The notes under the pieces are model-generated. The model did not search any database. It was not told the origin of the DNA and was given only the letters and a program-made list of their open reading frames with translations. This document shows, piece by piece, positions 1 to 64,000 of a stretch of 64,000 nucleotides of DNA. The stretch's first letter is position 1, and every line of letters begins with the position of its first letter. The stretch is from Saururus chinensis. Taxonomy: Eukaryota > Streptophyta > Magnoliopsida > Piperales > Saururaceae. Where the stretch lies: contig CP141147.1 in assembly GCA_035235625.1 (NCBI GenBank), positions 7,305,001-7,369,000 on the forward strand, read 5' to 3'. The position numbers and the translations under genes are program-made.

Positions 1-1312
1 TTTTACCCTTATAAGTGAATTGTAGCAATATTTAATTACAGTTCAGGCTTCGATTCAGGGTAATTCAAATGTTAGAGAAATTTGACAAAATACCTAATGA
101 CTAGAGGACCATAGTGAGTGACGAGAATAAGTTTCAGCTAGGAAAAAAATCTCATAGACTATAAAATAACCATTTTACCCTTTGTAGTTAAATTACCGAG
201 TGAAAACCTCCTACCCGACTTAGGGGCTCCGATTCAATGGCCTATGAGTAAATTTAAAAATTGGGAAAAATCCCAGTGAGAATTTAATATGTACCCAAAA
301 TATAGACTAAAACAGATAGTGAGAAAAAATACATGTAAGTTAATAATTGACCATTTTGCCCCCTAGGGTTAAGGGTAAACCGTTATGTCAACTAAGGTCA
401 GTTTAAGGGGCATACTACCCCGGTAAATGATAGGAAAATTGCCCCAAATCCATAACATCAATTAGTACCCTTGAGTCCAATTTTAGATCCATTGGATGTC
501 TAGAAAGCTTTGAATAAAATAACAATAATACCCTTATAAGTGGACCGCCACATTCGTGTGAATGGAAGAGCGAGTTGATCTGAGAGTAAAACCTTAAGAG
601 AGGGTAATGACTTAAATAAATAGAAGGGAAATGAGATGACCATAATGACCCAAGGGTAGGTACCATACCCCAGGTGGTAGAATTAACCTAATGCCCTTAG
701 GGGCAGTATATTTAGTTTTTGCTGAAATAGATGACCTAGTTAACCAAGAGTTAGGGTACCCTATAATGATATTAAATGGCTTTAAAAGAAAGGGTTGTGA
801 CAAGTAGGTGACATGAAAACCTTTACAGGTCACAATGTTATGGGAAATAAGGGGAAAACCCTGATTCTCAGAGTTTAATGCTATGTATTACATGTATTTG
901 CAACACAGGACATCAATCCATTAGGGTATTATATACGTAACTCATATGACACATTAGACTTATTTACATTCTCGGGCTTTAATTCACTGAGCCCTAGCCC
1001 TGCAAATGAGTACAATGGGCCTCTGTTTATTATTATGGATTTATATGACTTCATGTTATTTATGTTGCTTACTCTGATGCATGTTTTTATTATTGATGCA
1101 TTAATTTATAATGGTAACTTAAGATTAATCAAGAGATATTGGTTTCCGTTGGATTGGCGGGGAGAACATCTAATCAAAATAAAGACTAAAATACCCTCAA
1201 TAGGGTTTGGGACAGGTTCATAGAGTGAACGGGGCCCTGACATAGAATTTTACCTTTGTTAATGAATCAAAGGTAGTTATTGGAGTTTACCCTAACCTCA
1301 TGGAGACTATTT
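1..1312 (+). mobile_element. Internal part of a long LTR, family X (5' end outside window)
   Basis: Aligns by eye, block by block, with 2720-4140 and with 60540-61560: the ACCATTTTGCCCCCTAGGGTT-type stretch, the CTAGCCCTGCAAATGAG stretch and GGGTTTGGGACAGGTTCATAG all recur in the same order. It is cut at 1312 by the start of the next copy (TGTAACATC). No gene in it; the small open frames are not conserved between copies. Confidence 0.7.
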
Positions 1313-4300
1313 GTAACATCTAGGAATTTCTAAATTTTCGAAGTCGACTACGTGGAAATTAGGGTATTGGACCCCTTGACCTTCTTGTTAGAATACCTCG
1401 ATCATCAATTGGAACTGGTGTCTGAAACTTATATGGACAGAAAGTAAATAGAAAGATCTTTGAAATGCCACCAAGAATGCATAAATCGGAGTTTAGATGA
1501 GGGAGATAAGACCATTCGAAGTTGATTATAAAGCGAGGGGCCCATTTACCCGAATTGGACGTGCGAATTGACCATTTAAGTCACTATTTAGGCCCAATTA
1601 ATTAAGGTGACGAAAATTAACTTTTATGGGCCCAATTAAGTTGCCGAATTGAGGATGTTTGGCCAACTTTTAGGGGGATTAGGGTTCCTAATCCCCATGT
1701 TTATAAATAGGGCATCTTAGGGCTCAATGAAGGGGATTTGTTTTAGACCGTTGGAAAGGAGAGAAGGAGCCATCGGGGGAGGCAACCAATTACGAAGGTG
1801 GAACAGAGTAAGCTCGAAGGTGGGCAGTGGATCGACAACAACTACGTTTGAGGTAAGTTTGTTGAATCATCTTTGAGTAAAGATTAAAATAATATTAATT
1901 TAATGTATAGGTAGATTCATAGGTAAAAGTTAATTAGTGGGCAACTTTCCGACCACCAAACAGATGCTCTAGCTAAATCCCCAGTCACCTGTAATTAATC
2001 ACAAGGGTAGGAGACAAACAGTGACTAACACCAGTGAGTGGAATCCAAGGATTTCAGTTTGCTCTCATGTTTTGGATTACCTTGCCACCGGCCGCCACCA
2101 CAAACTATATCTCCTCGTGACCTCTTTTCTTCTCCGACAGTTTTACAGATTGTTTTGGCAGTGACAACTTGTCGACCTCGCCGGACGGCCGCCAGATGAG
2201 GTTTCGCCCTTTGATCCTACTTACTATGGTGGAAGCTTCGCCCTTGCTGGCAATCCTTTCCGGCAGGAAGTTGTCGTCGACCGGTATTGATTCGCTGCCA
2301 AAGAATCTATAATTTTAATTTCAATTTTTGCCTTTGTGATTCCTCACCCAAGGTTCGGATCAGGGCTGGCGACGAGATATGGGCTCCCGGACTCACCGAG
2401 CAATGGCAGTCCGGTTGAGCCAGCCCCTCGCCGGACCATGATGGGTGGCCGGAAGCCACCGAGTAAAAACAAATGGGCCCTTTTGTCCCTGGCGGGGCTA
2501 GTCTCATCAGAATCGCCACCAGGTGGCGATCTAATTTTTCCCAGCCCTCGCCCCTTGCGGTGGCACCTCCAAAGGTTAGCCGGCCTCTGGCCAGCTGCGA
2601 AGTAGACAACCTGCATAGAAGGTTGTCGAATTCGGTTCTAGGCCGGGCTAGGAGACCCAACCCGTTCGGCCCCTTTTTTTTAGAAGAGAAAATAACCCTT
2701 GAACCGGTCCCTGTTTAGTAGGGATGTGGAAAAAATTTAAGAAAATTATATAATGTCCGAGGGAACATTATGAGTAATGGGACCAAGTTTCAGATGAGGA
2801 AAAATCCTAAAGTGTGTAAAATGACAATTTTAACCTTAGAGTTGAAATGTATTAATATTTAATTACGCATCTTAGGTTCCGATTCAGGGTGGTTTAGATG
2901 TTAAAAAAATTAGAAAAATTCCCAATGGACCTTGAGAGGTGTGGGAGTATTCTGACAAAGTTTCAGACCTAAAAAAAATTCCATAACTGTAAAATGACCC
3001 TTTTACCCCTTATAACTAAATTACTGCGTGATATTCACTTACCCGAACTGGGGGCTCCAGTTTAGGGGCCTATGAGTGGATTAAAAAATTGGAGAAATTT
3101 CCAGTAAGAGATGAATATGTACTTTAAATATAGACCAAACCACATAGAGGAAAAATCCCAGTGAGTGGGTAATTGACTATTTTACCCCTAGGGTTAATCG
3201 TAAACCATTAAGTCGACTAAGGTCGGTTAAAGGGGCACATGACCCCGATAATCGCAAGGAAAATTACACTGATTCCATGAAGTCAAGTAGTACGCTTGAG
3301 ACTAATTTTAGACTCATTGGATGTCAATAAGGCCTTTAACAAAATGATAAAAATACCCCTTCAAGTAGACCGCTCACATACATGTGAATGGAAGCACGAG
3401 TCAGTTTGAGAGTGGAGCTTTGTGAGATGTCAATGACTTAAAATCAAAAGAAGGTAGTGAAATGAACAGAATGACCCAATGGAGGGTACCATACCCTATG
3501 TGGTAAAATTACCCTAATGCCCCTAGGGACAGTATATTCCATTTTGCCAAGACGTATAACTTAGGTAAAGCGTTACGGTACCCTAGAATGACATTGAATG
3601 GCTTCGAAAGGAAGGGGTGTGACCAGTAGGTGACATGAAGACCTTGACAGGTCACAGTGTCACTGGAAATAAGGGGAAGAACCCTAATTCTTAGGGTTTA
3701 AGGTAGTGTATTACACGTGTCTGCAACCTAGTGCATCGATCAACTAGAGTATTATATACATATCTCGTGTGATGTGTTAGAGTTATTTACATTCACAAGC
3801 TTGAATTCGCAGAGCCCTAGCCCTGCAGATGAGTGCAATGGGCCTTCATTTTTTATTTATGCACTTGTGTGACTGAATGTTATTTATGTTCATTATTCTA
3901 ATGCATGCTTTTATTATTGATGTGTTAAGTTATATCAATAAGTTAAGGGTAATAAAGACTAATCAATATTTGTTGTCATTGGATTGGGGGAGAACATCTA
4001 ATTAAGATAAAGATTAAAATAACCTCAATAGGGTTTGGGACTGGTTCATGGAGTGAACTGGGCCTTGACATAGAATGTTACCTTGGTTAATGAAGTAAGG
4101 GTTGTTATAGGAGTTTACCCTAGTCTCATAGAGACTATTAGGGTTTGGGGATGTTCTCCGAGTCATAGCTCAGTGGATGAGCTATTTATTAGGCCGATTC
4201 ACAATGTGAAGAGGACCGAAATGGTTGGGCAAATACTTGACTAGATGAAAATAATCTAATTTATGTTTTAAATGTTTGGGAGAGTCAATGGTCATAAAGA

Positions 4301-4348
4301 CTTGAGGCTTTTATAGATATTTTAGTAATGTCTTAAAAGACATTTTCT

Positions 4349-6650
4349 GTAATACCCCACTTTTTTTATTACGTTTAACCTAAGGGATTAGGGGTAGTTA
4401 AATAATTTTTGGATAAGTTTTAAAGGGTTTCAAAGGTTGAAACCTCCATATATGAGTAGATCTCGAAGAAACTAGCGTAACGATTCAAAGAACGCCCGAA
4501 ATGAATGTCGGGACCAAAATTTACGACCTCAAGAAGCATGGAATATAGGCAAGATCCACTTCGAAATAGCACTATATACTACTTTAAGTAGGTTAGTATC
4601 GAAAGGCTCGTCAATACGAGTCCAAGGGTACCAAGAACGCACGAATCGGGATCCGGGGTAGAAAGATACACGCGTTTGAAGTATATATGTATTAAAAATA
4701 TATATAAAAAGGAATTTTGCACCATGCGCAATAGCGCGTGCACGTTACGCAGGCACGCGTAACATGTGGCTGCTATGCACCTTACGCACGAGCACGACCC
4801 GTACTGCATGCATGGAATGGCGGGCACCGTATAGTCGAAACGGCGGGCACCGCCGTGAAAACCACAGCGCCAGCAAAATTGGCGGGGCGGAGCCATGGTT
4901 TTGGGGTGCTGAGGGCTTATATATACCCCCTTTCTCCCATTTTTTAGATAGATCTTCATTTTCTCCATTTCTAAGCGTTCTGAGTCCATCCAAGAGGTGT
5001 TAAGTAAATCAAGTGTGTTGTACGCAATGGAGGGGCCTTTTCTTCGAGTTAGAGACCGTATGAGGAGGAAATGTCCATAGATAAGGAGAGGACTTGCCCA
5101 TCATCCTCGAGCACCAGAGAACTTCTCCTTCTCTATTTCTGATAATTTTGACTCTGATTGTGCCCGTTTAAGAGGCATTCTTAAGTAAATTGAGTGTGTC
5201 CTACGCAATGGAGGGGTTTGTTCTCTGAGTTGATGACCGTATGAGGAGGAAATATCCCGAGATAAGGAGAAGCCTTGCCCGACATCCTCGAGTACCGAAG
5301 GAAGGAAAAGGGGACTAGAAACAAGACAGGGTTCTATCCGCAGTTGTCGGGCCACAACGAGAGAAGCAATCAGGAGTTGGGGAGGCGTTGTCCTCCACTG
5401 AAGAGCCATCTAGTAAGAAAGGTATCTCCAAGCTAAGGGGAGGCTTCGTCCATAGTTCACAAGTGCGGAAGGAGAAAAATGTCTCCGAAAAGGGGATGTT
5501 ATGTCCATCACCCCCTAGCGTGGAAGGTAAGGAGCGTCTCAAGGTGAAGGGATGCTATGTCCACCTACTTTAAAGGAGATTCTACCGCCATATTCTGATC
5601 TAAAAGGAGGATGCTCTGAAGAAACGAATAGCTCTAAATGTTGCAACTTCTGGTGTCTCCTCTAGGTAAGTATACCTGATCTTTTGCGTGAGAATATGTA
5701 TACATCCTAAGTAGTTAACTTAGGATGTTAAATTATTTATATGCTTACACATCTTAATTAGTGATTATAATAACTAATTAAGATGTATGATTTAATATGT
5801 TCTGATTTGAATTACTTTTTTATGTTTTATCCGATATGATCTAAAGTGTTCTACTATGCTTTGATACAATATTATGATATGATATGCTCTAATATGTTCT
5901 GATGGGATCTAATTCAATATGCTCTGTTGTGTTCAAGAAGATGTGTAGTTCCATTAATTGTTAGCTTCCATTTAACTCTGATGATTTATGAGATTTTCAT
6001 ATGATTCCGATGATTTATATGATTTATGATATTTCTGTTCGATTTCTATGATTTATGAGATTTCTTGTCTCTTATGATTTACGAGGTTTCAATCTAACTT
6101 CGAATGATACATTTGAATATGAGAATATACATATTTTAATGTATATAATTTAGTGATACCTGATGTATGTAGTAGTTGTTAGGCAGAACTATGTTCGGAT
6201 CCGATCGTATTAAAATAATATTGTGAATGTTATCCAATACGTACGTAGAAAACCAACGGCAAGGTAATGTTGGCCCGATCCAAATTATTTATAATTATAA
6301 GTTTTGTTCTAATTTACTCGCAATGAACTTTGAAGCTTCGTCGTGTGTAAATGATCGTTACAACTTGAGTCTACAATGAAGGAAGCTTTAAAGCACCATG
6401 TGCGTAGATGAACATTGTACCTCTCGCACACAGACGATGATTCCTTGTTTAAGGAAAAGAAAAAAAAATTAGTAGAAGATTTTTGGGCCTCGGCTCGGGT
6501 CGAGGCGTTACATTTTCTCCCTGAATTGGGATGGTGAAGATTGTGATACACTTTCTTCACTATCACGATGATTTGGGTATTGACTAGAGAGGTCTCTACC
6601 GCGGGTTTCCCGCAGTCTTCGTAGGACTATATAGTGTGTAAGAAAAGCAA
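4349..6650 (+). mobile_element. LTR of a Ty3/gypsy-like element, related to the LTR at 36706-38360
   Basis: Begins TGTAATACCCCAC at 4349, inside family X sequence. The portion to about 4690 shares in-order blocks (TTACGACCTC, GTCAATACGAG, ACCAAGAACGCAC) with the reverse complement of the chromovirus LTR at 36706-38360, so the two LTR families are related. Contains a TATA-like stretch (TATATATACCCCC near 4920) and a repeated module at 4991-5116 and 5170-5295. The far end is uncertain; 6170-6290 resembles the 3' part of family X. Confidence 0.5.
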
Positions 6651-7124
6651 AGTTGTAAGAGCATCATAGAAGACTTGTGCTTCTTGTCAATCTGTGTCCA
6701 TGAGCACAGTTTGGATCCTCTTCTCCAGATTCGTAGCAGGCTATTGAGAGCCCTCGGGATTTGGGTCAAGTTGCTGTTAAATAGTCTACTCCAATGTTGG
6801 AGTCCTCTATCTGGAGATTTCTTCGACAGTCGAGTTATCTTTGAGTAAATACAGATTTGATAGTATTAATTATTGAACAAGGGTTGTGAGATAATTAACA
6901 ACATGGTTTGATATTGTTTGTTTAATTAGACAAGTGGAACGATTAAAGGACTGACATAAACTATAGGTTGCTTTAAAATACTTAAGCATTGCATGTGTGA
7001 TGCTATGCTTCTTAGGATAGTGTAGTTTTTAGGCAAAACTATGTCTAAATCCATTCTTGTTGGAAACATTGAAGAAGTTGTTTGATGAGTATGTAGGCAA
7101 CTAACATCGGGTGATGTTGGCCTG

Positions 7125-8478
7125 ATGAGGATGTTTTAGAGTATTATGTTTTAGAGTATTTTTTTTGTTTTTCTTTTCTTTTATGTGGTTTTTATTGCTT
7201 GTTTTTTTTTAAAAGCATATGTCTGTTTTTAAAAAGATCAATTTCATGAAGAAAGTTCAAGTAATTAATTAAGTGATGAAAGCGATTAAGTGAGTAATTT
7301 CTATTTTATTTTCTTTATCTTGGATAATTGTGCTTATATTTTTAAATCACATTTCACACACTTAAAACTTGTAGGAATATAATTTTATGATTTATGACTT
7401 GTAATCTTAGTGGGATATCTTTAATTGGGCATATTTTTTAAAACATGGCAATTGAGCAATTTTTAATATTTTATGATAGATCTTTATGCTTGGCTATTAT
7501 TTAAAAAAATGGGATAAGTGTGTAATGAAAAAAAAATGAAAAAAAAAAGTTGAAAAAAAAGATAGATTGATTGAAAAAAAAATGATGATAAAAAAGAGAC
7601 TAAAGGTTTGTTTCTCTTTTCACTGAGTAACCGGGCCTTGTGCCTAGGCAAGTATAAGGGATTGCGTCAAAAAGTGAAAAGTTGAGATAAAGTCTTTTAT
7701 GACTTACATGGTTCTGTAGCATTTATAGTTTGAGTTATTAAGCCTGAGGGGTGTTTTAACACCTATTGCCTTGAGCCAACTGGATTGGGGACACTGGCCT
7801 AACACTTATTACATTGACTATTTAAAAAGCTTAATAGAACTAAGTATTGCACAAGTCATATTTTGATATATATTATACTCTTATTCCCTGAATTTAATTA
7901 AAATTTGAAGGTTATTACATGAGGTTTTATTATGAGATGTTAAAGATGAAAGATTGTCATTGTTATATTTTTGAGTTAGTGAACTTTAATGAGCTTGGTT
8001 AATGGGTCACATAAGATATGCTTGTTAATAAAGAATAAAATTGTATAAGTTTCTACACTTTATGTTTTTGAAATGTATATATGTAGTTACACAATTAGTT
8101 CTAAGATGAGGTTATAGAATGGATGATTCCTTACTTGAAAGTGATTAGATCGAAATTATTTACTTGTTTCTAGTATTTGTGGTTGATTCTTTTGAAAAAT
8201 AGTTATGTGCTTTTAAGAGAAGATTGTTTTTAGAATTTTTGTTTTCTTGTTTTGTTTTATTTCTTTTATGTCTAGATGTTTGTGGGTATCATTGCTGCAA
8301 AACCCTCACGAGGCACAACTCGTCCAACTAAGGACACCTAGGGGTTTAAAGGCTTGTTGCATACGCTAAATGCAATCGTGATTCTCTATGAAAGTGGCAT
8401 TTATTTATTTTTCTAGATTAGTTATTTTGTTTTATTTTTTTTTCTCGAGGACTAGCAAAATATAGGTTTGGGGGTATT
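7125..8478 (+). mobile_element. 3' internal region of an LTR retroelement with polypurine tract
   Basis: AT-rich, non-coding stretch between family X sequence and the LTR at 8479. Just before that LTR lies GAGGACTAGCAAAATATAGG followed by TTTGGGGG, a polypurine-tract arrangement I associate with Athila/Diaspora-type Ty3/gypsy elements. No coding domain seen, so it is a remnant or a non-autonomous element. Confidence 0.5.
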
Positions 8479-9844
8479 TAATAAGAATGAAATATATATC
8501 TATTTTATATACCTTTTTACCTTATTTGCTATCATAGATTAGGTTAATTTAGAGTTAGTTATGGTTTATTTAAATTAAGATATATATTAGTATTTTATTT
8601 TGATTATTAATTAATTTTGAGAGTTATTAGTAGTTTTAGAATGTATTTGAATCAAGTTGAGATCTTAATTATATTCTACATGTCTAAAATGTGATGTTTT
8701 TATGTTTTGTAGGTAGTGCGCTTATCGAAGTATTTGGACGATGCTTAAAATAATTTAAAATAGTCTTGACATGCTTTAAAGTGATTTGAACAACTTTTCA
8801 GAGTTACAAACATGTTGGAAATTAATATGGACATGAAAAAAAGAGCTTAACGAATAGAAAATAGATTGTTCAGAAAAACTGTCCAGATTGCAGAAACAGT
8901 ATAGCCGTTCGAACGGGCATGCAGGGCATTCAAACGGGATAACGCGCAGTTTCCTAGTTTAAGCCAATTTTGAATCCTTTTCATATAGAACTTCTTCCTA
9001 CGATTCTTATGCCTATATAAAGACATATTTAGCTTGAAATTGAAGGATTCTAGTAGATTTTCTAAAGAGAAAAAGGAAGAAAAAGATGGAAGAGAACTCA
9101 AAGCTTTCAATGGAGATTCAAGTGCTTTATTCTACAATGGAAGGCTAGGCTTTTCTTTTACTTAGGAGTTGATGAAGCTATAGATAAGTTTCAGTTTCTT
9201 TTCTTTTTAATTTATATCTCAGTTGTGAATTATGACAATTGTATGATAAGGATTTCCTTTTTAATGGAAGAGTTTTTCATGTTTATTCAAATCTATGTTG
9301 ATTTATTGTCTTGTAGATGATAGATTGATGTGGTTTTGATATTTACATCAAATCTAATTTCTGTGATTCAGATGAGATGGTCATGCAATAGTTTTAATGT
9401 TAAGATAATTAATGAATTGGATGAGTTATACTAAGATTAGACGAGTCATGCCTATAGCTAGTTTAGTGTAGATGATTCGTGCTATTGTCGAAGATAGTTC
9501 ATGCCATGAATTTAATTAATGATTCTTTCTGAAGTAATTCTAGCTTGTAGCTGACAATACTTATTCATATTCATACTAGATTTAGATTAAAAGTTAAGGA
9601 ATTGTTATGAGTCTATAGTGGATTTGATTTCCTAAGTAAATTCTATCATATTAATCTCTTGCTTTTAAGTTAGTGATTATTTATTTTGCTTAATTTAAGT
9701 TTAAGTTCTTTCTAGTTTTTAATCAGCAAATTCCTCTTTAGATTTAGTAATAATGTATCCATCCCTGAGGTTCGACAACCCTTAAATACTCATCCTAGTA
9801 CAATTACCTTGTACACTTGCAAAGGGTTTAATTATAAACGATCA
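8479..9844 (+). mobile_element. 3' LTR of the element at 7125-8478 (family B)
   Basis: Runs from TAATAAGAATG (family start TGATAAG) to ATAAACGATCA, 1366 bases. Nearly collinear with the solo LTR at 34629-36061, which defines both ends. The next bases ATGAG may be a target duplication, then family X resumes (TACTAGGCAACTAAC). Confidence 0.75.
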
Positions 9845-10332
9845 ATGAGTACTAGGCAACTAACATTGGGTGATGGCCCAATCTGAAAAACATTAATAAA
9901 ACCTTTTTTTCTTATAGAAACTCTTCTCCTGAGTGTGGGGAGGTTCCGTTATTGTTGTTGTTTGGTTATTTTGCTTGGTTGGTTCTAGGTTCTCCAACCA
10001 ACGACAAGTGAGACAAGGATTGACTTGCACGAGATATAGTTCTTCGTTTCTGCAATTCTGGTAAGTAAGTGTATTTTTTGCTTGACAGTCAACTTAGTTA
10101 TTTATTTTCAGTTGGATGACGGACTTGTACTTAGATGGATATGCTCTTCTTTATGAATATTTGAGACGTATAATAATATCATATTATTTGATATTCGTAT
10201 TTGTGAACCCCAATTATCATGATGTGGATATTTAATCAAATGGTTTTTTTTGTACTTAAGAAGAAAAAATTCTCGTGACTTACCTACCATTCATTATATT
10301 TAAAAAGGCTTTTGAAAATATGGGTCGTGATA

Positions 10333-10810
10333 ATTGCTTACTGGACTTTTTGAAAACTCCTCTGGCATCTCCTCCTTCCCCTCTAGGCTCCCAAAAACTC
10401 CCCTCAAATAAGCCCTAATTAGGTTTTTATACTCATAAGGATTAGGTTTCCTAACCCCTAAGGAGTTGGGCCAAATGTTCTGCCTAATTGGGCCATTTTT
10501 TGTTAATTTCCATAACTTTAATTAATTTGGCCCGCATAATGCTTGAAATTGCCTATTTATGCATCTAATTCAGATAAATAGGCCCTGTATGATATATTCA
10601 ACTTTAAATAGTCATATCTCCCTCATTTGAACTCCAATTTCCACGTTCTTGGTGGCGATCTTAAGCTTTTTCTATCTAATTTCTATTTACATAGGTTTTA
10701 ACCTTAAATTCTATATTTTGAGGAAGTTATTTAAATGATAATGTCAAGAGGTCAAACTCACTATTTTCTACGTTTAAATTTAGAAACATATGAAAATCTC
10801 GAATATTACA
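10333..10810 (-). mobile_element. Inverted 5' piece of a family X LTR
   Basis: Read on the minus strand from 10810 it starts TGTAATATTCGAGATTTTC and follows the first ~480 bases of family X in order (CTCTTGACATTATC, CGCCACCAAGAACG, GAGTTCAAATGAGGGAGA, GGTTAGGAAACCTAATCC). It directly abuts the 3' end of the forward copy at 10332. Confidence 0.65.
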
Positions 10811-11029
10811 TATGTGTGCTCAAATAAGCACACCTACATTAGTAAAACAATCACATTACAAGTGCTCCAATATTAGGTATGTCATGTTATTAGAAAAGAA
10901 CTACTATAAACATTGTGTAATTGATAACACACTTATTTAACTTATCGTGCCATTTATTATATGAAATAAATACATCGTGTTATTGTATATACACTCTACC
11001 GAATCTATCATGTTATCTAAAACATGATA
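10811..11029. repeat. AT-rich DNA with GTGTTAT/ATAACAC motifs
   Basis: No gene. Contains ATAACACAC, CGTGTTATTG and a small hairpin (GTGTGCT/AGCACAC at 10814-10832). The same motifs return at 13300-13375 and 14140-14180, so these may be subterminal repeats of one DNA transposon split by the LTR at 11030. Confidence 0.35.
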
Positions 11030-12935
11030 TGTGACACCCATAGTTTCTGAAAGGAATGTTTGAAAATTTTAATTATAATATCATAGAGTAAATTATTTAA
11101 GAAAAATGGTAATGATGTTAAGTTTGACAGTTTTAACATGTTGAACTCACCGATGAAACAGTATTTTCACCATTAACTATATTCGATATGTCGAAGAACT
11201 TACCAATGGAATAATAAATTCTTTATTGGTGGTATTCGATGTATCAATGGACTCATCAATGAAGCTGTAATCTTACTGTTAGCAAGGTTCAACACGGTGG
11301 TGATATGGGAACCTGCTTCTTGATGGTTATGAAATTGTCATTAAAGCGGTTATTGACAGTTTAGTGTTGGTTATGTATCAAAATTCGGTTCATAAACTTC
11401 CTTATAAATACTTTTGATGAATCTTTAACTCAAAGGGTAGATACTCCCAGACTGGGGGAGAACATCAGTTTAGGGCATGTAAAGGAAGCATAAATGAATT
11501 TGTGTAGATCTCTTTCTTGTTTTGTTATGAGATCGGATTGCTAATCTTAAACTCTAATACTAAGACAAGAAATGTTTGTTTAATGAATGTTCATACAACA
11601 ATATGCATGCTATGGTTAAATTTAATTCATGGTTGAATGAGATGCTCTATTATTCTCGATGATGGTAGATTTTGTATGAATAACTTGTGTTAAGTAGCAA
11701 AGCATTCTCTTATTCTCCTTATGTGATAATTGATCAATGAGTCTAATGCATTATATAATTCTATTTCAAAATAGAAAGTAAATTTAATGATTATAGAAAA
11801 TTTCTAAAAATTTTCTTTCATCGGCAAAGTCACCAATGTGTCGATAATACTACCGATGTGGGAGGAAGAAGACAGTGGAATAGTGTCGGTGAACCAATGA
11901 TACATCGGTAACTTATCAGTGGGTCACCGATAGTGATGTCGACATGTCGATGATGACATCGATGAAAATGAATTTTCTATTTCATTCACTATCAAGAAGG
12001 AGTTCGACACGTCGATGAGTTACCGATGGTTATCGATGATTCGGTAGATACGTTGATGAGTCCACCGACAGTATGCTCGTGTTGGGTATTTTAAGAGAAA
12101 ACATCTATTGATGTTATATTATTATTATGAGTCTTAATAGCATGTTTTTCTCTGCATAAAGTTGAGATTGTGCATGATGATGTTATGTATTTTTGTGAAT
12201 GAATATCCTTATAATGTATCGCACCCTAAACTGATTTCTTTTGGCATTTGAGGTTAGAAGTACCCTCAATGTCTTGGCTCCTCAAGTGAGTCTTTAGCCA
12301 TGTTGATGGATGAGGGTTGATATGAAAAATGACCAAAGTCTTCTAACTCTCTAAAAACGAAAATTATGTAGAACTGCTTCCCTGGCCCAGGAGTCGTGTT
12401 GAATGGACTAGAGCATCAAAAGATGATTGGTCCCATCAGCACAATATTGGAGGTTTCGATGATCATCAAAGTCAAAACTTCAACCATATGGGTTCATGAG
12501 CCCCTGTGGCCCTTAGCTTTATAACATAGATGAGGTGGGCAGACTTTAGGGTATTTGAAGTGAGAATGCAAGTAGTTCGTAGTCTCGTGATGTAAGACTG
12601 TACTTTAGGATTATGATTATCATGTCATAGAGAACATTTGACTTTCACTTAAAAAGTTGGAGACTTCTATATGAGATTCATGTTATATTGTAAAAGAATG
12701 ATGATGCATGCTTAATTATTATGTTCTTGATGATTAAAGTGTGATGTTCTTGATATTGAATTTATAATGATATTCTTTCAATGGGAATGTATTTAAGATG
12801 TAATTATTGAAGTACTATGTTCTTGTTTAGTCATCTCACTGGGTATATTTGTACATTCAGTATCTATTGTCGATGCAGGTTCTTCAAATGAATAGCAGGT
12901 GGGACACTTGTGAGAAGGAAAGATGTGAAGATCTT

Positions 12936-12978
<43 letters not shown>

Positions 12979-13295
12979 TTTTCTAAACTTACTAGTAAAT
13001 TCTAGTTGATGTGTGTAATTTATAAGACATAAGCACGATAGTGTTAATTACTTATAGTTGTGTGTATAATGTTGATTGGTATGTACATGGGCAAGACCCT
13101 ATGAGATTTGGCTGTTATTTTATTATGTCTTATATATATTTAAAGACATAACAATTGTTTATCTATATGTTCAAAAATGAGTGAGTCACACCTTGGAAAG
13201 ACATATTTATTGAAGGATTGACAAATGATTTTATAAAAAATTTATTTCCCCTTGATTTCATTAAAAAATAAATTTGAGAAAATTCAGGGTTTAAC
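11030..13295 (+). mobile_element. Probable solo LTR of a Ty3/gypsy-like element
   Basis: Begins TGTGACACCC and ends near AAAATTCAGGGTTTAACA, the same type of terminus as the other long LTRs here. Near 12830-12900 it has the layout seen at 48880-48990 (TCTCACTGGGTATATTTG then GCAGGTTCTTC). Internal sequence is rich in CACCGATG/TCGATGA words. No clear 5-base target duplication (TGATA versus CGAGA), so the ends are approximate. Confidence 0.45.
12938..12975. repeat. (AT)19 microsatellite
   Basis: Uninterrupted AT dinucleotide run of 38 bases within the LTR at 11030-13295. Confidence 0.95.
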
Positions 13296-13338
13296 ACGAG
13301 AATTAAATTAGTGTGTTATAAAAAACATGCAAATCAAA

Positions 13339-14150
13339 TTAACAAAAACACACTAATAAAATTAATGTGTTATTGGAAATACGAAATTTTACTTGTGGCA
13401 TAAATGAAGCCCAATTAGAATTCCAGTGGTGGCAGAGTGCTCGTCTCCTAATGTTTCTATGGGCTGAAGATATCCATCGACTGAGCATGTCATACACGAC
13501 TTCTACCCAATTGTACCTCCGCACAACATCAATGTCATCTAGATAGTCACACAAAGATGAGGATATAGATCTGTTGCTCTAAATGAATAGGACGAGTACA
13601 CCCATATTTAATATAGCTAAACGTACTAGGTCTTCCTTGGAGACAACACGCTTGTTATCAGCTACATCCTTCAAAATTTTCTTAATATGGGTCTTCTTCG
13701 CCACTTCCCAAGAAAGAACCTTTTAAAAATTGTTCCTTGCCTTGGGTAGCCTTCTCATCTCCACTATCAAACTTCAATGGGGTTCCTTTAGCCATCAAAT
13801 TCATGATGAGTGCAACATCTTCCTCTATGATGGGAAGTATTTTCCCCCAGATGTTAAATACTTCTTGAGTCATCCCTGCATTCACCTATTATTACATCCA
13901 ATAGCAGTCTAGAGATGATGACTTTCTTCCATTCATATACTAGGTAGAACCCAATCTCCTCCATAATTCTCTTGCATTCCAGTCAAGATTCAACGAGATC
14001 CTTCGAAATTCTTAGTCCACCATATAAGCCATTTGTTCCCAGCCCTTGTCTCCTCCCATAAATTCTCTTATTTTTCTCTTCTAAGGTCTCAAGTAATTCA
14101 GCCATTTGACTACCTTCTTGTTGTCTACGTCTATCAAAGATGTTATATAC
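13339..14150 (-). pseudogene. Decayed transposon-type ORF resembling plant mobile / DUF1985 domain
   Basis: Minus-strand open pieces at 13682-13885 and 13339-13554 with coding-like sequence between and beyond. They include DVADNKRVVSKEDLVRLAIL, LCDYLDDIDVVRRYNWVEV and VYDMLSRWISSAHRNIRRRA. The DDIDVVRRYNW..VYD pattern is what I recall from DUF1985/plant-mobile-type transposon proteins. Several stops interrupt it, so it is a relic. It lies among GTGTTAT/ATAACAC motifs that may be the ends of its element. Confidence 0.4.
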
Positions 14151-14203
14151 ATACTATCGTGTTATTGATAACATGACTTATGCATATAGCGTGTATTGAC
14201 TGT

Positions 14204-14293
14204 TATTTGGGCAGTTACAAAATGTGAATTAATACAACTCATTGACCAAAATCAATGAGTTATGTTCATTCACATTTTGTAACTGCCCAAATA
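14204..14293. repeat. 90-bp foldback element
   Basis: Arms of 26 bases match perfectly (TATTTGGGCAGTTACAAAAT at 14204 against its complement ending at 14293). After a short mismatch the inner AACTCATTGA / TCAATGAGTT pairs again around a CCAAAA loop. A miniature inverted-repeat element or foldback structure. Confidence 0.8.
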
Positions 14294-15730
14294 GGGGTGC
14301 TCATGGACATCTAATTTCCATATGTCCATCTATTTTTATATAGAACGAACAATTTTTTTGGTCCAAGGCGGGCATAGATGCAGATATGAACCAAGTCTTT
14401 TGTCCGCCCTAATGGGGAGCTATGAATGTGGACATACCCTTGTCTGTGTTCATGGATGTCCACGTCCACCACCCTTACCCAACACTCCCTTAAATATTAG
14501 TAGTAATTATTATTAACTACTAGAAAAAATAGAATTTAATACCTTTGTAGCATCTTAGGATAGTCCTAACATGCTACATAGGTACTTGACAACTTAAAAA
14601 CATGAATTCAATACTATGTAGCAGGAAATCACTTCTTTAGCAAGAACACATGAGTAGAACCTCGGGTTGAATCTCACTTCATGGCCAAAACTCACTTTTA
14701 ACATATTGGATTTTGGAAATGTGAGGTCGAAAATTAGACCTCCCTGCATTTTTGCTTTTCACAAGTCAGACTTCGAAAATAACCGATCAAAAATCGGAAC
14801 TCACACTCCAAGGTCAGTCATTTCTATGTATTTGCAGCATTTTGACCGGATAGCACGATATAAATCCCTAAACCCTCACTCATGGGTATTTTGGTCCAAT
14901 TTTTCTTGATTATCGTAAAAGTCTGGGTTATGTGGTATTTCTTCCACTAAACCAAGTAATATGAGATTTTGACATATTTGGCCTAGTAATATAGAAAAAA
15001 ACTCTTGGACATAATGGGTTTTCCCAATCCCAGTCTATTTGCCAACCCTTCTTCATTGACACCACATACTTAGCAGTACACTTTTGGCAAGTTTCACTCC
15101 AGGAAAGCATTGTTTTTCACGGAAAAATAGTGGAAAAAAATATCCTAAATGACTTTTCAATCAATCCCTTAGCATATTATAAGACTTTCAATTGGTAGGA
15201 AAATGAGAAGGAATAGAACTCTTAATGTGCAACAAATATTTTTATGAAACAACACTAAAAATGTTATCACAATCATAGGCCTTGTCTTCCAAAGGAGTAA
15301 CAACTTTTCAAATTTTGTTGCATTTTTTTCCTTTTTTTGTTGGAGATCATTTGATATGTTATTGAGGAATTTTTTTGGGATGTAACTAGAAGCACTTGAT
15401 GTACCAAATGCCTTATATTCCTTTTTATATACCAGAAATATAAATGATATGTCAGGCTACAACTAAATCTCATAGATCAGATTGCCCTAATTAAAAAAAA
15501 TGAATGAACACCATAAATTAAAAATAGAACAAATTGGCGTCTGATCTTGTCAACAAACTTTATCTAACACAAGACATGAAAAGTTTGTACAATTCATTTA
15601 ATCTTCATGTGAATTTAATTTCAGGACAAATTTACCCTCCTTCCTTCCTTACGATTACCCATCTTACTTCCATTTTACAACCTCCTTTTCTTATCCACCT
15701 TTCCCCAATGCACCTCCCTTACCAACTAAA
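14294..15730. other. No gene seen; one half of a dispersed repeat
   Basis: AT-rich intergenic DNA. The stretch 15060-15190 resembles 17330-17480 (CACTCCAGGAAAGCAT versus CACTCGATCAAAGCAT, then GTTTTTCAC in both), a diverged repeat flanking the C2 pseudogene. Short open frames here are not supported. Confidence 0.4.
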
Positions 15731-16350
15731 ATGGGGACAATGACCATGAGGAAGCTGGTCGTCAAGGTCTACGAAACCTGCAACCTCCTCCCCAAGTACA
15801 GCCACAACACCTCCAACCCCTATGCTATCCTCGACTTCAACGGCCAGCGCTGCCTCACCTGCATCATCCCCTCCAACCTTAACCCCATCTGGAATGAGCC
15901 CCTCAAGTTCCTCCTCGTCAATGAAGCCGATGTCACACCCCAACCCACTCTCGACGCTGGCCTCCTCAAGGTGGAGGTCGTCCACGACCGCCACACTACC
16001 GCCACCAGCCGGAACAACTTCCTCGGCTGAATCCGCATCGGGTCCTCCCAGTTCGTGCGCTAGGGCAAGGAGGCCCTCGTCTACTTCCCGCTTGAGCGCC
16101 ACAACTTCTTCAGCTGTGTCCGCGGGGAGATTGGGCTGTAGATCTATTATGTCGACAAGGTTGCAGGCACTACTAACCCGGCCCTGCCAACCGACGCTCC
16201 CAATCTAACCCCAGCTCTGCCCAAACTATCTGAACAACAACTGGCTACGGCCGAGAATCAGGACCCTCCTAAAGATCCATCACCTCCACCAACTACGGAG
16301 GAAGCTCCACCACACCTACATGACCGGGTTTGGCTGCGGGTAAAGGGTAC
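15731..16350 (+). pseudogene. C2-domain protein pseudogene (MCTP/QUIRKY-like N-terminus)
   Basis: A GC-rich stretch in AT-rich surroundings, starting at ATG 15731. The product begins MGTMTMRKLVVKVYETCNLL and continues with NPYAILDFNGQR, NPIWNEPLKF and RNNFLG. This is the first C2 domain pattern of plant multiple-C2-domain transmembrane proteins (MCTP, e.g. QUIRKY), which bind lipid and act at plasmodesmata. The same frame continues with homologous residues (IRIGSSQFVR, GKEALVYFPLERHNFFS, IYYVDK, then a Pro-rich linker), but stops lie at 16028 (TGA), 16061 (TAG) and 16139 (TAG). The remaining C2 domains and membrane region are not found downstream, so this is a truncated, dead copy. All three stops are explained by C-to-T changes from CGA and CAG codons. 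Confidence 0.75.
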
Positions 16351-16420
16351 TCTTTGATAGTAAATATTTACTCTCTTTGTATATAACATAGAGAGTTATT
16401 TACTCTTCTTCCTTGCTCAA

Positions 16421-16800
16421 TTGTTGGTCATAGAGATTGTGGAGAGGGCATTTCTAGCGGACAAGGTGGATGGGCTCAAGCGTCGGATGGTAGAGTTAGG
16501 TTGGAAGACAGATCTACAGCAGAGCCTGCTAGAGTCAAAGCGACTAGTGCTGCTAGTGGAGAACGCGTTATTGGGGTTCCGAGCGGAGGTGAGGAGGATA
16601 AAGGGTGGGAGCTGACAAAGGAGGCAATATTCATGCGGCGGAGGGCGACAGAGCTAACAAGGTGCATGGTGAAGATGAGGGACAACCACTGGGTGTGCTT
16701 ATTGGGCCAAAAGATTGAAAACTTGCAAATGCAAATCAGAGATGCGGTCGGTGGTGCGGGAGGTCTTCCACCAGGTGAAGCTGGAGAACGATGAAGGATG
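16421..16800 (+). other. GC-rich coding-like remnant, unrecognised
   Basis: Just 3' of the C2 pseudogene. One frame (16421-16615) gives a charged, helical-looking 64-residue peptide (DKVDGLKRRMVEL is typical); an overlapping frame (16501-16794) gives 97 residues with TKEAIFMRRRATELTRCMVK. Base composition resembles the C2 pseudogene rather than the flanks. Possibly a frame-disrupted coiled-coil fragment of the same or another host gene. No family recognised. Confidence 0.3.
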
Positions 16801-18112
16801 GGCTCGATATTGGGAGTGAGAAGGAGGGCGGTTGGGGGTAATTTTGTCTTAATATAAATTTTGGAGTTAATAACAGATTACTAAATTTTTTGTAGTTAAC
16901 GTCTAAAACCCCTTGAAAATAACCAATGGGATCAGGATCTACAAAATGAGAAATGAGAAATGCTACCAGTGCTATTTTTATGCAACATTACATTTCTTAT
17001 TCTATATCCCCTTTTTGGTTAAAAAAATATTTTTATATTTTTTACACCAAAATTATCCTCTAGCCTTTGATTGGACTAAAAAATGTAGATCCCCAATTGT
17101 CAAGTGAGACCCACCTTTCTCTTCCCAAGTAGTATAATTTAAATGTAGAAAATATGGAATAAAAATATCATTATCCTTTTTGTTCATCCTTGCCCCATGC
17201 TGAGTTTGAGTGCCTCTCTGAATATTCAGGGGCTCAATCCCTAAGTGGATTTTTTTGCACTGCCCGAGCCGGTTCGTTTGCTAACCCAACTTCACATCTA
17301 CCAGTCTGCGTGACCTCCAGCTCTGCTATGCAAACACCTCACGTGAAACACATTTTTGGCGAGTCCCACTCGATCAAAGCATCGTTTTTCACCCCAAAAA
17401 ATCACTTTTTTTCACTCCCTTTCTAGTGGTAAAAAAATTCTCACTGACTTTTCTATCAATTCCCTAATTTGTCTTGGCATTTTTTATACTTTTCCATGAT
17501 ACCTATCCCTCTTGATGCCGAACCAGAAAACGCCCAATCTTTACCACAATCTTCAAGGAGGCATTCACTTGCCACAGAGGAAAACAAAATGCCTCCAATT
17601 TCCAGCTAGGCCTGGGAGGCCAAAAATTTCTGTAAAATAATTAATATTTCCCATTGACTTAAGTTGCTAGGACTAATATAATATTTTTTATATATCTCAA
17701 CACTCCCTCTGTATGTGCAGGCATCACGTAGACAACGTGAATAATTTGTCAGGAAATAACAGTCATTTAACTATTTCCACCCCAAACCATTAATCTTTTA
17801 CCCCACGCTAGATCCCATACTACCAATCTCAACCTTTGTCAAAACTCCCGGATAAATCAAACCCTGGCGTCTTTTACCACCTAAAAGCTCTATTAGGCAG
17901 TACAGCTCTCTTTAACTTCATGAGCCACAAAAAATTGCAGAGCTTCCCCCAGATGAAACAATTTTTTATATTTATAATCATATCAAGGCTGTTTTTTGTT
18001 TTTTACTTGCTTCAGTTAAGAACTTCACTCAATTTTGAGCACTTCCCACCAGTTCGTACTAATCTGCAACTGCATACATACTTAATAAGCCCCATGAGCC
18101 TCACATTACTCC
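16801..18112. other. 3' flank of AKR gene 1, no gene seen
   Basis: AT-rich DNA downstream of the gene on the minus strand. Carries the second half of the dispersed repeat (17330-17480). No open frame with recognisable content and no clear polyadenylation signal. Confidence 0.4.
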
Positions 18113-27155
<9,043 letters not shown>

Positions 27156-27448
27156 TCTTCCCCTTCTACGATCCAGCAAAGGCAGTGATCTCCCTCTGTC
27201 TGCTTATGATTGTGGCTAGGTCTGGGATCTTCACGCCAGTCTTTAGCTGAGAACCACCGACATTCCGTAAGCTACCTACCGCCCCCGTCACCGGATAAGC
27301 ATGCGCGCCAAGCCGCAATGTTATAGGGTCGGAAGTCAGGCTTATGTCTAGTAGCCCGAATCCGAGCTTGGGTTTCGAATTATTTCGTAACAGAATTAAA
27401 AAAGTTTGAAATTTATTTCATACAGGCGTAGAATCATAATAGGAAATT
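27156..27448. promoter_or_regulatory. Short upstream region of AKR gene 1
   Basis: Only about 290 bases lie between the start codon and the terminal repeat of the MULE at 27449. It is GC-richer than its surroundings. No TATA box could be assigned with confidence. The promoter may extend into, or be supplied by, the transposon end; that is inference. Confidence 0.3.
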
Positions 27449-28370
27449 TGTATAAATAATATTAAAATATTATTTATTAAAATAGCGGATAGAGAAAAAT
27501 AATTCTCAAGTGTTCATTTTAATTACGCTAGCATGTTTTTTTAAAAAATATTTAAATTAGAACAACGAAATTAAAAATAGTAGAGAAATGAAAATAATTC
27601 TTAAAATGGTGCTAGTTTTTGCCACATAGGCGCAAGCATCATTAGCGTTGGTTTTTTTAAAAATTTTTTCAGATTTCATCTTTCTAAATGATGAAATTAG
27701 TACTGTAATGGTTTCATCTTTGCAAAATCACAAGGACGAAAATAGTACAACTTATTTATCCTCTTTTCTAAAGGATAAATCACTATTATGCTGATTTCGT
27801 CCTTCACAAGACAAAATCAATACAATTACTAATTTCATCTTTGTGAGTACAATTATTGATTTATCCTCTCTTCTAAAGGACAAATTAATATTGTACTAAT
27901 TTTATCCTTGTGAAGGATGAAATTAGTACTGAGTTTGTCCTTTTTCTAAAGGACGTTTGAGAAATCAGTATAGTACTGATTTCGTCCTTCAAAATTACGA
28001 AATTTAAAAAAAACCACGATTTTGGTATTTGTACTGATTTCGTCCTTACCTACATGGCTAAAACAGACACTATTTTAGGAATTATTTTCTCTCTCCATGA
28101 TTTTGGTAATTATTTAATTTTTTAATATTATTTAAATAATTTTCCCAATTACCTAACTTGACATTTTTTCAGTTTTTGGCTGAAGTGGGTGGGGGTCAAA
28201 GGACAAAATTTACCTTTTGCTTAGATTTCGTCATTCACAAGGATGAAATCTACTTCAAGGTAATTCAGTCCTTGTAAAGGACAAAATCACTTCACTTAGC
28301 ATTTTTTGGCTCAAATTGGAGTTCACACTAATTTCGTCGTTGCAAATGATGAAATCAAATTAATTTTTTT
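27449..28370. repeat. Left terminal inverted repeat of the MULE, with GATTTCGTCC palindromes
   Basis: Repeated sense and antisense copies of GATTTCGTCCTT and AAGGACAAAATC. ACCTAACTTGACATTTTTTC at about 28150 matches the reverse complement of 34090-34115. An inner inverted copy of the terminus (28020-28146) makes 27449-28146 itself foldable. Confidence 0.7.
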
Positions 28371-29620
28371 TTTAAGATTCATTGAACCCAGAAGCACCCC
28401 TGCCCCTGTATAACATCATATATAACACGCTAATATCTACACAAACAACATATAAATCACATGAATATCCACACATCGAGTTATTAGAAAGTCTATAAAA
28501 TATATAAATTGGATACAATGTTCTCAAAATGTTTGGTTTACCAAGCAAGCATATAACAACTCTCACTCTACCTCTCCAACCCTTACGACCTCAACCTTGG
28601 CCTCAACCTCAACCCCGACAATGTTGTACTGGATCCTCCTAATCCTCCTGGTCCACATAAGTAACATATGGCTCACCCAAACACGCCTATGAAGATAATG
28701 AGATAGAATCTACACGAGCTGCCCAATGTTATCTAGTATATACTATCAAATCAATTGGTATATCAACTGGCTGGGGATGTGCTAGATTTAGAGCAATAGA
28801 AGATGATGAATGTGGACAATCATGTGAAGCTAAAGCTTGCAAAAATAATGGAGGAGAGCTAGTGTTGTAGATGAAGATGGAATATTTGTAAATGGAGCAT
28901 GCCTTGGTAGTGTCTGAGCTGCCTCATCGGTGGGATAATGTCCATGAACGTCTATAAGAACTGACTAAAGTAATGGCAAGCTATGAAGGACATCCTCATG
29001 GTGCCTAATGATCGACTAACATGATGCTAATAAGACCTCACCCGAAGTATAGGTGTTAACTGCATTAGTCAAATGCGTATATGTATGTTGCACTAAACCA
29101 AGTTATAAAAAATTAAAATAAATGTTATATAAATAATAAACAAGAAATAAGGAAATATTATGATATAATTAATTAAGATATACTTACCAAAGTTGCCTCA
29201 TATGCGCCCCTAGGTTGATAGGTCATCTCCTCTAAATCATCGCATGGTAAATATATCTTTGTGCAATGGGCAAATAATACTGCATATATGGGCTACGAAC
29301 ATCACGCGATGTTGTAGCTACCTCACCTCGGATGATAGTGGATCTCCTATTATCACATCGAGCGATATATGTTGCATGATGTGCAGCCCAGTCGGTAATG
29401 TGGCAGCCTTGTCAAGTGATCCGATGGATAAACTCTACCGTACAAGGAGGGATATCTCGCTCCAAGTTAAATTGGAATGTATGAATAGTTGGAATACCTC
29501 TCCTCACCAAATAGAAGCCAACCTATGTGACTCCTGTTGCACAAGTACTGACTCATCAATGGGGCTTGGCCCATAAAAAACTCCATAATGATTTGCCAGG
29601 AAATAAGAATTTGAGGAACA
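28371..29620 (-). pseudogene. Plant mobile domain (PMD)-like C-terminal coding remnant of the MULE
   Basis: On the minus strand, FYGPSPIDESVLVQQESHRL followed by ASIW (about 29510-29590) is the start pattern of plant mobile domains. Downstream the relic continues with SRDVRSPYMQYYLPIAQRY and GAYEATL. The tail near 28570-28640 is Gly/Arg-rich, as in this family. Several stops interrupt it. PMD proteins occur both as host genes (MAIL/MAIN) and as MULE-borne proteins. Confidence 0.5.
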
Positions 29621-29689
29621 TATAATCATATCTAAAATGGAGAGTAAACAAAAAGTCACATAGTTTAATTGTATGTTTACCAATCAACA

Positions 29690-30365
29690 GGAAGGTTAGT
29701 GTATCTTTTACTATTATGCTCAGATTGTTTGCACCTCCCACACTTATAACCAGCTCTACCATCTCTCTCCATGGTCACACAGTCCATTGTATTCCTATGT
29801 GAACATATCATGGGCGATCAGGTTATCTTGTTGTCTTTGGAGGTAATAACACATAAAGAACTTCTCTTGCTCAAAAACTCCTGACCACGAGGAGAGTAGA
29901 ATTGTGTGGAGTACACATTTCTGTAAATGGTTGATGTGTAACATACTCCTGCATGTATAGGCTGTCACCGATTTCCCCACACGACAAGAAGATGAGAACA
30001 AAGATACTGGTAAACTTGAGGGTATTTACATGTACATGTTCAATAAAACACATTCACCACAAGCTTCCTTCCACACATGGTCATCACTTTGTAATTGGTG
30101 CGGTTGATCATGTGAACTATATACTCCCCAATTTTATTTGTTTGTTCCCTTATTATCCCTTCCACTCTAAGAGTATACAGGGTGACCAAGGCATCTGAAA
30201 CACAATATTGTTTCATAAAGAAATTTAATACTTGATAAAAAAATAGCTAACACTAAGGCATGCATGGGTAATCCTCGTGCCCCCTTCAAGACACTATTTA
30301 AACTTTCCGCCATATTTGTAGTCATCATGTCAAATCTTCTAAAACCATAGTGAACAAGAGACCAC
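29690..30365 (-). pseudogene. MULE transposase remnant: catalytic-region motif and CCHC knuckle
   Basis: Minus strand near 30365: RFDMMTTNMAESLNSVLKGA continuing RGLPMHALV, the highly typical 'TTN-AES-N-VLK-ARGLP' block of MuDR-type transposases. Further down, near 29770-29690, YKCGRCKQSEHNSKRY has the CCHC spacing that ends these transposases. An apparent intron follows ALV. Interrupted by stops, so inactive. Confidence 0.7.
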
Positions 30366-30429
30366 TATTGCCCTTTGACTTTCCTGACCAATAAAGTCCA
30401 TTTTAACATCAAATTGTTCAATTGTTAGT

Positions 30430-31841
30430 ACACATTGTATGAACTCTAACTTTAGCCTAGTTTTTTTTTTTCATCATGTGAATTTGTGTAGTTTTACTTA
30501 TTTGCCAGCTTGACTTGATTTTGGGGGTTAAGGATTAGTAATTATGGCTTAAATAAGGTTTGATTCCACTTTTAATGAGTTTTAGTGTCAAACATGATTT
30601 ATCTAATTTTTATAGATTTTATGGGATTTTATTGTATTTTTTCCTTAATTAAGGGTGTGGACCCCATCGTGGGCCCCATATCCACATTGGACGACATGTG
30701 ACCCACTTGACCCTAAACTCATATTATTTCACTTCAGTTTGATTTGGAATGATTAAACTCATTTTTAGCCCTAAAATAACCCTACTTAGCCACTTAGGGC
30801 GTTTTTACCCTGTTTTACAGCCCAATAGTTTGTAAACCTAGCCCAAAACCTTACTATTTAAATAAACCCTAGCCACTTGCCCATTTGGGGAAGGTCTATG
30901 CAAGGGATAAGGAGGTGCTCTACCCCCATTTCCCAAATAGAAAAAATGAATTAAGTTGTGTTTCTTGCCCTAATCACCCCTAATCTTTCAATTTTTGTCA
31001 TAATCCTTCTTATCTTCATTTCCCCCAATTTGAATCTTGATTTCTTGATTTTAAAAACCTTATTTTTAATTTCAATTTAAAACCCTAAATGGGTGATTTT
31101 CATTTTTAACCAAAGGATATTCTAGATCTACCTATTTTCAAGTTGATTTGAGCCTATTAGTTGATTTTAATTAAGTTTTAACAAAAACCCTAATTTTGGG
31201 TAGGATTTCCTGAGGATTGAAGCTTCTTCGTAGAACCAAGAGCTTTATAGAGGTAAGGGAATTTCATCTCGTGTAGTTTTATGTAACGTATGGGAATTTT
31301 CTGAATTTTCAAAGTCGACCACGTAAAAATTAGGGTGTTGGACCCCTTGACCTTTTCATGAGATTAACTTAATCATTAGTTAGAACTGGTGGTTGAACCT
31401 ACATGAATGAAAAGTAGATAAAAGGACCTTTGAAACTCCACTAAGAACACGTGAATCAGAGTTCGGATGAGGGAAATACGATTGTTCGAAAGATGCTAGG
31501 TTTCTATATTATATTGTTTATGTCATGTTGAGATATATACACTTGACTCTACTTCACACTTTCAATTTAGCCATTGTTGGCTTAAACTTATTTTGGCCAT
31601 GTGTGAGCTTGTTTATGACTAGGATGTGGGTACGAGTGGACTAATACTTATTTGCTTTTGTATAAAGTATACTTGTGCAACTCCATAGTGTATTCTACCC
31701 AAGGATGGGTTAAGTCTTCTACAATCCAACTCCACCTTGCCGCGCCGCGTGCTGCTTCCTCCTTGGACCGGGTTTGGCTGGAGTGTGGTGTGTACCAGGG
31801 AATGACACACATGCAGCTGCACCAATCAAGTCCATTAGTGT
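30430..31841 (+). mobile_element. LTR-derived sequence inserted in the MULE
   Basis: 31282-31487 begins TGTAACGTATGGG and follows the first 200 bases of family X (AAAGTCGACCACGT, TTGGACCCCTTGACCTT, GAGTTCGGATGAGGGAAATAC). 30480-31281 has the layout of an LTR leader (Pol II-like AT-rich promoter, CTATTTAAATAAACCCTAG, then a GAGGTAAG donor-like site near 31250). Ends uncertain; 31488-31841 holds nothing recognised. Confidence 0.45.
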
Positions 31842-32209
31842 ATCATTTTTAAACTCATTCTTAAAATTTGCCTTTATGTGATGGGTGCAATATCGATGGT
31901 AGAAGAATGGCAGGGGAAAATTTTCAGGCGCGACCTAAACACATGTATTGGATTTCGTATTACCTAAACACTTGTTTAATAACTAAACTTGTTAGATTCA
32001 TTTATAAATATATATTTCACCTTGGATCATTTTTAAACTCATTCTTAAAATTTGCCTTCATGTGATGGGTGCAATATCGATGGTAGAAGAATGGCAGGGG
32101 AAAATTTTCAGGCACGACCTAAACACATGTATTGGATTTCGTATTACCTAAACACTTGTTTAATAACTAAACTTGTTAGATTCATTTATAAATATATATT
32201 TCACCTTGG
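31842..32209. repeat. 184-bp perfect-length tandem duplication
   Basis: Copies 31842-32025 and 32026-32209 begin ATCATTTTTAAACTCATTCT and differ by about two bases, so the duplication is recent relative to the MULE around it. Confidence 0.95.
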
Positions 32210-33880
32210 ATTGGATGGTCCAACATCAGTATGTCTAGCACCTGTGTAGGGGTAATGAAGGCCCATCAAGCTTTGAGTTCCAAATCATGCACTGCCTTGT
32301 GACATTCCAATGTTAAATGTCTCATGTGCATGCGATGTGTACCATACATATTATACACAAAATTCATAATTCAATATTCTAATTTCCATTGACAATTATA
32401 AGATTCACAAAAAATTCACATCTTAAGAAACCTTACCTCCAATTAAGTCCACTTTCATCGTCAATAAGTGTAGACAACCTATGTCATTCGTTTGATGCTA
32501 CTGTTATGGATAAATTTTCCTCTGCATTATCATCCACTGGCATTTGCATGTACCTTCCACTGCTCACATTTCTTTGAGACTCCTGTGTGAACTTCCACTT
32601 ACACTGTGCCCTTCACTAGGCACTCTGGCATCTTTTTCGAGAAATAGCTCGAATATAAATACGTGAGACAAATAGTGAAACATTTGTCTAAATGGAGCCT
32701 CATCATCTACATATAGTAGTCCTAATCTCAATCCAAATATCGAAAGGTGACACTTTATAAGAATTTTCCATCTCCTTTGATCCCACCCAACTTTGCTAGC
32801 TACTTGCATCTCAAGTTCATCATAAGTAGAAGGTTTTTTATGAATAATCCCTCTATTACCCCTTCATGGTGAAGCATAAAACTAACCATTTCTCCTGGCA
32901 TCTCTATTCACTTAATTCAAAGCCGATAACTAACAGAAACAATATATTAAACAAGTATTCAAAATAACTACTTTCCTTATATTGGTACATATAAAATCAC
33001 AACCAAAATTTCCTATTATCAGCACAATACAAATTGTATATAAGAGTCCCACCCAAAAGCTCATGTCAATGTCGGTTGAGCCAATTTGCACTAAAAACCT
33101 GAACTTATATCTAGATTATGCAATCAAATTATAAATTTCTCTCATTCATTATAGTAACTATTCTATACAATGCTGCAATCTATAATTCACTAGTTAAAAC
33201 ATTTTTCATGCATGTAAAATTCAGCAAGCCAAGCGCATGACCATAAGAACTATGCATCACCAACTAGTTTCAGCTAGAAGAAAGGATAGATGTTTCAGCT
33301 AGAAGAAAGGATAGGCGCAAAGAAACTTGAAATAGCCATAACAGTAGACAGGAAACACGTGAAAAAACACAATGTAGGTTAATCCTTGAAGAAAAAAAGA
33401 CGCGTATAAAACACATCATGGACTTTACATATTCACAAAATAAATTGGAGCAATGATGTTTTACCTTGAGAACCATGATGCTAACAAGACATGCATGCTC
33501 TATAGAGCCATTCAGCGTTTCCATGTTCAAAATCATTTCACACACAAAAAAGGGGAGGAAAGCAAACAACAGACATTACAAAATGATTGAAAATCATTTC
33601 TATAACTGGACATCCAAACAACATCATACAGTTCCGGAAGAACTTTTGGCCTCTGAGATATGCTTTAACACAAGAAAAGAGCACTTCAATGGCGAAAACT
33701 AGAAAGAAACGAAGCAAGTAGAGTACCAGATATAGAATAGCACAATAGAACAACTGATCGTGAAAAAAATCTAAAACAAAAGAGTACAAACACCCGCGAA
33801 ACACAAATTGAGATTCATCAAAAGCATTGAACCAAATATACGATATAGCCTAAACAATAAAAATAACGAGGCGAAGGTTC
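32210..33880 (-). pseudogene. MULE transposase N-terminal region and flanking non-coding part
   Basis: Minus strand 32840-32564 reads STYDELEMQVASKVGWDQRR then WKILIKC..YVDDEAPFRQMF and FELFLEK. This fits the N-terminal region of MULE transposases (a fold with a conserved 'DDED' patch followed by a strand of the form ELYVE). 33270-33310 has a 27-bp tandem repeat (TTTCAGCTAGAAGAAAGGAT). The rest (32850-33880) is AT-rich with no recognised coding content and may be a long intron. Confidence 0.5.
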
Positions 33881-34019
33881 ACCTCAGAAGCGATTGTGGG
33901 TGGACAACGGATCTGGGCGAGGCTCGGTGGCGGACAACGAAGATCAGTGAAAACACTCGCTAGCACCAGAACTGCCAAGGGGGGAAAATGAGAACGGTCG
34001 GGAGGGGAACTGGCGAGGG
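33881..34019 (-). other. Possible first, non-coding exon of the MULE gene
   Basis: A GC-richer patch ending, on the minus strand, in CTTCTGAG followed by GTGAACC, a splice-donor-like site near 33883. It sits just inside the right terminal repeat, where the transposase leader would start. Inference only. Confidence 0.3.
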
Positions 34020-34355
34020 TTAAATGCCCCAGATTTTGTCATTCTAAAGGACAAAATCAACTTCAAAGCCACTCACTTCAGCTGAAAACTTAAACAATGC
34101 CAAGTTAGGTGGTTTCATCCTTCTGAAGGACGAAATCGCTCTAAAGAGGATTTCGTTCCTCATAAGGACGAGACAATTTAAAAAATGATTTTGTCATTCT
34201 CAAGGATGAAATCTATTTTTTTTTTAAAAAAAAGACATGCAAGAGGCACTAGTGCTTGCCTGGCACCTACGTGGCCAAAATGAACACCATTTTGGGAATT
34301 ATTTTCCTCTCTCCACTATTTTGGTAAATATTTTTTTAATATTATTTATATAATT

Positions 34356-34628
34356 TTCCTATATAAATATTAAAAAATTCAAAAATAAACTTCTCAAATA
34401 TAATATATTTTACTTAATATTTATTATTTTTATAAATAATAAATTAATAGTAAAATAATAAATAAAATTCCCCTACTTTATCTCCAGTCCTCCTCAGAGC
34501 TGAGGCTCATGTTTATGTGCGTAAGTTTGTGAGAGATAGAAAGAGAGAGAGAGAGAGATGAGGAGCTAGAGAGAGAAGAAAGAGGAGAGAGGGATAGGAG
34601 AGAGAGAGAGATAAAGGAGAGAGTGTGG
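34356..34628. repeat. CACTA-type subterminal array: AT-rich spacer and GA tract
   Basis: 34365-34430 matches 58400-58470 (AAATATAATATATTTTA then CTTAATATTTA). It is followed by CAGAGCTGAGGCTCATG and a GA tract (34540-34628). The same unit layout recurs at 36420-36705, 49827-49950 and 58380-58925. Confidence 0.6.
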
Positions 34629-36061
34629 TGATAAGTACGAAATATATATCTATTTTATATGCCTTTTTACCTTATTTGTTAGTGTAAATTAGGTTAATTT
34701 AGAGTTAGATATATATTATATAAATTAAGATAGATATTAGTATTTTAATTTTATTATTAATAATTTTAGGAGTTATTAGTAGTTTTAGAATGTATTTGAA
34801 TCAAGTTGAGATCTTAATTATATTCTACATGTCTAAAATGTGATGTTTTAATGCTTTGTAGGTAAAATGCGCTTATTGAAGTACTTGGGCGATGTTTGGA
34901 ATAATTCAAAATATTCTTAACATGCTGTAAAGTGATTTGGACAACTTTTCGGAGTTATAAACAAGTTGGAAATTAATATGGACATGAAAGAAAGAGCTTA
35001 ATGAACAGAAAACAGACTGTCCAAAAAAACTGTCCAGATTGCAGAAACAGTGTAGCCGTTTGAACGGGCATGTAGGGTGTTAGAACGGGATAACATGATT
35101 TTGATGCAAAATGCAATATAAGCGTTCAAACAGGCATGCAGGGCATTCGAACGGCATAACGTGCAATTTCCTTATTTTAATCAATTTCGAGTTTTTTTCA
35201 TATTGGACTCCTTACGGATCTTATGCCTATATAAAGACATATTTAGCACGAAATTAGAGGTTAACAAGTAGATTTTCTGAAGAGAAGAAGGAAGAAGAAG
35301 ATGGAGAAGAACTCAAAACTTTCAATGGAGATTCAAGTGCTTTCTTCTACCATGGAAGGCTAAACTTTTCTTTTACTTAGGAGTTGATGAAACTATAGAT
35401 AAGTTTCAGTTTCTTTTCTTTTTAATTTAGATCTCAGTTGTGAATTATGACAATTGTATGATAAGGATTTCCTTTTTAATGGAAGAGTTTTTCATGTTTA
35501 TTCAAATCTATGTTGATTTATTGTCTTGTAGATGATAGATTGATGTAGTTTTGATATTTACATCAATTCTAATTTCTGTGATTTAGATGAGATGGTCATA
35601 CAATAGTTTTAATGTTCAGATAATTAAGAACTTGGATGAGTTATACTAAGATTAGACGGGTCATGCCTATAGCTATTTAGTGTAGATGATTCGTGCTATT
35701 GTCGAAGATAGTTCATGCCATAGAAATTAATTAATGATTCTTTCTGAAGTAATTCTAGCTTGTAGCTGAGAATACTTGTTCATATTCACACTAGATTTAG
35801 ATTAAAAGTTAAGGAATTATTATGGTTCTATAGTGGATTCGATTTCCTAAGTAAATTCCATCATATTAATCTCTACCTTTTAAAATAGTTTAATTTTTTC
35901 TTTTGCTTAATTAAAGTTTATGTTCTTTTTAGTTTTCAATCAGTAAATTCCTCTCTAGATTTAGTAATTATTCATCCATCCCTGAGGTTCGACAACCCTT
36001 AAATACTCATCCTAGTACAATTACCTTGTATACTTGCAAAGGGTTTAATTATAAACGATCA
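34629..36061 (+). mobile_element. Solo LTR, family B, 1433 bp
   Basis: Starts TGATAAGTACG, ends ATAAACGATCA, flanked by a perfect 5-bp duplication TGTGG (34624-34628 and 36062-36066). Collinear with 8479-9844. Inserted into a GA tract. No internal retroviral sequence remains, so it is a solo LTR. Confidence 0.9.
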
Positions 36062-36066
36062 TGTGG

Positions 36067-36705
36067 CGAGAGAGGAAAGAGAGTGAGGAGAGAGAGATAG
36101 GAGAGAGAGTGTAGAGAGAGAGAGGAGAGGAGGTTAGAGAGGATAGAGTGTAGGGAGAGGTTAGAGAGAGAAGGTGAGGAGAGAGAGAGGAGAGAGAGGG
36201 AGGAAAGAGAGAGGTATAAGTGTATTTTTTAATTATATCTTATGTTTTAAAAATAATAAAATAAATTTAATAGTGACCCTTAGTATAAAGCGTCACTACT
36301 ACCCTAGGTATTAGCAACGCTTAGTCATAAGTGTCACAACTAACTATGGTAGTAGCAACGCTTTATCCTAAGCGTCGCTAATAAATTTATTTTATTTGAT
36401 ATTTTATCATTTTTAAAATATAAGATGTAATTAAAAAATCCAAAAAATTAAAATTAAATTCCTCTACTCTCTCCCCTTTCGTCCTCGGAGCCGAGGCTCA
36501 CGTTGACACACGTGGGAGAGAGAGGGTAGAGAGAGAATGAAGAGAGAGAGTGTGTGTAGAGAGAGGAGAGAGAGAGTGAGTGAGGCGAGAGAGAGAGGAG
36601 AGGATGAGAGAGAGAAGGTAGATAGAGAGAAGAGAGAGGGTAGAGAGAGAGAGATGAGAGAGAGGAGAAAGAGAGAGGGTAGAGAGAAAGAGAGATGAGA
36701 GAGAG
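36067..36705. repeat. CACTA-type subterminal array: GA tracts and AGCGTCGCTA palindromes
   Basis: GA tracts at 36067-36215 and 36505-36705 enclose AT-rich DNA with AAGCGTCACTACTACC, TAGCAACGCTT and AAGCGTCGCTAATAAA. CGGAGCCGAGGCTCACG near 36486 repeats a word found at 34490 and 49890. The Ser/Leu-rich open frames on the minus strand are translations of the GA tract, not genes. Confidence 0.75.
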
Positions 36706-38360
36706 TGTAACAACCCTCGATTTTTGGAGTAAAAGTAAACAATTTTTGAAAACGTAACAAAATTTAATTACAATTGCCAAGGATCACCGTGTACTAAAAC
36801 AATAATTACAACACACTTTGTATTATACAAAGATTTCCAAAATTGGGCATCACATGCCTTTATACATCAGTCAATACAAAATTTATATAAAGTACAAAAA
36901 CAGTAGAGGAACTGTAATTTAAGGAAACCCTTCATCGACTCCTTCAGATTCGAGTGATACTCTTGAAGAATCTGAGGGTGGGTGAGTAAATTCATACTCA
37001 GTAGGTCGAATTAAGTTCTAAGAATATGCTTCGTCCACGTAAGAAAATATTGTGCCATCTTTCTTTCGACATCATTCAGAATTTAATAAAAGTCTAAAAA
37101 CACGATCACAGAATGTCGCGATACAAGACGACTTACACCCGTGCTCATGGGGCAACAAGAGACGGAAGGAAAGAAATTTACCCATGATATCCCAGTCATG
37201 TGCGCACCGGATGCCTAATTTGGTGGTATCCAGAATAATCATAACAATCCTTAGTTCCGAGGAACTGAGAATTATCCAGAGGGTATGATTACCCAAAACT
37301 CGGAGAAATTTTCAAAAAGAGGAGATGATTTTAAAGACAGAGTTTTGTTTTTATAAAAGTAGCAGAAAACTTTCAGTAAAACTTTGGCGAGTCAAAATCT
37401 CAGCATACGATTAGAATTTAAAGCTACCTACCTATAACACGTGCAAAATATAATGTAATCTCCTCATAGAGTAAAGAAAGTCCCTCCTTCATATATCAGC
37501 TTTCGAGTGAGAATTTCGGCAAAATAACCACTCCAACGTGTAGAACACCCTTGATTTAGTAGGGTAGGGCTTTGGAATAGGCTAAAAAGGGTTTGAAACA
37601 GTCCGAAAATAGTAAAAAGAAGAAAGGGGAAGATTAGGGAAGGGGTACATTTTTCGAGGTCTTAGAGGGGTCATCTTGAGAAAATAATCCTTCTCGTGCA
37701 TAGAGCACCCTTGATTTAGTAGGAAACAGATATTGGATCACGTAATTCGGACTTAAAATGGGTTAGAAGGAGCAAAAATAGTGAACTGGGTTTTGTTGAA
37801 AAAGAATGGCCGGAATGGTTATTTATAGGGGAGGAGGGCGGTGGTTTCCGGCGGCACCGCCGCCAAAACTGGCAGGCACCCATCAGAGCAGCCACCGAAA
37901 TTGGCTAGCGCCCACTGGCGCCGCCGATTTTAGCGGGCGCACGTGATGAACGTGAGTGACGCATGTGTTCGGCGTGCACCGCATGGCTGACCCACGCGCC
38001 ACGCCGCGCCGAGCTGCGCTATGCCGCACCGAGCCGACCAATAATATATTTTATTTATTTTTATTTCTTTAAAATTTTAAATAATCGTAACTCCCTATCC
38101 TGAACTCGGTTTTGTGCGTTCTTGGTACTGTTGAGCTCGTATTGACAAGCCCTACAAGACTAGACCACTTATGAACCAGTTTACCAGTATTTTAAAAGTG
38201 GGTCCCACCATTTAGAGCACGCTTCTCGAGGTCATAACTTTTGTTCCTGACCTCTGATTTACACGATTTATTACTTGTTACGCTCGTCTCAATGAGTTCT
38301 AACTGATCTTAAGAAATTATAAATATTAAAGAGAACGTGTTAGAAATTAGGGTTATTACA
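36706..38360 (-). repeat. 3' LTR of the Tekay-type element
   Basis: TGTAACAACC..GGTTATTACA on the + strand, 1655 bases, with TG..CA ends. GC-rich stretch 37850-38030 (GGCGGGCACC-type words) is shared with the LTR at 4349. Confidence 0.92.
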
Positions 38361-38363
38361 ATC

Positions 38364-38378
38364 TACCCCCCTTAGAGG
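38364..38378 (-). other. Polypurine tract of the Tekay-type element
   Basis: Minus strand AAGGGGGGTAG immediately before the 3' LTR, the usual plus-strand primer of plant Ty3/gypsy elements. Confidence 0.8.
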
Positions 38379-38399
38379 AATTTTGTCCTCGAAATTTGA

Positions 38400-39508
38400 G
38401 TCATTCACTCGTTGAATAACTCAGGGTACTTCTTCTTTATTTCGCTCTCTAGCTCCCAAGTGGCTTCTTTCGAGGAATGATACTGCCATAGCACTTTGAC
38501 TAAGGGATTCCTTTTTGTCTTCAAGATATGTTCCTTATGATCCAAAATTTTAACTGGTTTTTCTTCGAATGATAAGTCTGGCTTGAGAGTAATTAAATTC
38601 TGATCAAGAACATGAGAGGAGTCTCAGATGTATTTCCTAAGCATGGATATGTGAAATACATTGTGGACATTGTCGAGTTGTGGAGGCAAGGCTAATCTGT
38701 AGGCCACAGCTCCTACTTTGTCCAAAATTTCAAACGGTCCTACGAAGCGAGGACTTAGTTTGCCTTTAATTCCAAATCTCATGACTCCTCGGGTTGGCAA
38801 AACTTTTAGTAATACTTGATCTCCCATGCTAAAGTCGATATCTTTCCATCTCTGATCAGCATAACTCTTTTGAAGACTCTGGGATGCCATTAGGTGATGC
38901 TTGACAAGTTTCGCCTTATCTGCACATTGTTGCAGAAGTTTAGACTTAATCAATCTTCATTCTCCTACTTCATTCCAACACGTCGGCGATCGGCAAGGTC
39001 ATCCATACAATGCCTCATAGGGTGCCATGCCTATACTGCCATGATAATTATTGTTGTAGGCGAACTCGACTAGTGGTAAATGTTCGTCCCAGTTACCCTT
39101 CCAATCCATTGTGCAAGCCCGTAACATATCTTCCAAAGTTTGAATAGTTATTTCTGATTGTTCATCTATTTGTGGGTGGAAAGCAGTGCTGAACTTAAGA
39201 TTTGTGCCTAATTCTTCTTGAAATCCTTGTTAAAACTTGGAAGTAAATCGACTATCCTGATCTGAGATGATTGATAGCGGAATCCCATGCCAACTCACAA
39301 TTTCCTTCGCGTATAATTTTGCCAAAGAACTTAAGGATTGTTTTTTTTCTTAACGGAAGAAAATGTGCACTCTTTGTGGTCAGTCCACGATCATCCAAAT
39401 GGATTCATGGCCTTATGAAGTTCTGGGTAGTGCCAAAACAAAATCCATAGTAATGTGTTCCCACTTCCACTCGGGGATTTCAATCATTTGGAGGTACCCT
39501 AAAGGTTT
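38400..39508 (-). mobile_element. Integrase core/C-terminus and chromodomain region
   Basis: Minus strand: KLSPRFVGPFEILDKVGAVA and YRLALPPQLDNVHNVFHISM, the GPF/Y integrase tail, then VLWQYHSSKEATWELESEI and KKYPELF, a chromodomain of the Tekay/Del clade that is thought to steer integration to chromatin. Fossil copy. Confidence 0.85.
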
Positions 39509-40600
39509 TTAGTGTTTGGCTTTAACTTTCTGACAAGTTAAGCATCTCAAAATATATTCTCCTATATCCTTCTTCATTCCATTCCACCAAAAACTTCTTT
39601 TTAAATCTTGATACATTTTTGTTCCTCCTAGGTGGATGGTATATCGAGAATGATGTGCTTCATGTAATAGGTCTTCCCTTAGCTCAGGAATTTTGGGTAT
39701 TACTAACCATCCTCGAAATTGAATACCTCCATTGGAGCCCTGGGTGAAGTCAGATCTTTCGAGCAAAGTTTGCATTTGTTTGCTACCTTTCTGACCTTCA
39801 AGAATACGCTCAACTAGCACTGATTTTACTTCTAGGTTGGCAATGAAAGATTTCTTATTTCCAGATTGTAGCTCGGGTTGGAAACTTATTGTTTCTTCCA
39901 ATAGTTTCCACTCCTTAATAAGCATGAAGGCTAATCCCCCAGATTTACAACTTAAAGCATCAGCTACTACGTTGGCTTTTCCAGGATGATACTTGATAAA
40001 AAAGTCATAATCCTTAAGATATTCGATCCACCATCTTTGCCTCATATTAAGATCACTTTGTGAAAATATATACTTTAAACTTTGATGATCGGTGAAGACT
40101 TCAAACATTTCCCCATATAGATAGTGCCTCCATTTTTTTAATGCAAAAACTACCGCTGCTAATTCCAAATCATGAGTAGGGTAGTTACCTTCATGTTTCT
40201 TTAATTGTCATGAAGCATATGCTATCACTTTTCCGTCTTGCATTAATACGCATCCTAAACCTCTTTTAGAAGCATCGTTGTACACGACAAAACCTCCACT
40301 GCCAGTCAGCAATGCCAAAACAGGTGCAGTTGTTAATTTTTTCTTCAATTCTAAAAAACTCTGTTCGCAAGTTTCATCCCAAACAAATTTAACTCCCTTC
40401 CTTGTTAATTTTGTCAAGGGCAAGGCAATGCTTGAAAATCCATGGATGAATCTTCGGTAATAACCCGCAAGGCCTAAGAAGCTCCGAATTTCTGTTACTG
40501 TCTTTGGCCTTTCCCATTTGATGACAACTTCTATTTTGGTCGGGTCCACTGATACTCCATTCCTCGAAACGACATGACCTAAGAAGACTACTTGTTCCAT
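39509..40600 (-). mobile_element. RNase H and integrase zinc-binding region
   Basis: [19 protein letters not shown] and [12 protein letters not shown] are the Ty3 RNase H signature. [20 protein letters not shown] with CLTCQKVK is the integrase HHCC finger. Fossil copy. Confidence 0.88.
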
Positions 40601-41335
40601 CCAAAATTCACACTTGCTAAACTTGGCGTATAGCTTATGATCCCTCAGCGTTTGCAGAATTACTTGTAAATGTACTCAGTGTTCTTCTAAGCTACTAGAG
40701 TAGATGAGGATGTCATCGACATACAATCACAAACTTGTCTAGAAAGGGCTAAAAAACTCTATTCATGAGATCCATGAAAGCGGCCGGGCCATTTGTTAAA
40801 CCAAATGGTATTACCAAAAACTCATAGTGGCCATACCGGGTACGGAAAGTTGTCTTAGAGATATCCCCATCTTGTATCCTCAACTGATGATAACCTGACC
40901 GCAGATCTATTTTGGAGAAAACTTTGGCCGTCTGTAATTGATCGAATAAGTCATCTATACGAGGCAAGAGATACTTGTTCTTTATGGTGATGGCATTGAG
41001 AAGTCGGTAGTCAATGCATAACCTCAACGACTCGTCTTTCTTTCTCACAAATAGGACGGGTGCTCCCCAAGGAGAGACTCTGGGTCGTATAAATCATTTC
41101 TCAAGCAATTCCTGCAATTGACTTTTAACTCTTTTAACTCCGTAGGAGACACGCGGCAAGGTGCCTTAGAGATAGGACTTGTTCCTGGCATCAACTCGAT
41201 AGAAAAATCTATCTCTCTTTTTGGTGGCAGGCCAGAGAGAACATCAGGAAAAACGTCAGAGAAGTCTTGAACTACTTCAATATTTTCCAACTTAATCATT
41301 GAAGCCTCTCTAGTTTCCACACTAGCAAGATAAGC
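40601..41335 (-). mobile_element. Reverse transcriptase region
   Basis: Minus strand: [54 protein letters not shown] and [18 protein letters not shown] are the classic Ty3/gypsy reverse transcriptase blocks. Fossil copy. Confidence 0.88.
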
Positions 41336-42842
41336 CTAACATCCTTTAGTTAAAAGCCGACGAGCTTTGACTGTCGAGATGATACATGGCTTGGAATGAT
41401 CCTTAAGTCCATAAAAAGTAAAACTCCTTCCGCCTTGTTCAAAGATCATCTTCTTCTGTTTACAGTCTACTAATGCCCCAATATCGGCTAACCAATCCAT
41501 ACCTAATATGACATCGAAGTCGATCATATTTAGGAGAATAAGGTCGGCCTCCCACTGACGTTTCTTTAAGGAGACAGGTACCCCTTGAAGAAATTTACGG
41601 GCTAGAAACGATTTTCCCATTGGGGTGGACACTTTTAAGACATATCCTAAATTTAAAATAGGATAGCCAATACTTGAAGCAAAATCGAACGATATGAAAG
41701 AATGTGTCGACCCTAGATCTATCAAGATTTTTGCTATTTTATCAAAGACCAAAAGTGTACCTTGAATGACTGCGGTCGACGCTTGAGCTTCCTTAGCAGT
41801 AATTGCGAAGACCCGCCCTTGAGCTTTTGGTTTCTGCTCTAGTTTTGATTCTTCTTGCATTTTCCTCTTTGGGCAGTCTCTAATCCGATGGCCACGTTCA
41901 CCACAAGAAAAGCACTTTCCTTCGGTAGGATGGATTTTATTGCATTGAGGACATTTTTCTAACTTCCTTTCTCCCCTTAATTGTGAAGGTGGTTCTGAGG
42001 GCTTTTGAAACTTACAATTATTCTAATTGTTAAACGTGAGCTTCCTTTTCCTTTCATCGGGTCGGAAACTATTATTTTGTCCTCAATCTTTACGTCCGAC
42101 CACACATTCCATGTAATCTTGCTCTAGGATAGAGGCTAGTTCTACTGCTTTGGCAAAAGTTGTGGGTTGATGGCCAATAATTCTTCCTCTTAATCCATTA
42201 TTTAGGCCCCTCACGAACTTCCATGCTTTCTTTAACTCTGTCGTACAGTAGGCCGGGGCAAAACGTTGTAATTGTATGAATTTATTCTTGTACTGAATCA
42301 CCGTTAACACTCCTTGTTGTAGGTCTAGAAACTCCTTTTCCTTCCTTTCTTGGACGTGAGGAGGAAAACATTTATCGTATAGTACTTCTTTAAATTCCTC
42401 CCACTTAACATGATAACCATCTAGGAAGAAATTTCTTTCTGTTGAAGGCCACTAGAAAGCAGCTTTGCCAGTCATAGAGACAGTGGCTAGTGGCACCTTA
42501 CGATCATCGGGGATCTTCATTGCTTTAAAAATCCATTTGACCTCAAAGGTCCACCTTTCAGCAGCCTCAGGGGGGGTCTTCCCTCGTAAACGCTGGTGCA
42601 AGCTTCTTAAAACGTTCCAACAGATTATCCTTTTCACTGTGGATATTATCTCCCGAACTAGTCGAATGATTGGAATGATTCAATTGGAAACCTTCAGCCT
42701 GAAGATGTCGAGTCATTCTTTACATTAATAAGTCCAAGAAGTGTGTCATAGGATCTCCCGTTTTCAAAGTGACCAGCATAGTAACATCTGGTGGAGTTGA
42801 GCTACTTGCCGGTTGAGCATCGCTACCACTAACGTGCGTCAT
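41336..42842 (-). mobile_element. Gag and protease region
   Basis: Gag begins near 42842 (MTHVSGSDAQPASSSTPPDV) and shows the retrotransposon gag helix region (FIQLQRFAPAYCTTELKKAW) and a CCHC knuckle CFSCGERGHRIRDC near 41890. Protease: KILIDLGSTHSFISFDFAS and GMDWLADIGALVDC. Fossil copy. Confidence 0.85.
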
Positions 42843-43637
42843 CTAAACATGGATTAATAACATCAAGATCTTTAAATAAAAACAAGCCTAATACATAGCA
42901 ACTTTGTAGTGTAATTACATCACTCAAAAGGTACGTTAACTATTTACATAATAAAACCACTCTTAGTACACATCAAAATTGTTCCTACAGAACTATTTAC
43001 TCGAGATATTTACAACCTTCTTCTCTAAGTAATCAAGACTTTAGAGAGGAAAGGTCCTTGCTTTAGGGCACTCAAAGAAAAAGTGGGTCAAAAGTCCACA
43101 AAAGGTGCACCGCTCGGGCATTCCATGCCTTCCGGTTTCATTCCCTTTGAGGTGTCGCTGGACATCTTGCACTTCCACCCATTCGACCTCATGTGGGGGC
43201 AATTCATTCAGGTCAAAGTCCTTATTATACTAAGGGTTATCCTCGTTAGAATTTTTACCTTCTTCCTCTTCCAAGGAGGGGTCTACTTCAAACTCTTCTC
43301 CTAGAGTAGGCGAGTCCGGGATAACTATTATTTCGTCCACATCACTATTTGCAGGTGAATTAGGGACGTAAAAGACTTCAGAGTCCTCTGAGTCCAAAAT
43401 TTCAATGAGTGTTTTACCCTCATGGTACATACTCTTGCTACAACTTCCTTCCATTGGAAGCAGCAATTTATGAGTAGTAGAATGATAAAGATTCTTGACA
43501 GATATGTCTTATGCCTAAGCATCGACATCTGTTTTAGCTTCACATAAAAATTCATTAAGTAATTTCAAATAGGAAAATATATGGTAAAATACTAATAATT
43601 GTATTGATTGATTTAATTACTTTCTAGTAGACAGTAG
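42843..43637 (-). mobile_element. Long leader between primer-binding site and gag, with coding-like motifs
   Basis: About 800 bases on the minus strand. Translated motifs include acidic stretches TLIEILDSEDSE and EIIVIPDSPTLGEEF, the word FDLNELPP, and a second CCHC knuckle pattern CTFCGLLTHFFFEC near 43080. Such a leader is longer and more protein-like than a plain packaging leader. Confidence 0.5.
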
Positions 43638-43657
43638 AACCTTGGCTCTGATACCAA
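43638..43657 (-). other. Primer-binding site (initiator tRNA-Met)
   Basis: Minus strand TGGTATCAGAGCCAAGGTT just inside the 5' LTR, complementary to the 3' end of plant initiator tRNA-Met. Confidence 0.9.
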
Positions 43658-43658
43658 C

Positions 43659-44812
43659 TGTAACGACCCTCGATATTCAGAGTAAAAGAATTTTTTTTTT
43701 GAAAACGTAACAAAATTTAATTACAATTGCCAAGGATCACCGTGTACTAAAACAATAATTACAACATACTTTGTATTATACAAAGATTTCCAAAATTGGG
43801 CATCACATGCCTTTATACATCAGTCAATACAAAATTTACATAAAGTACAAAAATAGTACAAGAACTGTAATGTAAGGAAACCCTTCGTCGACTCCTTCAG
43901 ATTCGAGTGATACTCCTCCAGAATCTGAGGGTGGGTGAGTAAATTCATACTCAGTAGGTCAAATTAAGTTCTAAGAATATGCTTCGTGCACGTAAGAAAA
44001 TATCGTGCCATCTTTCTTTTGAAATCATTCAGAATGTAATAAAAGTCTAAAAACACGATCACATAATGTCGCGATACCAAACGACTTACACCCGCGCTCA
44101 TGGGGCAACAGGAGACGGAAGGAAAGAAATTTACCCATGATATCCCAGTCTTGTGCGTGTCAGATGCCAAATTTGGCAGTATCCAGAATCATCATAATAA
44201 TCCTTAGTTCCGAGGAACTGAGAATTATCCAGAGGGTACGCTTACCCAAAACTCGAAGAAATTTTTAAAAAGAGGAAATGATTTTAAAGATAGAGTTTTG
44301 TTTTTATAAAAGTAGCAAAAAACTTTCAGTAAAACTTTGGCGAGTCAAAATCTCGGCATACGATTAAAATTTAAAGCTACCTACCTGTAGCACGTGCAAA
44401 ATATAATGAAATCTCCTCGTAGAGTAAAGAAAGTCCCTCATTAAGATATCAGCCTTCGAGTGAGAATTTTGGCAAAATAACCACTCCAACGTATAGAACA
44501 CCCTTGATTTAGTGGGTTAGGGCTTTGGAACGGGCTAAAAAAGGTTTGAAACGGTCCAGAAATAGTAAAAAGAAGAAAGGTGAAGATTAGGGAAGGGTAC
44601 ATTTTTTGAGGTCTTAGAGGGGTCGCCTTGAGAAAATAACCCTTCTGGTGCGTAGAGCACCCTTGATTTAGTAGGAAACGGGTCTTAGATCACATAATTC
44701 GGACTTAAAATGGGTCAGAAGGAGCAAAAACAGTGAACTGGGTTTTGTTGAAAAAGAATGGCCGGAATGGCTATTTATAGGGGAGGAGGGCGGTGGTTTC
44801 CGGCGGCGCCAC
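43659..44812 (-). repeat. 5' LTR of the Tekay-type element (partial)
   Basis: Begins TGTAACGACCCTCGA on the + strand and is collinear with 36706-37855; beyond about 44812 it gives way to C-rich DNA. Confidence 0.85.
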
Positions 44813-44972
44813 CCCTCCCACCTATTCCTGCCCACCCCCCCCGGTGCTGGCCCCCCTCCCCCGGCGGCCTCCTTGCTCCCCCGGCAGCCCCCTCCCCGGC
44901 CGGCCCGGCCCTGCTCCCCCAATGGCCACCCCTCCCCCGGCGAGGCCCGGCCCTGCTCCCCCAGTGGCCACT
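44813..44972. repeat. C-rich tract, left part
   Basis: CCCC-rich DNA (GGCCCGGCCCTGCTCCCC twice) that continues at 49431 across the inserted LTR. Pro/Gly-rich open frames here are compositional. Confidence 0.7.
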
Positions 44973-46849
44973 TGTAATGTCCTTGATTTTTCTACGATTT
45001 TTTGTGTTTTTCCTACTATTTTTCTGATCATTTTCGGTGGAAAAATGTGATGCTTTGGAATATACATATTTATGTATTTCCCCCATATTTATACCCTGTA
45101 GAGTCAGGTGTGGGGCTTAGTCGTAGGCCGCGGGCCTCGCTGCACGCTTATGGCGTGAATTTTGGAGGTACAACGTGTGAATTGTAAGTGAACGCGTGTT
45201 AGGGACATAAATGTAAAAATTAAAAAGTTTATATAAATATGGAACCGAAGAACGGATTCCAGAAAGTTTTCGTCTTCCAGTAACTTTTCACGTCTAGTGA
45301 GTTGGGAGAGAAACCCGAGCCCATTTACGGTCACTCTGTTCTCCCTCCTCCGTCATCGGATTCAGCTGATTCTTGTCAGGTTCCTCCTTGCCTCACTGCC
45401 ACGAGTCCGTAGGTACTAGCTATGACCACCGCCACGGCCTCTTCGCTCCTCCACGAGGTACCGAACATTTTTTCGGGTTTTTCTCCTCTAAATCCCGTGT
45501 TTTAGCTATGGGGGTGCGATTTTGATGTCATTTGCAGCTGCCCTCAACTAGACGTATGTTTGTTTGGCTGCTAGGAACCCATAGGCGCTGGCTAGAGCCG
45601 TCGCCATGCTTTTTTCGCTTCGTTGTGAGCTACCGGTCTTTTGGTCGGGTTTTTGTTACTATTTTCACCTCACTGTCCGTGGGATTTTTGGACGCCGGTG
45701 TGTTTCCGGTCATTGTCCGGCCACCGGTAGGACTCCGTCCAGCCTACCTCGATCCAGTGTCGGTAGGGGGTTACTGTTCCTAACCCCACTTCACCCTATT
45801 GCCTTGCTCCGCCCGATTAGACGCTTTGGGTGCGTCTCGGGTCATTAGCATCGGCGAGTCGTGGGCCATTTGGCCATCACGGGCTTTGCCCCAGCTCGGC
45901 AATGGTGAGGGAAAGCCCCACTTGGCCCAATTATACACTCCGCTCGGAATGGGCCGCTTGCCCTACCCTATACCGTGCGAGATGCACACCTGCCCGCACC
46001 ATGATTTTTGGTTGTGGGTGGCTATCAACGATGTCGCCGCTTTGATTGGCCACTGCTAGGGCCTTAGCCTTATTGGCCTTTTGTGGGCCTTGGGCCACCT
46101 CTCAACAACCCTCTTCCTCGCCCCTTTGGGCCGCGTGTGCATGTGGCCACGCGCGTGTTTCAGGGCTTAGGCGTCGCTTTTGAGCCGCCTGACCATCAGA
46201 TGGCTTTGCCACCGAGTGGAGTTGACATTAGAGTCCTCCTCCACCTCTCCACTATCCTTGAGCGTCGCCCCATGCCCTCCGCCCTTATGTGGGCCCTTGA
46301 TAACGCGAAATCGCTGCCGTTGGGTGTTGTCCACAGCCGATTTCGACGTCTTGCGGCCGGCCGAGTACTTCTTAGCCGTCGGCTGACCTTCAGTGAGTAC
46401 ACCTTCAATTTCTGGTCGCACCGCCAGTTATGTTGGCATGACATTTATCCCGGCTGCCCCTAGTGTGCCACCGTGGATTGCGGACTTTGCCGCTTTGGCA
46501 TCTGACACTCCATTTGGTCGTGAGTAGTTCCGGAGCTTCCTAAATCCTCAGGACGACAACTCTCTCAGATAGGCAATGCTTTTGGCCGCTAACTCCGTCG
46601 CCGACATCGTCACCATCATGTGCTCGCCATCAAACGTCATGATTACAAGGTAGGGGAGCTTTGAACTCGTAATTTCATGATAGCATGCTTTAAATGAATA
46701 GCAGCATGCTAGGACTATATGATTGAATGCTATGGATGTTAAATCAGATCCGTTTGCATGATGTAAAAGGATAAATTATGCTATGATGAAATGCTATGAC
46801 GTGCATATGGGCCGTACGCATATTTGAAGTATGTATGGAATGTGTGTAT

Positions 46850-47225
46850 GTGCTAGTGATGGCTAGCGTGTATGTTTGAAGTATGTGTATGTATGTGCTA
46901 CTGATGGCTAGCGTGAATGTTTGAAGTATGTATGTATGTGCTAGTGATGGCTAGCATGCATGTTTGAAGTATGTATGTATGTGCTAGTGCTGGCTAGCGA
47001 GTATGTTTGAAGTATGTAGGTATGTGCTAGTGATGGCTAGCGTGTATGTTTGTAAGCTACGTATGTAGAATCTATATGTGCTAGTGATGGCTAGTATGTT
47101 TGTTGGTAAGCTTCGTATGTGTATGTATGTGCTAGTGACGGCTAGCGAGTATGGATGTTTATGTTTGTGCTAGTGATGGCTAGCGAGTATGGATGTGTAT
47201 GTTTGCGCTAGTAATGGCTAGCGAG
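46850..47225. repeat. Nine-copy minisatellite, unit about 43 bp
   Basis: GCTAGTGATGGCTAGC (itself partly palindromic) recurs nine times, spaced by TATGTTTGAAGTATGTATGT-type sequence, inside the long solo LTR. Confidence 0.9.
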
Positions 47226-48439
47226 CATGTTTGTAAGTTACATATGTATGAAAGTATGTGGATGTTATACGTATGTGGGATAGACATACGTATGCATGAT
47301 GGCTATTTGCCTATGATATGGATATGTGTACGTGTATGTGGGCAAAAGTATGGGCGATGGATAGTAAGAGGTGACAGAGATTTCATCTAGATGTGGATAT
47401 GGATATGAATGCGTAAGCATATGATGGATGATAGAGGATATGAGTATGACGGGTGAGGTTTGGAGTGGTTTATTTGGTTTGTATCAGAGCGTATGTTGGG
47501 GGACTGTCAAACAGTAAGAGTGTGCATAATTGTACAAGCATAATGTACAAATTATGAAGTGAAAAGTAAGCTCAATAAGTGAGGTATAAGTAAGAGGGTG
47601 ATAACTGGGGTTGGCTCTGAGGAGATTCATTTGTTGATGTCAGTGTAAGATGATTTGGCCATAAGGTGGATGGCAGAGTATGTAAGACTGTAAGATTTTG
47701 GTGTACGGTGAGTTTTGTTGTGATATGGACGGGTTAAACGAAGTCTGTTGCCCTGATGAACTAGGGTTTTGAATCGGGCCCAGCTTCGGTTTGATCAATG
47801 GAGCACGATACGTTTGAGTTTGTGTGGCATAATTGTACCGCATAATTTACTTAATTCAAACTTGAATTATAAGAAAGATAACGATAGCGTTGTGAGTTTG
47901 AGACCTGAGGGTTCGACGGATTAAGTTCCGTGTTTGAGCTAGCTGATAATGAGTCGGCTGAGCGTATCTCATGTCTTGCCATGGTGTTTATCCTGCGGGA
48001 TGTTGTCTATGTGCTGTATAGAGCACCGGACGTCTGTTGCTCTGTTGAGAGCGATGTTTGCTTTCGATTTGGTCTGTGTGCTATTTTTAGCCCAGACGTT
48101 TGATGCTCTATTGAGAGCGTTGTATGATTTTCGCCTAAGAGTGGCACTGTACGATTTTTTCCCAAGAGTGGCATTGGCACTATAGGACCCATTATGGTGG
48201 GCAATTCTATGGCACTATAAGACCCATTATGGTGGGCAACTGTATGACCCTTATGTGGGTGTATGTTCGTGCGCTCAGGTAAGTTGTATCATGGATCTAC
48301 TCTTACCTGTTTGATCATGTGCCCCATGAGCATAGGTGTGCCTTGCCTTCGAAAAAGTCCATGGCGTCTAGTCACTCCCCGGAGGTTAAGGTGATGCCCC
48401 AGTGACATTCTTTTCCTTTTCGACGCTGGAGCTTATTAG

Positions 48440-48690
48440 TTGTAATGAGCTTCAGTGGTCGATAGTATGAGCACGACTATAAGAGTATGAGTATCAGTAC
48501 GATTGTAAGAGTAAGACTATGGGCACGACTGTAAGATTATGATTATGAGCAAGACTGTAAGCGTAAGTTTCTGAGAAGATTGTAAGTGTAAGACTGTACG
48601 AGTAAGGTCATACGAGTAAGTTTATGATTGTACGAGTAAGGTCGTACAAGTATGTGTAAGTTGTATGAGTATGTGTACAATAGTACTAGT
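48440..48690. repeat. Degenerate GTAAGAGTA/GTATGAGTA short repeats
   Basis: Imperfect repeats of GTACGAGTAAG and GAGTATGAGTA within the long solo LTR; continuous open frames on the minus strand reflect the repeat. Confidence 0.7.
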
Positions 48691-49430
48691 AAGTTTGTAA
48701 GACCTTGGATAAGGGTGTTTGTGTAAGTTTAATTTGATGGTATGATTGGCACGATGGTGCATTTGGTATGACTGTATGCATATGAGCATGATATTTATAT
48801 GCTTGAGTGCTTCATGTTTGAGTTGCATGAACACATGTATTTTATGAACTTTTTGAGTTCACTATTTACGATTCTCCTATTGGGTATTTTCCTACTGAGT
48901 ATGAAAATACTCATTACCCTATTTTTTAGCCCAGTTGTCTGGGAGGCTTTTGCAGGTTCGTGTTGGAGAGCTCCTGGAGATGGATTCTCATTTCAGCGGT
49001 AGATTGATTCCCGTTGACACAAGTATATGCTTGACTCACTGCGAGTTTATTTGTGCCACGATCTAATGTATTAGGTGAGATGAGAATTAAGATGTTTATC
49101 TTTCTGGACTTTAGTTTGGATTAGACTGTGGATTGTTATGGGACTTGCACTCAGGGATGCCTAGGAGAGTTTTGTATTTAAAGTCTATGATCATAGCAAT
49201 TTATTCGTACAGTTGTTTTCGAGTAGCGCCTGAGGATATTTGCTTTGGCCGTACGATGGTTAATCTAATGAGAAAAACTTTGGATGAGAAAAACTGATGT
49301 GTTATGTTTTAACTTATAAAACTGTTTTATCAAGTTTCGTATTCGTCATTTTCTCCGATTTATAGCAATTATATTGCAAAATTTTTTTATGAATTTTGAG
49401 GAAAATGTATGAAAAACCCCGGGCGTTACA

Positions 49431-49735
49431 CCACCCCCTCCCCCAGCTCCCCATCACCAGCAGTGCCCCCCTCCTCCAGCGCCCCCCTACCCCCCCCCCC
49501 CCCGGCGGCCTCCTTGCCCCAAGTTGCCCCCCTGCTCCCCTAGTGTCCTCCCCTCCCCCGGTGCCCCCGCCCTCACCCAACTGCCCCCTCTCCCTAGCCG
49601 CCCCTCCCCAAGCTGCCCCCCTCTTTGATGTTTTAGAGGAGGGGGGCGGAGCCGGGGCTCCAGATTCAGCCCTCCGGCCCCTCTTCCTTCTGCGGTGGGC
49701 CAAGCCCATCGATTTGTTTTTTAAATAAAATGTAA
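49431..49735. repeat. C-rich tract, right part, with C14 run
   Basis: Continuation of 44813-44972. Holds a run of 14 C (49490-49503) and GGAGGGGGGCGGAGCCG. The Pro- and Gly-rich open frames in it are shadows of composition. Confidence 0.75.
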
Positions 49736-50530
49736 TATTAGTGACGCTTAAAAAGCGTTGCTATTTAATTTTGATTTAATTAATATTATAAATTTAATTT
49801 AATTTTGAATTTTTTAAAATTTTATCTTTTCCACCCCTCCTCTAGCTGGCCTCCCCCCCCCCCCCCTTATTTTTTAGAGGAGGGGGGCGGAGCCGAGGCT
49901 CCGAATTTAGTCCTTCGGCCCCTCTTCTGGTGAGATTTTTTTTTAAAAAATAAAATGTAATATTAGCGATGCTTAAAAAGCGTCGCTATTTATTTTTTAT
50001 TTAATTAATATTATAAATTTAATTTAATTTTAATTTTTTTTGAAAATTTTTATCTTTTTAGCGACGTATAGAAAGCATCGCTAATAATGACTTATTAGCG
50101 ACGCTTTCACTGTACGTCGCTATTAAGTTGTTTTTTATTTTTTTTAATTTAGCGACATATACATAAACATCGCTAATAAGTCCTTATTAGTGACGCTTAA
50201 GTATACATCGCTAATAATTTATTATTTTAATTTTTTTTAAAAATTAGTTTTCTTTTAGCAACGTAAAACAAGCATCACTAATAGGTTATCATTAGCGACA
50301 CTAAGGAATATACATCGCTAATAAGATATTATTAGCTACGTATAGTATATGTCGCTAATATGCCTTAATAGAGACGTTGTTTGTATACGTCGCTAATTGA
50401 TAATAGCGACGGGACTTTTTGGACGTTTGTAGCGACATTTATTATACGTCGCTAATAGGCATTAGCGACGCTTATGGGACTATTAGCGACGCATAAATGC
50501 ATCGCTAATAGTCTTTTTTGTTATAGTGTG
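49736..50530. mobile_element. CACTA transposon right end with TAGCGACG subterminal repeats
   Basis: More than fifteen copies, in both orientations, of TTAGCGACGCTT/AAGCGTCGCTAA-type words. The end reads TTTTTTGTTATAGTG at 50530, the inverted CACTA terminus. The matching CACTACAACAAAATG start of a sister element is at 57951. A second C14 run lies at 49853-49866. No transposase is visible. Confidence 0.85.
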
Positions 50531-50571
50531 GCATTATGATCACTTTATAGTTTTTATTTACTAGTATGATA

Positions 50572-50748
50572 CTCCTTTCGTCCCACATTAATAGTTCTAT
50601 TGGGCAAAAAAAATCCAAATTAATAGTTCAATTTTGGTTAGGTACTTAAAAAAATATCATAAGCTTATTTTCCCTTCTCTCGTACATGAGTTTCATCCTT
50701 TAATAAATCACTATTTTTTAAAATGTAAATATTAATATGCAAAAGAAG
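50572..50748. mobile_element. Degenerate Stowaway-type MITE
   Basis: CTCCTTTCGTCCCACATTAA at the left and ATTAATATGCAAAAGAAG at the right, each next to TA, with ATTAATAGTTC words inside. Diverged relative of the element at 26139. Confidence 0.65.
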
Positions 50749-51077
50749 TAATATTAGATCACAAGAGGCTGCCTTTAACCATGATCGTCTTGCAAACATT
50801 TCCATCAGAAAAGGGACACTTCAAGTTAAATAGGCCATTTTAGACAAGGCAAAACAAAATCAAAGTTCTACCGAGTCAATTCAATACAATTTAAAGCAAT
50901 TTTTTTTCATCGATATGTTTCCATTAGAACGACCACACGATAATTAATCATACTGGAAGGAAAACAAGTAAATACTTTGTACCCAAAATAAAAGTAAATA
51001 GTTTATGGGAATGTAATTAAGCGAAAGCACTCTGCTAATTGTGAGCAAAGTGCGCTTCAGCAAGTTTCTTGTTCAAC

Positions 51078-54000
51078 TCAAGTACTAGCATGTAGGAGAG
51101 GCGTGTTTGCATATTTCCAAGAGTGTGAATCAATCCATTCATATGTTGTAGGACCAAACACCTCCATCTGGGGAACAGCCTCAGAAACCTCTTTCCAGTC
51201 TTCTGCTGTCAGCTTGACCTTTAAGGAGCCAATATTCTCATCCAAGTTCTTAATTTTGGTTGTTCCTGCAGGCATCCAAGATCATGAGAACTTTCCGAGT
51301 TGTATTTACATTTGCTAATGAGCTGTTAGCGTTAAGAATTGCAGTGCACAGATGATAATCTTTCACTAGCAACCAATTCTGTAGATAAGCTGTCCAAGTG
51401 TTAAAATGTAAATAATTCCACCATTTCAATCTTCCCTCCTCTCCTGCTTCCATCAGGGTGAAAAGTGTCACTTGACGTTCCCTTGGATATATTATCTGAT
51501 GGTGAGGAGAAAAGGAGGGAAGATAAGGAGGACCAATAGGGGTGGACGAATAGCAACAGATTGGCTTTAAGTAGGGAGGTCACTCAGGCTAGGTATATGG
51601 GAAAATGTCATAATAATCCCCTTAATACCTTATTTCTTATTAATTGACCCAGCTAAATGTCTTTAAGGTTTCTTTTAGATACCTTACAATAAATGATTTT
51701 TTCTTCCTTAACTCTAATCCAATTTAGACCTTCATCTCTCCTCCTCTGGCACCAGCGTAGGAGGTGGCGGCCCTAGCTCATATTATGGCATTGACGGCTT
51801 AACCTCTGCTTCAAATCCCCTGGGATGCATCTCCTCCACCTCCTCCTTTTGTTCTTCTTCTCTTTTCCCTCCTCCTTCATAGCCCCCACATAGTTGGCCA
51901 CATCCAAAGTCATGACTAGGCAGTGGCAGCCAGATTTGGCTAGCTACTAGTTGGCGGTGGCCAAATTTCACTAGGCAACACAACCAGATCCAGCCTTAGG
52001 CAGCCTGCAGCCAACCAGATCTAGCCTAGAAGACCATTGCCAAACCAGAATGCGACCAGCTAGATCTGGTATGGCCAAGGCTTTCTAGGCTAGACCGTGT
52101 CTTCGGCTGTAACTGCCTCTCGTTTGTATTGTTCGTTGGGAAGGAGGAGGAGGAAGAAGAGGAGGTAGGGTAGCCATCGGAGCCACAACCTTTACAAGAG
52201 CCACTGTTGTTGTTGCCTTAGTTAAAGAAGAAGATATAGGTTTATTTTAGTTAGGGTAATAAGGTAAGAAATATCATGGGGGGTGGATTGGGTAAGGGAG
52301 AAAGATAAAAAAAATACCATCAGTATCTTCATAAACGGGTGTTGAGGGGATTTATGGGGTATAAATAGATACATTCATATGGAAAACCAGACCCAACCTT
52401 ACCCTAATTGGTCGAGTTTTAGGTTTATATATTGAACCTGAATAACTACTCAAGTTGGGTTTAGGTTTCAAGCGATCCAACCCAACCTAACCATATTAAG
52501 GCTATAAATATTAAATTTTTATAATTTTTATTTAAATACTAAGAGATAAAAATAAATACTAATTTAAAATCTTGTACTTTTTTCATAATTGATGGAGTTC
52601 TTTTATGAAAAAGGTCAAGTAAACTAATTTTTTTTTAATTTTAAACTTTTTGGGTTACTAATTCTTAAATAGTAATTAATTCAAGTTTAACAAAACCAGA
52701 CCCCGACATCACTAGTTATGAGGCAACTCACACTCAACTCGATGTGGGTAGCCAATCAGCTCCTACTTTTAAAAACGCGTGCAGATGTGAACCTTATTTT
52801 TATGTTTTTTTTTTTTAAGAGAAGATGGAGATTGACTGATGACTTGCACTGAATCCGGTACGAGTACCTCACAGCCTATCGGAATTCGTATAGCATTACC
52901 AGAAATGTTAGTGTGATAATCGTTGTCATCCTTATTTCCGAGTCTCATTTTAAGGGAGCAACGAGAGATCTACCGTGGTTTCTACCAGCTTGTGAATTGA
53001 ATTCCTGAATAATTTTAAAATGTAACAACAAATTTCAGTATGAGAAAACAAGCCAACCTGGGATTGGAACCACATCATCCCCTTGATTAAGGACCCAGGC
53101 TAGGGCTAATTGTGCAGTGGTACACCTGTGTTTCTGAGCCAGTTTCTTTATTCTCCAATACAAAATCTTGTTTTTCTCTAAGTTTTCGGCGCTAAATCTC
53201 GGCTGTGAAGACTGACAAAAAAAGATGATCTAGTTTTAGCACAGTATCAATTTTTATGTTGCCACTTCACAAAAAGAACAAAAGGATTAAAACTGCTTAA
53301 TCCGAATCCCAAGTCCATACCAAAAAACTCTGTGCAGGTAAATTTTCCACAACAGCTTTGCCAGCAAAAAAACCTCGTCCAAGTGGGCTATATGTAACAA
53401 CACCAATACCAAGTTCCCTGCAAATATAAGAAGAATTATTTTGGACTAATCGTCTCCTGTTAAGTCCACTTCAATTTTCTGCACTACTATCTGAATTGTA
53501 AAGCGTAAGGAAACATTTTTCAAGCTCCTTAATGACAATGAGCCTAGTATAAGCCGCGCATTGAAGCCGCTAATGCTAACGTAAACTAGTGTGTGCACCG
53601 TCGATTTCATAGATAAAAAACTCATTTTTACAACTTACACTAGGCTCATTGTTAATAGAGTATAAAAAAACATTTCCCATATAGAAGACCAAAGCCTATA
53701 AATACTCACTTAATACTAGTGTTTGAACTTTAAATGAATGTTTTTAAAAAATGTTTTAGTGACGTGAAGATTTATGCATGAAAAACCTATTTCATCTTTT
53801 AAATACTATTAATCAATAAAGACCACTTTTTTGGATCCTACTAATTAATTATTTTCAAATGATGAAATAGGTTCTTAATGTATGAAATCTTTTAAATACT
53901 ATTAATTAATAAAGACCACTTTTTTGGATTCTACTAATTAATTATTTTCAAATGATGAAATAGGTTCTTAATGTATGAAACTTAACGTCAATGTAGCATT

Positions 54001-56979
54001 ACGCTCTTAAAAACTAACCAGTTACGTGGCCGGTTCGAGGTTCTTTAAGGTCAACCTGGTGGTTTGAATGGCAAAAAATAACCAAAAGGACTGGCCTGGA
54101 CAGTTGAGATGTGTTCCCTTTAAACACCTTGTTCTTCGTAATAAAACATATTTTTTTACTTGCTCCATGACTAGTGCCCGTGACTATGTAACATGGTGCT
54201 CCTAACATAATACATAATTGGTGATATTAGAGAGGCAAATAGATCTAACATGGTATACATAGTGACCATGTTTACCTCTATATATTATGTTAAGAGCCTT
54301 ATGTAATATGGTCATGAATCTTGGTTAGGCTAGACGCGTCCCTTTATAATACGCTCTCTTTTCTCTATTCATAAATTCAGAAGAGTTCTTTTATAAAGGC
54401 ACATGTTATGACAGAGCCAATCTCACAGTTTTCCTACAACCATCCAGGCCATTCGCACCATGTCATGCAGGTTCCATCCAGGCTGATCTCTTGAACTTAT
54501 TTCAGGCACATTACATATTACATATATATTAAGGAATACCTGCAGAGTGGGACTATCTCTTCTTCAACATCTCGAGCCCAGAGAGACCATTCAATTTGGA
54601 CGGCTGTAATAGGGTGCACTGCATGTGCTCGGCGTATTGTATCTGCACTTGCTTCAGATAACCCAACATACCTTATCTTCCCTTCTTTCACCAGATTCCT
54701 GAGTTCTCCCATCTACCTCAAGTCCAGAAATAGGTTCAGCAAAAACTTCACTCTAGACTTGCACCATTTGTTATTGTTAGGGAAGAAGGATATGTGACGA
54801 AAATATTTCAAAGACCAACTCCATGTGACCAGAGCCCATGACTATGTTACATAGAGTTCTGAACATAGTACATATATGCCAGTACATAATCTATGTGCCA
54901 CATTAGTTGACGTGTTGTACTTCATGCACCATGTTCAAAGCCCTATGTGACATGATCACAGGGCTTTGGAGACCAGAGCAGGCTAGACGCATTCTATATG
55001 TAATCATAAACTAAAACAAGCATCAAACAGAAACAACATACTGTTTCTTCTATAGGTACTGATGTATCCACGCGGTGCTGATAGTAAAGATCAATATAGT
55101 CTATATCAAGTCGTTTAAGGCTAGCTTCACAACACATGCGTACATACTCGGGGGTCCCGTTTATAACCATGCTGGAAGATTCCATCTTAACAATACCAAA
55201 CTTCGTTGCCAACTGGATCTCTTCTCGTGGCAGCTGCTTTAAAGCCTGCACAAACCATTCGAAAAAAGATTGATCTCCACTGCTGCCTGATGCTTTCATC
55301 AACTCGTTCGGAGAAGAGGAATGAGAAAAGTTGGTTGCACTGTTTTTAAAAGGAAAATGATATTTTACATAACAAAAACTCTCATGAGTTTTGGTTGGAT
55401 TGAATATGTGAGCCTAAGTGAACTTTGTGTAAGGTCTATTTGTTAAGTCCACCCAAAACTCATGTGGGAGTCTTTGGTGTTTTTTTGGTTAAACCGGACT
55501 TGACCAGATTAGTGAACTTTCTAGGTAGAACAAATTTAAATATCAAATCAGAGTTTTTTTTTCTTGAACTAAATTTATGCCTTATTAAATTGTGAAAATA
55601 TTAAATACAGACTGGGTACCAACTTGGGATGCCTAGCACTAATTAGAACCGGGATATATTACCGTGTTTTTTAATATGTCAGCTATTTTTCCAGAGCCAA
55701 TGGAAAAGAGTATGAACGAGCCACTTTATGATTGGTTATATGCACCACCTAAGTATGCCATGTTGGTACCCTATCTATATGCAATATTTTTCTTGATTGA
55801 ACCAAAGAACAGGGACCCAACCACCAATGGAAGGTCAATTTTAAAAACACTGATTGGTAGAGTCTTCATTTACTTCATAATATAAACATACAAAATATTT
55901 GCACAGAAGTACCTTTCCGAGAAGGATCTCATTAGCATTAGCTCCATAAGAATCAGCAGTATCAAAAAAAGTGATCCCTCTGCTGAAAGCATCCTTTACG
56001 AGTGATAGTGCAGCTTCATCAGATAGAGGAGTGTTGTACGTTCCGGTGAGGCCCACACATCCAAATCCTAACTTTGAAACCTTGAACAAAATGTCCAAGA
56101 CCAAAATGCAATTTAAAAGTTGATTTCCATAAGGCATAAGTGAATTGTAACTAAGTGTCAATTGGGTCTAATTGATAATAGACAGGCTAGTTCTGGCCAT
56201 CTATTCCTGCCACTAAGTATCAATCAGTGGCATTACTGGTAAAAAATTCTTCACATCTAAAGGAAGAAAGTGTTGAATATCAGAGTCTGGTTTATTAGAT
56301 GGGCCATCACTTTTTTTTTCTATTTACCTCTAATAATTAGATCCCATAGTGTCACTTTGGTTCATGCATTAATACAAAGATAAAGTTTCAGTGAACATGA
56401 TCATATTTAAGATTACAGTGTGTTTATCTTCTTAATAAGGTTCTATTCAAAGTACAACAGTCATTAATCGCATGTAAAAACACAGAAGATATTTTTTCTA
56501 TGAAGATTAGTTCTAGTCTCCTAGATAATAGTTTACCAAATAAAAACCGGAAGATTAAGGATAAATAGAGAATTAATCTTCAGAGTATTATAGAGGACAG
56601 TTTGATATTTATAATCAAGGAAATAAAAAGTGAGAAAATTTCAATTCTTCCAATAAACAAAGATTGGAAAGATCCAATAAAAAAAACAGAAAAAAGAGAA
56701 AGCAAGACTCTTTGACAATGACCATCTGAGTTCCATCCACCTTTCGCTTTCTATTCAGAGTCTCATATATGATTAACCTTCAGACTCTTTACATTATAGT
56801 GGTTATAAAAAATTTATAATCAAGTGAGAAAAAAAGGTAAAACTATGAGGGTCAGTCCAGTATTTGGCTTGGCTTTTGTTAGATTGAATCTCCATTATCA
56901 AAAGTAAAGAGTAAGGAATTACCTCTAACCCCTGGCTCCCCAACTTAACTCTTGAAATGTGACCTCCGGTATCGGCCAT
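51078..56979 (-). CDS. Aldo-keto reductase, PCNT115/perakine reductase type (AKR gene 2), 7 exons
   Basis: Second aldo-keto reductase, a duplicate of AKR gene 1. Exons in coding order: 56923-56979, 55913-56080, 55042-55245, 54540-54712, 53321-53417, 53058-53211, 51078-51265. All introns have GT..AG ends; the total of 1041 bases gives 346 aa plus stop. The chosen start gives [19 protein letters not shown], aligning with gene 1; an in-frame ATG at 57048 would add 23 mostly basic residues. Catalytic residues: Asp59 and Tyr64 ([11 protein letters not shown]), Lys90 (ATKFG), His132 (YYQHRVD). [11 protein letters not shown] and [15 protein letters not shown] are kept. Introns are 842, 667, 329, 1122, 109 and 1792 bases, shorter than in gene 1 but holding small inverted-repeat elements. 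The gene sits between two CACTA ends (50530 and 57951). An intact frame suggests a functional enzyme; substrate unknown. Confidence 0.93.
51590..52500. other. Insert-like GC-richer patch in intron 6 of AKR gene 2
   Basis: Within the 1792-base intron. CAGCCAGATTTGGCTAGCTA-type words recur, and partial inverted similarity links 51600-51720 with 52240-52330 (ACCTTATTTCTTA versus TAAGGTAAGAAAT). GGTTGGGTTTAGG-like words appear near 52400-52500. Probably mobile DNA; family unknown. Confidence 0.35.
53530..53656. mobile_element. 127-bp MITE in intron 4 of AKR gene 2
   Basis: Terminal inverted repeat ACAATGAGCCTAGTATAAG (left) against CTTACACTAGGCTCATTGT (right), bounded by TTAA-like sequence, as in small Tourist/Harbinger elements. 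Confidence 0.7.
53801..53981. repeat. 93-bp tandem duplication in intron 4 of AKR gene 2
   Basis: Copies 53801-53893 and 53894-53981 start AAATACTATTAATTAATAAA and differ at two or three positions. Confidence 0.9.
54160..54345. mobile_element. Inverted-repeat MITE, copy 1 (intron 4 of AKR gene 2)
   Basis: GCCCGTGACTATGTAACATG on the left is answered by TATGTAATATGGTCATGAAT on the right; outer GGCTAGACGC is shared with copy 2. Confidence 0.6.
54815..55000. mobile_element. Inverted-repeat MITE, copy 2 (intron 3 of AKR gene 2)
   Basis: GCCCATGACTATGTTACAT on the left, ATGTGACATGATCACAGGGC on the right, then GGCTAGACGC as in copy 1. It fills over half of the 329-base intron and ends about 40 bases from exon 3. 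Confidence 0.65.
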
Positions 56980-57048
56980 TGCTGTCTCTGCAGTCCTCAC
57001 CAGTCTTCTCCCTGCCAACTTTTTTTTTGGCACTTCTCTCTCTGCCAT

Positions 57049-57950
57049 ATTTGTTTATAGTATGTTTTGGCACTCTTCTCTACCGACCTGTTTTATCATA
57101 TATGGGGTGCTTTCAAACAAAAACAAAAGATATTGTTTTCGAGGGGGTGGGATCTGCATTAACTTTTGTTCTGTTTTTAGCAACTTCCATTGGCATCGTG
57201 CATGCATTTGACCTTTGGTTTCTGAATCGTGTTGAAATGAATAGGCCCCACATCTTCAATTGAATGTAAAATAGTGGGCTGCCGCCTTGAGGAATCTTCA
57301 TCTATCACGGTCTCTGCAAAGGGATTCAGCGACAAATCGGCTGAATTTCGGTTTGACAAAAAAATGAGAGAGAAATTCGTCTCATTAAAAAATAATGATA
57401 AAAGGTATGTATCTATTTGCCGTTTGTATTAAATGGTAATTTACACATTACCTACTTAGACATATGTTATTTTCTTATTATAGGGATTTTTTTCCAATTA
57501 CAACAAGTTATCTACACGTAGGCTAAAATACCCCCTTATCTATATCTTTTCCTCCCTTCTTCCTATTTTCCTTCTCATTCCTCTAGCATCTTCAATACCC
57601 AAAAGTTGAGGTTGTTCTACCATATTATGGCATTTGCTCCTTCATCGATCTAGTATCTTTCCCGAATGAGTTCTCATAGATCTCCACCTTATGACATCTT
57701 TCATCCTCTACCTTCTCCCCCACCACTTTGGAAGCTTTGGCGTGCCAACATATGACAAGATAAGATGTTATGGTAGTAAAAAAGAAGCTTAATCAAGGTA
57801 TCCAACTTAGTAGTGAACTTTTGGTTTGGTTTTGACATGTTGTCATGGACAAGTTAGGAACTTTTGGTCTTTTTGCATTGTTGCTAAATCAATTTAGCAA
57901 TGTCATTGAATCGATTCAGCATTATAGAAAAACCAATCCAACATTATTCA
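57049..57950. promoter_or_regulatory. Upstream region of AKR gene 2
   Basis: About 900 bases between the gene and the CACTA end at 57951. AT-rich with a pyrimidine-rich patch (57540-57600). No gene; no promoter element assigned with confidence. Confidence 0.35.
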
Positions 57951-58925
57951 CTACAACAAAATGTACTATTAGCGATGTATATAAAAGCATCGCTATAAAT
58001 CACTACTTGCAACGCATAATAATATGTGTCGCTAATAGTCATTTTTTAGTGATGCTTAATTTAAAGCTTTGCTAATACTAACCATATTAGAAAAGCTTTT
58101 AAATAAGCACCGCTAATTAGTTACGCTATTAGCGAAGCTTTAAACAAGCATCGCTAAAAGATATTTAATTTTTTAAAAAAAATTATAATTATTAGCTACA
58201 CTTTTTCTTAAGCATAGATTAACTATTAACGACGTTTAATAAAAGCGTCCCTAATAGTAATGAATTTAAAATATAAAATTTAAAACTATTAGCGACACTT
58301 TTAATTAAGCATCGCAAATAGCATTGATAATAGCGACACTTGTTATAAGTGTCGCTATTAGCTTTATTAATTAATTTTATTTAATAAATAATTATATAAT
58401 AAATAGATATTAAAAAATTAAAATAAACTTCTTAAATATAATATATTTTATTTAATATTTACTATTTATATATGAAATAAATAAATATTAAATTTTCAAG
58501 AAAAGGTAGTGCCAATAATAGATTAAACTTTCACTATTTTTATATAATATATTTTATTTCTTAAATTTTTTTATTAATTTTAAAATATAATTTATAATAA
58601 AATAGAGAGAGTGAAGAGAGCAAGAGATAGAAAGACCGATCAGGAGAGAGAGAAGATAGATAGATAAGGAGAGCGAGAAGGAGAGGAGAGACAAAGAGAA
58701 GAGAGGATAAGGAGAAAGAGAGGACGAGATAGAAGGTAGAGAGAGAGAGGAGGAGGAGAGAGAGAAGAGATAGAGAGGAAAGAGAGAGAGGGAGGAGAGA
58801 GGAGGGAGAGAGGGGAGAGAGAGAGAGGAAGAGAGAGAGTAGAGGAGAGAGAGGGGGAGAGAGAAAGGAGAGAGAAAGGAGAGAGAGAGGAGAGAGAGAA
58901 AGGAGAGAGAGGAAGAGAGGAGAGG
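57951..58925. mobile_element. CACTA transposon left end and subterminal array
   Basis: Starts CACTACAACAAAATG, followed by TACTATTAGCGATG and many TAGCGAYGCTT palindromes (57965-58360), an AT-rich spacer (58380-58600) and a GA tract (58604-58925). Continues after the inserted LTR at 62734. No transposase seen in the window. Confidence 0.85.
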
Positions 58926-61900
58926 TATAATATCCTGAATTTTCTAGCTTTTAAAAATTAAATATATGGAAAATAAGGTGTTTGACCCTTTGACCTTCTT
59001 AGTAGAATAACTTCCTCCCTAGATAGAATTTGTGGCTGAAAATTATGTGGTTAGAAAGTAGTCAGAAAGAACTTTGAAACGCCACCAAGATCGTGTGAAT
59101 TGGAGTTCGGATGAGAGAGATACGACTATTCAAAGTTGAACATATCGTATAGGACCCGTTTACCCGCTTTAAACGTGTATTTGGGCCGTTTAAGTCATTT
59201 TGTGGGCCCGATTAATTAAAATTCCGAAATTAAATTTTAAAAGTCTAATTATGTGGCCTAATTGAGGAAGATTAGCCCAACTTCTAGGGAGATTAGGAAC
59301 CCTAATCCCTATATCTATAAAAAGGCTAATGAAAAAAAAAAGTTTTAACTTTTGGCTAGGGGAGGAGCCGCCGGAGAAGCTGGACAATAGCGGAAGATCA
59401 AGAAAGAGTTTTGAGATGGGTATTCGGGGGTTCATAAGAGAGAGTTGAAGATGACGATGATTAAATCTGTCTTCTTGCTCTTGGATAGAAAAACCCAATT
59501 GGGAATACATCGAGGAAGTGGCTAGCTTGTGACTTTGCACGGACTTACTTTCTCCTTATTTGCAGGCTTCACTTCTCTCTTCTATCAAATAGGCCTGGTT
59601 CACTCAAGCTTCTGATAATCATCAGGCTATGCGGTTTGGGGATCTTCCAAACTGGGCAATTGAGTTTATTGGCTTAATTGGTGAAGCTGCTAGTTTTAGG
59701 GTTTCCTTACACCACTCAAGTGAGGGTATTTGCGGTCACGTCGATCTCTTGTGCTTGGAGGATGGAATTGCTATTGTCTCCAGTGTCTCCTGGTGTGATG
59801 CATTTTACACGGGTCGCCAAAGAAACCGGTGCTAATGATATTAGTGGGCTAGATGAAGAGGCGCAACAGATAACTAAGGTCCCTGTTCTCTTGCTCCCGG
59901 GATTCCTGGTTCTCATGTTCGGCGATGCTCGTTATCGTTGGCAGCATGAGATAAATAGGGGACCTAATTTTCAGTTGTGGGAAGGACGAGAAATTCAGCA
60001 GAAAAAGAGAATCTCCATCACTTCGAGAAAGCTTTGCCAATCTACATAAAAGACCATGAAAACAACAAAGTGATGAACTCATTGGATTTGTAACCGCACG
60101 GATTGTATGGGCAAAAGAAAGTGAGTTGGACTGTGAGCAGTGCTATTCCAAAATAAGTTGAGGAACAGAATGAAGGTATGTTTCGCATCAAGACTGGTTT
60201 TAGGTATAATATGACTGCTCTGCACTATCCGACCTTCTTAGGATTTTTGTGGAGGGTTTAATTGATTGCATATCATATGCTAGAAAGTTTAGTATTTTAA
60301 TTGATAGAACTGTGATTTGAAGTATGACTGCTATCATCCATGTTTATTGTATGATTTATATAAATTTGTTGATCATATGTGTGTTCTCCAGTGGATGGAG
60401 AACAGAGCATTCACTGCTCTGTATTTGGCGCAGAAGGTTGTAGACAACCGGTTCACGGGTCGTATTTACCCAGTTCAGTTCAGTAAAAAAAAGATTATCA
60501 TTGAACCGGGTATGGTTTAGGAGGGTATAGGTGTTATATAAATTTTAAAATAAAAAATAAAAATTACTAATGTATCTAGAGAGGGCTAGGAGTGTCCTGA
60601 CCAAGTTTCAGATCGATGAAAAATCTCAGAGTTTGTGAAATGACCAGTTTACCCTTGTGGTTGACACGTAGACTAATAATGATTAGTGACTAGACTTCGG
60701 GGCCCCTGCAGTGCAGGGGCTTATGAGTGGATTTGAAAATTGAGAAAAATCTTAGTATGATTCTAGTGAGTATCCTAAATTGGGACCAAGCCACAAGGTC
60801 GGAAAAAATCCCAATAATTAGATAATTGACTATTTTATCCCTAGGGTTAAGGTAAGACAATTAATTGAACCGGGGTCGGTTCAAAGGGTTTACGACCCCG
60901 TTAAACGGAAAGAAAATTACCTCGGGTTCATAATGTCAAGGTGTAATACTGAGATTAGTTTTGGACCCATTGAAGTTCAGAGAAGCCCTGGACAAAAAGA
61001 TAGGAATACCCTTATGAGCATACCAGCCGATATTCGCGTGGATGAAATTAATGGGCCAATGTGATACTAAAACCTTTTGAGAGATTAACCACTTGCCTGG
61101 GAGCAGAGAGGACCTTATCCAATGTTGGATAATTACTTTAATGCCCTTATGTGCATTATGAAGTGTTTTTATAAAACTGGATCAGTTAACCCAAGGAGGG
61201 TTAGAGTGCGTGAGCTCGAATAATTCTAATATCGCTATTGAATTTGACTATTGATATTATGATATGCTTGGACATGTATGGTTCTGATTGTTTATGTTGT
61301 TTATTGTTTCGATATGGGCTATTAGTGTTGTGATAGTAACTTATCATCAGCTAATTATTGAAAGATTAATTGATGGGGTGGATAGCTTTGGATTGGGCAA
61401 GAACACCTAATTAAGATAAAGACTAATATACCTTTGAGGGGTCTGGGACTAGTTTATAGAGTTAACAAAGCCTTTGACCTGACTATTTGCCTTGGTTGAT
61501 GAACCGATGGCAGTTTTGAGTTTTAAACCCTAGTCTAGAAGGGACTAATAGGGTTTTGGATAGTTATTCAAAATCCTGGCTTAATCATGAGCAAGATAGG
61601 GTTCAGAATGATTTTCTGAGTTTTAGCTCTTTTGAGGAGCCGCTAATTTGACCGTGTAGTTGCACCTCCCCATTGGAGGGAGCTGTGCGTGAGCCGGGCT
61701 CACTTTCGATCTATTGAGGATCTTTTAGTACACACACATTTGGATTAGCTGACATTCCTTCTTGGTTGCTTTTCCCGCCACTTCTGTTCAGGTGTAGTTG
61801 TGGGCCATGCCCTTCCACTCCGGTTAGGTCCTTCGAGGGCTAGGAGGGGTGATGGTACTTCCTAGTGGATTCCAGGGGCCTCATGGATTCCAAGGTGTTT

Positions 61901-62733
61901 CGTCGTGGATTTACCTTTGAGGGTAGTTTATGGTGAGTTATCATTTGTCACTTAGGTTGACATCTGATGAGTCTGTCTGTCATTGGGAATGGATGTGGAT
62001 ATTGATTATCGAACAATGGTTCGAGTGATAATTAATAACATTGTTTGATATTGTTTGTTTAATTATAATAAGTGGAACGATTAAAGGACTTACATAAAAT
62101 GTAGGTTGCTTTAAAATACTTAAGCATTGCATGTGTAATGCTATGCTTCTTAGAATAATGTAGTTGGTAGGCAGAACTACATCTGGATCCGATCTTGTTG
62201 GAAACATTAGAGATGTTGTCTGAAGAGTACGTAGGCAACTAACATTGGGTGATATTGGCCCGATCTGAAAAATATTAAATTTTACTTTTGTTCTTTTGAA
62301 TGCTCCTCCAAGGGGAGGAGATGTTTTGTTGCATGTTTGGTCTTGTTTGCTTGTAGGTTCTTTAGATGGGGACGTTGTGAGATCAGAACGTTGGTGGGCG
62401 TTTGAGGACGACATTGTACTAGTGGGACCTAGTCTCTTGCTTTTGCAATTGTGTAAGTAATTGTGATTATTGGCATGAGAGCCAACTTTACTTGGTTATT
62501 TATTTTCGGACAAATGACAAACTTGTACTTAGAGGGTTAACTTGCTATTAATAGAATTTGACATGTGTAATAATATCATATGTTTTGATATTCGTATTTG
62601 TGAACCCCAGTTATCATGATTTGGATATTTAATTGGATGATTTGTTTTGTGTTTAAGAAAGAAGAAAAAAATCTATCGTGATTTATTGCGTGTCCTTTAT
62701 TTAAAAAGGGTTTTGAAAATCCGGGTCGTAACA
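58926..62733 (+). mobile_element. Solo LTR, family X, 3808 bp, carrying a host-gene fragment
   Basis: Starts TATAATATCCTG (family TGTAAYATC), ends GGGTCGTAACA, flanked by AGAGG on both sides (58921-58925 and 62734-62738). It is the reference copy for the pieces at 1-1312, 1313-10332, 10333-10810 and 31282-31487. No primer site, gag or pol. An AlkB-like gene fragment lies at 59611-60048. It sits in a CACTA GA tract; since GA repeats can mimic a duplication, the TSD alone is moderate evidence, but both ends match the family. Confidence 0.8.
59611..60048 (+). pseudogene. AlkB-homologue (2OG-Fe(II) oxygenase) gene fragment inside a solo LTR
   Basis: A host-gene relic on the + strand. One frame reads DNHQAMRFGDLPNWAIEF, then GICGHVDLLCLEDGIAIV. 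A second frame continues VMHFTRV, ITKVPVLLLPG, LVLMFGDARYRWQHEINR, WEGREI and KKRISITSRKL, ending in a stop at about 60049. This follows the C-terminal catalytic part of plant AlkB-like dioxygenases (nucleic-acid demethylases): the HVD iron ligands, a distal His in RWQHEINR, and the 2-oxoglutarate-binding Arg region RISITSRK. The change of frame and a missing stretch before GICGHVD show it is not functional. It lies within the LTR at 58926-62733 and has no counterpart in the sister LTR copy at 1313-10332, so it looks captured by, or inserted into, this copy. Recognition is from memory of family motifs. Confidence 0.68.
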
Positions 62734-64000
62734 AGAGGAAAGAGAGAGGAAGAGAGGAGAGGAGAGGAGAGAGAGAGAGGAAGAGAGAGATTTTAAATTG
62801 TTATTATAAATTATTTTTAAATTTTTTTATAAAAAATTTTCTATTTGCAATGCATATAAGTTTGCGTTGCTACCAACTTAGGGTATTAGTGATGCGTACA
62901 TTATGCATTGCTAATATGATTTTTTATTTAAAAAAATTAAATGAAAAGAGATAGAGAGAGAGTGAGGAGAGTGGGGAGAGAGAGAGGAGAGAGAGTGAGA
63001 GAGAGAGGACGAGATAAAGGGTAGAGAGAGAGGAGGAGGAGAGAGAGTGGAAGAGAGAGAGGGGAGAGAGAGTGACGAGAGGAGAGGAGAGGAGAGAAAA
63101 TAATTAAAATTATTATTATAAATTAATTTTAGATTTTAAAAAAATAAAAAAAATTCTTAGTAGCGATGCATACATGTATGCGTCGCTACTAGATTACTGC
63201 AGTAGCGATGCATACGCGTATGTGTCGCTACTAATGGGTGTAGTAGCGATGCAAACATTATGCATAGCTAATTTTTTTTTATTTTAAAAAATTTTAAATT
63301 ATAAGAGATAGAGAGAGTGAGGAGAGAGAAAAGAGAGAGAGGAAAGAGAGGGAGGGAGGAGATAGGAGGGAGAGAGAGATTGGAGAGAGATGGAGAGGAA
63401 GAGAGAGAGGGGAGAGAGAAGAGGAAGAGAGAGAGAATTATAATTATTATGATAAATTATTTTTAAAATTTTAAAAAAAATAAAAAAAAATTCTTAATAG
63501 TGATGCATATACATATGCGTCGCTACTAACTTAGGGTAGTAGTGATGCATACCCGTAGGCATCGCTACTAGCCTACTGAGTAGCAACACATACACGTATG
63601 CATCGCTACTAACGGGTGTAGTAGATACGTTATAGAGAGAGAGTGAGAAGAGAGAGGGAGAGTGAGGAGAGAGAAGAGATAGAGAGGAAAGAGAGAGAGA
63701 GGGAGGGAGGAGAGAGGAGGGAGGGAGGGAGGGAGGGAGGGAGGAGAGGAGAGGAAGGGAGAGGAAAGAGAATTAAAGTTATTATTATAAATTATTTTAA
63801 AATTTTAAAAACATAAAAAAAATTCTTAGTAGCAACACATATATGTATGTGTTTAGGGTTTAGGGTTTAGGGTTTAGGGTTTAGGGTAGTAGCAACGCAT
63901 ACCTATATGTGTCGTTACTAGCCTCCTGTAGTGGCAACACATACATGTGTCGCTAGTAACGGGTGTAGTAGTAACATATACGTTAAGCGTTGCTAATAAA
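62734..64000. repeat. CACTA-type satellite-like array, units about 330-360 bp
   Basis: Each unit is a GA tract (62734-62790, 62946-63098, 63304-63434, 63631-63770), then an AT-rich spacer (TTATTATAAATTATTTT), then palindromes of the type TAGCGATGCATACGTATGCG. Four units are seen and the array runs out of the window. Confidence 0.85.
63852..63886. repeat. (TTTAGGG)5 interstitial telomere-like repeat
   Basis: Five perfect copies of the plant telomere unit inside a satellite unit, replacing a single CTTAGGGTAGTAG word present at the same place in sister units (62877 and 63528). Confidence 0.97.

Follow-up and report, generated by a model that had tools for sequence, protein, structure and literature searches.

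The window, that is, the whole stretch of 64,000 nucleotides of Saururus chinensis DNA analysed here (C8:7305001-7369000), contains a solo LTR of 3808 bp in which a processed copy of an AlkB-like (ALKBH) gene is joined to part of another host gene and to a remnant of an older captured transcript. Related sequences were searched for in the genome of 516 Mb (11 contigs). The features of the LTR are as follows.

58921..58925, no strand: left copy of the 5-bp target site duplication (TSD) AGAGG, in a GA-rich context and weak alone
58926..62733, plus strand: solo LTR, 3808 bp, probably Ty3/gypsy-type, ends projected from other copies
58926..59327, plus strand: U3-like segment, common to a large family (40 scored of 4158 first-look candidates)
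59316..59325, plus strand: TATA-box-like TATAAAAAGG; TATAAAA is present in 15 of 16 LTR segments compared and absent in L003
59328..59370, plus strand: LTR leader up to the blurred ALKBH junction, read by eye
59358..60064, plus strand: processed AlkB-like (2OG-Fe(II) oxygenase) gene copy, from blocks matching C1:3.51 Mb (minus strand) and exon edges
60064..60125, plus strand: 62-nt exon piece of a host NAA60-type N-acetyltransferase gene, 61/62 identical to C8:37776843-37776904 (minus strand)
60126..60171, plus strand: what is left of a transcript captured earlier (locus X), common to L042 and L043, with 86% identity to X on C8 over 28 nt
60172..60455, plus strand: segment S, 3' of the captured pieces of groups A-D, common to two LTR families
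60591..62733, plus strand: rest of the LTR (U5-like), common to a large family (40 scored of 5533 first-look candidates, probe 61700-62732)
62734..62738, no strand: right copy of the TSD AGAGG, 5 bp

Structure of the LTR and its family

The window LTR starts with TATAAT, where the terminal TG reads TA, and ends with AACA; no terminal direct repeat was found inside 58926..62733. LTR starts elsewhere are mostly TGTAATATC, with some TCTAAT or TATAAT, and the ends are mostly GTCGTGACA or similar; the family has TG..CA ends and a 5-bp target duplication, as for a Ty3/gypsy LTR. The earlier note had called the ends and the duplication clear; both are present on both sides, and AGAGG by itself is weak evidence in this GA-rich insertion site. 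Exact duplications (TTGCA and TAAAC) flank two further LTR copies. Among the nine copies with both ends readable, an exact 5-bp TSD is present in three (the window LTR, L033 and L034), four of five letters match in three (L036, L038 and L040) and no TSD is found in three (L029, L035 and, for L039, its first LTR, which has internal sequence on its 3' side).

L029 and L039 have in common 170 bp (87%) ending in a purine tract directly 5' of the LTR, while in L037 and L039 the LTR end is followed by a common internal start of 291 bp (82%). These junctions are both inner edges of an LTR retrotransposon. Assignment to the gypsy type is probable and rests on the look of the pol end CEDAILLRREECN, which we take to be gypsy-type, and on a retroviral protease ORF (RVP_2) upstream of the L029 LTR. 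RT-like sequence is seen by eye on the other side of that LTR, which makes nesting possible, and the protease ORF could belong to another, interrupted element. In L029 (C7) the LTR is flanked by protease-coding gypsy sequence on one side and by RT-like gypsy sequence on the other, which would fit the landing of a 3' end together with its LTR in another element. A DNA transposon, considered for the inverted-looking ends, was dropped since the purine-tract/pol-end sequence and the 5-bp TSDs contradict it. No Rfam match was found within the window LTR.

The U3 and U5 labels are assigned provisionally, from position. The stretch from the TATA box and leader to the downstream LTR part is highly variable among the copies compared. 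With the probe 58925-59500, 37 of the 40 scored rows (of 4158 candidates) lose their match near 59312-59333, before the cassette, which bears out the claim that copies lacking the fragment exist. An A-run at 59331-59341 lies in the leader, 5' of the cassette. A splice-donor-like GGTAGG is present about 100 nt past the TATA box in six of seven ordinary LTR leaders (L034, L012, L014, L016, L033 and L036; not L013), suggesting that an intron may begin inside the LTR.

Further arrangements were seen in this family and its surroundings. Window positions 1314-3358 contain another LTR related to this one, with greater divergence (U3 73%) and without the ALKBH cassette. L039:621-10000 contains two LTRs with different variable regions, 535 bp apart, in a recombinant or nested arrangement, and the 535-bp spacer shows two purine-tract/LTR-start junctions. 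Beside the window LTR, at 62947-64000 and about 57950-58330 (the latter by eye), GA-rich arrays alternate with palindromic units of about 42 bp (AGTAGCGATGCATACACGTATGCGTCGCTACTA..). Positions 63088-63833 are built on a higher-order unit of 337 bp, and 5.3 perfect copies of TTTAGGG, the plant telomere-type unit, lie within the array at 63851-63887.

The AlkB-like and NAA60-type pieces and their spread

The AlkB-like motifs noticed earlier within the LTR are confirmed by a parent gene at C1:3.51 Mb, on the minus strand, to which the piece aligns in five blocks in order (79-90% identity, best E 2.5e-130). The fragment placed by the earlier note at 59611..60048 is indeed present, in coordinates that were too narrow: the ALKBH part extends from about 59358 to about 60064, its 5' edge being blurred over 59358-59385, where it resembles the LTR leader in GC-rich sequence. 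It begins within exon 1 and runs through exons 2-5 into the beginning of the 3' UTR. The parental introns, which had been proposed as a check, are 83, 221, 77 and 984 nt long by their GT..AG edges, and all four are gone from the LTR copy. The LTR copies also have in common the lack of 99 nt from exon 4 and of 3 nt where exon 2 ends. Loss of the 99 nt as a cryptic intron was considered and rejected, as the letters of the copies (by eye) fit a jump at short similarity better.

The search for an ALKBH parent at the protein level gave a divided result. The broken fragment alone matches Pfam PF13532 below the cut-off (E 0.066) and AlkB homologues in the PDB with E about 0.004; because this search is too weak, the identity of the fragment was settled by DNA comparison with the parent. 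The parent product, for which the end of exon 2 was taken three letters further on, is clearly AlkB-like (PF13532, E 1.3e-11, above the cut-off; PDB 5yl6, E 3.7e-13), and NCBIfam gave no match to it. The exon 2/3 junction forms a stop in all five copies known (TAG in four, TAA in L029), and in the alignment each of the five contains 8-12 frameshifting indels. The open reading frame of a functional ALKBH retrogene is absent and, judged from these frames, the cassette cannot encode the enzyme.

A second gene, missed by the earlier note along with the piece derived from locus X, directly follows. The NAA60-type piece stops exactly at the splice donor of its parent exon, and the joined exons of the C8 gene match structure 6tgx (Acyl-CoA N-acyltransferase, E 2.1e-32), which we take to be plant NAA60. 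The Pfam GNAT match of the peptide is below threshold (E 0.0098). The 46 nt after this piece are common to L042 and L043, and 28 of them match locus X at 86%. The window LTR therefore holds pieces of at least two host genes.

It had been predicted that other copies would carry the fragment if the family had spread, and four more LTRs do so with the same edges. Together with the window copy, the cassette is present in five LTRs on four chromosomes (C8, C2 twice, C5 and C7), with the same edges and the same losses; this is one capture followed by spread. At the ALKBH/NAA60 junction L003 and L030 retain ten more letters than the other three copies. Flanks of the five LTRs have matches in common only away from the LTR edges. 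All five are solo, truncated or single LTRs, and none was found to belong to an element whose two LTRs both carry the cassette.

Distances of the ALKBH part to the window copy range from 0.065 to 0.143, and those between parent and copies from 0.105 to 0.122. Some observations, like the lack of such a two-LTR element, count against the account of capture and spread favoured below. L029 lies inside other gypsy-like sequence and has no TSD. For the C5 copy, the U3 distance to the window LTR is 0.300 as against 0.143 for the ALKBH part, which a single lineage does not predict unless the LTR evolved faster or the cassette moved from one LTR lineage to another. Identity to the NAA60 parent is 90-98% (over a short piece of 62 nt) and equals or exceeds the 88-90% of the ALKBH part in every one of the five copies, the NAA60 pieces having 1, 2, 2, 5 and 5 mismatches in 62 and one of the last two also a gap. 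On either side of the cassette, the LTR of the copy at C5:20.24 Mb (L028 / L003) has diverged further from the window LTR than the cassette has, as if the cassette had been exchanged between lineages.

Other host transcripts at the same position

The slot occupied by the ALKBH/NAA60 cassette holds other host sequences in other LTRs, which had also escaped the earlier note. A second group carries the spliced transcript of a gene at C5:47582825-47593621, with six exons and five introns gone; by its look we presume this gene to be L18a-like. Four members of the group were read (L038, L039, L040 and L041), and those at C2:54.70, C3:42.1 and C11:26.41 (partial) are known as search matches only. In L042 the slot is occupied by locus X and shows two splice junctions; X is multi-copy in the genome. 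In L048, the 5' part of gene Y (C10) is followed by three exons of a gene on C6, presumably acyl-CoA thioesterase-like by resemblance, and by gene Z (C4); by eye, the Z part consists of the end of one exon and the start of the next, and three introns in all are gone from L048. X, Y and Z are provisional labels. The tail of L048 before S was at one time read as locus X. This reading was withdrawn, the tail being the next exon of Z, and one supposed donor-site junction was dropped with it. In L053 and L054 gene Y, which has no intron there, lies directly behind the TATA box, and two more gene Y matches on C4, known as search matches only, adjoin matches of the same U3.

L042, L048, L053 and L054 are members of a second LTR family, with U3 segments 82-85% alike. 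The only match of the L042 U3 to the window lies in the diverged LTR near 1314-1711 (93 bp, 73% identity). Segment S, 3' of the capture, is common to both families. At least 18 copies with five kinds of cassette (5 + 7 + 1 + 1 + 4) are thus present, a lower bound with the best 40 candidates scored in each search; five of the copies are known from matches only, one of these being partial.

Pfam gave no match for the L18a-like and thioesterase-like peptides, nor for one ORF each of L042 and L044 (the ORFs of ten regions were read by eye). Series of host-gene exons were not found for the variable regions of the ordinary LTRs L034 and L014 in the best 40 of 649 and the best 40 of 281 candidates, respectively, and we take the dispersed matches of these regions as other LTR copies.

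Possible routes of capture and known gene-bearing elements

All 14 introns spanned by the host pieces are absent (five pieces; two further pieces span none), and every one of the seven pieces has the sense orientation of the element, which gives good support to the capture of RNA in the course of reverse transcription. We consider it highly probable that a retrotransposon LTR took up spliced host RNA during reverse transcription and then spread with its passenger. The first DNA strand would be copied from U5 toward the 5' end of the element RNA, and synthesis would continue through host sequence, first the NAA60-type exon and after it the AlkB-like mRNA as far back as exon 1. The strand would then be transferred to the U3/leader through GC-rich similarity, leaving host sequence inside the LTR, just downstream of the promoter, where the cassette would be an idle passenger. 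The same slot is used for different host transcripts elsewhere in this family and in the second one.

How the host RNA was joined to the element may be explained in two ways. One is free template switching, with synthesis moving from one packaged RNA to another where they are similar over a short stretch; it has been proposed for known gene-bearing LTR elements and has about an even chance of being the route. It is consistent with the letters common to both sides at junctions (4, 2 and 2), with the GC-rich similarity at the leader/ALKBH edge and a 2-nt similarity at the 99-nt loss in exon 4 (both by eye), and with the Z/S and Y/thioesterase-like junctions, which do not fit splicing. However, it does not predict that three of the four host-host junctions (ALKBH/NAA60, NAA60/X and thioesterase-like/Z) are compatible with GT following the upstream piece and AG preceding the downstream one, a result with a simulated chance of 6e-7 to 2e-6 when tested post hoc.

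The GT/AG junctions suggest that host exons may have been spliced into the element, with the 5' edge alone being a jump of the reverse transcriptase. For such read-in splicing (5' transduction), to which we give a little less than an even chance, the element would once have been located in or behind a host gene. A transcript from the host promoter would be spliced from a host exon donor to a cryptic acceptor in the 5' region of the element, often within an earlier captured piece, and the hybrid RNA would keep the 3' parts of the element and be reverse transcribed; only the 5' transfer to U3/leader would be abnormal, and the 5' part of the previous capture would be replaced each round. The stop of the NAA60 piece at an exon end supported by protein argues for this route, as does that of the L18a-like piece at ACAAG/GTGAAC. 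By hand count, AGGTR follows three of six host pieces (ALKBH, NAA60 and L18a-like; not X, thioesterase-like or Z), with a chance of 2e-6 to 9e-6 in windows of 3-5 nt. Tentatively, the slot below the promoter may be a recurrent landing site at which read-in transcripts, spliced from a host donor into acceptors of the element, are reverse transcribed, a serial 5' transduction. It is possible, and no firmer than that, that each round swaps the 5' transcribed region of the LTR for the beginning of another host gene. Should the GT/AG pattern recur in more junctions, free switching and read-in splicing become directly testable against each other from sequence.

Capture at the DNA level, by a Pack-MULE, a Helitron or repair filler, is very unlikely. 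Several genes per element is Helitron-like, and gene Y offers no intron to judge by, but Pack-MULEs and Helitrons typically carry intron-bearing genomic captures with a TSD of 8-11 bp or none, whereas here the introns are absent, the pieces are all in sense, and LTR ends, a purine tract and 5-bp TSDs are present. The earlier note had offered capture during replication or insertion of a processed copy; the former agrees with uptake of RNA as set out above, and a LINE-type processed pseudogene landing in the LTR is hardly credible, for although the cassette is a processed copy, by eye neither the ALKBH nor the NAA60 piece ends in poly(A), the cassette edges show no nested duplication, the copy is fused to a second gene, and the slot holds other genes in other LTRs.

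Uptake of spliced RNA into the LTR can be compared with known elements. Gene capture by plant LTR elements is known, and repeated capture inside the LTR itself looks new, as far as the accessible parts of the literature go. We presume that the host segments of maize Bs1 lie in its internal region. Bs1 is a single LTR element into which segments of three host genes were transduced (PMC13317346), exons only (PMC4717578), and resembles the present case in both respects; in contrast, the host pieces here lie inside the LTR, downstream of the promoter, and different host genes share the slot across LTRs. Soybean GmaRetroS15 and other gene-bearing TRIMs likewise contain exons of several genes without introns, amplified after capture, but in their internal region (PMC4717578). 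BARE-2 and Veju are chimeras formed by abnormal template switching (PMC13317346; general model in PMC1950507). In BARE-2 such switching put foreign sequence in the LTR region, as here, although the donor for BARE-2 and Veju was another retrotransposon or unknown DNA and not host mRNA. In maize, 425 LTR elements with host gene fragments have been described, none of them found with more than one standard nuclear gene (PMC2774510), whereas a single LTR here has pieces of at least two. One mention of "within LTRs" alongside gene fragments refers to assembly gaps (PMC3445842). Titles and abstract openings, covering few subscription papers, gave no report of host mRNAs inside LTRs, and in the parts of the sources available the known host gene pieces are in the internal region or their position in the element is unstated.

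A cassette inside the LTR stands directly under the promoter of the element and is retained in solo LTRs. For these reasons it can become widespread and might supply silencing pathways with sense RNA of host genes.
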